From a virus, in the IMG/VR virus record IMGVR_UViG_3300036398_002892, positions 1 through 64,000 of that record: a stretch of DNA of 64,000 nt; one strand, written 5' to 3'. The translations under genes and the position numbers were made by a program. Shown piece by piece: positions 1 to 64,000 of the stretch; the stretch's first letter is position 1, and each line of letters opens with the position of its first letter. Below the pieces are notes generated by a model. It was not told the DNA's origin and ran no database searches. It saw only the letters and a list, made by a program, of their open reading frames with translations.

Positions 1-93
1 CATCTCATTAAGAAAGAGTGTTTCATTTTCTTGTTTTTCAACATTTTGAATCTCTTCCGTAATGAGTTTGATTTTATTTTCAATATGTTTCAT
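1..93 (-). CDS. Hypothetical protein, N-terminal fragment (runs off left edge)
   Basis: Reading leftward from an ATG at 93 there are 31 open codons to the edge of the window, beginning MKHIENKIKLITEE. The visible part is Lys/Glu-rich and probably a helix or coiled coil. It lies downstream of the SNF2-type helicase on the same strand with a 38-nt gap that holds a TATTTATAA element (revcomp of 111-117). No family is recognisable from this fragment. The start is chosen because it is the only ATG after that element; the reading frame is intact but the product is unknown. Confidence 0.5.
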   Translation of the reverse strand, partial: MKHIENKIKLITEEIQNVEKQENETLFLNEM

Positions 94-109
94 TCGGCTT
101 GTTATTTCT

Positions 110-118
110 TATAAATAT
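110..118 (-). promoter_or_regulatory. TATTTAT-type candidate promoter element
   Basis: On the minus strand this reads AGATATTTATAAG and lies 17 nt upstream of the ATG at 93. It matches the element seen before many gap-preceded genes here (see the finding on TATTTAT). Promoter function is inferred only. Confidence 0.3.
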
Positions 119-131
119 CTCAACAAATAGA

Positions 132-1979
132 TTATCTTCGGGTGTTGATTTTATTCATAAGTTCTTCAATGAAGTCACCACTCTCACCAATGTTGTCTCC
201 CATAACTGTTCCGATGTTTTGTTTCTTCATATTAACCATATCATAAATGATTCCCTCTATGGTATTATCAAAGATTGGGTAATAAACTGATACCGAATTT
301 TTTTGACCATATCTATATGCTCTATCTTCAGCTTGAGATAAATCTCCCGGAACAAATGATAGGTCATTCATAATAACTGCTTCAGCTGCGGTCAATGTGA
401 TTCCAACACCGGCAGCTTTCACGTTTCCAATAAACACTTTAATTTTTTCGTTTTCTTGGAATTGGTCAACAGCGTATTGTCGTTGAGGTTTTGCTGTTGA
501 ACCATCTAATTTAACCGCCGATTTACCAAAGTGCTCTGAGATTTTATTTAGAGTGTCGGTAAAGTTAGTAAAAATAATAACTTTCTTACCTTGTTCTATA
601 ATATTTTCAGCAAGTTCAATTGTGTCTTTAATTTTTTCTTCGGCAATTACTTGACGAACTTTCATTAGTTTACTGAACTGAACCGTTAATGATGTGCTTT
701 CATCCGGATTCTTATCATACCAATCATAATACTCACCCATTAACCCTTCGTACATTTTAGATTTTAATCTCAAATAAATTGGGGTAATGATTTTTTCAGG
801 TAAATCTAACACATCCGTTTTTAATCTTCTTAAAACTTGTCTTGAAGTTCGGTCTCTTAATTCTTCCAAATTTGATGCTCCGGTGACGTTCCATATTTTA
901 CGAGTTCCTGCGGTGAATTGATAACCTTGACAATATCTAATAGCATAAGCCATCCAATTCTGTGCAACAGGACTTTCAATTAACGACAATAGATTAAAGT
1001 AGTTCATCGGTCTATTGGTCATAGGTGTTCCGGTTAATAACCAAAGTTTATCAACTTTTTTACAAAAACTATTAACCAATTTAGTTCTTGCCGCCTGACC
1101 ATTACTCACATAATGTGCCTCATCTAAAATAATAAGGTCAAAGTTTCCTTGAGTGATTAATGAATTTTCTTTGTCTTTTAAATCGTAAAAGTTTTTAAGA
1201 ATATCGTAATTAACAATTACAAAGTCGTGTTCTGTTGAAAAGTTTTTACCTTCAGCAATATAAACACTTCTATCTGTGTAGTTTGCGATTTCTCTTTGCC
1301 AATTAATCTTCAGAGATGCTGGACAAACAATTAATATTTTTTTAGCACCACTCTCTAACGCAGCGATAACGGTAATCGTTGTTTTACCAAGACCCATATC
1401 ATCAGCTAATATAAATCGTTTTGAACCTACTAATTTTTCAATGGCTATTGGTTGGTGTTCTAAAGGAGGTCTATGACTATATTTTGTATAATCTATTTTA
1501 ACATCTTTAATTGTATGTGTTTTAATTAAAGCACCTTTTGGTAGCCAAAAATCATGGATAGTGTCATTCTCCAATACTTTCCCCCAAACATGATATGATT
1601 TGTCTTTCTCAACTAATAGCTTTTCAACCCATATTTGTTCCGGAATCGTGGTTAGTAATTTTTCATCGGCAATCTTTTTAGCAAAGTAAGGGTCTAAATC
1701 AACCCATCTTTTGGCTACCTTTGGTGTTACTCCGTAATAATTAATTATATAATCAGATTGTGCTCGAGTAGGGTAAAATCTTTTATTGGTGTCCTTTTGT
1801 AGTTTTAATTTAAGGATATAGTTATTTGCCCCCTCGTAAGTGTCAAGAAGAGATATTGCTCGTTGTTCTACTGTTAAATTAGAATTTTCAGATGTATTGT
1901 TTTCCAATTTTATTCTTTTAGTAGAAATATAACATATTTTATAATATTTATCAAGATATGGGAATGAAACAAGAGACAT
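132..1979 (-). CDS. SNF2-family DNA helicase/translocase
   Basis: Superfamily 2 ATP-dependent DNA translocase of the SNF2 type. Seen: Walker A in LADDMGLGKT (about residues 191-200), motif Ia VCPASLKINWQ, Walker B ILDEAHY, motif III TGTPMTNRP, and a C-terminal helicase lobe ending in motif VI with QAEDRAYRYGQ, the SNF2 form of the arginine-finger motif. In tailed phages such proteins act in fork remodelling or recombination, comparable in role to T4 UvsW. The ATG at 1979 gives 615 residues but overlaps the divergent gene starting at 1958. A TTG at 1907 (591 residues, beginning with Met-Glu-Asn-Asn) would remove the overlap and sits just after a plausible promoter, so the true start may be 1907. 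Its stop is 38 nt from the next minus-strand gene. Confidence 0.88.
   Translation of the reverse strand: MSLVSFPYLDKYYKICYISTKRIKLENNTSENSNLTVEQRAISLLDTYEGANNYILKLKLQKDTNKRFYPTRAQSDYIINYYGVTPKVAKRWVDLDPYFAKKIADEKLLTTIPEQIWVEKLLVEKDKSYHVWGKVLENDTIHDFWLPKGALIKTHTIKDVKIDYTKYSHRPPLEHQPIAIEKLVGSKRFILADDMGLGKTTITVIAALESGAKKILIVCPASLKINWQREIANYTDRSVYIAEGKNFSTEHDFVIVNYDILKNFYDLKDKENSLITQGNFDLIILDEAHYVSNGQAARTKLVNSFCKKVDKLWLLTGTPMTNRPMNYFNLLSLIESPVAQNWMAYAIRYCQGYQFTAGTRKIWNVTGASNLEELRDRTSRQVLRRLKTDVLDLPEKIITPIYLRLKSKMYEGLMGEYYDWYDKNPDESTSLTVQFSKLMKVRQVIAEEKIKDTIELAENIIEQGKKVIIFTNFTDTLNKISEHFGKSAVKLDGSTAKPQRQYAVDQFQENEKIKVFIGNVKAAGVGITLTAAEAVIMNDLSFVPGDLSQAEDRAYRYGQKNSVSVYYPIFDNTIEGIIYDMVNMKKQNIGTVMGDNIGESGDFIEELMNKINTRR
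1924..1954 (-). promoter_or_regulatory. Candidate Bacteroidota-type promoter for the helicase gene
   Basis: On the minus strand TTG (1954-1952) is followed after 20 nt by TATATTTC (1931-1924), close to the Bacteroidota consensus TTG-N19-TAnnTTTG. If it is used, transcription would begin near 1917, downstream of the ATG at 1979, which favours the TTG start at 1907 for the helicase. Confidence 0.3.
1943..1955 (+). promoter_or_regulatory. TATTTAT-type candidate promoter element
   Basis: AATATTTATCAAG lies 3 nt before the ATG at 1958 and shares the TATTTATCAA core with the sites before the sheath gene and at 46105. It overlaps the candidate promoter on the other strand, so this is a compact divergent control region. 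Confidence 0.3.
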
Positions 1980-2290
1980 TAGAAAAATTAATAGATAAAA
2001 TGATAAAACACGTTAAACCTAATGGTGTGTCTGAACTTATTTATACATTAAAACCTACTGACGATACTAATGAAGAATATTATATGAAGGTAACATATAT
2101 TGTCCCTGATGATAGTAAATATCTTTATAAAGTGTCATATCAGGGTCGTGAAATTCCTATAGATTACAGAAGTAAATGGAATTATGAAATACAAAAGACC
2201 ATAAAAGATTATTTTGGTATCAATGTTATAATCAATAATTCAGGTACTCGCTCGGAATCAGAATACAAAAGACAAAAAAAATATGAGTAG
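1958..2290 (+). CDS. Hypothetical protein (110 aa)
   Basis: Small protein with a Lys-rich helical N-terminus, then alternating Tyr/Ile/Val segments suggesting a small alpha/beta domain. I recognise no family. It opens the plus-strand run leading into the neck and tail genes and overlaps the next gene by 8 nt (shared ATGAGTAG region at 2283-2290), so it is probably translated with it. An alternative ATG two codons in (1964) is equally possible. It is likely a virion or assembly protein by position, but nothing in the sequence proves that. Confidence 0.6.
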   Translation: MGMKQETLEKLIDKMIKHVKPNGVSELIYTLKPTDDTNEEYYMKVTYIVPDDSKYLYKVSYQGREIPIDYRSKWNYEIQKTIKDYFGINVIINNSGTRSESEYKRQKKYE

Positions 2291-2798
2291 AAATTTAGTA
2301 CCAATTACCAGAATAGGTAAGTTCTTCGGAGCGGAGGATTACGATTTAGACATCTCTATGGGGGAAGAATGGTTATATGGTGATATGAACTTTACATTAG
2401 TTCTATATAAAGTAGATAGATTAAAAACCAAAACAGACGATGTTTATGGTGAGGTAATGACTGACGGTATAAAATATTTACCACCAATTGAGTTTAAAGC
2501 TTATGTTCAAATACTTCCACCTGAAAACAAATACTTGGGTAATTCTAAAATTGTACAATCAGAACCTGGTAATATGAAATTTGCAATTTACGCAGCTCAA
2601 CTTAACGATTTAGGAATTCAAATTAATTATGGGGATTATATTGGTTATTATGAAACAGAAACAAAAGTTAGATATTACGTTGTTAGCGATGACGGAAGAA
2701 TTAATTCAGATAATAAACATACATATGCCGGTTATAAACCATTTTATAAATCATATGTAGCAACTCCGGTAACGGAAAATGAATTTAGAGGATTATAA
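2283..2798 (+). CDS. Putative neck / head-completion protein
   Basis: 171 residues, mostly beta-type, rich in Tyr and acidic residues, with no signal peptide or membrane segment. Position is the main clue: in T4-like genomes the genes just before the sheath encode neck and tail-completion proteins (gp13, gp14, gp15), and this gene lies three genes before a gp15-like protein and four before the sheath. The length and the Tyr/Gly-rich beta pattern suit a connector or stopper, but I see no diagnostic motif. Start and stop overlap both neighbours (8 nt before; TAATG after), which indicates a translationally coupled operon. Confidence 0.5.
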   Translation: MSRNLVPITRIGKFFGAEDYDLDISMGEEWLYGDMNFTLVLYKVDRLKTKTDDVYGEVMTDGIKYLPPIEFKAYVQILPPENKYLGNSKIVQSEPGNMKFAIYAAQLNDLGIQINYGDYIGYYETETKVRYYVVSDDGRINSDNKHTYAGYKPFYKSYVATPVTENEFRGL

Positions 2799-3217
2799 TG
2801 AAAGTAAAAATAACAAAAAATAAACTATTCAATTCAATATACAATTATATTGATAAAACATTTAATTCAAGTAAAATGGATTGGGTTTATGGTATGGATG
2901 AAGATGAAGATGGATATCCTGATGTTGATAGAGAAAACGAATACTTTTTAATGTTCTTTGAAGGTGATTATCAAGGTATTTATGATACTGATATTATTTT
3001 TTATTATTTTGATGTTGATTATTATAATACTGAACCATCACATAAACCTTTTAGAGATAAAGCACCAATTTTAGAAGTTATTGGTAAGCACGCGGAACAT
3101 TTAGATGACATGTTTGAAGGACATTGGGAAGAACCTATGAAAAAATGGTTTGAAGATAATTTTAATTTACCTGTTAAATCAGTATCCACATATTACGATT
3201 ATGAAAATTATAATTAA
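2798..3217 (+). CDS. Hypothetical acidic protein (139 aa)
   Basis: Begins at an ATG overlapping the previous stop (TAATG). Very acidic and aromatic: an Asp/Glu-rich stretch at about residues 34-50 is followed by a Tyr/Phe/Asp-rich strand region and a helical C-terminal part. No family recognised. The high negative charge could fit a DNA mimic or a partner of a basic surface, but this is speculation. It overlaps the zinc-ribbon gene downstream by 17 nt. Confidence 0.6.
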   Translation: MKVKITKNKLFNSIYNYIDKTFNSSKMDWVYGMDEDEDGYPDVDRENEYFLMFFEGDYQGIYDTDIIFYYFDVDYYNTEPSHKPFRDKAPILEVIGKHAEHLDDMFEGHWEEPMKKWFEDNFNLPVKSVSTYYDYENYN

Positions 3218-3734
3218 CGAAAGACAGTATAGAAGATTATTAGAAATTGTTACAAATGATAAAGTTATTTGTGATGAGTGTGGTTGGTCTTGGGCTTTAG
3301 CCGATGGTGGAAACGACCCTTATATCTGTCACAAGTGTGGTCACGATAATGAGGAGAAAAAAAATATTGGTGATAAAGTTATGGTTTATTATAACTTACA
3401 CAAACACACCTTTTCAGTAACCTATAATGGAAGAGTTATTACTCATGCCGATTATGTTAAATTATCAGATGTTGAATTCAGAGTTAGACAAGGGGGTAGA
3501 GAAAAAGTATTAAAAGATAAAAGAAAGAATGTTCATTCATTTGTAATTGGAACTTTAATGGATTATTGTAAATTTCCTTGTGAGAATTTACCAAGTGAAC
3601 CAAATAGTAATATAGTAACCTATAACCCTTACAAATATAACTCTTATGTTGTAAAAGATACCGAAGAACCAATATATAGTGCCGGTGAAGTTGAAATGAT
3701 AAATTTAAGAGACAAAATATTTATAACAAAATAA
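3201..3734 (+). CDS. Zinc-ribbon protein, possible virion protein
   Basis: A four-cysteine zinc ribbon is visible: C24-x2-C27 and C43-x2-C46 (CDECGWSW then CHKCGHDN), with two His nearby. The remaining ~140 residues are basic and beta-rich with no recognised fold. I prefer the ATG at 3201, which gives MKIIINERQYRRLLE; an in-frame ATG at 3150 would add 17 residues deep inside the preceding gene. The short N-terminus ending in Leu-Leu-Glu resembles a T4-type capsid-targeting/prohead-protease sequence (see findings). The location in the neck cluster suggests a structural or packaged protein. The zinc site is seen; the function is unknown. Confidence 0.65.
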   Translation: MKIIINERQYRRLLEIVTNDKVICDECGWSWALADGGNDPYICHKCGHDNEEKKNIGDKVMVYYNLHKHTFSVTYNGRVITHADYVKLSDVEFRVRQGGREKVLKDKRKNVHSFVIGTLMDYCKFPCENLPSEPNSNIVTYNPYKYNSYVVKDTEEPIYSAGEVEMINLRDKIFITK

Positions 3735-3738
3735 TAAC

Positions 3739-4776
3739 ATGCCATTACCAAATAAAATAAAGAAAACAATTCCGTTAACATTTCCAAAAACTCTTTACCC
3801 AAGAAGAGAACAACTATTGGAAAAAATTAATAAAGACGGAACTTATTTACCAAAATCAATTTTACACGCCGATTTGGATGGGGGTATGTTAAATTTTGTT
3901 CAAAATGAATTAGAAACAATTGTGGAAGGTAAAGTTATCCCAATGGTTGATATCATTATTACTTCACAAAACTGGTCACAATTTACAGAAACTTGGAATT
4001 TTCAAGATTTGGACTCAAACGTTTCCCCTCCGTTTATTACAGTTGTAAGAAACCCGGAAGTTAAATTCGGAACAAATCCTGCGTTACTATATAACATACC
4101 AAACAGAAAACAATATTTTTATGCTCAAGTTCCAACTTGGGATGGAAATAGAAACGGTATGGATATATACAAAATACCTCAACCTGTTCCTGTTGATATT
4201 ACATATAGTGTTAAAATAATTTGTAATAGAATGAGAGAATTAAATGCTTTCAATAAAAATATTCTTGAAATGTTCGCATCTCGTCAAGCCTACACAACTA
4301 TCAAAGGTCATTATATTCCAATCATTATGAATAATATTACTGATGAGTCAGTTATGAATATTGATAAAAGAAAATATTATATTCAAAGTTATGATTTTAC
4401 AATGTTAGGTTTCTTAATTGATGAAAATGAATTTGAGGTTGCTCCCGCAGTTTCAAGAGTTTTAACGGTTGTTGAATTTGAAAAAGAATCGTTCACTCGT
4501 GGACGAAGAAAAAATATTACTGACGAATCTACTGTTAGTAATTTTTTATTTGTTGCAGGGAACAATATTTTATCACAAATTTTTGATTACACAGTTGATT
4601 TAAATTTAGGTGAAACAACTAATATTGATTCATTTGACGTGTATCTAAATAATCAATATTATGGTACTGATTTATTTCAAATTCAGATAAACACAAATGA
4701 TGTTTTAAAAATCATAGTGGTTAAAAATGATGACTCAAAAGAAGGTATTATTGAGTTAAATAATGAAATAGTTTAG
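3739..4776 (+). CDS. Putative tail terminator / sheath stabiliser (gp15-like)
   Basis: 345 residues. The central part is a mixed alpha/beta domain with a long helix around MRELNAFNKNILEMF and then a run typical of tail-terminator proteins, where a strand-rich segment YDFTMLGFLIDENEF closes the domain. It lies directly before the sheath gene (with only a small opposite-strand regulator between), the place of the neck/terminator genes in T4-like phages. By that analogy it would cap the tail tube or sheath and join it to the neck. The C-terminal ~100 residues form an additional beta domain. No catalytic motif is present. The assignment rests on position and general pattern, so gp3-like or another neck role is possible. 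Confidence 0.6.
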   Translation: MPLPNKIKKTIPLTFPKTLYPRREQLLEKINKDGTYLPKSILHADLDGGMLNFVQNELETIVEGKVIPMVDIIITSQNWSQFTETWNFQDLDSNVSPPFITVVRNPEVKFGTNPALLYNIPNRKQYFYAQVPTWDGNRNGMDIYKIPQPVPVDITYSVKIICNRMRELNAFNKNILEMFASRQAYTTIKGHYIPIIMNNITDESVMNIDKRKYYIQSYDFTMLGFLIDENEFEVAPAVSRVLTVVEFEKESFTRGRRKNITDESTVSNFLFVAGNNILSQIFDYTVDLNLGETTNIDSFDVYLNNQYYGTDLFQIQINTNDVLKIIVVKNDDSKEGIIELNNEIV

Positions 4777-4937
4777 TTTTCACCATAAATATCCTTCTTT
4801 TCCTTACATTGGTCTATAATCATTCTTTCTAAAAAACGATACATTTTTATTCCCCTCTTTTCACAATAGGTCTTTAGGATACTATGAACCTCGATTGATA
4901 TCTTTAGGTTCTTAATTTTTTTTTCGTTATCTGCCAT
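4773..4937 (-). CDS. Ribbon-helix-helix (CopG/Arc-type) regulator, 54 aa
   Basis: Minus-strand gene of 55 codons beginning MADNEKKIKNLKISIEVH. The pattern fits a ribbon-helix-helix DNA-binding protein: a basic N-terminal beta strand (KNLKISI), helix 1 (EVHSILKTYCEKRG), then helix 2 (KMYRFLERMIIDQC), the usual size for a stand-alone family member. It converges on the tail terminator gene (4-nt overlap of the 3' ends) and is divergent from the sheath gene. Its ATG abuts a perfect 11-bp inverted repeat (4938-4966), a natural autoregulatory operator. It probably controls itself and perhaps the tail operon. The fold is inferred from pattern, not from a search. Confidence 0.65.
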   Translation of the reverse strand: MADNEKKIKNLKISIEVHSILKTYCEKRGIKMYRFLERMIIDQCKEKKDIYGEN

Positions 4938-4966
4938 GGTAGAATAAAGGCAGAATTTATTCTACC
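4938..4966. promoter_or_regulatory. Candidate operator: 11-bp perfect inverted repeat
   Basis: Arms GGTAGAATAAA (4938-4948) and TTTATTCTACC (4956-4966) are perfect inverted repeats separated by 7 nt. The left arm touches the start codon of the ribbon-helix-helix gene. This is what an autorepressor site for such a dimeric protein would look like; binding is inferred. Confidence 0.5.
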
Positions 4967-4977
4967 TAATTTATAAA

Positions 4978-4993
4978 TACTTCTTAAGAAGTA
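4978..4993. promoter_or_regulatory. Candidate operator: 16-bp perfect palindrome
   Basis: TACTTCTTAAGAAGTA is a perfect 16-bp palindrome between the regulator gene and the sheath promoter region. Its sequence differs from the inverted repeat at 4938-4966, so it may bind a second factor. Confidence 0.4.
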
Positions 4994-5009
4994 AAGTATT
5001 TTGGTTTTT

Positions 5010-5026
5010 TTGATAATATTTATCAA
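5010..5026 (+). promoter_or_regulatory. TATTTAT-type candidate promoter of the sheath gene
   Basis: TTGATAATATTTATCAA contains 7-bp inverted arms around TAT and the TATTTATC core. It lies 34 nt upstream of the sheath ATG, followed by an A-rich leader without a Shine-Dalgarno sequence. Confidence 0.4.
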
Positions 5027-5060
5027 TAAAAATAAATTTACAAATTAAAAAGACAAACTA

Positions 5061-8000
5061 ATGGCATCAAATCAAAAAGTATTCGTATCTCCCGGAGTAT
5101 ATACTTCTGAAGTTGATTTAAGTTTCGTAGCACAAAGTGTGGGAGTTACCACGTTGGGTATTGTGGGTGAGACCTTAAAAGGTCCTGCTTTCGAACCTAT
5201 TTTTATACGAAATTTTGATGAATTCACAAATTTCTTCGGTGGAACTTCTCCAGAAAAATTTATAAATACACAAATTCCAAAGTACGAAGCGGCTTATATT
5301 GCTAAATCATACTTACAACAATCTAACCAATTATTCGTAACGAGAGTTTTAGGATTATCCGGTTATGATGCAGGACCATCTTGGTCTATAACAACAAAAG
5401 CGAATGTTAACCCGACAACGGTTGATTTCTTTTGTGAAAGTGCTACAACTGAGAATTGTATAACTGAGTGTATTGACTTTAAAACAATTAATTATTCTAT
5501 TGAATTCTCGGCGTGTACTAACAGTATTGATAGTATAGTGTTTACAAACACATCTAATTTAGCACCTGAGATTTCTTCAATATTAAACGAACCTTACGAA
5601 CAATTCGATGGTAGTATAAGTACGTTGTATACTGATTTCTCTAGACAAATTTTTGACGTAGTTTCAACACCGGCAAAAGAGGATACTTCAATTTATTACT
5701 ACGGAGCAATACCAACAAGTGTTTATTCAGGATTAAGTGAGGTGTATACAGGTGAAACAAATGTTTACGAAGTTGATAATGTAAGTGCTAATTTATGTAA
5801 TTACTCAGCACCACAAAATGACCCTTGGTATTACTCATTATTTGATAATGTTGGTAATGCCGCTTACACAGGATTTTCATTTTGGTCAGTTGTGACAGGA
5901 TTAACATTGACACCTATTATTACAACTACAACGTCTACGTCAACAACAACTACTACAACTGACCCATGTACAACTACAACATCAACATCAACCACTTCAA
6001 CAACAACGGCTAGACCTACACATTGTTATACAGGTACATTGATAGGTGTTATTTATGTCTATTCGGGAACCGCATATACTGATTATGATGATTTAGTAAT
6101 TGCTACATTACGTTCAAGAGGTCTTTCAACATATGGTTTAGATGATGGTCCGGTTTATGAAGTATCAGGTTTAACTGATGTTAGTTTAGATTGTACAGGA
6201 ACATATTCAGGTGTAACTAAAAACCCATTTTCAACTTTTGGTGTTAACATCACAAGTAAAGATGGTGACCAATATTTCTTTGAAACATCCTTCTCAAACT
6301 CTGACCCTAAATATATAAGTAAAGTATTTGGAGCGTCTAACTTCTCTAAACCAAGAACAGTAGTTCCATTATTTGTTGAAGAAAGATTCCAAGCTTTATT
6401 AACAAATGCTTGGAGAATGGGTTATATTAGAGGTTTAAATTGTGAATTAACCGCTTTACCTGACGCACGTCAAGCAATTGACCCAACATCAATAGCATTT
6501 TATTTAGAGAAATATCAATCTCCGGTATCACCTTGGGTTGTTTCTGAATTAAGAGGTAATAAAGTTTATAACTTATTTAAATTTACAACTATTGCTGATG
6601 GTGATTCTGCTAACGTTGATATTAAAATATCGTTAGCTAATATGTCATTTAACAACGGTACTTTTGATGTATTGATTAGAGATTTCTTTGATACTGATTC
6701 TGCTCCGGTGGTTCTTGAAAAATATACTAACTGTACAATGAACCCTCAAGATAATTCATTCGTAGGTAAGAAAATTGGTAGTTTAGATGGTGAATATCCA
6801 TTATTATCAAGTTATGTTATGGTTGAGATGAATGAGGATGCTCCGATAGACGCACTTCCTTGTGGATTCTTGGGTTATGATTATAGAGAATATGCTGGTG
6901 TTAGACCACCATTCCCATTAATTAAAGCTAAATACTATTATCCTGGTGAGGTAGTTTATAATCCACCATTTGGTTTAGCATCAGGTGCGGACGATACTAC
7001 TACAAGTGCGGGTGATAATGTAAGAAGAACTTATTTAGGTATCTCTGATACTGAAGGTATTGATGTTGACTTCTTCCAATATAAAGGTAATCAACTTCCT
7101 TTAGATATATGTAACGATACTGAAGGTAATCCTTGGAACTTTAGAACTAGAGGATTCCACATGGATGAAAATGCAACAGGTATTACAATACCTAATGTAT
7201 TTGTAACTAGTGGTACACCGGCGTTCTTCTGTGGTGACGCACCATTTACATCAGACCCTGATAACCCTGAAAATCCTTACTATAGAATTTTTGCACGTAA
7301 ATTTACTTTACTTGTTAAAGGAGGTTTTGATGGATGGGATATCTACAGAGAATTTAGAACAAATACTGATAGATTTGTATTAGGTAGAGCAGGTTATTTA
7401 AGAGGAGCTTGTCCAACACCAAGATACCCTACCGCAACAGGTTGGGGGGCATTCAAACAAATTAGTGTAGCGGGTAATACTCAAGATTTTGCGAACACCG
7501 ATTATTACGCTTATTTATTAGGTCAAGAAACATTTGCAAATCCTGAAGCAGTAAACATTAACGTGTTTGTTACACCGGGTATTGATTATGTTAATAACTC
7601 TAATTTAGTTGAAAACGCAATCGATATGATTGAATTTAGTAGAGCAGATTCATTGTACGTTTGTACAACACCTGACTACAATATGTATGTTCCTTCAACA
7701 GGTAATCAATTTGACTTTATTTACCCACAAGAGGCTGTAGATAATTTAGCAAATTCAGGTATTGATTCTAACTACACGGCGACTTACTACCCTTGGGTAT
7801 TAATGAGAGATACAGTTAACAATACACAAATTTACTTACCAGCAACTGCTGAGGTAACGAGAAACTTAGCGTTAACAGACAACATCGCTTATCCTTGGTT
7901 CGCAGCTGCGGGTTACACGAGAGGTATTGTAAATGCTGTTAAAGCGAGAATTAAACTGACTCAAGAAAATAGAGATACTCTATATCAAGGTCGTTTAAAT

Positions 8001-8387
8001 CCAATTGCTACCTTCTCTGATGTTGGAACAGTTATTTGGGGTAACAAAACTCTTCAAATTAGACAATCGGCACTTGATAGAATCAACGTAAGAAGATTAT
8101 TACTTCAAGCTCGTAAATTAATATCTGCTGTTTCTGTTAGATTATTATTCGAACAAAACGATGCTAAAGTAAGACAAGATTTCTTGGATTCTGTTAACCC
8201 AATATTAGATTCGATTAGAAGAGATAGAGGTCTTTACGATTTCCGTGTAACTGTTTCGTCTGACGCAGCTGATATAGACAGAAATCAAATGACAGGTAAG
8301 ATTTACATCAAACCAACCAAATCGTTAGAATTTATAGACATTACGTTCTATATCACTCCAACAGGTGCATCTTTCGAGAATATATAA
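5061..8387 (+). CDS. Tail sheath protein (gp18-like) with inserted domain
   Basis: Major contractile sheath subunit. The N-terminus (VFVSPGVYTSEVDLSF) and the C-terminal part (VTVSSDAADIDRNQMTG ... FIDITFYITPTG) have the family hallmarks of the conserved handshake and core domains that hold the sheath lattice. At 1108 residues it is far longer than T4 gp18 (about 660). The extra length is largely in the surface-exposed middle, including an almost pure Thr/Ser linker at about residues 288-318 with a Cys in the middle, followed by a Cys-containing segment of about 70 residues. It is the first gene of the tail operon, downstream of the TATTTAT element and the two palindromes; a strong hairpin follows it. 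The sheath identity is firm; the role of the insertion is unknown. Confidence 0.95.
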   Translation: MASNQKVFVSPGVYTSEVDLSFVAQSVGVTTLGIVGETLKGPAFEPIFIRNFDEFTNFFGGTSPEKFINTQIPKYEAAYIAKSYLQQSNQLFVTRVLGLSGYDAGPSWSITTKANVNPTTVDFFCESATTENCITECIDFKTINYSIEFSACTNSIDSIVFTNTSNLAPEISSILNEPYEQFDGSISTLYTDFSRQIFDVVSTPAKEDTSIYYYGAIPTSVYSGLSEVYTGETNVYEVDNVSANLCNYSAPQNDPWYYSLFDNVGNAAYTGFSFWSVVTGLTLTPIITTTTSTSTTTTTTDPCTTTTSTSTTSTTTARPTHCYTGTLIGVIYVYSGTAYTDYDDLVIATLRSRGLSTYGLDDGPVYEVSGLTDVSLDCTGTYSGVTKNPFSTFGVNITSKDGDQYFFETSFSNSDPKYISKVFGASNFSKPRTVVPLFVEERFQALLTNAWRMGYIRGLNCELTALPDARQAIDPTSIAFYLEKYQSPVSPWVVSELRGNKVYNLFKFTTIADGDSANVDIKISLANMSFNNGTFDVLIRDFFDTDSAPVVLEKYTNCTMNPQDNSFVGKKIGSLDGEYPLLSSYVMVEMNEDAPIDALPCGFLGYDYREYAGVRPPFPLIKAKYYYPGEVVYNPPFGLASGADDTTTSAGDNVRRTYLGISDTEGIDVDFFQYKGNQLPLDICNDTEGNPWNFRTRGFHMDENATGITIPNVFVTSGTPAFFCGDAPFTSDPDNPENPYYRIFARKFTLLVKGGFDGWDIYREFRTNTDRFVLGRAGYLRGACPTPRYPTATGWGAFKQISVAGNTQDFANTDYYAYLLGQETFANPEAVNINVFVTPGIDYVNNSNLVENAIDMIEFSRADSLYVCTTPDYNMYVPSTGNQFDFIYPQEAVDNLANSGIDSNYTATYYPWVLMRDTVNNTQIYLPATAEVTRNLALTDNIAYPWFAAAGYTRGIVNAVKARIKLTQENRDTLYQGRLNPIATFSDVGTVIWGNKTLQIRQSALDRINVRRLLLQARKLISAVSVRLLFEQNDAKVRQDFLDSVNPILDSIRRDRGLYDFRVTVSSDAADIDRNQMTGKIYIKPTKSLEFIDITFYITPTGASFENI

Positions 8388-8394
8388 TAAATAA

Positions 8395-8427
8395 AATTAT
8401 GACCCATTGTAATAGTGGGTCATAATT
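8395..8427 (+). terminator. Strong hairpin after the sheath gene
   Basis: Perfect 12-bp stem AATTATGACCCA / TGGGTCATAATT with a 9-nt loop, 8 nt after the sheath stop. There is no U-tract on the plus strand, so it may act as an mRNA 3'-end stabiliser or an attenuator rather than a complete terminator. This would suit the need for much more sheath than HAD protein. Confidence 0.5.
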
Positions 8428-8443
8428 AAGCCAAATAACAATT

Positions 8444-9265
8444 ATGTTTAATAAAAAAATTTTAAAAGAAGGTATTGACGACGCAGGAGCTCCTGATGAA
8501 AAATACTACGCATTTGATTGGGATGATAACATTGTTACAATGCCAACTAAAATTATTTTAAAAGATGATGAAGGTCGTGAAGTAGGTATGTCTACTGAAG
8601 ATTTTGCGGATTATAGAACGGAGATTGGTAATCAACCATTCGAGTATAATGACCATACTATTGTTGGTTTTGCGGATGAACCTTTCAGATATTTCCGGGA
8701 TAAAGGTGATAAACAATTTATTGTTGACGCTATGTTAGCAAAACCAGGTCCTGCTTGGCCTGATTTCGTTGAAGCAATTAATAATGGGTCAATTTTTTCG
8801 ATTGTTACCGCAAGAGGTCACAACCCTAACGTACTTAAACAAGGTGTTTACAATTATATTGTTTCAAACACAAACGGTATAAATTCTAATGAACTAATTA
8901 AGAATTTAGAAAAATATCGTGATTTGGCGGATGAAGAAGAAATATCTAAATCAGAAATGATAAAAGAATATTTAGATATGTGTCGTTTTTATCCGGTGTC
9001 TTTTGGTGAGGGTTCAGCAACAAATCCGGAAGAAGGTAAAATTAAAGCTTTAAAAGAATTTGTTCAATATGTTAAAGATGTTTCAAAAAGAATTCAGAAA
9101 AAAGCTTTCTTAAAAAACAAAATTAGTAATTATTTTGTACCTAAAGTAGGATTTTCAGATGATGATGTAAGAAATGTGGATGTAGTTAAAAAACATTTTG
9201 AGCAAGACCCAGAAAATATTATTAAAACTTATTCAACAGCAGGAGGAATAAAAAAAGAATATTAA
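8444..9265 (+). CDS. HAD-superfamily phosphatase
   Basis: Three HAD motifs are visible: motif I FDWDDN with the nucleophile D25 and acid/base D27, motif II with T122 in IVTARGH, and a motif IV acidic cluster SDDD at 238-241 (GFSDDDVRN). This places it among small HAD phosphohydrolases, the family that includes the 3'-phosphatase domain of T4 polynucleotide kinase, though the substrate cannot be read from sequence. The long cap-like region (about 140-225) is helical and Glu/Lys-rich. It lies between sheath and tube genes, an unusual place for an enzyme. Its N-terminus (MFNKKILKEG) contains a Leu-x-Glu|Gly site like those cut by T4-type prohead proteases, so it could be a packaged protein; that is inference. 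Confidence 0.75.
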   Translation: MFNKKILKEGIDDAGAPDEKYYAFDWDDNIVTMPTKIILKDDEGREVGMSTEDFADYRTEIGNQPFEYNDHTIVGFADEPFRYFRDKGDKQFIVDAMLAKPGPAWPDFVEAINNGSIFSIVTARGHNPNVLKQGVYNYIVSNTNGINSNELIKNLEKYRDLADEEEISKSEMIKEYLDMCRFYPVSFGEGSATNPEEGKIKALKEFVQYVKDVSKRIQKKAFLKNKISNYFVPKVGFSDDDVRNVDVVKKHFEQDPENIIKTYSTAGGIKKEY

Positions 9266-9283
9266 ATAGTTATAATAAATAAG

Positions 9284-9327
9284 AACTAGAAAAACTAGTA
9301 AATTAAAACTAGTATTAAATAAACTAG
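9284..9327. repeat. Four AACTAG repeats between HAD and tube genes
   Basis: AACTAG occurs at 9284, 9293, 9307 and 9322, spaced 9, 14 and 15 nt apart in an otherwise A/T-only stretch of the 172-nt gap 9266-9437. Two are extended to the palindrome ACTAGT. I see no gene in this gap. It could be a binding site array or chance. Confidence 0.3.
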
Positions 9328-9387
9328 ACTGGAAGAGAATGATAATAAATTAAATTCTAAAAGTCAACTAAAATATTTTTTAAATAG

Positions 9388-9400
9388 TGATATTTATTAA
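9388..9400 (+). promoter_or_regulatory. TATTTAT-type candidate promoter of the tube gene
   Basis: GTGATATTTATTAA lies about 38 nt upstream of the tube ATG and is followed by an A-rich leader. This gives the tube its own possible promoter, as expected for a protein needed in many copies. Confidence 0.35.
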
Positions 9401-9437
9401 ATAAAGATAAAATAAATAAAATTAAAAACAAATTGAA

Positions 9438-9926
9438 ATGGCTGATTTATTAATGAAAATGCCCATACCTTACGAACCTAAAAGACAAAATAGGTTTATA
9501 TTACGTTTTCCTTCAACATTAGGGATTAATGAATGGTTCGTAGAATCGGCAGCAAGACCAAAAATAACAATTAATCCTGTTGCGATTCCATTTTTAAACA
9601 CTGAAACATATGTTGCCGGTCGTTTTACTTGGGGTACAATAAATGTTAAATTCCGTGACCCAATTGGACCTTCTGCGTCTCAGGCACTTATGGAATGGGT
9701 ACGTTTATGTGCAGAATCAGTTACCGGACGTATGGGGTATGCTGCGGGTTATAAAAAGAATGTTGACCTTGAGATGTTAGACCCAACGGGTGTAGTTGTT
9801 GAGAAATGGATATTAGAAGGAACTTTCTTATCTGATGTTAACTTTGATTCGTTGGCGTATAGTACAGACGCTTTAGCGACAATATCAGCGGTATTACGTA
9901 TGGATAGATGTATATTAGTTTACTAA
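9438..9926 (+). CDS. Tail tube protein (gp19-like)
   Basis: 162 residues, the normal size for a T4-type tube subunit (T4 gp19 is 163). The pattern is the tail-tube beta-barrel fold: N-terminal PYEPKRQNRFILRFP, a central hairpin region ending in WGTINVKFRDP, a helix (SASQALMEWVRLCAES), and a C-terminal strand pair around LEGTFLSDVNFDSLAYS. Hexameric rings would stack inside the sheath to form the channel for DNA. It follows sheath and precedes the chaperone and tape measure, the T4 order. Flanked by its own candidate promoter and an intrinsic terminator. Confidence 0.92.
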   Translation: MADLLMKMPIPYEPKRQNRFILRFPSTLGINEWFVESAARPKITINPVAIPFLNTETYVAGRFTWGTINVKFRDPIGPSASQALMEWVRLCAESVTGRMGYAAGYKKNVDLEMLDPTGVVVEKWILEGTFLSDVNFDSLAYSTDALATISAVLRMDRCILVY

Positions 9927-9951
9927 AAAATACTTTATATTTAAAATTAAG

Positions 9952-9982
9952 AATCCACATATCAAAAATATGTGGATTTTTT
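9952..9982 (+). terminator. Intrinsic terminator after the tube gene
   Basis: Perfect 10-bp stem AATCCACATA / TATGTGGATT, 7-nt loop, followed by a run of six T. It lies 26 nt after the tube stop. Confidence 0.8.
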
Positions 9983-10039
9983 ATTAACTATTGATAAAAA
10001 AACATATACGATTATATTTTATAATAAAAACAAATTTAT

Positions 10040-10795
10040 ATGGACGAAAGTTTAATTAATGCAGCAACAGAAAATTTCACATTACCACATGACGTGGTAT
10101 CATTACCGAGTGGTGGAATTTTTTATAAATCTAAGAAAAAATCGGTTAAAGTAGGTTATTTAACGGCATCTGATGAAAATTATTTGATTGGTGCAATGGC
10201 TGGTAAAGAAAATATTGTATTTACTTTATTAAGAAATAAATTATATGAACATGATTTACGTCCTGAAGAATTAATGGATGGTGATGTTGAAGCAATTTTA
10301 ATCTTTTTAAGAAATACTTCTTTTGGTCCGGAATATACAATTAATTTAATTGACCCAAGTACTAGTAAAACTTTTTCACACACTGTTGTCTTGGATGAAT
10401 TAAATATTAAACAATGTAAACATCAACCTGATGAAAATGGTTTTTTTACTACAACATTACCTAAAACAGGTGTAACAATTAAATTAAGACCTACCACTTT
10501 TCATGACACTATTGAGTTGGATAAAATGGTTGAACAATATCCCGTGGGAAGACAAGCGCCAAGAATAACTTGGAAATTACAAAAACAAATTGTTGAGATT
10601 GATGGTGATAACGATAGAGGTAAAATAGCGATGTTTGTTGATACTTTACCTATTATGGACTCTAAATACATAAGAACTTTTTTAAGAGAAAATGAACCGT
10701 CATTAGACCTTAAAAGAACTGCAACCGCCCCATCAGGAGAATTGGTATCTTACGAGATAACCTTTGGGGTTGAGTTTTTTCGGCCTTTCTTTTAA
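10040..10795 (+). CDS. gp26-like baseplate hub assembly protein / tail assembly chaperone
   Basis: 251 residues resembling the T4 gp26 baseplate-assembly family. It opens with LPHDVVSLPSGGIFY, followed by a helix-rich segment with LRPEELMDGDVEAILIFLRN, a beta region, and a C-terminus ending EVSYEITF-type strands then FFRPFF. It lies directly before the tape measure, where tail assembly chaperones are normally found. The last 35 nt overlap an open +1 frame that continues into the ORF at 10830, and two shift-prone sites occur there, so a longer frameshifted product of about 298 residues is likely in addition to this one. The C-terminal FFxPFF right at the shift region supports this. Confidence 0.75.
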   Translation: MDESLINAATENFTLPHDVVSLPSGGIFYKSKKKSVKVGYLTASDENYLIGAMAGKENIVFTLLRNKLYEHDLRPEELMDGDVEAILIFLRNTSFGPEYTINLIDPSTSKTFSHTVVLDELNIKQCKHQPDENGFFTTTLPKTGVTIKLRPTTFHDTIELDKMVEQYPVGRQAPRITWKLQKQIVEIDGDNDRGKIAMFVDTLPIMDSKYIRTFLRENEPSLDLKRTATAPSGELVSYEITFGVEFFRPFF

Positions 10796-10796
10796 C
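10775..10796 (+). other. Candidate +1 programmed frameshift site
   Basis: In the gp26-like frame the codons are TTT TTT CGG CCT TTC TTT TAA C. Two +1 slips are plausible: a Phe-tRNA moving from TTT to TTC with the rare CGG codon waiting (10778-10783), or from TTT to TTT with the stop TAA in the A site (10790-10796), an arrangement like the release factor 2 shift site CTT TGA C. Either one leads into the frame of the 10830 ORF, which is open from 10761 to 10937. Confidence 0.5.
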
Positions 10797-10829
10797 TATC
10801 GACAACTACTAATTGAGGAATATTATTTG

Positions 10830-10937
10830 ATGGCTAAATTTATAAGAACATCATATAGTGACTTCAACGAGATGCCTACTTATGTTAGGAAATTTTTAAT
10901 AAACAGAATTCTAGAAGATAATACACCAAAGACCTAA
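10830..10937 (+). CDS. Small ORF, probable frameshift extension of the gp26-like chaperone (gp51-like part)
   Basis: Read from its own ATG it encodes 35 residues starting MAKFIRTSYSDF. The frame is open upstream to 10761, in +1 phase relative to the gp26-like gene, giving the upstream residues NYRQLLIEEYYL. The combined sequence (an Ile-Glu-Glu-Tyr helix, then SDFNEMPTYVRKFLINRI) has the look of the C-terminal part of frameshifted tail assembly chaperones, in which an aromatic residue, a Met-Pro pair and an Arg-containing helix recur. Independent translation is possible because GAGGAA lies 9 nt before the ATG, one of the few Shine-Dalgarno-like sequences in the window. Its stop lies in the left arm of a terminator hairpin. 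Confidence 0.6.
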   Translation: MAKFIRTSYSDFNEMPTYVRKFLINRILEDNTPKT

Positions 10938-10965
10938 ATTAAAATATGTCTTTGGTGTATTTATT
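10920..10965 (+). terminator. 14-bp perfect hairpin before the tape measure gene
   Basis: AATACACCAAAGAC (10920-10933) pairs perfectly with GTCTTTGGTGTATT (10948-10961) across a 14-nt loop. The downstream tract is only moderately T-rich and merges into the TATTTATTTATAA element. Probably an intrinsic terminator or attenuator with a promoter immediately after it. Confidence 0.6.
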
Positions 10966-10970
10966 TATAA
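10958..10970 (+). promoter_or_regulatory. TATTTAT-type candidate promoter of the tape measure gene
   Basis: TATTTATTTATAA contains two overlapping copies of the core and lies 12 nt before the ATG at 10983, partly within the terminator's right arm. Confidence 0.35.
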
Positions 10971-10982
10971 AACAAATTTAAT

Positions 10983-12863
10983 ATGCAAGATGCAAGTAGT
11001 TTAGACGCTAGTGGTCAAAAAGGTAAAGATATTCTTGATTCGTTCGGTAAAGCTTTATTAAGTAATTTTCAAACCGAAGCAGTTGGTAAAGTCGTTGCCG
11101 AACTTGATAAAGGGGCTAGTACCCTTTTAAAACAATTTGGTGTTGGTCAAGAAATGGCTCAAACATTAAGAGCCACTATGGCTGATGCGGTTACTGGTGT
11201 TAGAACTTTAGGTGGGGATATTGATGCGGTTATTAAAACACAAATGGAGGCTTCAAAAGCTTTACAACGAAACGTAATATTATCTGCGGAAGTAAATAAA
11301 GACCTTTATGCAACAGTGAAAGTAACAGGTCAAGAAGTTGGTACGTTAGTATCAGGATTTAAAGATGTTGGAATTGGTGCGGGACGAGTTGCGGGTGAAA
11401 TGAAAAAAGTTGTTGATATTGCTACTCAGTCAGGTGTAAACGCCGCAGATGTTTCGGCAAAAGTTTTACAAAATATGGATGCCCTAAACAAATATAATTT
11501 TGAAGGAGGAGTATCCGGTTTGGCTAAAATGGCTGCTCAAGCGAGTTTATTAAGAATTGATATGAGTCAAACATTGGCGTTTGCGGAAAAAGTATTTGAC
11601 CCGGAAGGGGCTATTGAAATGGCTGCGGCAATGCAAAGATTAGGTGTTTCTCAAAGTAGTTTACTTGACCCACTTAAAATGATGGATTTAGCTCAAAATG
11701 ACCCGGCTGAATTACAAAACCAAATTGCTCAAATGAGTAAACAATTTGTTCAATTAGGTAAAGACGGTAATTTTGAAATTATGCCGGGGGCGAAACGTCA
11801 AATGAGAGAAATATCCAAAGCGATGGGTATACCTTATGAACAATTGACTAAAATGGCGTTAGGTAGTGCTGAATTAGAGGATAAAATGAGTAAAATTCGT
11901 TTTCCTGATTTACCGGGCTTAGATGAAGATAAGCAAAAAATGATAGCCAATATGGCTGAAATGGGTGCTGGAGGTAAATATGAAGTTCAAGTCAAAGATG
12001 AACAAACAGGTGAAACTATTACCAAAGCCCTTGACCAATTAAATGAAAAAGATGTTGCAAATCTTGAAAAAATGGCTAATACCGCTCCAAAAACAATGGA
12101 GGAATTAGCTGTTAGTCAATTAAGTGTTACAGAAAAAATGGCTGCGGATATTAAATCATTGGCAGACCAAACAGGTTTAGGGGCTGCAAGAACTAAAGCG
12201 ATGGGTACTGGTATAAATTTTCTTAGAGATACTTCAACCGCAGTTAGAAAAACACTTTCACCAAAAGAGATGAGTACAAAAAATCTTGCGTCATCAATTG
12301 ACTCAGGTATAGATAAAAATTTAGATGTTCTTAAAAGATTAACAGATGGTGAGATAAGTGCTGGTGAGGCAAGAAAAGAAGTTGGGGAAAATTTAAAAAA
12401 ATTAGGGTCATTACTTAATTCTGCTTATGAAACCGGAATGAAAAACGCCCAAATCGAATCTGAAAAAATAAAAAATGATTACCCTGTGATTGACCAACTT
12501 AAAAAACTTTTATCGGGTGATATAAGTAAGATAGAAAGTAATAAGAAACAGGAAACAAATATTACTCAAACAGAAATTAGTAATGTTAGAAATGCCTCAA
12601 CAATTCCTACTAATACATCACAAACAGCAACTAATCCATCTACTGATAGACCAATTGAAATAACATTAAATCACAATATAGATTTAAAAACAACAGGTAA
12701 TGTTGACACTAACCAAATAGTAATGGCTCTTAAAAATACTGACGTTCAACAAGGTATGGTCGGAGCGTTAAAAGAGGCGATGTATAGTAATGGTTTAATG
12801 GCTCCAACCGCAAACAAAACACAATTAATGAATAGTAATATTAGTGCGAGTTCATTAGCATAA
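10983..12863 (+). CDS. Tape measure-like protein (gp29 position)
   Basis: 626 residues, almost entirely predicted helix and rich in Ala, Lys, Met and Gln. The middle part, with repeated amphipathic helices such as GAIEMAAAMQRLGVSQ and AQMSKQFVQLGKDG, is typical of phage tape measure proteins, which set tail length inside the tube. The C-terminal ~110 residues are Thr/Asn/Ser-rich and probably extended. Position after a tail assembly chaperone and before hub proteins supports the call. It begins with its own ATG after a terminator and TATTTAT element. Length is comparable to T4 gp29 (590). No peptidase or lysozyme motif is seen. Confidence 0.75.
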   Translation: MQDASSLDASGQKGKDILDSFGKALLSNFQTEAVGKVVAELDKGASTLLKQFGVGQEMAQTLRATMADAVTGVRTLGGDIDAVIKTQMEASKALQRNVILSAEVNKDLYATVKVTGQEVGTLVSGFKDVGIGAGRVAGEMKKVVDIATQSGVNAADVSAKVLQNMDALNKYNFEGGVSGLAKMAAQASLLRIDMSQTLAFAEKVFDPEGAIEMAAAMQRLGVSQSSLLDPLKMMDLAQNDPAELQNQIAQMSKQFVQLGKDGNFEIMPGAKRQMREISKAMGIPYEQLTKMALGSAELEDKMSKIRFPDLPGLDEDKQKMIANMAEMGAGGKYEVQVKDEQTGETITKALDQLNEKDVANLEKMANTAPKTMEELAVSQLSVTEKMAADIKSLADQTGLGAARTKAMGTGINFLRDTSTAVRKTLSPKEMSTKNLASSIDSGIDKNLDVLKRLTDGEISAGEARKEVGENLKKLGSLLNSAYETGMKNAQIESEKIKNDYPVIDQLKKLLSGDISKIESNKKQETNITQTEISNVRNASTIPTNTSQTATNPSTDRPIEITLNHNIDLKTTGNVDTNQIVMALKNTDVQQGMVGALKEAMYSNGLMAPTANKTQLMNSNISASSLA

Positions 12864-12876
12864 AATAAAGTACAAT

Positions 12877-12887
12877 CTATTTATAGG
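12877..12887 (+). promoter_or_regulatory. TATTTAT-type candidate promoter
   Basis: CTATTTATAGG is centred about 20 nt upstream of the ATG at 12901, in a 37-nt gap. Confidence 0.3.
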
Positions 12888-12900
12888 TAAATCAGAATAT

Positions 12901-15900
12901 ATGGCAGAGAGTTCATTATCATTTGCATCCACGTCTTCCTTTAGAAATTCACTAATGGTTAAAAACTTGGCACCTTACAGTGTTCAGGGAGTATATACCC
13001 CACCTGTGAGTCAAGTTAATTATGAAACAATTTTAAGTGTTAGTAACGTCATTGATTCTCCGGGTGAGTTAATTACTAATGGTTCTTATTCAAATCTATT
13101 ATATCCGTTAAATGAATATGGTCCTGATGGGGGTTATAGTACTCAAATAAATTTCAACGGACCTCCTTTACCTGTCGCTTCAAATCAAGGGGAATACAAC
13201 CCAAATGACACTGTTTTAGATTTAGTAAATGAGTTTTTCATTGACGCCGCTTATATTCAAAACAGATATGGACCTCAAGGAAGTTTTAATGATTTAGTAA
13301 TTATTACTGACGTTGAGAATAATAATAAAATTTATCAACCTTATTGGGAGCCACCAAGTTTTGCTCCGTCATCGTATTCACCATATAATATTTTATTATC
13401 ACCAAATCCTATTGGTAGTAATGGATTATTATCTCAAGATTCATTTATTGCAAGATTCGGAGCGTCAGAGTTAAATTCTTTATTGAAAAAAAGAATTGAT
13501 GCTGAGTTATTTCAAAATACATTAGGATTAATTAATTTAGAATCTCTACAAGACCCGTTTGAGATTAGTATGATGTTGTCGGGTCAACAACCTTTAGTTT
13601 ATAAAAATTGGAAGATTACCGTACCTGAAAACCCTGTTGTTGCGGCAGCCGACTTCTTAACAAGATTAGCGGGGGCATATTGGCCTGTTTCATTAATACC
13701 TGGTGATTATTTTAACGATAACAACGAAAATAGTCAAACACAACAAACATCAAACGCATTAAACACCGTAAATCAATTAACAGGTGGTTTATTAGGTCCA
13801 ATATTAAACCTTAATAGAAGTGGTTCACAAATATTCTTGGCAAACACCGGTAACGGACAAAGGTCAGTTTTATTTGCAAATATTAATTATAACAGATATC
13901 AACCATCATATGATAAAGATTATGGTTTATTGTTTGGTGTTGCTCAAGGTTTAGTTAACTTATTAGTTCCAAATATTAATCCGGGTAATGGTACGTTAGT
14001 TGGTGGTTATTATGTTGGTAATAGAACATCAGAGCCGTCTTATATTACCTCACCCCCAAATCAAATACCTGTTAACGCATTTGGTCAACAAGACCCTTCA
14101 CCAGTATATGGTCCATCAGAGATGGGTATATTATATGAAGGTAATGAATCAGCTCTTAGTAATTTTGGTTTAGGAGGAAGGTCTTACAGTGACGGTGGAG
14201 GTATTGACGGTGGATTTGTTTGGGTATCTCCAAAATATAAAGCCAATGCCGGATTCCGTGCGATACCGGGTGGTGGTTCAGGAACAATCGATGAGGATTA
14301 TCAATTGGTTAGTGGAAACATTACAAGAGATGAATCGACAAATATTGAGTTCAAAGAAACTTCCATATTAGACCAAACTCAAAGATTAATTGACTCGGCT
14401 GATGGTGTTACGGGTGAAGCCCGTTTAAAACACGTTGGTAATGCGATGAATCAAATTAGTAAGGTATTCCACGATGGGTATAAAGAAATTACTAAAGGTT
14501 CTCAAGTTTTATCATATACTGATAATACAACAGGAGGTGATGCCGGTATAGAATATTGTAGGGTTTTTACTAAAGATAATCCGTATTATACTTACAATGA
14601 TTTACAAAAAACAGATGGTATAACTACATCAGGTAGAAGATTTACACATTCTGTTTTAGATAATACATACAATTTAAATATTGTTCCATTAAGAAATCCG
14701 GGGTCAACAAACATTATAGCAAATAATGTTAATGGAACGGGGGGATATGCTAAAAAATATATGTTCTCAATTGAGAACTTAGCTTGGAGAACATCAAGTA
14801 GACCTGGGTTTACTTATGATGAATTACCTGTTTGTGAGAAAGGTCCAAATGGGGGTAGAGTTATGTGGTTTCCACCTTATGATTTAAAATTTTCAGATAG
14901 TAGTACTGCTAATTGGAATGATACTTCATTTTTAGGTAGACCTGAGCCAATCTATACGTATAAAAATACAAGTAGAAGTGGACAATTAAGTTGGAAGATT
15001 ATTGTGGATAGTCCTTCAGTTATGAATACTATTGTTGAAAAACAATTAAAAGGACAGAGTAAAGAAAGAATTAATTCTATAATCGATTCATTCTTTGCAG
15101 GATGTGTTAAGTATGACATTTATGAATTAGCGTTAAAATTTAATACTATACCTACAAAAGATTTATATACATATCAAGAGATTTTAAGTAATCCAAGATT
15201 AACGGATGAAGAGTTAAAGAATGTTAGCGCTAACATTCCGAGAGAAAATTCTGTACCTCAAGGAGGTGCGGGAACACCTGCAGATGCTGCGGTTCAAACT
15301 GCTAATCCGGACACTTCAATTGATGACTTTAAAAAGAATTATTCTCAATTGGCGTTTTATTTTGATAATGATATTCCTGACCCTAAATCACAGGGGGTTG
15401 TATCATCAGTACCTTATGATGTCACATATTCGGCTTATACCGCACCAACAAACATTACAAAATATGTGGATACCGCAAGTGGAATATTTAACGCTGGTAG
15501 TGTTAATAGAAATGTAAGAGAATTTTTCGATAATATTGTAATATCAAATTTTAATAAAATTGCTAATAATAGTAGTAATTTTATTGTTGATGCTTATAAC
15601 ATATTAAAAGAAAAAAAGGGGACTATTAGTATACAAATGGTTGGGTCGGCATCTGCGACCGCTAGTGTACCGTATAATACTAATTTATCTAAACGAAGAA
15701 ATGACTCAGTAATTCAATTTTTAAAAACATATAAAATTGGTGACGCTAATTTAGCTCCATTTTTTGAAGATAAAACATTTCAAATTACATTACAAAGTGG
15801 TCAAGGTGAACAAATTGTAATTCCTCAAGGTGAGTCAGGTAGTGGTTCTCAAGTTGATTGTAGTAAAAATATTAAATCAAACACAAATACAACAACTTCA

Positions 15901-17910
15901 AATAAAGAGGCTGAAGTGTATTCTACAGATGCTATGGCGTGTAGAAGAGTTAAGATTAGTAGTATTTTAGTAACTCCAACAGTAACAACAACCACAACAA
16001 CCCAAAAAGTTGAAATAGTAACACCTGAAGTTAGTGCAACAACAATTAATACTATTAAACCTGTTCAAACAATTGAAATACAACAAAAATTAAAAGAAGG
16101 TATTGGAAAACGTATTATTAGACAGTTATTGACAGAATGTGATTATTTTGATGTTATTAAAGAAAGTAATCCTATTCTATATGGTTCTATTGCGGATAAA
16201 ATTAGATTTTTTAATCCTGCATTTCACTCTATGACTCCTGAAGGATTAAATGCTCGATTAACTTTCTTAAATCAATGTGTTAGACCTGGTGAAACGATAC
16301 CTGTTATTGGTGTTGATGGTAAACCAAAATATAACGACGCTGTAAATACTGCCTTTGGGGCACCACCGGTTTTAGTATTAAGGATTGGGGATTTTTATAA
16401 TGGTAAAATAATTCCAAAAACAATTTCATTTACATATGAACCATTAATATTAGATATGAATCCTGAAGGTATTGGTATTCAACCAATGATTGCAAATGTT
16501 AATTTAAGTTTTGATATGATTGGTGGTATGGGATTAGCTAGACCTGTGGAACAACTACAAAATGCGTTATCATTTAATTTCTATGCTAATACTGAAATTT
16601 ATGATGAAAGAGCGACTTGGACTGAAGATACTTCAGCTTTGGACGCTAAATTAGTTCAGTCAATATTAGATGCACAACCACCGGTTACAGTTAATAATGT
16701 TCAAAATGATATTGTTAACGATGGTGGAAATACTATTGGAGACATATTAACAAATATTCCGGTTACTAGTGGTCAAACAGGGGAAATTACCTATATGACT
16801 ATTATGGATAAAATATTAGATTCAACACAAGAATATTATACAAATATCTTAAATCAAAGTGATAGTATTGTCAAATCTTATAATTATGGTGTTTGGCAAT
16901 TAATAACACAAGATAGATTATATACTTCCGGAGAAATAAGTTTAAATTCTAGTAGTGTATTGGCACCAATTTACGGTAAACCTGAAGGTGTTGAAACTAA
17001 AGTTGATTCGTTATTTAGTACGTTTATCTCAGATATAAATGCTGACAACCCTACTAATAAAAATTATATCATATCAAGATTAGTTGGTTTTAAATTTACA
17101 GATGCAACAATTCAAAGAGTTAAGACAAATATGAATCAATATATTAACACGTTAAAAGGTGATTATAGTAGTGGTTTGTTTACTAAAATTCAAGAGATTG
17201 TGGTTTTAGAACAAAATATGGTTCAAATAATTAGAAAGATAAATTTAGTAACAACAAAAACTGATGGTAAAATTTTAGATACGGGTGTTCCTCGTGTTTA
17301 TACTATTTCAGGAACTACTGAAGTTAATAGTGCTAGTCTTGGGTCTCCATTGGATACGTATATAGAATTATGTGATGATTATCGTTTAGTTGGTGTTAGA
17401 TTAGATGAGTTTAATGTTTTAATGGAAGCTGAAAAAATAATTACAACTGTTACCGTACCGTATGAAGGTCCGGGAGAATTTGAACCAATATCTAAACAAT
17501 TTGCTACGGCATCTGTTGAGGATAAACGACAATTCATGGTAATGGCGCAAATATTCAATGATAACAATAAATTAACTGAATTTAAAAACGCTATTATTAG
17601 TGGAGAATTAAAGAATGATAATAAATTAGTTAGAAAATTTAATAATATTTGTGATGATTTTGCGGATTTAACTAAAAAAGAGTTAGTTGCTGAACAAAAA
17701 TTTATTAAAACAATTAGGGATAAAGAATCGTATTCAAAATTTGTAAACCAAACCGCTTATCCTAAAGGTAAGTTAAGAAAGTTTACATACACAACAGTTC
17801 CTGACCCTGCTACCGAGACACAACAAAAAACGGATATTGCTAATTTATATAAAACTGTTAATGTGAATAACGACCCTTTAACTTTTGATGGTAAAATAAA
17901 ATTTGATTAA
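12901..17910 (+). CDS. Giant baseplate protein with OmpA-like domain and tube-initiator-like region
   Basis: 1669 residues. The N-terminal ~500 residues are Asn/Pro/Tyr-rich beta-type. Residues ~690-760 contain YTYKNTSRSGQLSWKI and a helix ending FFAGCVKYDIYELA. Residues ~814-1020 fit an OmpA C-terminal (peptidoglycan-binding) fold: FYFDNDIPD as first strand, ISIQMVGSASATAS, then NLSKRRNDSVIQFL and a closing strand CRRVKISSI. Residues ~1160-1260 contain IGDFYNGKIIPKTISF and PVEQLQNALSFNFY, a beta pattern reminiscent of the gp48/gp54 tube-initiating baseplate proteins. It is followed by the gp53-like LysM gene after 2 nt. I infer a central baseplate role with a cell-wall-binding module. The OmpA assignment is by motif; the rest is by position. 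Confidence 0.72.
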   Translation: MAESSLSFASTSSFRNSLMVKNLAPYSVQGVYTPPVSQVNYETILSVSNVIDSPGELITNGSYSNLLYPLNEYGPDGGYSTQINFNGPPLPVASNQGEYNPNDTVLDLVNEFFIDAAYIQNRYGPQGSFNDLVIITDVENNNKIYQPYWEPPSFAPSSYSPYNILLSPNPIGSNGLLSQDSFIARFGASELNSLLKKRIDAELFQNTLGLINLESLQDPFEISMMLSGQQPLVYKNWKITVPENPVVAAADFLTRLAGAYWPVSLIPGDYFNDNNENSQTQQTSNALNTVNQLTGGLLGPILNLNRSGSQIFLANTGNGQRSVLFANINYNRYQPSYDKDYGLLFGVAQGLVNLLVPNINPGNGTLVGGYYVGNRTSEPSYITSPPNQIPVNAFGQQDPSPVYGPSEMGILYEGNESALSNFGLGGRSYSDGGGIDGGFVWVSPKYKANAGFRAIPGGGSGTIDEDYQLVSGNITRDESTNIEFKETSILDQTQRLIDSADGVTGEARLKHVGNAMNQISKVFHDGYKEITKGSQVLSYTDNTTGGDAGIEYCRVFTKDNPYYTYNDLQKTDGITTSGRRFTHSVLDNTYNLNIVPLRNPGSTNIIANNVNGTGGYAKKYMFSIENLAWRTSSRPGFTYDELPVCEKGPNGGRVMWFPPYDLKFSDSSTANWNDTSFLGRPEPIYTYKNTSRSGQLSWKIIVDSPSVMNTIVEKQLKGQSKERINSIIDSFFAGCVKYDIYELALKFNTIPTKDLYTYQEILSNPRLTDEELKNVSANIPRENSVPQGGAGTPADAAVQTANPDTSIDDFKKNYSQLAFYFDNDIPDPKSQGVVSSVPYDVTYSAYTAPTNITKYVDTASGIFNAGSVNRNVREFFDNIVISNFNKIANNSSNFIVDAYNILKEKKGTISIQMVGSASATASVPYNTNLSKRRNDSVIQFLKTYKIGDANLAPFFEDKTFQITLQSGQGEQIVIPQGESGSGSQVDCSKNIKSNTNTTTSNKEAEVYSTDAMACRRVKISSILVTPTVTTTTTTQKVEIVTPEVSATTINTIKPVQTIEIQQKLKEGIGKRIIRQLLTECDYFDVIKESNPILYGSIADKIRFFNPAFHSMTPEGLNARLTFLNQCVRPGETIPVIGVDGKPKYNDAVNTAFGAPPVLVLRIGDFYNGKIIPKTISFTYEPLILDMNPEGIGIQPMIANVNLSFDMIGGMGLARPVEQLQNALSFNFYANTEIYDERATWTEDTSALDAKLVQSILDAQPPVTVNNVQNDIVNDGGNTIGDILTNIPVTSGQTGEITYMTIMDKILDSTQEYYTNILNQSDSIVKSYNYGVWQLITQDRLYTSGEISLNSSSVLAPIYGKPEGVETKVDSLFSTFISDINADNPTNKNYIISRLVGFKFTDATIQRVKTNMNQYINTLKGDYSSGLFTKIQEIVVLEQNMVQIIRKINLVTTKTDGKILDTGVPRVYTISGTTEVNSASLGSPLDTYIELCDDYRLVGVRLDEFNVLMEAEKIITTVTVPYEGPGEFEPISKQFATASVEDKRQFMVMAQIFNDNNKLTEFKNAIISGELKNDNKLVRKFNNICDDFADLTKKELVAEQKFIKTIRDKESYSKFVNQTAYPKGKLRKFTYTTVPDPATETQQKTDIANLYKTVNVNNDPLTFDGKIKFD

Positions 17911-17912
17911 TT

Positions 17913-18239
17913 ATGGGTACTAAAGATTATTATAATAGATACAATAATTTTATTGTTAATGGACGACAAACAGTTGTTCCATATGTTACTCTGCCAAGTA
18001 AATCCACAGATAAAAGATATATTTTTAAAGTTGCTCAATCTAGATTAGACAAAGTTTCACAACAATATTATGGGACACCTTTTTTTGGTTGGTTAATATT
18101 ACAAGCAAATCCAATATACGCAGGTCAAGAGTGGAATATCCCTGATGGGGCAATCTTGACAATCCCTTATCCTTTAATTGCTTCATTACAGGATTACAAC
18201 AATGACCTAGAAAATTACTTCTTTTATTATGGTAGATAA
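17913..18239 (+). CDS. LysM-type baseplate wedge protein (gp53-like)
   Basis: 108 residues with one LysM domain at about 35-88: RYIFKVAQSRLDKVSQQYYG (first strand and helix), then WLILQANP, and the closing strand IPDGAILTIPYP. T4 gp53 is a baseplate wedge protein with a LysM-like fold that helps join wedges to the hub. Here it lies between two giant baseplate genes, starting 2 nt after one and overlapping the next by 11 nt. It is shorter than T4 gp53 (196 residues), consisting of little more than the LysM domain. Confidence 0.75.
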   Translation: MGTKDYYNRYNNFIVNGRQTVVPYVTLPSKSTDKRYIFKVAQSRLDKVSQQYYGTPFFGWLILQANPIYAGQEWNIPDGAILTIPYPLIASLQDYNNDLENYFFYYGR

Positions 18240-21200
18240 ATCGGAAAATATATTAGTTGAGTTTGATTATAATAACATATCAATCATTGACCCAAATAAA
18301 GTCATAGATAGTGACGGAAAAGTACAAGAAAGATATGTTAAACAAGAAAATTTAGTGATGTACGCTAATTTAGAGTGTAAAGTATTACCACGTACTAAAT
18401 TAGCCCTTGGTGTTGCAAATAACGACCAAGTACAAACAGTTTCAATTGCCAGTATTAATTTTTTAAAACCGGGTGATAAAACATTTTTAGACAATTCATA
18501 TACTGATGAAATAACAGGTAAAGATACGATTACCGGTAATGGTGTGAATCAGCCAAAACTAACCTCTATTTCAAATCCAAATAAGAGTAGTGATTTTTAT
18601 ATTAGACAAACAATTAATTCGGGTGGTAAACAAGCATCTGTTGATAATGGTTTATTAGGTATTACTTCTATTAATATTAGACAAGGTTTAGATTTTTTAC
18701 CTTCAATCACCATTGAATTAGAAGATGTTAAAGGTAGAGCGATGTTTGAGGCGGGTGATAATTCACCATATGCGGCATTTTTTAATTTACCTTATCCAAT
18801 GTTCCAATTAACTATAAAAGGATTTTATGGTAAGGCTGTTAAATTACAATTAATGTTACAAACGTTTTCATCAAGATATGATACGTCTAATGGTAATTTT
18901 AAAATCAAACTACATTTTTACACATACAAATATACATTATTGAGTGAAGTACCTATGGCGGCGTTGACGGCTGTTCCACATATGTACCAATCTAGAGTTA
19001 ATATACAAACTACTAAAGGTGGGGCTACCAACTTTTCAAATGTTCAGGACTCAATAGTATCAAGAGGTTATCAAAAAGTTAGAGAGTTATATAGTGAATA
19101 TAAATCAAAAGGAATGATACCTGATGATTTTCCGGAAATAACCGTTGTTCAAATGAGAGATAGAATTGAAAATTTTATTAAAAACATTCTAACATCTTTT
19201 TCTCAACAAAATTTAGACCCATTAACTTACGTTGAGGAGTATCAACGATTATTAGGTAATTTGGATAAAGATGTTTATGTTGGGGCGGGAACTTCTTGGT
19301 TTTCCAAATATATGGATACTGAGAATTATTTGGTTATGAAAGGGGTTAATGGTCTTACTGAGGGTAGTAAAGTTTATACATTTAAACGTGAAATAGACAC
19401 TCAAACAAAACGAACTGCGGCATTAAGTGAACTACAAGGTATTATTAGTAAGGCAAAAGAAAAAATGGATGAGAATCCTGTTTGTGGTGTGGATGGTAAA
19501 TACACAATTGATGGTAAAACAAATACTAGTTCAAAATCAACATTTAAAATTACAACAGATATTTTTCCTGTTGAACCAAAATATGGGGATGTAAATGTTT
19601 TAGAAACATATCGACAACGAAAAAAATTATCAACAACACCAAATGCTGAACAACTTAAACAATTTGATAATGAATTGGCGGAACAAGGGGTTTTTAATTC
19701 TTTAGTAATAGTAAATAAAAAAGGTTCGGAAGAAAAAAAATTTCAATATTATATATTTGAAGGGGTTGGTCGATTTGAAGATTTAATCAATCAAATGGGT
19801 ACTAATGTAAAAAAAGCTAAAGAAAATATTCAAGAAGCTTTAACAGAAGCTTTAACTAATTTATTACAAAAGAAAGATAATGGTATTGGGTTTGTTCCAA
19901 ATATCCGAAATGTACTTGCGGTTATTTTTGCAAATGGAGAGGCGTTTTTAAGATTGATGGACGATGTTCACGTTCAAGCTTGGAATTTAAATGACACACA
20001 AATTAAAGCTAGAAGGAATTCTATTTTAAATCCTGAAACTGCAACTGCTTGTGTGGATAACGTATCTTCAGGAGATAATGAAACATTACCAATATACCCG
20101 TGGCCACAAATGTTAGTTGCAACATCAGGTAAGGATGGGCGTGAAATGTTTGAATTAACTTATCCTGGTGATAAAAACGTAATAAATCAAACGAAGGCGT
20201 ATCAAACAGATTTATGGCCTGAAGTAGAATTTGTGGAAGAATTTATTAGGGCAACAACTCAAACGGTAAAACCACCTGCAGACCCGTTAACAACTGAAAA
20301 TCCCTTAACGGATATTCAACGAGTATCATTGGACGCTATTGAATTTCCAATTAGTAATGCTGTTTATGACAATAAGGAAGAAATAAAATATTTTTATGAA
20401 ATATTTGAAAGAATATTTTTAACATCAAATTATTCAGGTTTATTAAGAAGTAATGGTAATACCCAAGACCAAGATAAAGTTACGGATGTTATTGCTGAGG
20501 CGGAAAGTATTAATATTATTCAAAGTTTATCTAACGATAACCCTTTTATTATTAAAAAATTAAAAGAGTTTGGGATTAATGCGGGTAATTTTGAGGTATT
20601 AATGAGACACATATCTAATGACGGTACGGGTGAAAGTTGGCAAAATTTTATAAGAGGTATTTTTAATACTTCTTACATTAAAAATAAAGTTAATAATTCT
20701 AGTTATGAATTTTTAAGTCAAAACTTGTTGAACGAAAATAAATCCCAACCATTAGTTTCCCTACCGGGTGAAAATAATGTTGTTAATTTTATCTCAAATT
20801 CAACCTCAAGTAATATTTTTAATTTAACTGATACATACCCATTTACAAATTTTCCTTGGGTTAAAAATGAATTGGCAAATGGGAATTCGATTTCGGATAT
20901 CAAATCATCATATAACACAACAAAAGTATTAACGTATAATACTAATAAAAAAATTATATCTAATTTTTTAGATATAACTAATAATAATGATAGAAGACCG
21001 TTTACTAATTTTTTATTTAATGAAATTAAATCACCAATTTATTTCTTTGATTTAAAATTATTTTATGAAAATAGAAGTTTTGATAAACAATTACCAACAG
21101 AAGGTAATTTAAGATATAATGACTATTCAGGGTTAGTTACGAGTAATCAAACCGTTTCAATGTTTAACACACCATATTTTGTTAATTCAATCCAACAAGG

Positions 21201-24200
21201 TGTTAAAAATTTTAGAAATAACGATGAATATCCATTTGTTGCTTCAGCATATTTGTTTTTAAATAGTTTGCCTTTATCTACACTTAGAGAAAAATATAAA
21301 ACTTATTCGTCTAATTCGGCAACTGATTTAGATTATATTTTTGCAACACTTAAGAAATTTGGTGCGGTTCATAAGTTACCATATGCTTGGATATTAAAAA
21401 TTGGTTCTGTTTGGAATAGATATAAAAATTTTGTTGAAACAGGTAAAGATATTTTAGACACGTCATGGTCAGGTTTTAGTTATGTTCATAATTATGACCC
21501 GGTAACCAATTCACCAAGTAAAAATTATAATTTAATAATTAATGGGGCTCAGATGGATATTGTGTTAGAAAAAAACACAACATTAGGTGTTGAAACATCT
21601 TCATTAATTAATACAGGTTTTTACCCATTATTAATTAATGACTTTAATGTATTTTATCAAGGTTTCCAAATATATTCAGGTTACACCGATACAGATATTC
21701 AAAATGGATTTACTTCAGGGGTTACATTAAATTACGTACCTGAAGCAATTATTAATATGCCTGAAGGGTTTGACCCAAATAATCCAAAAAGAGATTTAAG
21801 AGTTATTCCTTGGTCAGTTTATATTACAACATTGGACCAAACTTCTTCATTTATTGTCCCATCTCAAGGTGCGTTAATAAATCAAACAAGTAATGAATGT
21901 ATTACTGAAGAAACTAATCAACTAAAATATGAGATTACCGGTAATACCGCAATGTATAATGGTTCGGTTAGAATGTTTTGGTCAGCACCTAACTATGGGT
22001 ATTTTGATATAGATAAAGTTGTTAAACCAACACCAATAAAATACTTAAAACAAGTATTCAACATTACAGGTGATACCAAACAAGAGAATTTCTCAATTAA
22101 CGGTAAACAAGACCAATACACTGAAATAAGTGAAATATTCTCAGTATTTGAAACAGAGGTTTTAGATAGTTTTGAAACAGAATTTTTAAATTTTTCAAAA
22201 TCAATATATGATTTTGATGATGAGTTTATTTCAAATAGTGATAGCGAAACAACTAAATCGTTTAAAAACTTTCAAATGTTAATGAGAAGTTTGATGAGGA
22301 TTCCAAAAGTGGGGGGGACAAACATTAATACAGAATTAGTTTCTGCGGTTTCGGATTCGCAGTTGAACGTTTTAACTAATATTTTACAGTCATTTTTAAA
22401 TTATGACGTTGTGTTCAAATATGGTAATCCGGCAAACTTTGATAAAAGATTATTTTATACTTTTTCAAATGCGTTAATTGCTGACCCATATACTTGGAGT
22501 AAATATTCGTTCCAAACACCAATTCCATTACCAACATCAGGGGGTACGGTAACATTATCACAATCAATTACAAATTACCCAAATGAATGGAGAGCGTTAC
22601 AATTATATGTTGGTTTTTCGGAGATACCTCAATTACAATATACAAATGATGGTTCATACATTACAGATTTTTTTGTTGATTGTAATATAGATTTTAGTGT
22701 TGAAAATATAAAAACATTCGCACCTATTATTAAAATTTATGCGACTCAAAAATTAAATGATGATACTCTGAATTATAATAAGTTTGTTAATTTAATGAAT
22801 GATTATATTGCAAGTACGGATAAATTCCAAAGTATTATTATTAATAAATTAATGCCTAAATTACAAAAACAATTACCGGATGTTGGTAGTACACCAGATA
22901 CTGCACTTGCGACGGCATTAGAAGGTCCTCAAACAAAATTAGAATATTGGGAGGCGTTTAAAGCGTTAAACGATAAATGGATATCAGGTAATGACTTTAA
23001 AACTAAAACACTTTTTGAAGATGTTTTATTAATGGATAGAGCGAACAGAAACATTGGGGATAAAGTATTAGTTGATGTTAATAAATTAAAATTTAGATTA
23101 AAAGATATAAACCCTAAAACAAGTATGTTGACTTTTGTTCAAACAATTTTAGTTGAAAATAATTTTGTTGTTATGAACATACCTTCATATGTTAACTTTT
23201 ATAATGTACAAGATGCTGTTAAAAATCCTGTTCCAAAACCAGAGGGGTCTCTTGATTTTGCGAACACGATGTTTGGTACGTTTTTAAATGTTGATTATAG
23301 AAATTCTTCAGCAAAAATGGTGTGTTTTTATGCGGGTAAACCAAGTGAACAACCTGATTTTCAAAACAATGCTAATGTAAGATTTAAAGGTGACTCTTTT
23401 GATTTAAGACGAGCAAGTGATAATCCATTAATTGAAGACCAAATCGGTAAAACCGATTGGGATAAATCAAATAAAGTTGTTGGGTTTAATGTTGATGTTG
23501 GACCACAAAGTCAATCAATTTTCCATGGATTCCAAATAGACCAAAGTGCGGGACAAGCTACCGCAGAATCTTTACAACAAACTGATGAGTTAGTTAAACA
23601 ATCTTCAGGTAAAGTTGCTGGTACACAAAATATTTCATTATATAATTTATATAAAAATAGAAGTTATGCTTGTACTGTTTCTATGATGGGTAATGCGATG
23701 ATTCAACCAACTATGTACTTCAATTTAAGACACGTTCCTATGTTCAGTGGTGCTTATATGATACAAGAAGTGAATCATAGTATTGGGCCGGGAACATTTG
23801 AAACGGTTTTCAAAGGAATAAGACAAGCGGTATCAAACTTACCTGAAATAGATAGTTACATTCAAACGTTAAAAACTAATTTATTGACTTCAATTATTGA
23901 AAAAAATAAACAAGACAAACAAGAGGTGATAAAAGAAAGTGCTACAAAAGGGGACAATGTTATTAGTGAAACTAATGATGCTGTTAAAGAAGCAACAAAG
24001 AAAGACGCGACTACTTCAAAAAATTCTTCAGAATGTAAACCAGTAAGTAATTATGAAAAATATAGTAAAGTTGACTCAACAACAACTAAATCTAAATATA
24101 AAGACGCTATTAGTACAATTATTACTCAAACCTCTGACCAAAAATTAAGATATTTAGTGTTTGCAACAATTTATTTAGGGTCATCAAATGGAACTGAATT

Positions 24201-25116
24201 GGAGACAAAAGAAAGCAATTATTCAGGTGTTAATTTATTACAAAATTGGGGTCAAACAGGTCTCTCTTATTTTAATCAACAATTTTATTGTAGTTCAACT
24301 GATGTACCATACGCAATTTTTTCAGATTTGTCTAAGCATGTTGAGTTTTTAATTGCAAGATTTAGTGGTAAAATTAGTTTATTACCTGATATAACCGCAA
24401 AAGAGATTGTTAAATTTTATACATTATATTTCTCAGCAAATCAAAAAAATATTGATGTATATAACAAATTGGTCCAAGATAATCCGAGTCAAGTAAGTCA
24501 GATGGAAACTAGTGTTCAACAATCAATTGACCTATTTAAAACTGGTAGTGGAAATCAAAGTGGTAGTTTACCACCTAGTACACCTCCAAAGGCTAATACG
24601 GATGCTGGGATTTTTGAAAATGCTAAAGCGTTTAGTACGGCTAGTATGCAAAATCTTCAGTATAGTAATGGTCTTCTTACAGGTAATTTTGTTCTTTACT
24701 ATGAAGGTGAATTATTAACCCAAGATTATCCTGCTAAATTATATATTTTGGGTGGTATGGATAAAATTGAAATTTGTAGTTTTACAATAAAACCAACAAC
24801 AAATAAAAATGTGGGTTCATTTGTTTCATCACCTAAAGTTATTGAACTTTTAGAGGCGGCTAGAAATGATGAGACGTATAGAATTACTTTTATAGTTAAA
24901 GCGAACGCTTTTCCAAATATTAGTTACGCATTCACGAGAGTTCTTTCACCAATAGATTGTCCTGATGAGGATTTTAAATATCGTCAAATAATTGATGTAG
25001 GTACGTGGGATTCTATTAAAAATGATATTTGTTGTAATTGTTATAGTGAACCTTATACTGGGACACAAATTATTTGGGACGGAAAACCGTGTTCAAAAAA
25101 CGGGACAACATGTTAA
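18229..25116 (+). CDS. Giant baseplate hub protein (gp27/gp5-like) with possible lysozyme domain
   Basis: 2295 residues. Near the N-terminus (about 155-211) SITIELEDVKGRAMF and YPMFQLTIKGFYGKAVK match the hub beta-barrel pattern of contractile-tail hub proteins. At about 1818-1866 SMMGNAMIQPTMYFNL and MIQEVNHSIGPGTFET match the closing hub domain, so a very large insertion lies between. After a Lys/Glu linker (about 1880-1945) comes a ~130-residue helical domain with RYLVFATIYLGSS, ESNYSGV and a helix HVEFLIARFSGK, suggestive of a glucosaminidase/lysozyme-type fold. The C-terminus is Cys-rich (ICCNC, two further Cys). I infer a hub that carries its own peptidoglycan hydrolase, like T4 gp5. 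The hydrolase part is the less certain claim. Confidence 0.72.
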   Translation: MVDKSENILVEFDYNNISIIDPNKVIDSDGKVQERYVKQENLVMYANLECKVLPRTKLALGVANNDQVQTVSIASINFLKPGDKTFLDNSYTDEITGKDTITGNGVNQPKLTSISNPNKSSDFYIRQTINSGGKQASVDNGLLGITSINIRQGLDFLPSITIELEDVKGRAMFEAGDNSPYAAFFNLPYPMFQLTIKGFYGKAVKLQLMLQTFSSRYDTSNGNFKIKLHFYTYKYTLLSEVPMAALTAVPHMYQSRVNIQTTKGGATNFSNVQDSIVSRGYQKVRELYSEYKSKGMIPDDFPEITVVQMRDRIENFIKNILTSFSQQNLDPLTYVEEYQRLLGNLDKDVYVGAGTSWFSKYMDTENYLVMKGVNGLTEGSKVYTFKREIDTQTKRTAALSELQGIISKAKEKMDENPVCGVDGKYTIDGKTNTSSKSTFKITTDIFPVEPKYGDVNVLETYRQRKKLSTTPNAEQLKQFDNELAEQGVFNSLVIVNKKGSEEKKFQYYIFEGVGRFEDLINQMGTNVKKAKENIQEALTEALTNLLQKKDNGIGFVPNIRNVLAVIFANGEAFLRLMDDVHVQAWNLNDTQIKARRNSILNPETATACVDNVSSGDNETLPIYPWPQMLVATSGKDGREMFELTYPGDKNVINQTKAYQTDLWPEVEFVEEFIRATTQTVKPPADPLTTENPLTDIQRVSLDAIEFPISNAVYDNKEEIKYFYEIFERIFLTSNYSGLLRSNGNTQDQDKVTDVIAEAESINIIQSLSNDNPFIIKKLKEFGINAGNFEVLMRHISNDGTGESWQNFIRGIFNTSYIKNKVNNSSYEFLSQNLLNENKSQPLVSLPGENNVVNFISNSTSSNIFNLTDTYPFTNFPWVKNELANGNSISDIKSSYNTTKVLTYNTNKKIISNFLDITNNNDRRPFTNFLFNEIKSPIYFFDLKLFYENRSFDKQLPTEGNLRYNDYSGLVTSNQTVSMFNTPYFVNSIQQGVKNFRNNDEYPFVASAYLFLNSLPLSTLREKYKTYSSNSATDLDYIFATLKKFGAVHKLPYAWILKIGSVWNRYKNFVETGKDILDTSWSGFSYVHNYDPVTNSPSKNYNLIINGAQMDIVLEKNTTLGVETSSLINTGFYPLLINDFNVFYQGFQIYSGYTDTDIQNGFTSGVTLNYVPEAIINMPEGFDPNNPKRDLRVIPWSVYITTLDQTSSFIVPSQGALINQTSNECITEETNQLKYEITGNTAMYNGSVRMFWSAPNYGYFDIDKVVKPTPIKYLKQVFNITGDTKQENFSINGKQDQYTEISEIFSVFETEVLDSFETEFLNFSKSIYDFDDEFISNSDSETTKSFKNFQMLMRSLMRIPKVGGTNINTELVSAVSDSQLNVLTNILQSFLNYDVVFKYGNPANFDKRLFYTFSNALIADPYTWSKYSFQTPIPLPTSGGTVTLSQSITNYPNEWRALQLYVGFSEIPQLQYTNDGSYITDFFVDCNIDFSVENIKTFAPIIKIYATQKLNDDTLNYNKFVNLMNDYIASTDKFQSIIINKLMPKLQKQLPDVGSTPDTALATALEGPQTKLEYWEAFKALNDKWISGNDFKTKTLFEDVLLMDRANRNIGDKVLVDVNKLKFRLKDINPKTSMLTFVQTILVENNFVVMNIPSYVNFYNVQDAVKNPVPKPEGSLDFANTMFGTFLNVDYRNSSAKMVCFYAGKPSEQPDFQNNANVRFKGDSFDLRRASDNPLIEDQIGKTDWDKSNKVVGFNVDVGPQSQSIFHGFQIDQSAGQATAESLQQTDELVKQSSGKVAGTQNISLYNLYKNRSYACTVSMMGNAMIQPTMYFNLRHVPMFSGAYMIQEVNHSIGPGTFETVFKGIRQAVSNLPEIDSYIQTLKTNLLTSIIEKNKQDKQEVIKESATKGDNVISETNDAVKEATKKDATTSKNSSECKPVSNYEKYSKVDSTTTKSKYKDAISTIITQTSDQKLRYLVFATIYLGSSNGTELETKESNYSGVNLLQNWGQTGLSYFNQQFYCSSTDVPYAIFSDLSKHVEFLIARFSGKISLLPDITAKEIVKFYTLYFSANQKNIDVYNKLVQDNPSQVSQMETSVQQSIDLFKTGSGNQSGSLPPSTPPKANTDAGIFENAKAFSTASMQNLQYSNGLLTGNFVLYYEGELLTQDYPAKLYILGGMDKIEICSFTIKPTTNKNVGSFVSSPKVIELLEAARNDETYRITFIVKANAFPNISYAFTRVLSPIDCPDEDFKYRQIIDVGTWDSIKNDICCNCYSEPYTGTQIIWDGKPCSKNGTTC

Positions 25117-25138
25117 ATTAAGTTTTTTCAAAATAAAA

Positions 25139-25151
25139 GATATTTATAAAT
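25139..25151 (+). promoter_or_regulatory. TATTTAT-type candidate promoter
   Basis: GATATTTATAAAT lies 8-10 nt before the ATG at 25160 in a 43-nt gap. It contains TATTTATA and also ATAAAT on the same strand. Confidence 0.35.
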
Positions 25152-25159
25152 AAAAGATT

Positions 25160-25384
25160 ATGGACACAAAATTAATATTAGACAACTATTTAGGTAAAAA
25201 TACCAGAAGTACCGAAAAAGATTTGGGAGATGGTTCTAAACAAGTATGTGATTTAGACACAGGTGATTGTTATACTATCAGAATGAAAGATGGTTTAATT
25301 GAAAGAGTGGATAACACATTAAACAAAAATAAGAGAATTCAAGTTGAAACTTTAACAGGTGTAAAACAACTATTAAACGGTTAA
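25160..25384 (+). CDS. Hypothetical protein (74 aa)
   Basis: Small soluble protein, charged, with two Cys in CDLDTGDCY (about 31-39) followed by short beta strands. No family recognised. It follows the hub gene and sits 4 nt before the next gene, so both are probably one unit driven by the element at 25141. It could be a small virion or assembly protein by position. Confidence 0.6.
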   Translation: MDTKLILDNYLGKNTRSTEKDLGDGSKQVCDLDTGDCYTIRMKDGLIERVDNTLNKNKRIQVETLTGVKQLLNG

Positions 25385-25388
25385 TAAC

Positions 25389-26066
25389 ATGAAAAAAATA
25401 GACAATCAAATTTTAGAAGAAATTGCTAGATATAATTCTATCAATCAATATATTGTTGAACAAGATGCTACGTTACCTCCACCACCAGGTGAAGTTGACC
25501 CAAATGCCGCTCCGGCTCCTGATGCAGGATTAGCCCCTGAAACGGCTCCACCGGCAGACCCAAATGCTGCGACAGTACCACCGGCTCCGGCAGGACCTCA
25601 ACCGGTTGATGTTGCGACTGACCCGGATGTAGAAAAAATTGATGATACAAAATCAGAATCAAAAACTGAGGAAATGGATATTACTGATTTAGTAAAATCG
25701 CAGAAAAAAGTTGAAGAAAAACAAGAAGAATACTTTAGTAACCTATTCCAACATTTAGATAATTTAGAAACTAAATTAGGTGAAATGGATGGTATTATGA
25801 CTAAATTAAATGATTTAGAATCTAAAGTTGAAAAATACAGAGAAAAAACACCTCAAGAAAGATTAGAATTAAGAACACTAGATTCAGGACCTTTCAATCA
25901 AAAATTAAGTCAATTTTTTGATGATAAAGAGGAGGATATGGAAAAAACAGGAAAAAATGAATATATTTTAACTCAAGACGAAGTTGAAGATTATTCCCCA
26001 AATGAGATTAAAAAAACCTTCAGAAATTTTGAAGACGAAGTAAATCCATTTAGACAAGTAAGATAA
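25389..26066 (+). CDS. Pro/Ala-rich coiled-coil protein (225 aa)
   Basis: Three parts: a short helical N-terminus (MKKIDNQILEEIARYN), a Pro/Ala-rich linker at about 30-75 with repeated ADPNAA-like units, and an acidic coiled coil at about 95-155 (VEEKQEEYFSNLF, LETKLGEMDG) before a charged tail. No enzyme motif. The design suggests a scaffold-like or packaged virion protein; its N-terminal Ile-Leu-Glu-Glu and Ile-Val-Glu sites could be prohead-protease sites. A textbook terminator follows, closing the tail transcription unit before the replication genes. Confidence 0.6.
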   Translation: MKKIDNQILEEIARYNSINQYIVEQDATLPPPPGEVDPNAAPAPDAGLAPETAPPADPNAATVPPAPAGPQPVDVATDPDVEKIDDTKSESKTEEMDITDLVKSQKKVEEKQEEYFSNLFQHLDNLETKLGEMDGIMTKLNDLESKVEKYREKTPQERLELRTLDSGPFNQKLSQFFDDKEEDMEKTGKNEYILTQDEVEDYSPNEIKKTFRNFEDEVNPFRQVR

Positions 26067-26070
26067 TTTT

Positions 26071-26094
26071 AACGGTCTTCGGACCGTTTTTTTT
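26071..26094 (+). terminator. Intrinsic terminator with UUCG loop
   Basis: AACGGTC-TTCG-GACCGTT followed by TTTTTT, 5 nt after the stop of the 225-residue protein. A 7-bp perfect stem, stable tetraloop and U-tract make this a clear rho-independent terminator. Confidence 0.9.
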
Positions 26095-26104
26095 ACAAAA
26101 CAAT

Positions 26105-26133
26105 TTGACAAACACACGGCTGACACTTATACT
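26105..26133 (+). promoter_or_regulatory. Sigma70-like promoter of the SSB gene
   Basis: TTGACA (26105-26110), a 17-nt spacer and TATACT (26128-26133) match the classical -35/-10 promoter with optimal spacing, immediately after a terminator and ~30 nt before the SSB start. A Bacteroidota-type reading (TTG, then TACTTTTA) also overlaps. It is the only site of this quality I noticed and suggests transcription of the replication block by host polymerase. Confidence 0.6.
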
Positions 26134-26162
26134 TTTATAAACCTTTAAATATTTTAAACACT

Positions 26163-27017
26163 ATGGCGACAAATTCATTAGACGCAGTTTTGGCTCAATA
26201 CGAGCAATCAAAACAAGGTGGTTCTTCTAACACCTCAAAATTCACACAAGAAGAAAGAATGAAAAAATACTTCGCGGCAATCCTTCAAGACAAGGAAACT
26301 CAAGGGCAACGAAGATTAAGAATCTTACCAACTAAAGATGGTTCTACACCATTTAAAGAAGTTTGGTATCACGAGATTCAAGTAGATGGAAAATTCCAAA
26401 AATTTTATGACCCGGGAAAAAACGACAACGAACGTTCACCTTTAAATGAGGTTTACGAAGAACTTCGTTCAACCGGAAAAGAATCTGACAAAGAGTTAGC
26501 TAAACAGTACTTATCACGTAAATTTTACATTGTGAAAGTTATTGATAGAGATAACGAGGCGGATGGTGTTAAATTTTGGAGATTTAAACATAACTACAAA
26601 AACGAGGGTATTTTAGACAAAATTATCCCAATTTGGAGAAATAAAGGTGATATCACAGACCCTTTAACAGGTAGAGATATCATTTTAGAATTGACTAAAG
26701 CAAAAACTCCAAAAGGTGCTTTTTACACAGTAATTCAAACGGTTATGTATGACGATGCAGCTCCTGTTCATGAGGATAAAGCAACTGCTGACGGATGGGT
26801 TAACGATGAGTTAACTTGGGAAGATGTTTACTCTAAAAAACCGGTTGAGTATTTAGAAGCTATCGCAAGAGGTGAAACTCCAAAATGGAATTCTGATAAA
26901 GGTGGTTACGATTATGGTAATTCAGACGAAGATGAAACTTCATTTGGTGGTTCTAAACCATCGGCACCTATTGACCCACAAGCGGATGCCGAAGGGGATG
27001 AGGATATGCCATTCTAA
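26163..27017 (+). CDS. Single-stranded DNA-binding protein (gp32-like)
   Basis: 284 residues. The core (about 50-200) has the OB-fold character of phage gp32-type SSBs: RRLRILPTKDGSTPF, then a Trp/Tyr/Phe-rich set of strands including VWYHEIQVDGKFQKFYDPG and VKFWRFKHNY. The C-terminal ~40 residues are very acidic and end in DEDMPF, equivalent to the DDDIPF-type tip with which SSBs recruit partner proteins. The Cys/His zinc site of T4 gp32 is not present. It heads a replication operon followed by UvsX, exonuclease and helicase, its expected partners. Start chosen at the ATG after the TTGACA promoter. Confidence 0.85.
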   Translation: MATNSLDAVLAQYEQSKQGGSSNTSKFTQEERMKKYFAAILQDKETQGQRRLRILPTKDGSTPFKEVWYHEIQVDGKFQKFYDPGKNDNERSPLNEVYEELRSTGKESDKELAKQYLSRKFYIVKVIDRDNEADGVKFWRFKHNYKNEGILDKIIPIWRNKGDITDPLTGRDIILELTKAKTPKGAFYTVIQTVMYDDAAPVHEDKATADGWVNDELTWEDVYSKKPVEYLEAIARGETPKWNSDKGGYDYGNSDEDETSFGGSKPSAPIDPQADAEGDEDMPF

Positions 27018-27037
27018 TCAAAAACACTTGGACATAT

Positions 27038-27072
27038 AACTTGGACACTGAGACATACTCGGTGTCCAAGTT
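27038..27072 (+). terminator. 15-bp hairpin between SSB and UvsX genes
   Basis: AACTTGGACACTGAG pairs with CTCGGTGTCCAAGTT (one G-U) around a 5-nt loop. A second copy of the left arm's ACTTGGACA lies upstream (27026-27034) and can compete for the same right arm. There is no good U-tract, so partial termination, mRNA processing or attenuation is more likely than full termination. Confidence 0.55.
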
Positions 27073-27108
27073 GTCTAAAAAACTAAAAAAATTAAATTAA
27101 TTAGATAT

Positions 27109-28113
27109 ATGGCAATTAAAAAACACGATTTTAAGTCCATTAAGGATAAATTTTCTACATCTGCAAAATACAAACCACAAAGGTTTTTTGACTTAGGTCC
27201 TGACTTTTTGGATGCGGTTGGTATTCCGGGACCAGCAATAGGGCATTTAAATATGTTCTTAGGTCACTCAGACACTGGTAAGACGACTGCTTTAGTAAAA
27301 TGTGCGGTTGATGCTCAGAAAAAACAAATATTACCGGTATTCATTATCACCGAACAAAAATGGTCATTTGAACACGCAAAACTTATGGGTTTTGAATGTG
27401 AAGAAATGGTTGATGAAGAAACAGGTGAATTAGAGTGGGATGGGTTTTATATCTTCAATAATAACTTTGATTATATTGAACAAATTACTGACTACATTAA
27501 CTCTTTATTAGATGCTCAAGAGAAAGGTGAATTAGATTATAGTTTATTATTTTTATGGGATTCTGTTGGTTCAGTTCCTTGTAAAATGACTTACGAAGGT
27601 AAAGGAGGTAAACAACATAACGCAGCGGCTTTAGCTGACAAAATAGGTATGGGTATTAATCAAAGAATATCAGGAAGTCGTAAAGCGGATTCTAAATATG
27701 AGAATACTTTGGTTATTGTTAACCAACCGTGGGTTGAACTTCCGGATAATCCATTTGGACAACCTAAAATTAAAGCTAAAGGTGGTGAAGCAATTTGGTT
27801 GAACTCTTCATTAGTTTTCCGTTTTGGAAATGAAAAAGGTGCAGGAACAACAAAGATTACGGCAACTAAAGATAAGAGAACTATCAAATTTGCGGTAAGA
27901 ACTAAAATCTCCGTAATGAAAAATCATATCAATGGACTTGGTTATGAGGATGGTAAGATTATTGTAACCCCTCATGGATTTTTGGCGGGAAAAGAAACTT
28001 CAGAAGAAAAAGCTTCAATTGAGAAGTACAAAAAAGAATATTCTGAATATTGGAAAAACATTATCGGAACAGATGGTGATTTTGACTTGAAAGAAGTAGA
28101 AGAAAAAGATTAG
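27109..28113 (+). CDS. uvsX: UvsX/RecA-type recombinase
   Basis: 334 residues with the RecA core: Walker A GHSDTGKTT (residues 52-60), the catalytic-Glu region (FIITEQKW), Walker B LLFLWDSVGS with D151, and the loop-2 segment near KGGKQHNAAALADK followed by the RecA-type strand VIVNQPWVELP. T4 UvsX (about 390 residues) forms the presynaptic filament on single-stranded DNA for recombination-dependent replication. Here it follows the SSB gene, its partner in filament loading. The N-terminal DNA-binding domain is short, as in UvsX rather than bacterial RecA. Confidence 0.92.
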   Translation: MAIKKHDFKSIKDKFSTSAKYKPQRFFDLGPDFLDAVGIPGPAIGHLNMFLGHSDTGKTTALVKCAVDAQKKQILPVFIITEQKWSFEHAKLMGFECEEMVDEETGELEWDGFYIFNNNFDYIEQITDYINSLLDAQEKGELDYSLLFLWDSVGSVPCKMTYEGKGGKQHNAAALADKIGMGINQRISGSRKADSKYENTLVIVNQPWVELPDNPFGQPKIKAKGGEAIWLNSSLVFRFGNEKGAGTTKITATKDKRTIKFAVRTKISVMKNHINGLGYEDGKIIVTPHGFLAGKETSEEKASIEKYKKEYSEYWKNIIGTDGDFDLKEVEEKD

Positions 28114-28134
28114 TAACGAATACAAACAAAACAA

Positions 28135-29139
28135 GTGGTTAAAACCCTATTAGTGGACGGCAATAATTTAGTAAAGATTGGCTTTCACGGAGTAAAAGAT
28201 TATTATCATAATGGAAAACACATAGGTGCCTTATGGCACTTTGTGAATACCATTAGACGATTCATAGATGAACAAAACTTTGATAAAGTTGTTGTTATGT
28301 GGGATGGTGATGATAACTCTTCAACTCGAAAACTTATTTATCCCCAATACAAAGAACAACGTAGAGACAGAGACAACGAGTATAAGTTAGATTCTTTCAC
28401 TGAGCAGAAAGAAAGAATCAAACAATACTTGGAGGATTGTTATGTGAGACAAATCAACGTAGATAATAACGAAGCGGATGATTTGATAGCTTACTATTGC
28501 CAAATCTCGGATAACGAACAAAAAACTATTTATTCGGGGGACAAAGACCTTACCCAACTTATTTCAGATAAGGTGTCGGTATATTATCCAAGAACCAAAG
28601 AAACTTATCAATTAGGTAGTAAAATCAAATGTGATATTTACGAATTCCCTCATCAAAATATTAAAACTTATAAAATTTTATCGGGTGATAAATCTGATAA
28701 CATTGATGGTATTTCAGGTTTAGGAGAGAAAACTCTTATTAAGTTTTTCCCTGAGCTACTTGAAAAACCGGTTTCAATTACCGATATTTTAGAAAAAGCT
28801 GAGAACCTACTTAAAGAAAACAAGAATAATAAAACATTACAAAATTTAATATCGGGTAAAACTAAAAGTGGTGTTCATGGAGAGGAATTTTTTACTATTA
28901 ATGAGAAAATAATAAATCTATCAAATCCGTTAATTACTGATGATGCTAAAGAACTTGTAGAGTTATATTATAGAGAAACGTTAGACCCGGATGGTCGGGG
29001 ACATAGGAATCTTATAAAGATGATGATGGAAGACGGTTTTTTTAAATATCTACCAAAGGGGGATGACGCATGGGTAAATTTTGTTAGACCCTTTATGAAA
29101 CTAACAAGAAAAGAAAAAAGAAATTATAACAACAATTAA
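28135..29139 (+). CDS. rnh: RNase H / FEN-type 5'-3' exonuclease
   Basis: 334 residues of the flap-endonuclease/PIN family, equivalent to T4 RNase H (305 residues), which removes RNA primers. The acidic metal ligands are visible: D8 in LLVDGNN, D57 in VVMWDGDDN, E113-x-D-D in EADDLIAYY and SGDKD at 134-138. The helix-hairpin-helix clamp region is LSGDKSDNIDGISGLGEKT (182-200). The start is a GTG at 28135 giving MVKTLLVDGNN; no ATG fits because the conserved first strand starts immediately. It lies 21 nt after uvsX and 8 nt before the next gene. Confidence 0.88.
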   Translation: MVKTLLVDGNNLVKIGFHGVKDYYHNGKHIGALWHFVNTIRRFIDEQNFDKVVVMWDGDDNSSTRKLIYPQYKEQRRDRDNEYKLDSFTEQKERIKQYLEDCYVRQINVDNNEADDLIAYYCQISDNEQKTIYSGDKDLTQLISDKVSVYYPRTKETYQLGSKIKCDIYEFPHQNIKTYKILSGDKSDNIDGISGLGEKTLIKFFPELLEKPVSITDILEKAENLLKENKNNKTLQNLISGKTKSGVHGEEFFTINEKIINLSNPLITDDAKELVELYYRETLDPDGRGHRNLIKMMMEDGFFKYLPKGDDAWVNFVRPFMKLTRKEKRNYNNN

Positions 29140-29147
29140 TTAAAACT

Positions 29148-29600
29148 ATGAAAGACCAAGAATCGGTAAAATTAGAATTCTTAATGATGGTAAATGATAA
29201 CATCATTGTACAAAGATTTTTTAACGTGAGAGAGTTTAACAATGAGGCAAAGAACTCATTAGAACTTTATGAATTACTTCGTGAATTTAAAGAAGACATT
29301 CAAACTCAATTATCATTGAAAACAGTAACGTATATGTCTGATAATATGTACGAAATTATTAACAATCCGGCTATTTTGGAAACGTCATATACTGATGGTC
29401 CGGAGTACTTTAACATCTTCATCAAACAAAATGATGTGACAATTTGTCATAGACAAGTGGACGCTAAAGTATACCCTCCAAAGATAAGATACACTGTGGA
29501 TGTACGCCCACACCTAAAAAACTTGTTGATGAACTTGACTGACATTTTTTCATCTAAAAATTTAACAAAAAAATATATGGATGTTACCTTAAGTGTGTAG
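29148..29600 (+). CDS. Hypothetical protein in the replication operon (150 aa)
   Basis: Mixed alpha/beta protein without Cys clusters, membrane segments or a recognisable nucleotide-binding motif. The C-terminal part (VDVRPHLKNLLMNLTDIF) is helical. It sits between the RNase H and replicative helicase genes with short gaps, so a replication accessory role (for instance helicase loading, the job of T4 gp59) is possible from context, but the sequence gives no direct support. Confidence 0.6.
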   Translation: MKDQESVKLEFLMMVNDNIIVQRFFNVREFNNEAKNSLELYELLREFKEDIQTQLSLKTVTYMSDNMYEIINNPAILETSYTDGPEYFNIFIKQNDVTICHRQVDAKVYPPKIRYTVDVRPHLKNLLMNLTDIFSSKNLTKKYMDVTLSV

Positions 29601-29610
29601 TATTTATTAA
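29600..29610 (+). promoter_or_regulatory. TATTTAT-type candidate promoter
   Basis: GTATTTATTAA overlaps the TAG stop of the preceding gene and lies about 22 nt before the helicase ATG at 29631. Confidence 0.3.
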
Positions 29611-29630
29611 TACACTAAAAGAAAAAATAT

Positions 29631-31013
29631 ATGGCGTCAAACAAAAATTTCGAGTATCTAGGTAGTACCTTTCAGATACAATTATTAAACCAAATCATTA
29701 TTGATAAAGATTTTTCAAGGTCTATCATCGATGTGATTGAAACAAGTTATTTTGAGAATAAATACTTCAAATTAATTATTCAAATGATTAAAGAGTATTA
29801 TACAAAATACGAACATACACCAACCTTTGACACATTAGAACAAATCACAAAATCTGAGATACAACAACCTCTAGCTGCGAAAATCATTATTGATACCCTT
29901 AATAAAGTTAAGGAATCCACACTTGAGGGAGCGGAGTTTGTACAAGAAAAATCAATGAAGTTCTGTAAGCAACAGGAGTTACAGAAAGTTATGGTTAAAG
30001 CTCAAAAAATCATCGACACGGGTGAATTTGAAAGTTACGACACATTAGAGGAGATGGTAAGTAAAGCTCTTCAAGTTGGGGAACACGATAAGGGAACAGA
30101 AAGTGTTTTCAGCAATTTAGATGACGTTTTAAACGAAGATTATCGCCATCCGATACCAATGGGTATTCCGGGGATAGATAGGTTATTAAAAGGTGGTTTA
30201 GCTAAAGGTGAAATCGGTGTTGTATTAGCACCAACAGGTGTTGGTAAATCAACTTTACTGACAAAAATCTCAAATCACGCATTTAATTTGGGATACAATG
30301 TTTTACAAATATTCTTTGAGGATAACCCAAAGATTATTCAACGTAAACACATTACGTTATGGACAAAAATCCATCCGGATGAATTGTCTTTAAAAAAGGA
30401 TGAGGTTATGATTAAAGTTCAAGAAATTAAGGAGAGTATGACTAATCAATTGATACTTAAAAAACTTCCATCAGATACTGTAACAATGATGCAAATTAAG
30501 AATCAAATTAGAAAAATGATTTCTGAAGGAAACAAAATTGATATGGTATTATTGGACTACATTGATTGTGTTGTTCCTGATAAAAACTTGGGTGACGAAT
30601 GGAAATCTGAAGGGTCTGTTATGAGAGGATTTGAGGCGATGTGTCATGAACTTGATTTAGTTGGTTGGACAGCAACACAAGGTAACAGAAGTTCAATATC
30701 ATCAGATGTTGTAACTACTGACCAAATGGGTGGTTCAATCAAAAAAGCACAGGTTGGGCACGTAATTATTTCCGTGGCAAAATCTCTACAACAAAAAGAA
30801 ATGAAACTAGCAACGATTGCAATTACTAAATCACGTATTGGTGATGATGGTATTGTCTTTGAAAATTGTAAATTTGACAATGGTATGTTAGAAATTGATA
30901 CAGAAAGTTCGGTGACCTTTTTAGGTCTTGAAGAACAAACTGAAGAAAGAAATAGACAACGAATCAAAGATTTGTTAGAAAAAAGAAAAGAAAAACAACA
31001 AACACAAAATTAA
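29631..31013 (+). CDS. Replicative DNA helicase (DnaB/gp41-type)
   Basis: 460 residues. N-terminal helical domain (about 1-155) with the DnaB-like primase/loader-interaction layout, then a RecA-type motor: Walker [10 protein letters not shown] (200-208) preceded by [17 protein letters not shown], Walker [11 protein letters not shown] with D309, and a C-terminal Q/R region [10 protein letters not shown]. The hexamer would unwind DNA at the fork. The lack of an intein and the size (T4 gp41 is 475) are normal. It belongs to the SSB-UvsX-exonuclease-helicase series and is followed 5 nt later by nrdB. Confidence 0.92.
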
Positions 31014-31018
31014 AAAAA

Positions 31019-31969
31019 ATGGAAGAAAAAATATTAAAAGAAAATCCGAACAGATTCGTTATTTTCCCTATTGAACATAATGATATATGGGAATTTTACC
31101 AACAACATCAAGCAGCGTTTTGGACGGCTGAAGAAGTTGATTTATCCAATGACATTAGAGATTGGGAAAATTTAACAGACAATGAAAGATTCTTTGTTAA
31201 GAATGTATTATCATTTTTCGCAGCATCTGACGGAATCGTTAACGAAAACCTAGCGGAAAATTTCTTAAAAGAAGTACAATATCCTGAAGCTAAGTTCTTC
31301 TACGGATTCCAACTTATGGCTGAAAATATTCACTCATTAATGTATTCATTATTGATTGACACTTATATTTCAGATGCGGATGAAAAAGATGAATGTTTCC
31401 ACGCGATTGATAAATTACCTGCGGTTCAAAAGAAAGCGAAATGGGCTTTAGATTGGATTGAAAATTCTACTTTCCAAGAAAGATTGGTTGCGTTTGCGGC
31501 GGTTGAAGGTATCTTCTTTTCAGGTTCATTCTGTTCAATTTTTTGGTTAAAATCAAGAGGAATAATGCAAGGTTTATGTAACGCTAATTCACTTATCTTT
31601 AAAGATGAGAACTTACATTGTGATTTTGCAATTCATTTGATTAATAATCACGTTGAGAATAAACCAAGTGAGAAAAGAATTAAAGAAATTTTATTATCAG
31701 CGTTAGAGATTGAAAAAGAATTTATTACTGAATCTATACCAGTATCTTTAATTGGTATGAACTCAAACTTGATGAAACAATATCTTGAATTTGTGACTGA
31801 TGGTTTATTAGTTAAATTTGGATGTAAAAAACAATTTAACGTAGAACAACCATTTAAGTTTATGGAACAAATTGCTGTTGAAACAAAGGGTAACTTCTTT
31901 GAATCAAGAACTATGGAGTACCAAAAAGCTAAATTGGGTGAGTCATTAACATTTACTGAAGATTTTTAA
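31019..31969 (+). CDS. nrdB: Ribonucleotide reductase class Ia, small subunit
   Basis: 316 residues of the R2 family, which makes the tyrosyl radical for ribonucleotide reduction. All diiron ligands are seen: D71 (FAASDG), E102 and H105 (AENIH), E163 (AVEGIFF), E197 and H200 (DENLH). The radical Tyr is present as Y109, four residues after H105 as in E. coli (H118/Y122). Somewhat shorter than E. coli NrdB (376). Gene order nrdB-nrdA with a 1-nt gap indicates co-translation. It supplies dNTPs for phage replication. Confidence 0.95.
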
Positions 31970-31970
31970 T

Positions 31971-34385
31971 ATGATGTCATTAAAGATAAAAAAAAGAGGG
32001 GGGGACGAAGTTTCGTTCAACCCCCAAAAAATTTATAATAGAGTTAAACGAGCAGCAAGAGGATTAAACGTAAATGCTGATGAGGTATTCATTAAGGTGA
32101 TAACTTCAGTTCCAACAGAGGGTGTTATTACAACCAAAGAGTTGGATAAGTTAGTTTACGAGATTGCGGCGGCATACACCGGAAGTCATCATGACTACTC
32201 AAGATTAGCGTCTTCAGTAGCAATTTCTGCGTACCACAAAGAAACTGATGATAGTTTTTGTAACACAATGCACACATTACACGTTGATGGTATTATTAAT
32301 GATAAGTTAATGGAAACTATTGAAAAATATGGTCCTGAAAATATTGATTCTGTAATTAATCACGAGAATGATTACAATTTTGATTATTTTGCATGGAAAT
32401 CATTACAAGAAATGTATTTGTTAAAAACTCCGGAAGGTAGAGTAATTGAAAGACCACAACATATGTATATGAGGGTGGCTTTATGGGTTACTAAATCATT
32501 TGAACAAGCGGTTGAGTATTACCAATCATTGTCAAACCAACTTATTTCCCCGGCAACACCAATTATGATTAATGCGGGGACTAAAACACCTCAACTAGCG
32601 TCTTGTGTATTGAAATACAATCACGGGGACTCAAGAGAAGGTTTATTACAAACATTAAATGATATTTCAACGTACTCTTCGGATGCTGCGGGAATTGGTT
32701 TATGTATGTCTAACATTCGTAGTAAAGAAAGTCGTATTAACTCATCAGGAGGATTTGCGGGTGGTTTATTGAAATACCTTAAAATAGTTAACGAATCATT
32801 ACGTTTCTTTAATCAACAAGGAAGAAGACCGGGAAGTGCAGCTATCTACATTGAACCTTGGCATAAGGACATCATTGATTTACTTGAGATTAAAAAGAAC
32901 ACGGGTGCTGAAGAGATGAGAGCGAGAGATTTGTTTACATCAATATGGTTACCGGACAACTTTATGGAGGCGGTTAAGAATAATTCTGATTGGTACTTAT
33001 TCTGTCCTAACGACATTAAAAAGGCGGGTATCAAACCATTACAGGAAACTTATGGTGAAGAATACGAACATAGTTATAACAGAGCAGTTGAACTAGGTCT
33101 TGGTAAAAAAGTAAAGGCACAAACAATTTGGAATAAAATTATAGAATCTCAAGTTGAAACCGGAGTTCCTTACTTATGTTCAAAAGATAGTGCGAACAGA
33201 AAAACAAACCATCAAAACATTGGGGTGATTAAACAATCTAACCTATGTAATGAGATTTACCAATATACTGATGAGAACACTACTGCAATCTGTACTTTAT
33301 CATCTATGGTATTGAAAAACTTTATTATTAAAGGTGAGTTCGACTTCAAATTACTTTATAATGAGGTTAGAAAGGTTGTTAGAGCACTTAACAAAGTTGT
33401 TGACATTAATAGTTACTCAACTGAACAAGGTAGAAAAGGTGGTTTAGAACAAAGAGCGATAGCTATCGGAACTCAAGGACTTGCTGACGTATTCTATTTA
33501 ATGGATTACATCTTCACATCTGAAGAAGCTCGACAATTAAATAAAGAGATTTTTGAAACCATATACTTTGCGGCAATCACCGAGAGTATGGAATTATGTA
33601 AATCAGGTGAATATAAACCATACAAATTCTTTAAAGGGTCACCAATGTCAAAAGGTATATTCCAATTTGATATGTGGGGGTTAGATTACGAAGGATTAGG
33701 TAGAATGTGGGATTGGGACTCACTTAAGTTAGAAGTATCCAACCACGGGGTTTGTAACTCGTTATTCACGGCTCAGATGCCGGTTGCATCTTCTGCTAAG
33801 ATTACAGGTTCATTTGAAATGACAGAACCGGCTCACTCGGCATTATTTAATCGTCGTGTAGTTGGGGGTGAAATCTTAATTGTTAATAAATACTTAATTA
33901 ATGATTTTGAAAAAATTGGTATTTGGTCTGAAGATTTGAAAAATGAGATTATAATGAATGAGGGTTCAATTCAAAACATTAACTTTAATCATTATCTTGA
34001 TGTTGAAGATAAAAACTACAACAAGAAAGTTAAGAGAATTGAACATTTAATTCCAAAATACAAAACAATTTGGGAAATATCTCAAAGAGAACTTATTGAT
34101 ATGGCTGCTGACAGAGCACCATTCATTGACCAATCACAATCAATGAATATCTATATGTCTAACCCAACATTATCAAAGATTTCATCATCACACTTCCATT
34201 CTTGGGGTAAAGGATTAAAAACTCTTTGTTATTATGTTAGAACTAAAGCAATATCAACCGGAGCAAAACATTTGGCTGTGGATATTTCAAAAGTGGGTCA
34301 ACCAAAACCTATTGAAAAACCAACCGTTGAAATAAATCAAAAACCAAAAGACAGTGAATTTGAGTGTTTTGGGTGTGGTTCTTAA
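31971..34385 (+). CDS. nrdA: Ribonucleotide reductase class Ia, large subunit
   Basis: 804 residues. An ATP-cone allosteric domain is at about 1-95 (IKKRGGDEVSFNPQKI and SRLASSVAISAYH). The catalytic barrel follows, with SPATPIMINAGT, LASCVLKYNHGDS (first active-site Cys) and NLCNEIYQY containing the catalytic Asn/Cys/Glu set. The C-terminal tail ends CFGCGS, i.e. the C-x2-C pair (799, 802) that is reduced by glutaredoxin or thioredoxin. Full length, no intein. Start is the first of two ATGs (31971 or 31974). A strong terminator follows, ending the replication/nucleotide unit. Confidence 0.95.
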   Translation: MMSLKIKKRGGDEVSFNPQKIYNRVKRAARGLNVNADEVFIKVITSVPTEGVITTKELDKLVYEIAAAYTGSHHDYSRLASSVAISAYHKETDDSFCNTMHTLHVDGIINDKLMETIEKYGPENIDSVINHENDYNFDYFAWKSLQEMYLLKTPEGRVIERPQHMYMRVALWVTKSFEQAVEYYQSLSNQLISPATPIMINAGTKTPQLASCVLKYNHGDSREGLLQTLNDISTYSSDAAGIGLCMSNIRSKESRINSSGGFAGGLLKYLKIVNESLRFFNQQGRRPGSAAIYIEPWHKDIIDLLEIKKNTGAEEMRARDLFTSIWLPDNFMEAVKNNSDWYLFCPNDIKKAGIKPLQETYGEEYEHSYNRAVELGLGKKVKAQTIWNKIIESQVETGVPYLCSKDSANRKTNHQNIGVIKQSNLCNEIYQYTDENTTAICTLSSMVLKNFIIKGEFDFKLLYNEVRKVVRALNKVVDINSYSTEQGRKGGLEQRAIAIGTQGLADVFYLMDYIFTSEEARQLNKEIFETIYFAAITESMELCKSGEYKPYKFFKGSPMSKGIFQFDMWGLDYEGLGRMWDWDSLKLEVSNHGVCNSLFTAQMPVASSAKITGSFEMTEPAHSALFNRRVVGGEILIVNKYLINDFEKIGIWSEDLKNEIIMNEGSIQNINFNHYLDVEDKNYNKKVKRIEHLIPKYKTIWEISQRELIDMAADRAPFIDQSQSMNIYMSNPTLSKISSSHFHSWGKGLKTLCYYVRTKAISTGAKHLAVDISKVGQPKPIEKPTVEINQKPKDSEFECFGCGS

Positions 34386-34399
34386 TAGAAATAAATATT

Positions 34400-34425
34400 A
34401 ATCACGACTTTGGTCGTGATTTTTT
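34400..34425 (+). terminator. Intrinsic terminator after nrdA
   Basis: ATCACGAC-TTTG-GTCGTGAT with A/T extension and a T-run, 15 nt after the nrdA stop. A clear rho-independent terminator. Confidence 0.88.
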
Positions 34426-34433
34426 ATTTTACT

Positions 34434-34470
34434 CTATTTATAAGAAATAATTACGACACTATATTTATAG
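34434..34470 (+). promoter_or_regulatory. Two TATTTAT-type candidate promoter elements before gp25
   Basis: CTATTTATAAG (34434-34444) and ATATTTATAG (34461-34470) follow the nrdA terminator directly. The second lies only 2 nt before the ATG at 34473. The tandem arrangement after a terminator is a good place for a phage late promoter. Confidence 0.4.
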
Positions 34471-34472
34471 AT

Positions 34473-34931
34473 ATGGCAGATGGAAAAACATATGGTATTA
34501 ATTTCCCTTTTAGGGATTCTTATGATGGAAAGTATTTAGACCTTTCCACAGATAGTACTGAAGAAACAAGAACGGACTTAATACATTTATTATTAACTAG
34601 AAAAGGAAGTAGATATTTTTTACCCGATTTTGGTACAAGATTGTATGAATTTATTTTTGAACCATTAGATGGTCCTACATTTTCAGATATTGATGCTGAA
34701 ATTAGAGATGCTGTTGAAGAATACATACCGGGAATAACAATTAAAAATATAAGTATTACTGCGGCATCAGATGGTGAGGAAGATAAAGGTACTTATGTTG
34801 ACCAATATGATACACGTGTTTTTAGAGTACCGGGTATTGGAACTAAAGAACACACTGCGAAAGTAAAAATAGATTATCAAATAAATAATGACGTGTTTAA
34901 CGCTAGTGATTTTGTAATCCTAAATATTTAA
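34473..34931 (+). CDS. Baseplate wedge protein gp25-like
   Basis: 152 residues starting MADGKTYGINFPF. The gp25/lysozyme-like baseplate family pattern is visible: LLTRKGSRYFLPDFGTRL (the conserved R-x-P-x-FG segment), then a helix FSDIDAEIRDAVEEYIP and strands ending KVKIDYQI. gp25 is a small wedge core protein that binds gp6 and the sheath. An in-frame upstream start (34410) would add 21 hydrophobic residues inside the promoter region and is not credible. Followed by the gp6-like gene after 5 nt, as expected for the conserved gp25-gp6 pair. Confidence 0.9.
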   Translation: MADGKTYGINFPFRDSYDGKYLDLSTDSTEETRTDLIHLLLTRKGSRYFLPDFGTRLYEFIFEPLDGPTFSDIDAEIRDAVEEYIPGITIKNISITAASDGEEDKGTYVDQYDTRVFRVPGIGTKEHTAKVKIDYQINNDVFNASDFVILNI

Positions 34932-34936
34932 AGAAT

Positions 34937-36775
34937 ATGGCAAATAAAAAAATATCGTATACTACGAGAGATTTTCAATCAATTAGAACTGAGTTAATAA
35001 ACTTTACAAGAACTTATTATCCGGATTTAGTTGACAATTTTAATGATGCAAGTGTGTTCTCTGTATTATTAGACCTAAACGCTGCGGTTACCGACAACCT
35101 TCAATTCAACATAGATAGAAGTATTCAAGAGACGGTATTACAGTATGCTCAACAAAGGTCATCAGTATTTAACATTGCCAAAACTTATGGGTTAAAAGTT
35201 CCGGGTCAAAGACCGTCAGTAGCTTTAGTTGATTTTTCAATTACTGTACCGGCTTTTGGTGATAAAGAGGATTTAAGATATTGTGGTATTTTACGTAGAG
35301 GTTCTCAAGTAAGTGGTGCTGGTCAAGTATTTGAAACTGTTTATGATATTGATTTTTCATCACCATCAAATGCGGATGGGTTTCCTAATAGATTAAAAAT
35401 TCCAAATTTTGATTCAAACAATAAGTTATTAAATTATACTATTGTAAAACGTGAGACCATTGTTAACGGTATTACTAAAGTTTTCAAGAGAGTTATTACT
35501 GCTAATGACGTAAGACCATTTTTTGAAATATTTTTACCTGAAAAGACCGTATTAGGTGTAACAAGTGTGTTATTGAAAGATGGTACTCAATATGCCAATG
35601 TACCTTCAAATCAAGAATTTTTAGGTGTTGATAATAGATGGTTTGAAGTTCAAGCTTTAGCTCAAGATAGAGTTTTTATTGAAGACCCAACAAAAGTTTC
35701 TGACAACCCCGGGATTAAAGTAGGTAGATATGTAAATACTGCCACTAAATTTATTACGGAATTTACACCTGAAGGGTTCTTTAAAATGACCTTTGGTGGA
35801 GGTAGTCAATCTGCTGACGAACAATTAAGAGAATTTGCTCGAGATGGTAAACCATTAAATTTATACAAATATTCTAATAACTTTGCGTTAGGTAGCACTT
35901 TAAAACCTAATTCAACCCTATTCGTTCAATATAGGATTGGTGGTGGTACAGGAAGTAATTTAGGTGTTGGAGTTATTACACAAATTGGAACAGTTTCATT
36001 CTTTGTAAATGGTCCGTCTGAATCTGTTAATACTACAGTTGTTAATTCATTAAGATGTAACAACGTAACAGCGGCTATAGGTGGGGCAAATTATCCAACA
36101 ACAGAAGAAGTTAGGAATTTAGTATCGTATAACTTTACGGCTCAAAACAGAGCAGTTACTGTAAATGATTATGAATCAATTATTAGAACAATGCCATCAC
36201 AATTTGGTGCACCGGCTAAAGTTGCAATAACTGAAGAAAACAATAAAATTAAAGTTCAAATGTTATCATATGATGAGACCGGTAGATTAACCGAGATAGT
36301 TTCAAACACATTAAAAAATAATGTGGCGAATTATCTATCAAATTACCGTATGATTAATGATTATGTATCAATTGAAAGTGCAAATGTTATTGACTTAGCT
36401 ATAAATGTTGATGTTGTGTTAGATAATTCACAAAATCAAGGTTCAATTATTTCTCAAGTAATTAATATAATCACAGATTATTTTGACCCGACAAACCAAG
36501 AAATGGGTGAAAATGTTAATGTATCGGAATTAAGAAGATTAGTTCAAAGTGAAAATGGTATTATTTCCGTTTCTGATATGACATTTTTTAATAAAGTTGG
36601 TGGTCAATATTCTTCATCTCAAACATCTCAAAGATATATCGATTCGGAAACAAAACAAATTGAATTAGTTGATGATACAATTTTTGCCGAACCAAGACAA
36701 GTGTATCAAGTTAGATATCCAAACAAAGATATCAATGTGAGAGTTAAAAATATTAAAACGGTTAATTTCTCTTAG
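34937..36775 (+). CDS. Baseplate wedge protein gp6-like (BaseplateJ-type)
   Basis: 612 residues. The N-terminal segment ISYTTRDFQSIRTELINF followed by DNFNDASVFSVLLDLNAA is characteristic of gp6/J-type wedge proteins, which form the iris ring of the baseplate. The central region with FGGGSQSADEQL and LFVQYRIGGGTGSN, and the C-terminal NDYESIIRTMPSQFGAP segment, match the family. Size is close to T4 gp6 (660). It pairs with gp25 upstream. Confidence 0.9.
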   Translation: MANKKISYTTRDFQSIRTELINFTRTYYPDLVDNFNDASVFSVLLDLNAAVTDNLQFNIDRSIQETVLQYAQQRSSVFNIAKTYGLKVPGQRPSVALVDFSITVPAFGDKEDLRYCGILRRGSQVSGAGQVFETVYDIDFSSPSNADGFPNRLKIPNFDSNNKLLNYTIVKRETIVNGITKVFKRVITANDVRPFFEIFLPEKTVLGVTSVLLKDGTQYANVPSNQEFLGVDNRWFEVQALAQDRVFIEDPTKVSDNPGIKVGRYVNTATKFITEFTPEGFFKMTFGGGSQSADEQLREFARDGKPLNLYKYSNNFALGSTLKPNSTLFVQYRIGGGTGSNLGVGVITQIGTVSFFVNGPSESVNTTVVNSLRCNNVTAAIGGANYPTTEEVRNLVSYNFTAQNRAVTVNDYESIIRTMPSQFGAPAKVAITEENNKIKVQMLSYDETGRLTEIVSNTLKNNVANYLSNYRMINDYVSIESANVIDLAINVDVVLDNSQNQGSIISQVINIITDYFDPTNQEMGENVNVSELRRLVQSENGIISVSDMTFFNKVGGQYSSSQTSQRYIDSETKQIELVDDTIFAEPRQVYQVRYPNKDINVRVKNIKTVNFS

Positions 36776-36824
36776 CAATTTATTTTAAAATTTATTGAAT
36801 TATCTTTTGAAAATAGTATATAAA

Positions 36825-36835
36825 CTATTTATTAA
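36825..36835 (+). promoter_or_regulatory. TATTTAT-type candidate promoter
   Basis: CTATTTATTAA lies about 12 nt before the ATG at 36847 in the 71-nt gap after gp6; the rest of the gap is A/T-only sequence without a visible gene or hairpin. Confidence 0.35.
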
Positions 36836-36846
36836 AAAAGATTATT

Positions 36847-39800
36847 ATGTCCAATTCATTTAGAATACGTACAGAGCCGGGTGTTGACAAATCACTTAAC
36901 GTCTTGATAGACCAAGAATTTGAGTATTTAGAAATATTATCTCTAAAATTATTACAAAGTCAAATATACACTAGACAATGCTCTGATTACGGGGTTATTG
37001 TTGGTAGGGTAAGTGTGAACAATGGTTTTGGTATTCCAAATGCTAAAGTTTCTGTGTTTATACCTTTAGACACAAATGACGAACTTAATCCGGTTACTTC
37101 TGATTTATATCCGTATAAAACATTAACAGATTTGAATGAAGATGGTTATAGATATAATCTACTACCATATGTTAAATCTCATAGTGGACATAATCCAACA
37201 GGAACTTTTTTTAATCGGGAGGATGTTTTAACCGACCCAACTTTAATACAGGTATATGACAAATACTTCAAATACTCTACAGTAACAAACTCTAGCGGTG
37301 ACTATATGATTTTTGGTGTACCAACCGGAAGTCAAACAGTTGTTGTTGATATTGACTTATCAGATATTGGGGAATTCTCATTATCACCCCAAGATTTGAT
37401 AAGAATGGGTCTTGCAACGCCAGCTCAAGTTGCGGGTATAAATTTTAAATCTTCTACAAATTTAAATTCGTTACCTCAAATTATTAATTTTAATAGAACT
37501 ATTGAGGTTGAGCCGTTATGGGGTCAACCTGAAATATGTAATTTGGGTATAACAAGAACTGATTTTGATTTATCTAAAGAATCCGGTATTGATATTAGAC
37601 CAACATCCATCTTTATGGGTTCGATTGTTTCAAGTAACGATGACGAAGCCCTTCCAAGAAATTGTAAACCCCGACTTAAATCCGGTTCACAATGTACTTT
37701 AGTGACCGGTCCGGGAGAAATATTGGCTATAAGACAAACTATTTTTTTAGACGCTCAAGGTAAACCAATTTTAGAGACAGTGGATTTAGAAGAGGGTGGT
37801 CAAGTTATTGATGATAATGGTGCGTGGTTAGTAGATGTCCCAATGAATTTGGATTATTTAATAACTAATGAGTTTGGTGAACAAGTTATATCTGATGACC
37901 CTAAAAAAGGTATTCCAACTAAAGGTAAATATCGTTTCAAAGTTAAATGGAATCAATCACCATCAATATCAGAACCTGTTAGAAGAGGGTATTTTTTAGT
38001 ACCAAATGTTAAAGAACATGGTTGGACTAATAGTGGTTCAAACCCAAACGCAACACTTAAAAAAAAGTCATACGCGTTTAGTTTAGATTGGGATGATTAT
38101 GTTGATTTTCAATCGGCAATAGATTGTACAGATACGTTTTATTTAATGCAATATAATAAAGTTTATACTGTCTCTCAATTAGTTGACCAATATAGAAAAG
38201 GTTATTTAAATACACAATTTATAGGTATTAAAAATATTTTAGATGAATCTTGTGAAAGTGAAAATAACAAGTTCCCAACAAATGATGGTGTTTTTAGGTT
38301 TGACTTAATTTATTTTTTATTTTGGATTATGTTATTTTTATTCAGACCGGTTTTTATATCATTAATACCTGTTATTCATATTCTTTGGTTTGTTCTTAAA
38401 ATTTTAGCATTACTTTTAACAGTGATTATCGCTATTATTATGACAGTTGTTATTTTAATTTGTAATATTTTATATGGTATTGTAAGTGTTTTGGCTAATT
38501 TACCTAATTGGTTAGGTGGTAAAACATTTAAAAAATGGAAAGATAAATTGGATTGTCCTACTTTTGCGGATTTAAATAAAATGATAAAGGATATTAATGA
38601 ATTTCCTGATAAATTAAAAAACATTAAAATACCTAATTTATCATATCCTGAATGTTCATTTTGTGATTGTGGGGATAACAGTAATTTACCTAAAGATGAA
38701 CCGGGTGTGGAACAGTTAGCGGTAGATACTGAAGATGTTACACAATATGAAGGGGTTGGTACGTCGTTACTAACACCATTTCAAATTTCTTCACAATATG
38801 GTAATAAACCTAGCTATTCAGGAACATCAGGTAACCCTGGTATTTATAGCTCAGATTCTAACTATCAGTTTATGTTTGCGGGGCAATCTTTAGGGTTTAC
38901 TGAACAGGAAACTTTAACGGTTTCTACTAGAGTACCTGAAATGGTGATATCTACAAATAATGATGAGAATACCGCGGCTAGTGGTACATCAGAACCTGAT
39001 TCACCAGAGTTTGCATATTTCACATCAAGTTTAACTATACCTGAAAGATTAAATTTATTTAACACCAAGGCAAAATATTTTAATGAAAGTCCTAGTAATC
39101 CGGGAGGTGGTGTTAATAGAATTAAAGTAACATTTCAACCGAATTTGAATAATCCATTAACTAAATTTCACTATGATAATGTAATCGCGATTGTTTGTAC
39201 ACCAAATGCTACTAATTTAGAACCTGGTACCATGTTGTCTTTCCAAGATTTTGCACTATCAAAAGATAAAAATGTTATTAATACCGGAACAACATTAAAT
39301 GAGTATGGTACAAATACCATTACAGGTACGACAATAAATAGTGGGTCAACAACTAATCCCGGAACAATAAAAATTAACTATGCGAATCCGAATGGTTCGG
39401 GTAATATGCCTACAGAGGTAGAATATCAAATTGTTACTTTTTCAGGTGACCCTAAATATGCTAGATTCCCTATGGATGTTGAATATTTTCAAGTTATTAC
39501 AGGTATGACTTATTCTGAATATAGCGGAATGTGTAATAGTAACACGGCTTCATCACCTAATGATTGGAATAGTAATAATTCATTTAATAATAGGTTTTTA
39601 AGTAACGATATGAGATTTTATCGTATAACTCAATTTCAAACTGATGATACAGTAAGTGGGTTTCCTTGTGGTAGACCATTATCTTGGGATACTACTGAAA
39701 GGTTTTTTTCTCCTGTCGAGTATTATAAATCAATTGAGAAACAAAGAGTCATATTTTTAGTTAGAGGTGTTGACCCTAATTCATCTAGAACTAAAGTTCA

Positions 39801-42207
39801 ATATGATTTAAGTCGATTATTTGGTTATAATTTTGGTAATTCATCAACAATAATAACAGGTAATAATTATAAATTAAATTACCCAATTCAAGGTACTTTA
39901 AATTGTGTTAATCATATTACCACAAGTAATTTAACATCTAATTTTTATTTTAATTCGTTTCGTTTTGAACCATCTATAACACCACCTCCACCAACAGTTC
40001 TACCACCACTACCACCATTACCTGAAACGTTTGGTTTTAGTTCGTTCACGAGTAATCTACATACATTTTATTCTAATCTAGATTCGACAAATGGTAGTTT
40101 TACTCCCGGACAAGGGGCTCTACCATTGTCGTCAGTCACATTACCATCATCTTCCCCAATTAAAGTGGTTAATGATTACATAAATAATTCTCCACCACCA
40201 TTTTCATTTTCGGATGGAACACAAGGTTGGAATGGGTTTATTGTTGAGTGGGATATTCAGTATACTCGTCTTGTTAATTGTGTTGGGCCTTTTACTAAAC
40301 TTTATAATAGAAGGGCCGGTACTGAAAATGTGTCACCAACTGATAATAGAGGTTACTATCCTGGTGAGATTGTTGAGGGTGGTTCAATGTTTTATCAAAG
40401 ATTAAATATAAACCAAGCCATATCGCCAGACCCACTTTTACTTGATAATGTTTACTACGCACCAAAATATCCAAGCTCGGGAACAACACCTGCAGAAATT
40501 ACGGCAGCGTCTTTAATTTTTAATTTAAATAGTACGAATCAAACTAAAATAGTGATGAGGTCGGATAGATTACCGACTTCAACATTAGTTCAGAATAATT
40601 TAGGTAATAGTTTTCCGTTACATACAAATAGTAATTTTGTAATCTTTGTTGTGACTGATGATGGTGCGACTATTAATCAAAGTGTTGGTGGGACGGGGTC
40701 ATCAAGTGTATTTGTGGGAGAAGCAGGTGCTTTTGCTCCTGAACCAATTGTTGGCCCGGATGCTGAACCAGAGCTTGTTAATCAAATTTTAAAGTCATTT
40801 AATTGTGGCGATATGGCACCGTTAGGTTGTTATTATAGTGATGAACCTTCTCCGGGTAAATATAATTTAAAAATATACGATAAAGGAAATCCTTGTTGGA
40901 GTTTTGGTTCCGGTAAAGTTAAGTTTGACGGTGGTTGCTATATATTGATTACTCAACCAATACTTTCTTTATTATCGGGTCAAGATTTTCAAGTAGTGTT
41001 TGAATGGACAAATAGGATTCAAGTAATGTTTGGTGCGTGTAGAAACGTATTTTCACATTTATTTACGAACAATTGGATTAATGGGGTTCTTTATCCTTTT
41101 TCATTTTCTAATGATATTGTTTTCAATAGTCAAAATCGACCTGTGAGTAGAATTTGTAGTGAAAATATTTATTTTGACCAAGATACCAATAATTTTTATT
41201 ATAGAAGTAGTCCTTGGAATGATAGTACTTCTGAATTTGTTGGTATGGATAGACCAGAACCGAATCCTATTATAAGTGGTATATTTGGTGGTTATGGAGG
41301 TAATTTAAAAAATTTAAAATATCCAACAACTATCATGGATTTAGGTCCAAGAAACTTATATATACAAGAATTGGTCATGTCTGATGATTTTGATGGGTAT
41401 GTTGCTAATCGATTAAATACGTCAAGTTATGGTGATGTTTCTGAATTATTAAATCTTTTAATTATTACAAGATTAGCTAGTCCCGGATTTTTGGAAAGAA
41501 TTGGGGTAACTAATGTCGGTATCCTATCATTTTTCAGTAGAACTAAACTTATGATTGATGGTGATTACGCTCAAATGATTGCAATTAATTCTGAATTATC
41601 GGTGGCGCCGTTCCAATCGTTAAATTATCCTGACAATCCTGCTGGACAGCAAAACCCAATATATTATAACCCGTCAAGTGATATTAATAAGGTGGTGTTT
41701 GGTGTTTTCTTTTCTTCAGATACTCAAACGCGAGATTTTATATCACCAAAAAGAACGATTATTGACCCTGATGGGATTGCGAATCAACCGTGTACTTTTA
41801 GTTATTTTTCGGTATTCACTCAAACGGTTCCATTTTATCAATGGAATATAAAACCAGATGACACCAATAGTATTTTTGGGTCTCAAAAAAATGGGTGGTA
41901 TACTAATCCAATAAACAATCCGGCATTTTTTAATTATCCTTATCAATTGTTAGACAGAATTGAACCTTCATCAAGATATATGAGAACATCTCAAAGTCCT
42001 GAAAACAAATACTTTAAAGGTTATATTTATTCTGTTTATCCTGATGGAACATTAAATCCGGAGTTTAACTCTATTGAATCAAATTCATACGATGACAGAT
42101 TGTTTAATACCGGAGCTCCGTTTTATTTTTATTTTGGATTGAAAAAAGGTAAATCGGCATTTGATAGATTCACAACTAAATGGTTAGATACAACAACAAC
42201 ATTATAA
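36847..42207 (+). CDS. Giant baseplate/wedge-associated protein with hydrophobic segment
   Basis: 1786 residues, in the place of T4 gp7. The N-terminal region (about 45-170) looks like a carboxypeptidase-regulatory-type beta sandwich (GVIVGRVSVNNGFGIPNAKV and NSSGDYMIFGVPTGSQ). Residues ~486-550 are an almost uninterrupted hydrophobic run (WIMLFLFRPVFISLIPVIH and onward), long enough for two or three membrane spans, followed by a basic stretch and a Cys cluster CSFCDCGD (about 600-612). The remainder is Asn/Ser/Pro-rich beta protein with a proline block PPPPTVLPPLPPLPE near 1045-1060. No signal peptide. I infer a wedge or peripheral baseplate component; the membrane-like part is exceptional for a virion protein. 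Confidence 0.7.
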   Translation: MSNSFRIRTEPGVDKSLNVLIDQEFEYLEILSLKLLQSQIYTRQCSDYGVIVGRVSVNNGFGIPNAKVSVFIPLDTNDELNPVTSDLYPYKTLTDLNEDGYRYNLLPYVKSHSGHNPTGTFFNREDVLTDPTLIQVYDKYFKYSTVTNSSGDYMIFGVPTGSQTVVVDIDLSDIGEFSLSPQDLIRMGLATPAQVAGINFKSSTNLNSLPQIINFNRTIEVEPLWGQPEICNLGITRTDFDLSKESGIDIRPTSIFMGSIVSSNDDEALPRNCKPRLKSGSQCTLVTGPGEILAIRQTIFLDAQGKPILETVDLEEGGQVIDDNGAWLVDVPMNLDYLITNEFGEQVISDDPKKGIPTKGKYRFKVKWNQSPSISEPVRRGYFLVPNVKEHGWTNSGSNPNATLKKKSYAFSLDWDDYVDFQSAIDCTDTFYLMQYNKVYTVSQLVDQYRKGYLNTQFIGIKNILDESCESENNKFPTNDGVFRFDLIYFLFWIMLFLFRPVFISLIPVIHILWFVLKILALLLTVIIAIIMTVVILICNILYGIVSVLANLPNWLGGKTFKKWKDKLDCPTFADLNKMIKDINEFPDKLKNIKIPNLSYPECSFCDCGDNSNLPKDEPGVEQLAVDTEDVTQYEGVGTSLLTPFQISSQYGNKPSYSGTSGNPGIYSSDSNYQFMFAGQSLGFTEQETLTVSTRVPEMVISTNNDENTAASGTSEPDSPEFAYFTSSLTIPERLNLFNTKAKYFNESPSNPGGGVNRIKVTFQPNLNNPLTKFHYDNVIAIVCTPNATNLEPGTMLSFQDFALSKDKNVINTGTTLNEYGTNTITGTTINSGSTTNPGTIKINYANPNGSGNMPTEVEYQIVTFSGDPKYARFPMDVEYFQVITGMTYSEYSGMCNSNTASSPNDWNSNNSFNNRFLSNDMRFYRITQFQTDDTVSGFPCGRPLSWDTTERFFSPVEYYKSIEKQRVIFLVRGVDPNSSRTKVQYDLSRLFGYNFGNSSTIITGNNYKLNYPIQGTLNCVNHITTSNLTSNFYFNSFRFEPSITPPPPTVLPPLPPLPETFGFSSFTSNLHTFYSNLDSTNGSFTPGQGALPLSSVTLPSSSPIKVVNDYINNSPPPFSFSDGTQGWNGFIVEWDIQYTRLVNCVGPFTKLYNRRAGTENVSPTDNRGYYPGEIVEGGSMFYQRLNINQAISPDPLLLDNVYYAPKYPSSGTTPAEITAASLIFNLNSTNQTKIVMRSDRLPTSTLVQNNLGNSFPLHTNSNFVIFVVTDDGATINQSVGGTGSSSVFVGEAGAFAPEPIVGPDAEPELVNQILKSFNCGDMAPLGCYYSDEPSPGKYNLKIYDKGNPCWSFGSGKVKFDGGCYILITQPILSLLSGQDFQVVFEWTNRIQVMFGACRNVFSHLFTNNWINGVLYPFSFSNDIVFNSQNRPVSRICSENIYFDQDTNNFYYRSSPWNDSTSEFVGMDRPEPNPIISGIFGGYGGNLKNLKYPTTIMDLGPRNLYIQELVMSDDFDGYVANRLNTSSYGDVSELLNLLIITRLASPGFLERIGVTNVGILSFFSRTKLMIDGDYAQMIAINSELSVAPFQSLNYPDNPAGQQNPIYYNPSSDINKVVFGVFFSSDTQTRDFISPKRTIIDPDGIANQPCTFSYFSVFTQTVPFYQWNIKPDDTNSIFGSQKNGWYTNPINNPAFFNYPYQLLDRIEPSSRYMRTSQSPENKYFKGYIYSVYPDGTLNPEFNSIESNSYDDRLFNTGAPFYFYFGLKKGKSAFDRFTTKWLDTTTTL

Positions 42208-42208
42208 T

Positions 42209-44071
42209 ATGGGAAATAGAATTGATACTAGAGTAATTTTAGGTTCTTTACGATATAAATCGGCACCGGACACCAATCTGATGTTCAATGTTCCATTAGT
42301 TCAAACCGCTCAAATAAATGTTGAATTTGATAGGAATATTGATGTTAGTTTGGAACAAGTGTTTGATGATGAAAGACAAAAATCTGACATATTTAGACCT
42401 ACCTGTAAATTTTCATTATTATTTAATAATTCATATACAGGTAGTACGGATTACATGCCATTTGAAAATAATCTGTATTATGTTAATGAAGCTCAAGCGG
42501 CTGCGGATAATTGTACCCCAACTGGTATAAATCCAAGTGTTATTTGGTCAGGATTTCCACAATATAATGAATTTGATTTCATTAGAACTGATTACAATGT
42601 TCCGGGTTATACTCAACCACCATATAATCATTTGACGTTTGTAAGCAAAAGTGCTTCAACATATAATTGGACACATTATGTTAGTTATCCATTTGAAAAT
42701 GATTATCAAAAACAATTAAACGCAATTATAAAAATACCTTCAATTTCAAACGCTGTTACATTAGATTGGGTTGCTTCAGATGGTATTCCTTTTGTGGTTG
42801 AAAATGATGATACAACAGTATACAACGGAAGAGGGATTATTAAATGTATATGTCCGATGAAACACGGATTAATACCGGGAGAATTTGTTAAATTAAATTT
42901 TAATTATAATGGGGTTGATACTTTTGAAGTATATAGTTTAGGTGATGGAAAATACGAAAGTGATTTATATGTTTTTAACATTTTTAATGTTGGGTTTACA
43001 GGAACAACATTTACTACAGGAACAGAAGGGACGTTTAAACGAATTATAAACAGTGATAACCCAAGTGATACTATCTCAACATATTATGTTAGAAGACATA
43101 AAATTTTAACAAACCCTGATAATGCGATTTTAGTAAATGCGGGATTTGACCAAAATATTTTTGGCGTTAAGAAAAAATATGAAAGTAGTGGTTTTACACC
43201 TAACAGAATTGCTAGAGTTTCAATAAAGGAAGGTGCTCAATCTTACACATTATCATTTGATAAAGACGTTAAAATTAATGATTTAATTGATAATCAAAAA
43301 AGACCTTTAACTGAATTATTTTTTACAACAATTTGGAAAGGTTATTTTGGTTATACGTTTGGTAGGTTAATTGGACCGGGATTGGGTTATCAGGGTATGA
43401 AGTTTGGTTATGATTTTAATTTACCTTTAAATCCCCAAACTAAATTACCTTCATATTGGTGGAGTGAACTAAATAATAATTCGGATACAAACATTCCAAT
43501 AGATACCTATGTGAATACAACGTTAGGACCAAATGGTTTACCATTGGCTCAATATAATGGAGTACCAATAGTTTTCACATATAATAGGTCTTTAAAGGAA
43601 GGTGATACTTTAGATGGGGATTATTGTGAGTGGAATAATTTTGAACAAACAGAAAGAGTTATATCTAATTTATATCATAAGATAACGTATAACGCAAAAG
43701 TATTTAATATTGGAAGACCAACTAGTTCAACAGGTTATCGTATGTCTTTGGACAATCCTTACGGGTATTATTATCAACCACATAATAGTTTAACTATTAG
43801 ACAATTCTCAGATTACATTGAGGAGGGAGATAAGAAAAATGTGGTGGATGTTCCTAATTATGCGTATTACTCTCCAAGTAAAGATACTTTTTTATGGAAG
43901 GATTTATATAGTTACGGATTTATTGATTCTAATAATATTGGGGTTAATTATCCATTTTTAAATGGGTCTCATTACCCTTATACAAATATTATTTTTAGAA
44001 TAATACCTGAAGGTACTAATTATAATGAACAGACAATAACCGCAGAACCAATAATAGACGATTGTGAGTAA
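42209..44071 (+). CDS. Virion structural protein (620 aa), baseplate region
   Basis: Starts 2 nt after the preceding stop. Beta-rich, with many Asn/Tyr/Gly and few charged patches; no enzyme motif, coiled coil or membrane segment. Recognisable motifs are lacking. Position between the giant wedge protein and other structural genes, together with composition, makes a baseplate or wedge role (as for T4 gp8) plausible. The 3' end overlaps the next gene by 8 nt. Confidence 0.65.
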   Translation: MGNRIDTRVILGSLRYKSAPDTNLMFNVPLVQTAQINVEFDRNIDVSLEQVFDDERQKSDIFRPTCKFSLLFNNSYTGSTDYMPFENNLYYVNEAQAAADNCTPTGINPSVIWSGFPQYNEFDFIRTDYNVPGYTQPPYNHLTFVSKSASTYNWTHYVSYPFENDYQKQLNAIIKIPSISNAVTLDWVASDGIPFVVENDDTTVYNGRGIIKCICPMKHGLIPGEFVKLNFNYNGVDTFEVYSLGDGKYESDLYVFNIFNVGFTGTTFTTGTEGTFKRIINSDNPSDTISTYYVRRHKILTNPDNAILVNAGFDQNIFGVKKKYESSGFTPNRIARVSIKEGAQSYTLSFDKDVKINDLIDNQKRPLTELFFTTIWKGYFGYTFGRLIGPGLGYQGMKFGYDFNLPLNPQTKLPSYWWSELNNNSDTNIPIDTYVNTTLGPNGLPLAQYNGVPIVFTYNRSLKEGDTLDGDYCEWNNFEQTERVISNLYHKITYNAKVFNIGRPTSSTGYRMSLDNPYGYYYQPHNSLTIRQFSDYIEEGDKKNVVDVPNYAYYSPSKDTFLWKDLYSYGFIDSNNIGVNYPFLNGSHYPYTNIIFRIIPEGTNYNEQTITAEPIIDDCE

Positions 44072-44864
44072 TAAATTTAGATTTGTAATCCCAAATGATG
44101 AACAGTACATTCTTTTACCGATTGAACTGAAGTGGGATATGTATGGACAAGAAGATAGTATTGAACTTTATGAGGAAGATGTTATCAAGGATATCATTGG
44201 TGTTGCTGAAGATTTTGAGTTATTGAGATTTTCACATAAACCATATGATAATGATACAAAAACAGATGTTAAATATGATTTTCATTTCTATAGTGGTAAT
44301 GTTAATAATGTTACGACCGCAACAAGTAATGATTGGGTGAATAGTTATTTACCTGAAGGATTTGATAAGAGTGAAATATATTATTATGAAAAACCTTTTA
44401 CCAAGTCATTCTTTAAATTGGATTTCTATGATACAATGGATGGTAAATCACAAACTAATTATTTCACAATAATTATCCCTGTTCAACAGGGGTTTACGGA
44501 ATTGGTTACATTATCTCCTTACATTCCGGATGTTTTAATTAAACGTCCATCTTACAAATTAGATTTTGTTGGTGATAAGGAAGGTTTTTTCATTTATTGG
44601 TTAAAGAATATTAAGTTTTATAATTTAACTACTTTTTATATGAGTGCTAAATTTTTTGATGGTAAGTTAGGTGTGTTTGTTAAAATGATGAAAGTACCTC
44701 AATCATCACCATTGATTCCAAGTGCTTTCGAGTTTGAATCAAAGTATTTTTATTATAAAGTTAATTTAGATTATGTTAATAAAACATATGAGATTTTAGA
44801 TGAGTTAAATGTTAGAGTAGGAACAACTAGTTCCATAAAATGGTATGAATATATAAATCCATAA
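44064..44864 (+). CDS. Virion structural protein (266 aa)
   Basis: Begins with GTG at 44064, overlapping the previous stop by 8 nt; no ATG lies nearby that would keep the coupling. Beta-rich with many Tyr/Phe, e.g. YYYEKPFTKSFFKLDFYD and FYMSAKFFDGKLGVF, resembling a jelly-roll or concanavalin-like layout, but not assignable. The stop overlaps the next start (TAATG). Probably a baseplate or fibre-attachment protein. Confidence 0.6.
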   Translation: MSNKFRFVIPNDEQYILLPIELKWDMYGQEDSIELYEEDVIKDIIGVAEDFELLRFSHKPYDNDTKTDVKYDFHFYSGNVNNVTTATSNDWVNSYLPEGFDKSEIYYYEKPFTKSFFKLDFYDTMDGKSQTNYFTIIIPVQQGFTELVTLSPYIPDVLIKRPSYKLDFVGDKEGFFIYWLKNIKFYNLTTFYMSAKFFDGKLGVFVKMMKVPQSSPLIPSAFEFESKYFYYKVNLDYVNKTYEILDELNVRVGTTSSIKWYEYINP

Positions 44865-46090
44865 TGAGTGCAAATACTTATCGTATAAGAATATCTCCTG
44901 AAGTAATTAATGGTGATGTTTTTAAAATTAGTTATATCGGAGACCCGTATCTTGAACAACAAAAAATACCATTTTGTTGTGATATCTATACTCGTGAGGT
45001 GACCAAGTATATTGATGGGAATGCTTATGTATATTCGTCAATGACTCAAATATTAACAGGTGCGACAGGAACAACCGCGACTTCTAATATTTCAAAAGCA
45101 ACACTCAAACGAGGTACATCATTATTAACAGGAATGACTATTCCAATATTAATAACTGAAAATACTGTGGACGTTGGATATTATTCTGTATTTGATGGTA
45201 TGATTGTTCAACAAGAAGTTATGACTAACTTTTTATTTTCGGCTAATACCGCATTCCCCTATACGTACAATTTTTATAATACTTCAGATGTTGAATTTAA
45301 AAAATATTTAGAGTTTTCATCTTATGAAATAGATTGGGGTGATGGAACACCAAAACAAACGGTTACAAATGTCAGTCCTAATTTTTATTCGCATCCATAC
45401 TCACAATCCGGTGAATTTACGATTAGTATGTCAGGTATGAGTCCGTGGGGTTCTAATGTGGTAAAGAAAACGGTTACAGTACCATTTACTAATACGACTA
45501 TATTAGACCCAAAAGGTACGACTTGTTTTACTCCAATGGGTGGTAGTTGGTCGGCAACACCAATTTGTTATGACTTTATTTATAGTGGTGATACGAGTTG
45601 TGAAACTTATCAAAGTGGTATTAATCCTTATTTAACCGTACCATTAGTTGTTAGTGGATACACTCAATCAACTGTATCGGATTTAAGAGTTTATGGTAAC
45701 AAATCTACTTTAGTTGATGGATATTATAAGATTGGTGTTCAAATAACAGGCACAACAGGTGTTGTTGGAACATATTGGGGGGGAAGTGCAAACGGTAATC
45801 AATTATACACCGGGTATACAATAAATGGAGTTGATTACTATGATTATAGTGATGGAACAACACTCTTTGTGGTTAGTGGTGTAACACCGATAGACACGGT
45901 ATGTGAACCAATTGTAAAAAATGAGGCATTATTAAATGTAATTGATGAGCCGGAAGTTCAATCCAATGTGTTCATTGAACGGGGAAAAGTTTCTGGATTT
46001 GAATCAATGGAACGATTAGGTGAAGTAGATAATTTGGGTGACCTTGAAAAATATGGGTATAAGTTTTTTAATATAATTAAAATTGATTAA
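44864..46090 (+). CDS. Virion protein with PKD-like domain (408 aa)
   Basis: The N-terminal ~100 residues are beta-type. Residues ~145-205 contain a PKD/Ig-like domain: YEIDWGDGTPKQTVTNVSP, then HPYSQSGEFTISMSGMSP and a closing VKKTVTVPF, with the conserved WGDG and the Tyr-x2-x-Gly-x-Phe-Thr-Ile pattern. Two further Cys-containing segments follow. PKD-like modules are common in extracellular adhesins and in tail fibres. The C-terminal helix-rich ~60 residues may anchor to the baseplate. Translationally coupled to the preceding gene. Confidence 0.65.
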   Translation: MSANTYRIRISPEVINGDVFKISYIGDPYLEQQKIPFCCDIYTREVTKYIDGNAYVYSSMTQILTGATGTTATSNISKATLKRGTSLLTGMTIPILITENTVDVGYYSVFDGMIVQQEVMTNFLFSANTAFPYTYNFYNTSDVEFKKYLEFSSYEIDWGDGTPKQTVTNVSPNFYSHPYSQSGEFTISMSGMSPWGSNVVKKTVTVPFTNTTILDPKGTTCFTPMGGSWSATPICYDFIYSGDTSCETYQSGINPYLTVPLVVSGYTQSTVSDLRVYGNKSTLVDGYYKIGVQITGTTGVVGTYWGGSANGNQLYTGYTINGVDYYDYSDGTTLFVVSGVTPIDTVCEPIVKNEALLNVIDEPEVQSNVFIERGKVSGFESMERLGEVDNLGDLEKYGYKFFNIIKID

Positions 46091-46100
46091 AAACATAAAT

Positions 46101-46114
46101 TTGATATTTATCAA
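46101..46114 (+). promoter_or_regulatory. TATTTAT-type candidate promoter with inverted arms
   Basis: TTGATATTTATCAA has perfect 6-bp inverted arms around TT, like the element before the sheath gene. It lies 52 nt before the ATG at 46166; a 16-codon Lys/Asn-rich mini-ORF (46116-46166) fills the space. Confidence 0.35.
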
Positions 46115-46165
46115 TATGAAACAAAAAAACACTAAAAATAATAAATTAATTAAAAAAGAAATATA

Positions 46166-47083
46166 ATGGCGACTGGCACCTATGGAACTATAAGACCCGC
46201 AGATGTATCACCCGAAGATGTGGACATCATTCTTAATTATACACCATCAAGAGATGAAACAGATAATTTTGTATTAACAAAGTTAGATGCGGTATCTATA
46301 TTGAGACCTTATTTTAATAATTCACAGACAAATCCTTCAAGTCCTAACCCTAATGTAGAAATATTAGGTGGGTTATACAATTTAAGATTGCCTGCGGAAC
46401 AATTTAACCAATTAGGTATCTACACCTTATACATAAGACCTGCGGAGATTAGAACGAGTATATTAGATTGTGGTGTGTTATCATCATTACCTAACGTAAA
46501 AGGACTTGTTATTGATTTAAATAATGTTCCAAGTCAATTTAGAAATAAATTTGTTAATCAAGGTTTAGTTGGTTTTAGAATTGAGTATTTAAACTCTGAT
46601 GGAACAAAAATACCTAATTTTTTTAGAATTGTAACATCATCATTCTTTTGTGAACCGGTTGTACAAAATTTAACAAATACTTCACAAAAAGCAATTAGAT
46701 ATAGATATACTGATAACAATACAAATTTAATCTTTTGTACTGTTTCTCCGTCGTCATCTCCGACAAACAAACCAAATGCGACCCCATATATTGGGCAGCC
46801 AAATCAAACTATTATAATGTCTAATACCTTCTTTAATCCGATAACACTTGATATTGAGATTGCAGACCAAGATTTCTCAACATTGGCAATTGCTCTTTAT
46901 GGTAATCAAACTAAATCTATGGATGATGGTATTTACACTATTTACGACGCGAATAACAACATTTACCAACAATATAATCTATACGAAATTAGAGACCAAT
47001 TTAATACGTTATTATATGAAGTTAGACAAAATAGAGGTGATAATATTGATTTTAGTAAAAACTTTACAAACATAACTGAATAA
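46166..47083 (+). CDS. Virion structural protein (305 aa)
   Basis: Beta-rich protein without a recognised family. It has a Ser/Pro/Asn linker at about 193-205 (SPSSSPTNKPNATP) separating an N-terminal and a C-terminal domain; the latter ends with a helix (YEIRDQFNTLLYEVRQ). Stop and next start overlap (TAATG), suggesting a stable partnership with the 1005-residue protein. Likely part of the baseplate periphery or fibre base. Confidence 0.62.
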   Translation: MATGTYGTIRPADVSPEDVDIILNYTPSRDETDNFVLTKLDAVSILRPYFNNSQTNPSSPNPNVEILGGLYNLRLPAEQFNQLGIYTLYIRPAEIRTSILDCGVLSSLPNVKGLVIDLNNVPSQFRNKFVNQGLVGFRIEYLNSDGTKIPNFFRIVTSSFFCEPVVQNLTNTSQKAIRYRYTDNNTNLIFCTVSPSSSPTNKPNATPYIGQPNQTIIMSNTFFNPITLDIEIADQDFSTLAIALYGNQTKSMDDGIYTIYDANNNIYQQYNLYEIRDQFNTLLYEVRQNRGDNIDFSKNFTNITE

Positions 47084-50000
47084 TGGCATTACAAAAATTT
47101 ACATGTCCTCCACAAGGTCCATCCGGTGCAAGTTCATTCTCTGATGATTTAGTTGGTTTCCAACTAGTTACGGGGGGTGGTTTGACACAGGGTAATTTTG
47201 AATTTGCGACTTCTTTTAACGAAAAGACAAATAGAAAGTTTAACACAGGTACATTCTCCGACCCAATCAGTTTAGAAGGGTTAGGATTAGAGAGTACACT
47301 TCAGTCAAGAACTATATTTGAAAATAACTTTAAAGTTTATCCAAATTTTGATTTAAGTCAAATTACTAATTTTACTCAATACGGGTCTTTAGTGAAAAGA
47401 TTATCCACAGCAGTTGAAACAATCATCGCAAAATTCCCTGCGGCGCTTGAAGCAACCCTTATGGGTGAGAACTATATTAAAGGAGAAACGGCAACAAATA
47501 TAAGTTATAATGAGATTGACAATATTACTAGTTTTGATTTAGATGTCGCTCGTTTAAGGAATCCTTTTGCGATTGATTTTACTATTAACTCAACTAGAAA
47601 CCTTGAATTAAAAGAGATTCAGGTATCTTCGCTTAGAGATATGACGGTTCAATACGCTAATTATAGTTTATATTATAATGGTAATGGATATAATGTAACT
47701 GCGATTATTCCAACAACATCGATGACATCGGGGACTTTAAACATAAGTGTTAGTGGTCATCCATTTCCATTTCAAACAGTTACTTTTGATGATTTAGTTA
47801 TTAGACCAAATGATTATGAGGTTAATAGAATTTTCAATGAACATTTAGATGAGGTTGAAAATTTTCTTTTAAATAGAAATGTTACACCAAAATACACTGC
47901 GAGTTTTAATGTGCCAAGAGACGCTGAAGATGGAACATATTTTTCTTCACAGGAATTTATAACATTCCCATTAAATGGTTCTTGGAATTTAGATATTGTA
48001 ACAAATGCGTTCACCAATTATTTAGTTCAATTAAATGATATTGGTGTATCAATGGATGAGTATAAAACCAACATTGTTGCAAGATTTTTAACTACCGGTG
48101 CGTTCCAAGAGTTTGACACAATAGGTCAAAAAATGGAAAAGGTATTACAAATTTACGGTAGAAGTTTTGACGAAACAAATAAATTCATAAGTGCGTTAGC
48201 GTTTATGAACTCAGTTCATTATAACCCTGGTGATGATATCCCATCTCAGTTACTTAAAAACTTAGCGCAAACATTAGGTTGGCAAACAAATATGTCACCT
48301 GTATCTACAGATGATTTTTTAAGTTCAGTTTTTGGTCAAACAAATACTGATAGGTCTCAATATCCGGGTATTTCAGATGCTACAACACCTGATGAGTTAA
48401 ATTATCAATATTATAGAAACTTAATATTAAACTCGGCATATTTGTTTAAATCAAAAGGTACAAGAAAATCAATTGAAACGTTAATGGCTTTAATTGGTGC
48501 CCCTGACGCTTTAGTTGAATTTAACGAATACATTTATTTAGCTGACCAAAGAATTAATGTTAATCAATTCAACACACAGTTTGCTCAAATATCAGGTGGT
48601 ACGTATACTCAAGAACTACCAACACTTGAGGCGGGTAATACATATAGATTAAGAGATATTGAATATACTGGTTTTACAACAACCACAGTAATTAAAGATG
48701 TTAATATAACTAAAGACGAGTATCCAATGGATGATTTAGGATTTCCTAAAGCACCACCAAATACTGAGGATTTTTTCTTTGAAAAAGGTAGTGGTTGGTT
48801 TGAACAAACACCAAAACATAGAGCTCCTGAAGAAGTAAGTTTTACTAATAGTGTATTTACAGGTGCAAATCCTAATTATCAAACAGTTCTAACACCATAT
48901 AGTTATGGTCAAGAATATTTTAATAGGTTTAGAGATTTTCCTTTTATGACTTTAGGGTATAATCTAACTCAAACTATTGATAATAATAAAAGTTGGGTTG
49001 ATACCGAAGTTGGACTACGTTCAAATTTAGAAGGTGGATACAACGCAAGATATTTTACAACAAACGATGCGTTAGTTCTTAATGCCAAAAATACCGATTT
49101 ATTTTTGAATCCGGCTCAAGGTCTTTCATATGATGTATGGACTATGTCAAGGGAATATAATTTCCCAATACCAAATGAAGGTTTAAATTATATTCAACCA
49201 ACATATTGTGACCCGAATCCGGTATCTAATTATCCAATGAGAGGTGGTGTGGATTGGACAGAAATAAATCCACAACCAAAACGTAAGACATTCTTTGAGT
49301 TTGCTCAAACATTTTGGAAAAACATGATTAATGTTAGAAATAGACAATTCTCAACTGACGGTAAAACAATGGGGTATCCAACCCTTCAGTCAATTTATTG
49401 GAAATATTTAGACGCTCAAAAATTAGCCGGAGTACCGGATGGTAGTTTCAACTATACTAATATGATTGAGTATGTAGATGGAATGGGTGATTATTGGGTG
49501 AGATTAGTTGAACAAATGGTTCCAGCAAGTACAATATGGAATACGGGTGTTAAATATGAAAACTCTATCTTTCATAGACAAAAATTTGTTTGGAGAAGAC
49601 AAGAAGGTTGTCAATTAATACCAGTTCCTTGTAACCCATGTTCAATGGTTAGTAACCTTTACACTTATGACTGTGATGTTCAGTCAGTACAATGTTCTAT
49701 CTATCCATGGCAAACTAATCCTCTATTGACAGAATTTAGTGCGGTGTTAGGATATCTGTTAACTAATTATTTGGAGCCACAAGGTTATGAGTTAGATGAT
49801 TGTAAACTGAATACTTTAAAAAGTACTTGGTATGTGGTGTTAAGTTTAGATGATGTTGAAATAGTTCAAAATCAATTCTTTACAGGTACAGGATATACAA
49901 ACACTGATTTGAGTTCACCAACAACGGCTCAATGGAACACCGCATTAGAAACTGCATTAAATGGTTTAGATTTGTACGGTTATGAGTATATTTTAAATGA

Positions 50001-50100
50001 TACTGACGTTATTGTTTATAACTCAATTTGTTCAGTAAATGATACGGGAATCAATTTTAAATTGAATGTTGGAATAAATTTTGAAATTTTATGTAATTAA
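47083..50100 (+). CDS. Large tail/baseplate protein (1005 aa)
   Basis: Mixed alpha/beta protein. Around residues 430-483 a helix set [17 protein letters not shown] leads into [16 protein letters not shown] 'KGT-R-x-x-I-E ... IGAP' pattern of this type recalls the P2 gpI-like tail proteins, where a KGT motif starts a helical domain. The N-terminus contains many beta segments and the C-terminal ~130 residues have paired Cys ([14 protein letters not shown]). It is coupled by overlapping stop/start codons to both neighbours (TAATG at both ends). I infer a structural role connecting baseplate and fibres; the precise equivalent in T4 is unclear. Confidence 0.62.
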
Positions 50101-53100
50101 TGGCTTGTAGTTTATCATATGTATTAACGAGTTTATCGGGAGATTGTACTAATTCTAATTTAGGTGGGTTTAGTATTGATATAACAGGAACCGCACCGGA
50201 TTATAGTATTCAGTGGGTTAGTCCTGCGTTAGGGACTATTGTATTAGGTGCCGGTGTTACAGGTTATACCGCAACAACACTGTCGGCGGGAACATATTCA
50301 TTTAATATCCTTGATTCATGTTCACCTACTATGACTTCATTACCGGTTAATATTAATATTTCTAGTGGTACATGTGCAAGTATTGTTGGGATATCAAACA
50401 CGACGTGTAATAACAATAATGGGGTATTAACAGGGCAAACTTCTAATCTTTATGGTATAAGTACGTTTAGTTTATATAATACCTTAACAGGTTTTATTAC
50501 TTCAGGGGTATCATTTACTAATAATTATATTTTTAATGATTTATCTCCGGGTATATACTACGTTAATGCTGACGATGGTGGTGGATGTAGTGGTCAGAGT
50601 GAAACAACTATTATTCAACCTTCGACAAATATTACGTGGGGATTTTATACTGTAATGGATTCCGGATGTGGTAATGTTGATTCGGGAAAAATATATGTAA
50701 CAGGTCTTACCGGTAATCCACCATTTACTTATTTATGGTCAAATGGTGAAACAACAGATTTTATTACGGGTTTAACTGCGGGTGTTTATTCCGTAGTGAT
50801 AACAGATAGTTTAGGATGTACACAATCACAAAGTGCGACTGTGACAGAAGTTGACCCATTAGGATTTGGTGAATTTAGTGTGATACCTCCAACATGTTTT
50901 AATAGTGATGGTCAAGTAACTCTTGTAATTACGGGAGGTACTGGTCCATATTATTATTCAGCATCGACAGGGGTGGTAGCAGTTTCTTTTAGTTCGTCTC
51001 AAACATTTTATAATATTGGTGGTGGACCATTTGCTGTTGAAGTTACTGACGCGGCTTTATGTAAAATAACTCCAACAACAACAATTATACCTCCAAACGG
51101 GTTTAATATTGTAAGTATAACAACAACTAATTCAAATTGTGGTAATCGTGATGGTAAAATAAATATTGAGGTAAGTGGTGGTGCAGTTCCTTTTACTTAT
51201 ACTTTAACAGATTCTTTAGGTAATAGTATTATTGACCCTACTAATTTTAGAAGTTGGGCTTTTCCTAATTTAGCGTCGGGGACTTATACTTTAACTATTT
51301 CAGATAATGGGGGTTGCACTTATGTTAGTTCACCTATTTCTATAAATAATGTTCCTTTATTTACGTTTACTGCAGATACTACCGGTACAACCTGTAATTT
51401 AAATAATGGTTATGTTGCCATTACAGTATCAGGTGGTACACCGCCTTACACATATACCGTTGGGGGTGAATTTTCTTATGAATCTATTCAAACACCATTA
51501 AGTGCTTATACTTTTAATAATTTATATTATGGAGATTATTCGTTAGAAATAACAGAATCAACTCCTGGTGTTATTTGTAAGCAAACAGGTAGTTTTGAAA
51601 TAGAAACATCAAATAATGTTGATTTTATGTTATCAGGTACTAACGCTAACAATGGTAATGATGGAACAGTTTCTGCATATATTACAAATGGAATACCACC
51701 ATTCACATTATTATGGAGTAATAACGTAAATGGTCAAACAGGGTATTATTTAAGTAATTTAAGTGCCGGAACATACAGTTTACAAGTAACCGATAGTGAA
51801 GGATGTGTTAAAAATAGAGAGGTAACTATAGACGGATTTGATTCAATATCGTCGTTTCAAACGTTTAATATTTGTGATAGTGAATTTGAAAACATTGGTG
51901 AGTTAGTTAAAAAAGGACCTAAACAAATGTTGAATGAAGGGTATTATGATTTAACATCCGGATACACAAATTGTATACTTAATCAAGCGGTATTCAATAT
52001 TGTCGCAACAATTGGAGTTATTACTAATATTTCACAATTTTATGTCAGTACCGCATTAAATGATTTCCCAACAGATAATGAATATTTTGACGCTTTAGTT
52101 GCGTTACTAAAAACTTTTGACCAAGTTGCTCAAGTTAATATTGACCCATTAAATAATGGGATTCAAGTGATTGCAAAATGTGAAGAACAATATTTGGTAG
52201 CAACTGATGTAACTGTTGATATGTTTATTGAATATAATATTTCTTGTCAATATTGTAGTTTACCACCAACATTAACTCCAACGTCAACACCAACACAGAC
52301 ACCAACACCTACTAACACACCAACACCTGGTCAATCGCCAAGTCCAACACCTACTCAAACAATGACACCAACGCCTACTCAAACAATAACCCCAACAATG
52401 ACTAAAACTCCAACACCTACACCAACATTAACACCTACACCAACATCTAGTTCGGCTCAATTATGGTATTTATATTCGTCTTGTTTATTAGTGGATGGAG
52501 AGTCACAAGTTATCTTACAACCAATATTAGTATTACCGACATTAACTATTGGTGACGTGTTTGTTTTCAATGTACCGGATAGTAAACCTGAATGTTGGTC
52601 ATTAATTAATACTTATAATGGTTTACCATCATCAATTCCGTTTGGTGCTTTAGTATTTAATACTAATTATTTCACATCAGTATCTAACACTATTTACCCA
52701 TTTAATGAAGGTAGAGAATGTGATGAATGTCAAGAAGGTATAAATAATATTGAACCAATAACTAATAATTTTTTAGTTACAGTATATAAATCTAATTGTA
52801 ACATAACAAATATTTCACCACCATTTTACTTTTCTAATGATTCTACATTCCCAATTGATATTAGTAGTCCATTTGTTGGTGTACATTCAGGTTTTAATGG
52901 TGATTTATCCATAACCGTTGTTAGTACATTAAATCAAAGTCAATGTGTTTCCTTGATTGTAGATGGTGTAACTTATTTATCACCACAAACAATAACATTT
53001 AACTATCTTGAACCTCAAACTCAAGTTGTTGAGTTTTTAAATGTAAATATATCTGAGAATTCTACATTTGAAATTAATCTGACCGGAGGGTCTTGTTTAT

Positions 53101-53102
53101 AA
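50100..53102 (+). CDS. SprB-repeat fibre/adhesin protein
   Basis: 1000 residues. The first ~560 consist of about seven SprB-type repeats of 70-90 residues: each has a Cys-containing entry strand, a core like [12 protein letters not shown] or [12 protein letters not shown], and an exit [17 protein letters not shown] linker domain follows (about 570-715), then a ~60-residue Thr/Pro linker (about 722-785, TPTxTPTxTP pattern), then a ~215-residue C-terminal beta domain. SprB repeats are known from Flavobacteriia gliding adhesins and other Bacteroidota surface proteins. The protein ends the plus-strand structural run and is followed by a bidirectional terminator. I infer a receptor-binding fibre. 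Confidence 0.8.
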
Positions 53103-53103
53103 T

Positions 53104-53139
53104 AAAAAACCCCCTCGTTAAAAGGGGGTTATTTTTTTT
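53104..53139. terminator. Bidirectional intrinsic terminator
   Basis: AAAAAACCCCCT / AGGGGGTT plus T-run: an 8-bp GC-rich stem with a 7-nt loop, A-tract on the left and T-tract on the right, lying exactly between convergent stops at 53102 and 53138. It can serve both strands. Confidence 0.9.
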
Positions 53140-53737
53140 ACCATATTTTTTCTTGTTTCATATGACCTATAACACAACAGTAAGCATCTGTTTGGTCAAA
53201 ATTTTCTTTTTTCAGGGTATTGTTTCTTGTATATAACCAAGTGATTTGAGGTTCTTTTTTGGCTATTAAATCCCATATAATCATTTTCTTGTCAATGTCT
53301 TTAGGAAGTCCTCCGAATAGTACGTATTTACCTTTATCATTTAATTGAGTTAACTCCGGAAAGGCGAATTTACGAGAATTGTATGTTGATATAAAATCAG
53401 GTACGACACCTAATACATCATATATCTCTTTAGTAACTAAAGTATTGAACCTTAATAAAGTTTGAACTGTGTAAACATTGTTTGAGTTCAATAAAGGTTC
53501 TTCAATAATAACTTTAGTAATACCCATGTCTTTATATTCTAAAAGTTTAGTTCTAAAGATTTGACCTTTTAGAAGTAATTCTTTTATTTTATTTTCTTCT
53601 TTTGGTTTTGGAACGGGTGATATATGAGTTAATTCAAGTAGTTGTTGACTTTGTATATCAAATAACGCCCAACCAATTGTTTTTGTACTCACATCTAATC
53701 CTAAAACTTTAGGACTTTCTTTAAGTGTTTTTTTCAT
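53138..53737 (-). CDS. RuvC-like Holliday junction resolvase
   Basis: 199 residues with an RNase H-like fold of the RuvC family. Acidic catalytic residues: D15 in VLGLDVSTKTIGWALFD, E79/E80 in VIIEEPLL, and D181/D184 in FDQTDAYCC on the final helix. Resolvases of this kind debranch recombination intermediates before packaging, the role of T4 gp49 endonuclease VII, which is absent here. Placed downstream of fibre genes on the minus strand with only 6 nt to the neighbour, so it is probably expressed late with them. Confidence 0.8.
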   Translation of the reverse strand: MKKTLKESPKVLGLDVSTKTIGWALFDIQSQQLLELTHISPVPKPKEENKIKELLLKGQIFRTKLLEYKDMGITKVIIEEPLLNSNNVYTVQTLLRFNTLVTKEIYDVLGVVPDFISTYNSRKFAFPELTQLNDKGKYVLFGGLPKDIDKKMIIWDLIAKKEPQITWLYTRNNTLKKENFDQTDAYCCVIGHMKQEKIW

Positions 53738-53743
53738 AATTTA

Positions 53744-56233
53744 TTAGAAATCAAATTTAACCAAAAACTGTTGAATCCCTTGTCTTAACACAGGAGATTG
53801 TAGCTTTGATACAATCATAAGATTCATATCAGAATCGTAAAGCCCAATTTCAGTAATATATGAACTTGTTCCTTTAGTCCATGTAGGGTTTGATGTTGAT
53901 TGAAACTCTGCTTGACCAAGATTAATCTTATATTTCATTTCATAAATGGTTGCTTCAATATCCGTTTCTAATGAACCGTAGAAATAATATTCATCACCAA
54001 AATTTAATGAAGGTGAAGTTGTATTATTATCTACTAATGGAATGAATAGATTTAAGTTATAATCATCAGCCGCTGCATAGTTTTCTTCAGTGATTGTAAA
54101 TGTTGTTCCTGTTAAACTATCTACGGTTAAATAACCATTGATTGTGGTTGCACTTATTTGAGGTGTAAAATCAATTATTTTCCAATCATTCGGGTCAGGT
54201 CTACCTGTACCAATTACTTTTTGACAAATAACTTGGAATGTGTCAGCGTAAAACCCTGTTATTAAGTCACAGGAAGGACACAGAGTCGTTGTTGTTGTCG
54301 TTGTGGTAGTTGTGGTTGGAATTAACGTTGGTTGGTTTAAACAAGGGAATTCAGCTCCAAATCTAATTGAAACGTTTTGTTCAGTTAAACCTCCACAAGA
54401 AATGTTTGGTCCTTGAATTTTGGTGTAGTAATTACAATGTAATGAATTCGTAAAAATATCGGTATTACTAAATCTATAAGTTACGTACATATATTCAGTG
54501 TCCGCTGTTAATATACCGTTAACTGTTGGTTGATTATTCTCAACCACACAAGTGTTAGGTGTTGTTAGACCAACTTTAGGTGCGGGTAATGTCCAGTTAC
54601 GATTTGACTTGTAAGACATTGCTGCGATAATCTCCTCATCATCAATTATAATAATTTGTGAATCAGGGAACACTTTACCAACTCTACTTGGTAACCCGTT
54701 ACTATTTGGATGGGTGTCCCAAAGTTGATAATATCTAATACCCGGCATATTCATATCCGTATTTTTAGTAGAATATAAATACTCAACTTCAAATAATGGA
54801 CTTCCTTCATCAGTTAAGTCATCAAAACCCGGTGGGTCAACCCAAAAAGTTTCACCTTTACAACATTCAGGATTTTTATGCCACATTAACCAAGGTAAAT
54901 GTAATCTAAAGTTACGAGCTTCACCCGTTGTATCTGTAGGATTATTAGGGTCGTAAGGTTCAAAGGCAAATTTCTCACCATAGAAGAAATCAATTGATTG
55001 ATTAGTATAGTGAATAATAGCAATAGCTTTTTGCTCACTTGGTTGAACAACAACTTGTTCATCAAATGAATTATAATAATAAACAACACTTGTATCGGTT
55101 TGTCCACTATCTGACATATATCCAAAATATTCTTTACTACCTAAATAAGACGCTGAACCAAAATATTGATAACCTTTATAAAATGAATCATACAACCCAG
55201 CAGGATTTTCCGACCAAGGAATATTCATATTCCAAATTTTAACATCGGACTCGTCTGTACTACATAAAGATTCAAAATTAATAACATTTTGATTCCAATG
55301 AGAACTTGGTGTAACACTATCGTATATTGTAGTCATATTTGGTGGGTATACTAATACTCTAGCAAAACATCCACTTGAAAAGTTTGAAAAATCAGGTGTT
55401 GGTCTGTCTAATGTATAATGACCTAAACAAATATCCACAATTTTATAAGTTAATATCGGATAACAACTACTCATTGACATCTCACAGTTAGGTGGAGTCG
55501 GAGTCGGAGGTAATGGTGTTGTACAACAAGTTGAGGAAGGTGTTGGTGTAGGTGTAGGTGACTCACATAAATAAGTTGTTTGAGTTGGTGTTGGTGTAGG
55601 GGTTGGTGAAGAATCTATTGATGGTGTTACTGTTGGAGTTGGGGTTGATGTTGGTGTTACACCTGGTTCACAATAACAATTATATTCTCCTTGACCATCA
55701 TAATATATTGTAACAAAATCACCAATCATTGGTAATCTTACAATATTTGAATTACACCCTGAATATACTAATTGAATAACACTACCACCTGTTAATGTAG
55801 ACATATCTACAAGATAGTTAGAGTTAATTGTATATTGGCTATTTGTTAACGCACTCCAATTAATTGTAGTTGCGGTTGTATTACCTGTAAAAAATCCTCT
55901 CATAGCCGCTCTATTATATACAGTTTGAGGAACTGACGCCATATAAGGGATTCCATATGTATTACCGGTTATTCCGTCAACATAATATGGATATTTAACA
56001 TTTTGTTTGTTAGATTCAGGTTTACCTGTTGAATTTTGAGCATTAAACGCTGGCTCAAGAATTTTTGTTGAGGTTTGATTATAAGGTGTTCCGGTTAATG
56101 TATTATAAGACACTTCACTATCACCTACTTGAAAATAAGATATGTTAAAACTACCTTCTGATAGTTTTTGTCTTGCAGTATCGGTTAGTCTTGTACTAAG
56201 TAAACCTTGTGTATTTTTTAATATGTATCCCAT
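53744..56233 (-). CDS. Tail-collar-like fibre protein with large insertion
   Basis: 829 residues. The N-terminus GLLSTRLTDTARQKLSEG followed by FNISYFQVGDSEVSY, and the C-terminus SSYITEIGLYDSDMNLMI, together resemble one tail-collar fibre domain (DUF3751-type, with the typical EIGLYD segment), split by about 650 inserted residues. The insertion holds a Thr/Pro linker with Cys (about 190-248, TPTPTPTQTTYLCESP), a large beta domain with several Trp/Tyr-rich strands, and a poly-Thr run (about 634-646) before CPSCD. I infer a baseplate-attached fibre or adhesin. The element ATATTTATAT lies 6 nt upstream of the ATG. Confidence 0.7.
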   Translation of the reverse strand: MGYILKNTQGLLSTRLTDTARQKLSEGSFNISYFQVGDSEVSYNTLTGTPYNQTSTKILEPAFNAQNSTGKPESNKQNVKYPYYVDGITGNTYGIPYMASVPQTVYNRAAMRGFFTGNTTATTINWSALTNSQYTINSNYLVDMSTLTGGSVIQLVYSGCNSNIVRLPMIGDFVTIYYDGQGEYNCYCEPGVTPTSTPTPTVTPSIDSSPTPTPTPTQTTYLCESPTPTPTPSSTCCTTPLPPTPTPPNCEMSMSSCYPILTYKIVDICLGHYTLDRPTPDFSNFSSGCFARVLVYPPNMTTIYDSVTPSSHWNQNVINFESLCSTDESDVKIWNMNIPWSENPAGLYDSFYKGYQYFGSASYLGSKEYFGYMSDSGQTDTSVVYYYNSFDEQVVVQPSEQKAIAIIHYTNQSIDFFYGEKFAFEPYDPNNPTDTTGEARNFRLHLPWLMWHKNPECCKGETFWVDPPGFDDLTDEGSPLFEVEYLYSTKNTDMNMPGIRYYQLWDTHPNSNGLPSRVGKVFPDSQIIIIDDEEIIAAMSYKSNRNWTLPAPKVGLTTPNTCVVENNQPTVNGILTADTEYMYVTYRFSNTDIFTNSLHCNYYTKIQGPNISCGGLTEQNVSIRFGAEFPCLNQPTLIPTTTTTTTTTTTLCPSCDLITGFYADTFQVICQKVIGTGRPDPNDWKIIDFTPQISATTINGYLTVDSLTGTTFTITEENYAAADDYNLNLFIPLVDNNTTSPSLNFGDEYYFYGSLETDIEATIYEMKYKINLGQAEFQSTSNPTWTKGTSSYITEIGLYDSDMNLMIVSKLQSPVLRQGIQQFLVKFDF

Positions 56234-56235
56234 GT

Positions 56236-56246
56236 GATATAAATAT
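56236..56246 (-). promoter_or_regulatory. TATTTAT-type candidate promoter
   Basis: Minus-strand GAATATTTATATCAC lies immediately upstream of the ATG at 56233, in the 30-nt gap between two minus-strand genes. Confidence 0.3.
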
Positions 56247-56263
56247 TCTTATTTTTTTTATTT

Positions 56264-57289
56264 TTAATTGACACTTATTATTTCTACTCTACAACATCCA
56301 CAACCACTAATACTAGCGTTACCAATTGAGAATAAATCCTGACTTGATGTGTAAGTACAAGGTGTTAATGGGTCGTTTTGTGTTATTGTCGTTGTTGTGT
56401 TTAATATAATATTGTCTGAAGACGTAAAATTTAACGAATTCCAACTTTCGGTATAATAATCTAAATAATTAACTAAATTTTGGCAACCTTGTATTGGATT
56501 ATAATCAGTGTTAGTTGTTGTTAAACCACTTGTTGTTAGTGGAATAGAAACATTATTTTTAGATAATATAGTATTAGTCGTTAAAGTTGCTGTGGTAGCG
56601 CTTGGTGAATAATAAAAAGTGTTATAATGTAATATGTTAAAATTAACCGTAATACCACTTGGTAATGCCGGAATTACACTAAAAGTTGTTGTGTATTGTT
56701 TAGTTAATGTTGTATTTGTGTTAACTGGATTTGTTATTGTTGTATTTAATTTTAATTGATATAATGTCGGAGGTGCCGGCGCATTCAATGTCACGTTATT
56801 ACTATTAGTATTACCACTCGAATCAATAACCTTAACACTATATATTCCTGAACACAAATTAGTAAATGTTGGGGAATTAAAATATGTAATACCATTATCA
56901 ATTGAGTATTGATAAGGTGGATAACCTCCCGACGCGGATACCATTAAATTACCATCACACGTACAAATTGGTTGATTAACACTAAAAGTCAATGAGTTAA
57001 CTCCTAATGGGTTACAAACCCCTTCATTTACTACCACAGTCCCGTTGGCTCCTAATATATACCAAGAGTTAAGCGGGGGTACTGATGATGGTAATGAAGA
57101 AAACATCAAATAAGATAAATTACCACCTGTTAGTTTCCATTTATTAATAGAAGTGTCCCAAGTGATTAAATAAGTATAATCGTCTGACACCCATTGATTG
57201 TAATCATTAGAATCAACACCATAAGGGTTAAAATGTATTTGTAAATTATCTATACTTGAATTTAAACAAAAATTATATTCTATTTCCAT
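56264..57289 (-). CDS. Virion protein with SprB-like repeat (341 aa)
   Basis: Starting at the ATG at 57289 (MEIEYNFCLNSS), 2 nt after the upstream stop; an ATG at 57316 would overlap the upstream gene by 25 nt and add nine residues. A single SprB-like repeat lies at about 107-165: PICTCDGNLMVSASGGYPPY, then LCSGIYSVKVIDSSGN. The rest is Thr/Asn/Ser-rich beta sequence, with a Cys pair near the C-terminus (GCGCC). It is probably a small fibre or decoration protein working with its two neighbours. Confidence 0.62.
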   Translation of the reverse strand: MEIEYNFCLNSSIDNLQIHFNPYGVDSNDYNQWVSDDYTYLITWDTSINKWKLTGGNLSYLMFSSLPSSVPPLNSWYILGANGTVVVNEGVCNPLGVNSLTFSVNQPICTCDGNLMVSASGGYPPYQYSIDNGITYFNSPTFTNLCSGIYSVKVIDSSGNTNSNNVTLNAPAPPTLYQLKLNTTITNPVNTNTTLTKQYTTTFSVIPALPSGITVNFNILHYNTFYYSPSATTATLTTNTILSKNNVSIPLTTSGLTTTNTDYNPIQGCQNLVNYLDYYTESWNSLNFTSSDNIILNTTTTITQNDPLTPCTYTSSQDLFSIGNASISGCGCCRVEIISVN

Positions 57290-57291
57290 AA

Positions 57292-57852
57292 TTAAGTTGT
57301 TGAAGTTAATTGACATATAGTACTTGCTGTAAAATCACCCCAATAATCAACAACAGTCACAGGATAAGAACCAACAGGTAAATTCATAACCGCGGGGCTA
57401 ATATTCCCTAATACAGGACCACCCCAAATATATTTATAAGGTGGTGTACCACCGGTTATTGAGACAGATACTCTACCATCATTTGATGTTGGGGTTGTTG
57501 GGTTAATCGAATCACACTCAATTGTCATTGGGAATACCGTTATTACATCACATTCATTAGATTGAATAAAAGTAATTGCTGGTTGTGGTGGAGGTGGGGG
57601 AAAACAACTATAAGCATTTTCAATACAATCAGAGCAATCGGGATATAATACGACACTTCCATTTCCCGCATCATATATTAATGACCCGGAAAGTATTGGT
57701 CCTTGTATTAGAGTTGCACATCCACTGAATGAAGGTATTGTTATTGAATAAACACTACCTAAAATCGGGAAAGGTAAAGTAAGGTCATTTACTCCGAAAA
57801 AATTATCGGATTCATCAAATTTTTCGCAACATTTTTTAAAATAATATATCAT
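57292..57852 (-). CDS. Virion protein with SprB-like repeat (186 aa)
   Basis: N-terminal ~90 residues: a Cys-containing beta domain with a C-x2-C (YPDCSDCIENAYSC) and a PPPPP linker. C-terminal ~80 residues: a SprB-like repeat with RVSVSITGGTPPYKYIWGG, then MNLPVGSYPVTVVDYWGDF. No signal peptide. The neighbour downstream has the same repeat type, which suggests duplication and divergence within this operon. Confidence 0.62.
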   Translation of the reverse strand: MIYYFKKCCEKFDESDNFFGVNDLTLPFPILGSVYSITIPSFSGCATLIQGPILSGSLIYDAGNGSVVLYPDCSDCIENAYSCFPPPPPQPAITFIQSNECDVITVFPMTIECDSINPTTPTSNDGRVSVSITGGTPPYKYIWGGPVLGNISPAVMNLPVGSYPVTVVDYWGDFTASTICQLTSTT

Positions 57853-57872
57853 TATAATTTGTTTCAGTTATA

Positions 57873-58853
57873 CTATAAATAATCCTTTATTTGTTTTTTC
57901 ACCAAAGATTTCATAACTTCCACATATTTTTTTGTTGAACTTTGAGAACTTACATAATCAAAAAAGTTAATATCCTCTTTTAATTTATCTAATGGGTTAA
58001 TATTAATAAAATCTCCTTTATAAAATTTATCTTGTTTTTGGTTACCGGTTACTCCTGCCATATGAAGAATTGGTTTATCTTCATATATTTTTATTGAGTC
58101 AGTTGCCCATGAAAATTCAAACTCGGGTGTAATTCTTGTCTCAATTCCGTGTAACCATAAGTTCCATAATAATGACCACATTTCTGCGGTCCAAAATTGA
58201 ATTTCACCGGGACTTATTGGGAATCTTCTTTGATAATCTAACATTTGGTCATATAGTGGAACACAATCTGCATAAATTTTTTCCCATAATAACCAATCGG
58301 TGTTTTTAATTAGGTATTGACCACCACCTGAATTTTCTTGATTACATTCGATACATTCGACTGAAACACCAATAACATCAGCCATTTCGTTAAGTAATTG
58401 ACCTTTACCGGATGTAGGGTGAGCACTTTCATAACGATTACAACAATCCATAATATAATTATATCCGATATAACCTATGGTATCGGATAAGTAAGTAATA
58501 TCGTCATTAATTAAACTATCAAAATTTGGTAATTTTCTAAATATAATATCAGAGTCGTGTAAGAAAAAACATTTACCATATTCAGGAAAATCTTTTAACC
58601 ATTTTGAAATTAAAAAAGGTTTAACTGTTGGTATATAATGTTTTTGAGGTCTATCGTCAATATAATGATGTACGTTAACACCCGTATCTTTTAATTTTAA
58701 AGATTCTTCAGTTGGTTTACCATCTTCACTTATTATTCCAAGTAATACGTGTATTTGATTTGGGGGGACACCATGTTCAATAAAGTTATGTATATATACC
58801 ATTATTTGCCAATGGAAATATGGTACATCAGGTTGAGCTGTAACAAAAATCAT
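57873..58853 (-). CDS. GT-A fold glycosyltransferase
   Basis: 326 residues. A GT-A nucleotide-sugar transferase pattern: N-terminal strand MIFVTAQPDVPYFHWQ, the metal-binding D100-S-D102 in CFFLHDSDIIF, an acceptor-site region GGGQYLIKN (176-184), EIQFWTAEMW (217-226) and a C-terminal His in PILHMAGV (264). This resembles the plant/algal hydroxyproline- and serine-directed glycosyltransferases in motif order, which is a weak but suggestive likeness. No membrane segment, so cytoplasmic. Located beside fibre proteins with Thr/Pro-rich linkers, so virion glycosylation is an attractive but unproven role. Confidence 0.7.
   Translation of the reverse strand: MIFVTAQPDVPYFHWQIMVYIHNFIEHGVPPNQIHVLLGIISEDGKPTEESLKLKDTGVNVHHYIDDRPQKHYIPTVKPFLISKWLKDFPEYGKCFFLHDSDIIFRKLPNFDSLINDDITYLSDTIGYIGYNYIMDCCNRYESAHPTSGKGQLLNEMADVIGVSVECIECNQENSGGGQYLIKNTDWLLWEKIYADCVPLYDQMLDYQRRFPISPGEIQFWTAEMWSLLWNLWLHGIETRITPEFEFSWATDSIKIYEDKPILHMAGVTGNQKQDKFYKGDFININPLDKLKEDINFFDYVSSQSSTKKYVEVMKSLVKKQIKDYL
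57874..57885 (-). promoter_or_regulatory. TATTTAT-type candidate promoter
   Basis: Minus-strand GATTATTTATAG overlaps the stop codon of the glycosyltransferase and lies ~22 nt upstream of the ATG at 57852. Confidence 0.3.
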
Positions 58854-58856
58854 AAT

Positions 58857-58875
58857 AATTAAAACGTTTTTAATT
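58857..58875. promoter_or_regulatory. Inverted repeat upstream of the glycosyltransferase
   Basis: AATTAAAACGTTTTTAATT is a near-perfect inverted repeat centred on AAAACGTTTT, 4 nt before the glycosyltransferase ATG and in a divergent 78-nt gap. It may be an operator, or merely A/T-rich sequence with chance symmetry. Confidence 0.25.
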
Positions 58876-58917
58876 AAATATAAATGACAATCAAATGTAA
58901 TAAATGGTAAAGATGAT

Positions 58918-58928
58918 GATATTTATAT
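58918..58928 (+). promoter_or_regulatory. TATTTAT-type candidate promoter
   Basis: GATATTTATAT lies 4 nt before the ATG at 58932; a good match to the repeated element. Confidence 0.35.
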
Positions 58929-58931
58929 AAT

Positions 58932-59102
58932 ATGAAACTGATTAGAACAATATCAAATTTGGTTACAGAATCTAAAAGAATTTACGAAGAGGCCTGTGAA
59001 AAAGGTGTCAACGAAAAAGAATTAGATAGATTAGAAAAAAACTACAATGAATCTTTAAAACTTTTAAAGTTGTACGAAGGTTTAGGTAAAAAAACGGAAT
59101 AA
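58932..59102 (+). CDS. Small helical protein (56 aa)
   Basis: 57 codons beginning MKLIRTISNLVTESKRIYEE, all predicted helix, Lys/Glu/Leu-rich, with no Trp and one Cys. It is the only plus-strand gene among the right-hand minus-strand genes, and its stop lies 2 nt from the stop of the giant fibre gene. A TATTTAT element directly precedes it. No family recognised. The intact frame, the upstream element and the tight fit between neighbours argue that it is real. A small assembly chaperone or packaged protein is possible. Confidence 0.6.
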   Translation: MKLIRTISNLVTESKRIYEEACEKGVNEKELDRLEKNYNESLKLLKLYEGLGKKTE

Positions 59103-59104
59103 TA

Positions 59105-62100
59105 TTACGTTCCGTAAACTATTTCAATACCTTCAATGTGTATAGTCCATCTTAAAGTTTCTCCAACAACACCGGTTACCTGTATGTCTAAAGCGTCATT
59201 AGTATCGTCAGCGGTAATTGCAACGTCATAAGATGAGTTAGTTTCTACATCAGTACCAATAGTTGATACAGTACCGATTAAAGAAGTTACTCCACCTACA
59301 TTCTTAATCGCAACTTTTCTTATATAGTGAGCTCCTCCTGAACCATCTGATTTAATACCACCAATATTTACTGTAACAAACATTGCAGTTCCTGCAATTA
59401 CGGATATAAGTTGAGTTGTTCCATCTAAAAATATATTAACTGGTGTCGCATTTGTTGTTTTATTTCTACCAACTAAGTCAATTTGTTGTGATGTTCCTTT
59501 TATTAAACCATTAAAACTACCTGAAGAAAAAGACCTTTGACCGAAACGAGGTGCACATGATAATGTTCCACCAAGAATTGATGAATAACAACCTGTGGTA
59601 GTGTTGCCACAACCTCCACCAATAAATGAATGGGTACCACATGAAATATTTGATATACCACCAACAATTGCCGAACAACCACTAAACACGACATTTCCAT
59701 TACCACCACCAACAAAAGAACCTGATGAACAAACCCCATTTACGTTTCCACCAACAATTACAGATAGGGTTGTACTTGATAATGCGGGTGTTGCAATACA
59801 GTTTGATTGACCACCACCAATAAAGTTAGAATCACCATGAGTTCTATTTGACATACCGCTAACAATTGCTGAGTATCCATATACCCATTGGCATGTAATA
59901 CAGTTTCCATTACCCCCACCTATAAATGAAAAACTTAAACGAGTTGTATTATTATTACCCCCACCAATAAATGAAGAGTTTCCTATAGTAATATTACAAT
60001 AACCACCACCAATTGTTGAACATCCCCCACTTGAATTATTCTTTTGACCACCACCAATTGTTGAAGTATCTCCTGATGAGATATTATTATATCCACCACT
60101 GATTGTTGAAGTGGCTCCTGATAAACGGTTTTTAGCTCCACCTCCAATTGTTGATATTCTACCACATATCACATTACTATAACCACCACTAATTGTTGTG
60201 AAATAACATGATGATGATGTATTATCACAACCACCGGCAATTACCGAACAATTTCCACAAGCGCGATTTTTATATCCACCACCAATTGTTGAGGTAGCAC
60301 CGGATGAGACATTACATCTACCACCAACAACAGTTGACCAACTACCTGAAGATAAATTACAAACCCCACCACCAATTGTTGAACACGCCCCTGATGCGAT
60401 GTTTCTATAACCTCCACTTATTGTTGATAATTTACCCGCATTAAATGTACAAGTTGGACTAGTCGTTACAGCTCCTGTTGTAAAGTTAAATGTTCCTCCA
60501 CTAGTATTATTAAAAATACCACCACCGATAGTTGTACCTAAAGAACAACATTCGTTATTTGGTGATTGTATTCTATTATTAAGACCACCACCAATTGTTG
60601 AAAATCTTGCATTTATTATGTTAATACAACCACCACCAATTGTTGAAGTATAACCTGAAGAATTATTATTACTACCACCACCAACAGTTCCAAGTATTCC
60701 GTAGACACGATTGTCAATACCACCCCCAATTGTTCCACCATCACCAAAAATTCTTTGTGATTGACCACCACTAATCGTTGCTCCTAAACAATACACAACA
60801 TTTAATGCACCTCCTCCAATGGTTGAAGTATTTCCGCTGATTACATTATCAATTCCACCCCCAATGAATGAATCACTACCCGATACACTATTAGACCTAC
60901 CACCACCAATTATTGAACATAAACCTGATGCGGTATTCTTACAGCCACCACCAACAAATGAACAATTTCCTGATGCGGTATTACAAAAACCACCTAAAAT
61001 TGATGACCTTAAACCTGATGCGGTATTACATTGACCACCACTTACTGTTGAATAATTACATGATGATATATTTTTAAAACCACCACCAATTGTTGAACAA
61101 ACCCCTATGGCTTGATTACAAATTCCTCCGGCAATTGTTGAAGTAGTTCCTGTTGCGATATTATTACATCCTCCCCCAATTGTTGAACTATTACCCACAA
61201 CAAAATTTTTACAACCACCACCAATAAATGAATGGGTACTTGTTATAGTATTTTGACTACCACCAACAATACTTGAAGTGGCTCCTGATACTGTATTACC
61301 AATACCTCCACCAATAAATCCTTGACAAAATCCACCTGAACTTGTTGTAAAATTTCGTAAAAATGGTTGTGAGGAAGAAAAAGGACTCACAGAGACAGTT
61401 GCACCACTAACATACAAGTTTGTATATGGTGAGGAATATGTTTGTCCTGTAATAACTACGTTTCTACTACATCCGAAGTTATCATATGTTAATAAAAGGT
61501 CGTTTACGCTAAATGATGATAATTGATTCCCGAACAATTGTAATGTACAAGTATTTGCGGAATATGAACTTATTAGTTGAGAATTGCCTATAAAGTTTAA
61601 TGTTCCACCTCCAATTATAGAATGTCTTGCGTAACTTACGTTAACGCTTCCACCCCCAATAACACCAAATTCTAACACAACTTTATTATTATTACCACTT
61701 ACAATACCACCACCATAAGAACATTGAGCCAAACAGTTACCACATCCTCCTAAAATTGCTGCTCTAACTCCATATGTTTTATTAGCTGTTCCACCGGCTA
61801 TAACACCATCTTCACCAACACCTGTTGTTCCTGATATTAAGTTACCTCTACCTCCACCAATAAATCCGAATTCGTTACATATTTTATTATTTGTTCCACC
61901 TGCGATTACTGAATTTGATGGGTTCATTGTATTACTAGTTATACAATTGTAAAAACCACCACCTATTGTAGAATATGTTCCACAAACGAGATTAAGTCTA
62001 CCACCGGCAATTGTTGAGTTATTACAACATGTTGTATTACAACAACCACCACCAACAAATGAAAAACATCCTGATGATGTATTTCCTAATCCACCACCAA

Positions 62101-64000
62101 TAAATGAACAAGCACCACATGCACAATTTGATATACCACCACCAATCGTTGAATGACTTCCACATGATATATTAGACTCACCACCACCAATTGTTGAGTA
62201 ATTACAATATGTTCTATTATACGAACCTCCGGCTATTGTTGAACAATTACCGTAAGTGCAATTGTGATTACCGCCACCAATAAATGAATTATAACCTGAC
62301 GATAAATTATTAGTACCATTACCAATAAATGAGTATTGACCACTAGCGACATTATAACTTCCCGCCCCAATAAATGACGAATAATTACTTGATGTATTAC
62401 TTGAACCACCACCTATAAAAGATTTAATACCGCTAGCAGTATTTTGTTGACCTCCAACAACACTTGACGCATTTCCACTTGCGGTGTTTAATACTCCCGC
62501 TCCAATAAACGAGCCGTATGAACCACTTGCGTTATTACAATAACCCCCACCGATAAATGACCAATTTCCTGTTGATGTATTTTTACAACCACCACCAATA
62601 AATGAATGTGTTCCTCCACTAACTATATTTTGTCGTCCACCAACCACAACTGAAAAATCTGTTGTTGCAGAGTTTGATAAACCACCTAATACTGCACTAC
62701 AATTTCCTGATGCAAGATTACTAACACCACATCTAACAGATGAGTTAACGCCTGTTCCTGTAATGATTACGGCTGATGAACCACCTCCACCACCGGCAAT
62801 AGGTACTAAAAGTCCATTTGTACTAACTCCAACATAACAACCACTACAAGTACTCATAGAAGTAATAATCATGTCGTTAACAAATGTCGTACAATCTCTA
62901 TTTGATGTTATATTTGAACCAATAATGAAAGATTCATTATTTGAAACCGTATTATTCACACCTCCGGCTATAAAACTTCCAACACCAATGGCGTTATTTG
63001 TTCCACCACCAACTATTGATGAAAGAACACCACTTGCGGTATTTGAACCAAACGAATTCCCACCACCACCTACAAATGAACGATATCCTGATGCGGTATT
63101 ACCGCAACCTCCACCAACAAAAGAACCATCACACGACGCGGTATTCTTACTACCACCACCAATTGTTGAGGTAGTACCTGATGCTATATTACAAAAACCA
63201 CCACCTATTGTTGAATCATTACCTGATGATATGTTAATACGTCCACCACCAATGAATGAACAAGTTCCTGATATTGAATTACATTGACCACCGGCAATTG
63301 TTGATTTATCACCACAAACGGTATTTGATTGACCACCTCCAATAGTTGAACTATCACAATAAGCTTTATTACCACCACCTCCGGCAATTGTTGAGTTGTT
63401 GGATAAGGCTTGATTACAATAACCACCACCAACGGTTGCGTCACCATTATTTGGATATGGTCCGGTAACACAAGCTATATTATATCCACCACCTGCAATA
63501 GTATTTCTTGGTCCGACAACAAGATTACAACAACCACCACCTATTGTTGATGTATTTCCTGATATTCTATTTAAATGACCACCACCAATAAATGAATGAG
63601 TTCCTCCGCTAATAACGTTTTGACAACCTCCACCAATTGTTGCTCCGGATGTTGTTAATATGTTACAAAATCCACCACTTATAGTTGAATCATTATTTGA
63701 TACCGTATTACAACGACCACCTCCAATTATTGAGCAACAACCCGATACGACATTACAATAACCACCACCAATTGATGAAATAAATCCTGAAACCTCATTT
63801 CTACATCCACCACCAATAATTGAGGCATTCCCTGACGCAGTATTTCTAGTACCACCACCAACAGTTGAAGCGAAACTTCCTGATATATTACAACGACCAC
63901 CACTTATTGTTGAATAACAACCTGCGTTATTATTTTTATAACCACCACCAATTAATGAATGTGTTCCACCACTAACTATATTTTGTCGTCCACCAACAAC
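59105..64000 (-). CDS. Giant beta-roll repeat fibre protein, C-terminal part (runs off right edge)
   Basis: I followed the frame codon by codon from 62942 to 64000 and found no stop, so the gene is open at the right edge with 1631 residues visible; the GTG at 62959 is an internal Val (GGVNNTV) and not a start. Nearly all of it is a 15-residue repeat of the form [ST]-[FT]-[IV]-G-G-G-x-x-N-x-x-[SC]-G-x-x, of the YadA-head/left-handed beta-roll type that forms trimeric stalks. One non-repeat island lies near 61340-61600. The last ~155 residues are a beta-sandwich cap (LIKGTSQQIDLVGRNKTT and TAMFVTVNIGGIKSDG). Unusually many Cys occupy fixed repeat positions. Probably a long tail fibre; its N-terminal attachment domain is outside the window. 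Confidence 0.8.
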   Translation of the reverse strand, partial: VVGGRQNIVSGGTHSLIGGGYKNNNAGCYSTISGGRCNISGSFASTVGGGTRNTASGNASIIGGGCRNEVSGFISSIGGGYCNVVSGCCSIIGGGRCNTVSNNDSTISGGFCNILTTSGATIGGGCQNVISGGTHSFIGGGHLNRISGNTSTIGGGCCNLVVGPRNTIAGGGYNIACVTGPYPNNGDATVGGGYCNQALSNNSTIAGGGGNKAYCDSSTIGGGQSNTVCGDKSTIAGGQCNSISGTCSFIGGGRINISSGNDSTIGGGFCNIASGTTSTIGGGSKNTASCDGSFVGGGCGNTASGYRSFVGGGGNSFGSNTASGVLSSIVGGGTNNAIGVGSFIAGGVNNTVSNNESFIIGSNITSNRDCTTFVNDMIITSMSTCSGCYVGVSTNGLLVPIAGGGGGSSAVIITGTGVNSSVRCGVSNLASGNCSAVLGGLSNSATTDFSVVVGGRQNIVSGGTHSFIGGGCKNTSTGNWSFIGGGYCNNASGSYGSFIGAGVLNTASGNASSVVGGQQNTASGIKSFIGGGSSNTSSNYSSFIGAGSYNVASGQYSFIGNGTNNLSSGYNSFIGGGNHNCTYGNCSTIAGGSYNRTYCNYSTIGGGESNISCGSHSTIGGGISNCACGACSFIGGGLGNTSSGCFSFVGGGCCNTTCCNNSTIAGGRLNLVCGTYSTIGGGFYNCITSNTMNPSNSVIAGGTNNKICNEFGFIGGGRGNLISGTTGVGEDGVIAGGTANKTYGVRAAILGGCGNCLAQCSYGGGIVSGNNNKVVLEFGVIGGGSVNVSYARHSIIGGGTLNFIGNSQLISSYSANTCTLQLFGNQLSSFSVNDLLLTYDNFGCSRNVVITGQTYSSPYTNLYVSGATVSVSPFSSSQPFLRNFTTSSGGFCQGFIGGGIGNTVSGATSSIVGGSQNTITSTHSFIGGGCKNFVVGNSSTIGGGCNNIATGTTSTIAGGICNQAIGVCSTIGGGFKNISSCNYSTVSGGQCNTASGLRSSILGGFCNTASGNCSFVGGGCKNTASGLCSIIGGGRSNSVSGSDSFIGGGIDNVISGNTSTIGGGALNVVYCLGATISGGQSQRIFGDGGTIGGGIDNRVYGILGTVGGGSNNNSSGYTSTIGGGCINIINARFSTIGGGLNNRIQSPNNECCSLGTTIGGGIFNNTSGGTFNFTTGAVTTSPTCTFNAGKLSTISGGYRNIASGACSTIGGGVCNLSSGSWSTVVGGRCNVSSGATSTIGGGYKNRACGNCSVIAGGCDNTSSSCYFTTISGGYSNVICGRISTIGGGAKNRLSGATSTISGGYNNISSGDTSTIGGGQKNNSSGGCSTIGGGYCNITIGNSSFIGGGNNNTTRLSFSFIGGGNGNCITCQWVYGYSAIVSGMSNRTHGDSNFIGGGQSNCIATPALSSTTLSVIVGGNVNGVCSSGSFVGGGNGNVVFSGCSAIVGGISNISCGTHSFIGGGCGNTTTGCYSSILGGTLSCAPRFGQRSFSSGSFNGLIKGTSQQIDLVGRNKTTNATPVNIFLDGTTQLISVIAGTAMFVTVNIGGIKSDGSGGAHYIRKVAIKNVGGVTSLIGTVSTIGTDVETNSSYDVAITADDTNDALDIQVTGVVGETLRWTIHIEGIEIVYGT
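59600..64000 (-). repeat. 45-bp tandem coding repeats
   Basis: On the plus strand the pattern CCACCACCAATTGTTGA or CCACCACCAATAAATGA recurs about every 45 bp, encoding SxIGGG on the minus strand. By length there are of the order of 90 units. Many are near-identical at DNA level, and 62588-62647 matches 63941-64000 at 57 of 60 positions, showing both local and long-distance duplication. Confidence 0.85.

Follow-up and report, generated by a model that had tools for sequence, protein, structure and literature searches.

Probable Forward Frameshifting in Tail Assembly Chaperone Genes

Tail assembly chaperones of the lambda gpG/gpGT type are reportedly the subject of a 2004 study by Xu, Hendrix and Duda. 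Frameshifted tail chaperones are a classic of phage biology; the shifts are mostly -1, T4 is the named exception, and one review describes G-T frameshifting as widely conserved except in T4 (PMC5009743). In the review's account of lambda, a short and a frameshifted long form are made from overlapping frames just before the tape measure gene, and the shift adds a small C-terminal domain (PMC5009743). The locus described here would be alike in these respects; however, lambda shifts by -1, whereas the shift proposed here is +1 and would take place at a single UUU codon. Backward shifts are also predicted for the chaperones of SPP1, at UUUUUUC (PMC6316719), and of phage Adele, and poly-T -1 signals are described for T4-like chaperone genes (PMC12846349). 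Closer in direction is the chaperone of the myovirus HSTV-2, whose shift the review calls very likely +1, and we compare it by that description (PMC5009743).

Forward shifts in phage morphogenesis genes are also described for the capsid and tail proteins of Listeria phage PSA, where the codon that slips in +1 is one for proline and is followed by a pseudoknot or a stop, and for SPP1 gp17.1*, with a +1 slip at CCC_UAA (PMC5009743, PMC6316719). As these sources present them, both shifts extend structural proteins, unlike the one proposed here. In influenza A, a +1 site, UCC_UUU_CGU, has been proven for PA-X (Firth 2012, PMC3498833). Its authors predicted a class of UUU_C sites that prefer CGN in the A site (PMC3498833); the class has been shown so far for PA-X and predicted for other eukaryotic viruses. 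The present locus resembles PA-X as described there in a P-site UUU that would re-pair to UUC, in an A-site CGN and in the +1 direction; it differs in belonging to a bacterial virus, in the gene concerned and in the E-site codon, which is UUU and not UCC. Moreover, most of its relatives carry UUU_UGG or UUU_UAC instead of UUU_CGN.

The literature searched, mostly outside subscription journals, held no account of a +1 shift in chaperones of the PF12322 family. A 2022 paper by Vladimirov, Gautam and Davidson (Virology 566:9-15) is said, going by its title, to deal with T4-like chaperones and a mechanism other than frameshifting, and it may already describe part of the arrangements reported here. 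Relatives of these T4 proteins seem to shift by +1, in most cases at UUU_Y or CUU_U, and the novel part is an apparent switch in the direction of the shift within one chaperone family.

The Locus

The window, i.e., the whole stretch of 64,000 nucleotides that was analysed, is part of a 95,646-base viral record. The gene order is tail sheath, a 273-aa ORF, tail tube, the gp26-like gene, its +1 extension and a 626-aa ORF, and the features concerned are as follows.

5061..8387, + strand: tail sheath protein (PF17482, E 1.6e-9; phrog_23, E 6.4e-55)
9438..9926, + strand: tail tube protein, upstream neighbour (phrog_4542 tail tube, E 3.1e-25)
10040..10795, + strand: predicted short form (TAC-N) of a gp26-like tail assembly chaperone, 251 aa, 0 frame (ORF, PF12322, phrog_150, AlphaFold model)
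10742..10774, + strand: codons -11 to -1 before the slip, with family-wide synonymous constraint (third-position G/C; z 5 to 14 at several codons)
10761..10937, + strand: whole open stretch of the +1 frame (read from the sequence)
10774, + strand: base before the U-run, G (T in 0/79 +1 clusters and in 16/16 heptamer-bearing -1 genes)
10775..10783, + strand: predicted +1 slip site TTT_TTT_CGG (codon and column conservation; re-pairing proposed)
10782..10937, + strand: C-terminal domain in the +1 frame (GLSFNYRQ...NTPKT), 51 aa, which would give the 298-aa long form (TAC-NC) (dN/dS, HMM)
10793..10795, + strand: 0-frame stop TAA ending the short form, four codons after TTT TTT (identity varies among relatives)
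10983..12863, + strand: presumed tape measure gene, 626 aa (position only)

The gp26-like ORF (10040-10795, plus strand) encodes 251 aa and stops at TAA 10793-10795. The +1 frame is open from 10761 to 10937, between a preceding TAA at 10758-10760 and a following TAA at 10935-10937, and includes a 35-codon ORF with its ATG at 10830. An earlier, sequence-only reading of this DNA had proposed that a +1 shift fuses the gp26-like chaperone to the small downstream frame; on re-reading, all of its coordinates (gene end at 10795, open frame 10761-10937) were correct, and its estimate of about 298 residues for the fused product agrees with the 298 aa that conceptual translation gives when one base is skipped at CGGC. 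Two candidate slip sites are present, TTT_TTT_CGG (10775-10783) and TTT_TAA_C (10790-10796). The 95,646-base record has a single copy of the motif TTTTTTCGNCCT, with none on the other strand and none in the reversed control.

The gene lies between the tail tube gene and the presumed tape measure gene, which is the position of a tail assembly chaperone. Its location directly before the tape measure gene, as first proposed, is supported, with the tape measure presumed from position: the 626-aa ORF (10983-12863) gave no convincing family match in Pfam/PHROG-type profile searches, and a tape measure is annotated at the corresponding place in Listeria phage LIS04 (annotation order: tube, hub, tape measure) and Flavobacterium phage immuto. 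Since a tail sheath gene is present, the phage should have a contractile tail. No tRNA genes were found within the window.

A long open +1 frame is not remarkable by itself. At least 47 codons of open +1 frame past the stop are seen in 9 of the 38 window genes of at least 100 aa, and the anatomy therefore needed comparison with relatives. The other eight such genes run into the next gene, which starts -16 to +68 bases away; the gp26-like gene does not.

Family and Fold of the Predicted Chaperone

The gp26-like protein matches PF12322 (T4_baseplate; T4 gp26/gp51) with E 6.2e-8 and 33 bits against a cut-off of 24.5, and phrog_150 with E 9.1e-12. For an AlphaFold model of the short form (mean pLDDT 85.6), the first PDB match in Foldseek is the HK97 tail assembly chaperone 2OB9 (probability 0.87, E 0.22); the modelled N-domain is thus nearest to the HK97 chaperone, though the scores are modest. 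The VIA Z values are 5.9 for 2OB9, 5.7 for YqbN (3KLU) and at most 4.4 for the others, and a Z of 5.9, being below 8, lies in the range where a common arrangement can arise. A PDB sequence search with the family profile gave no match at E up to 1. Taken alone, the modelled fold match is suggestive of a tail assembly chaperone; once the gene's position, its family and the predicted pair of forms are added, the locus is best read as coding for a chaperone of the gpG/gpGT kind. As predicted from its sequence, the locus most likely encodes this chaperone in forms of 251 and 298 residues.

Very probably, the locus makes two forms of one PF12322-type protein, the long one by a +1 slip at TTT_TTT_CGG. 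Most ribosomes would follow the 0 frame to the TAA at 10795 and make the 251-residue TAC-N. A fraction would move forward by one base at TTT_TTT_CGG while the P site holds UUU (10778-10780) and the A site the rare codon CGG. The tRNA-Phe (anticodon GAA) would re-pair from UUU at 10778-10780 to UUC at 10779-10781, GGC (10782-10784) would be the next codon, and translation in the +1 frame would continue to 10937, yielding the 298-residue TAC-NC with the conserved C-terminal domain. If the two behave like lambda gpG and gpGT (PMC5009743), TAC-N may cover the tape measure protein and the rarer TAC-NC may recruit tail tube subunits, and both would leave before the tail is completed.

Conservation of the +1 Frame

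Relatives were gathered with several queries: 80 loci through the window protein (the best 80 of 410, at 70-100% identity), 20 fetched through the LR756508 homologue, 80 through the immuto homologue (the best 80 of at least 599), 80 through an alignment query (the best 80 of at least 588) and one through an SP-15 query, which is SP-15 itself. Six loci from prokaryote genome contigs and six phage records were included as well. With the window's own record the total is 274 loci; five are incomplete, which leaves 269 with a readable junction. Left out before counting were L107, L108, L131 and L204, where the gene end was not found on the contig, L201, whose contig ends 52 bases past the stop, and the T4 and gp51 loci (L088, L190-L199).

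In 265 of the 269 readable loci the +1 frame is open across the 0-frame stop and bears the C-terminal domain. These relatives are not independent, and at 75% identity the 265 loci form 79 clusters. The sequence-only reading had said that stops between the two frames in relatives would count against the fusion of chaperone and downstream frame; this check favours the fusion in 265 of the 269. The -1 frame is open for more than 60 bases past the stop in just 56 of the 265. That the arrangement goes beyond chance rests on this conservation of an open, domain-bearing +1 frame, together with the purifying selection described below.

A domain HMM built from 73 of the extensions matches 265/265 at E 1e-3 or better. 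When the three Firmicutes-phage genes or the window-type genes are withheld from training, the resulting HMMs recover them (E 6e-4 to 2e-8); in particular, the window extension is found at E 4.5e-7 by the HMM trained without window-type genes. The earlier impression that the extension is a C-terminal domain of the tail-chaperone type is supported. More than 200 environmental contigs have the +1 arrangement, as do phages infecting Flavobacterium, Microcystis, Bacillus, Streptococcus and Listeria, and Microcystis phage Mel-JY01 provides one further case outside the 265. Among the annotated records that were examined, the predicted long chaperone appears either in pieces or not at all.

Position and Codons of the Predicted Slip

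With the shift put directly behind F-[F/L], all 113 unique untruncated fused products among the first 182 loci have their last 0-frame residue in a single column of the alignment. The second +1 residue is Leu in 75/79 clusters, and the first three are GL[ST] in 31/79. By cluster, the slip codons are TTT_TTT_TGG_CCT (48), TTT_TTT_TAC_CCT (12), TTT_CTT_TGG_CCT (6), TTT_TTT_CGN_CCT (4) and nine singles; CCT is nearly invariant because its third base is the second base of the +1 Leu codon. Window-type genes have TTT_TTT_CGN_CCT in 36/36 unique genes, with CGN in 81/81 loci, and their TTT_TTT_CGN column is the slip column of the other relatives (113/113).

The second codon and the next base read UUU_Y or CUU_U in 76 of the 79 clusters. 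The exceptions, CUA_U in two clusters and UUU_A in one (Listeria LIS04), are poor re-pairings, and there the first codon, UUU, could slip instead; types with TTC_TTT_TGG permit a slip at the second codon only. A pyrimidine follows the second codon in 264/265 loci vs 17/81 control dicodons, and in most relatives it is partly set by the 0-frame Trp or Tyr. The window-type Arg codon is free to vary synonymously, yet it is always CGN, although window genes use AGA/AGG for 474 of 595 Arg codons and CGG for 5, and this fits re-pairing of tRNA-Phe from UUU to UUY. Judged from the aligned genes, the constrained base before the run and the following pyrimidine both fit such re-pairing. The pattern of the UUU_C(GN) class of +1 sites, a UUU with C next to it and CGN as the A-site codon, is present in 36/36 unique window-type genes. 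A -1 heptamer of the form X_XXY_YYZ is not formed in the window, where G precedes TTT_TTT, and the window's -1 frame closes six codons past the 0-frame stop. UGG and UAC, which stand at this place in most relatives, are not known to be slow; hence, a slow A site fails to explain most of the family.

The sequence-only reading had regarded both TTT-TTT-CGG and TTT-TAA-C as sensible +1 sites and had likened the latter to the site of release factor 2. A slip at the stop codon in that fashion would give the product ...FRPFFNYR; TTT_TAA_C is indeed there in the window, and the PRFect paper ranks UUU ahead of a stop with the codons that slip most readily in +1 at the site of release factor 2. However, the slippery codon is not conserved at the stop: in unique window-type genes the codon before it is TTT in 17/36 and TTC, which does not re-pair in +1, in 19/36, and the identity of the stop codon varies as well, both in these genes and among relatives at large. 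In other relatives the codons before the stop are unrelated, whereas the upstream F-[F/L] junction is shared, and a slip at the stop gives no reason for the fixed upstream CGN and CCT. A slip at the stop is consequently quite improbable. The suggested check in relatives therefore divides the two sites: the +1 overlap and TTT_TTT_CGN are conserved (36/36 genes, one column in 113/113), and TTT_TAA is not. To the extent that sequence can show it, the +1 frameshift is real, and its site is TTT_TTT_CGG instead of the stop. The string TTYTTTTAAC occurs twice in the window, against 3.0 expected by chance.

Selection on the Extension

For 32 unique window-type genes, dN/dS was estimated in all three frames over 40 codons that follow the 0-frame stop: the +1 frame gives 0.156, the remaining two give 1.4 and 0.73. 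Between the stop and the ATG at 10830 (11 codons) it is 0.151, and in the gp26 body it is 0.186. These estimates indicate that the extension is under purifying selection, including the part that precedes the ATG.

This bears on the possibility that the downstream piece is a separate small gene translated from ATG 10830, or is reached by re-initiation after the stop. An ATG does lie within the first 25 extension codons of 25 of the 35 untruncated unique window-type genes (10 have no ATG there, and 2 have no start codon at all), some named phages are annotated with a separate hypothetical protein, and two relatives on environmental contigs, L100 and L104, have the domain as an ORF of its own, with the ATG 2 and 5 bases past the stop codon and no open frame back to the Phe-Phe. 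However, selection before the ATG is as strong as that on the whole extension (0.151 vs 0.156), and the junction is fixed at one column. Moreover, among 113 untruncated unique genes, the first 25 extension codons contain no ATG in 74 and none of ATG, GTG or TTG in 50. In the two relatives with a separate ORF, the slip codons are changed, to TTC_TTG_TAT_CCT and TTC_CTT_TGG_CCA. Given the constraint ahead of the ATG and the missing starts in relatives, a separately started peptide does not explain the data, and a separate gene or re-initiation is very unlikely. For the 35-residue peptide that the sequence-only reading had set against a fusion, an independent start is likewise unlikely, because the residues from stop to ATG are as constrained as the rest. 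L100 and L104 stand together, nested inside the +1 part of the tree (100/100), and they appear to be a natural loss of the +1 frameshift, which counts in its favour.

Signals near the Predicted Slip

No T stands before the U-run in any of the 79 +1 clusters, where pooled codon usage predicts 34; the corresponding log10 probability of -23 is computed as if the clusters were independent, which they are not. As a control, 81 in-frame TTT_YTT dicodons from other places in these loci were considered, and 36 of them have T before the run. Among all 265 +1 loci, five have a T there (L093-L097, with GGT_TTC_TTT_TGG; none is among the 79 representatives), and they form no -1 heptamer because their first codon is TTC. 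That the frame changes through slippage of RNA polymerase on the T-run, and not of the ribosome, has a very small chance of being right: a seven-T run is present in 61/79 clusters, but it is only six T long in this phage and throughout the 36 unique window-type genes, TTT_CTT_TGG (35/182 loci) and TTT_CTA interrupt it, and the constraint on the base before it fits avoidance of a -1 heptamer.

Upstream of the slip, strong synonymous constraint towards G is seen at family level at codons -11 to -7 and -3. GGAGG is present in this region in 40/79 clusters, vs 0 to 2 of 79 in four overlapping control stretches, and stands at -31 in 27/79. At about 26 bases off, GGAGG is much further upstream than the signal of release factor 2 is from its slip site.

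Folding free energies around the site are only slightly low (mean z -0.3 to -0.9). Alifold gave no structure for the 57 TGG-type clusters; upstream helices were obtained, judged by energies alone, at -5.0 vs -0.3 after column shuffling for the 14 TAC-type sequences and at -10.6 vs -5.5 for the 32 window-type sequences. In a codon-permutation test, z was -7.6 for positions -33 to 0, and relatedness inflates this value, since control stretches further upstream are low as well (-4.1 and -2.1). A candidate AUCCC/GGGAU hairpin was rejected, having failed covariation at its third-position pair (34/79 vs 31.5 expected). No stimulatory RNA structure was established by free energy, Alifold, permutation or the covariation of this one hairpin, and the upstream synonymous constraint could not be tied to any structure in these tests.

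Homologues with a Probable Backward Shift

From the 63 and 61 records returned by two homologue searches, 15 jumbo-phage records were taken: Paride, MIJ3, RAS14, Phosso, XaC1, Atu_ph07, CBB, Munch, GAP32, Vibrio 2.275, Hallingskeid, SCTP-2, XacN1, 121Q and RaK2. Paride and MIJ3 are near-identical, so that these are not 15 independent cases. Their N-domain is homologous by tblastn, and they carry the same kind of C-terminal domain at the same Phe-Phe position; unlike the window, they have it in the -1 frame behind the usual -1 heptamer NNT_TTT_TTY, in which the base before the run is T. In all 15 the -1 frame is open for 71-82 codons. The HMM of the +1 extension scores best in the -1 frame in 15/15 jumbo genes (E 5e-7 to 1.5), although the best reversed control reached E 1.8 and the weakest of these matches are not significant alone.

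The same arrangement is seen in LR756511 (L087), with GGT_TTT_TTC, an open -1 frame and the domain in -1; these features rule out the alternative that its domain is a separate overlapping gene. With this gene included, T precedes the U-run in 16/16 heptamer-bearing -1 genes. In the tree, the 14 jumbo genes represented form one clade (100/100), and L087 is placed outside it, on a long branch that makes the placement unsure; with L087, the -1 state needs two changes. The aligned genes indicate that base and direction are tied to each other by about two events, plus the upkeep of this tie within each group. In a deltaproteobacterial MAG (L285), the domain is in -1 (HMM E 3.9e-4) with no T before TTC_TTC and no heptamer that can be named, which counts against a simple rule relating base to direction.

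We propose tentatively, and with slightly more doubt than belief, that direction is switched at a fixed Phe-Phe. A T before the U-run (NNT_TTT_TTY) would allow a two-tRNA slip backwards, with the domain in -1; another base before the run and a pyrimidine after it (NNV_TTT_YTT_Y) would favour a one-tRNA slip forwards, with the domain in +1. Phages would have crossed between the two states, and to separate genes, while keeping a chaperone of two isoforms, and the upstream element (codons -11 to -7, where one cluster in three has GGAGG some 31 bases ahead of the slip) would tune the process. Relatives with +1, -1 and separate-gene arrangements form a natural series on what sets the direction of slippage, and as the same gene in other phages appears to slip the opposite way, the choice of direction is testable.

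The Two Genes of T4

The series also suggests how the two-gene layout of T4 could have arisen from a frameshifted ancestor, or the reverse. T4 genes 26 and 51 are separate and in opposite orientation, and both products match PF12322 (E 8.8e-64 for gp26 and 3.9e-52 for gp51) as well as phrog_150. The window gene is of the same family, but T4 has two genes where the window has one locus with a proposed +1 shift. T4 gp26 (208 aa) lacks an extension and gp51 (249 aa) reaches the end of phrog_150; by these alignments, the two look like equivalents of the short and the long form. Searching with the HMM of the extension by itself gives no significant match to gp51. When the families are compared with hhalign, the C-terminus of gp51 and the extension align collinearly, with weak similarity (E 3.6e-5, probability 71%).

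Signals around the slip site

Among representatives of the 79 clusters into which the +1 loci were grouped at 75% identity, codons -11 to -7, counted back from the slip site, show a strong synonymous preference for G, and GGAGG lies approximately 31 bases 5' of the slip in 27 of the 79. An overlapping reading frame was considered as the cause of the preference; it does not explain it, because each other frame is interrupted by a stop within these codons in 49 of the 79 representatives.

On the 3' side, inspection by eye shows GC-rich hairpins in some relatives, beginning 12 bases from where the first slip codon starts; by eye, the window type (the gene form of the window and its closest relatives) has none there. 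In L228 and L243, two homologous loci from relatives, such hairpins appear by eye as compact stems just 3' of the slip site (GGGGCC..GGCCCC; GCGGGC..GCCCGC).

A relative with the domain in the -1 frame

The contig L285, from a deltaproteobacterial MAG, holds a homologous gene whose C-terminal domain is encoded in -1.

The phenylalanine codons of L285 read TTC_TTC with no T in front, even though the domain lies in the -1 frame, and a search of this gene for a slip site identified none.

Annotation of the extension

In the annotated phage records examined (loci L082, L084-L086, and L287-L302), the extension is either listed as a separate hypothetical protein or left unannotated.

Neighboring genes and base composition

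5061-8387, +: tail sheath protein, 1108 aa
8444-9265, +: 273-aa ORF between the tail sheath and tail tube genes

Significant sheath-family matches (Pfam, PHROGs) are confined to the sheath protein from approximately residue 818 onward, and its long N-terminal part holds two adjacent Thr/Ser-rich stretches. The 273-aa ORF gave only sub-cut-off matches in Pfam and no match in PHROGs; close to its N-terminal start it carries YYAFDWDDNIV, a motif reminiscent of HAD-type phosphatases.

Base composition shifts at 60001-64000 (GC 0.374, GC skew -0.314) relative to the stretch before 52000, where GC is 0.29-0.33 and GC skew is positive.
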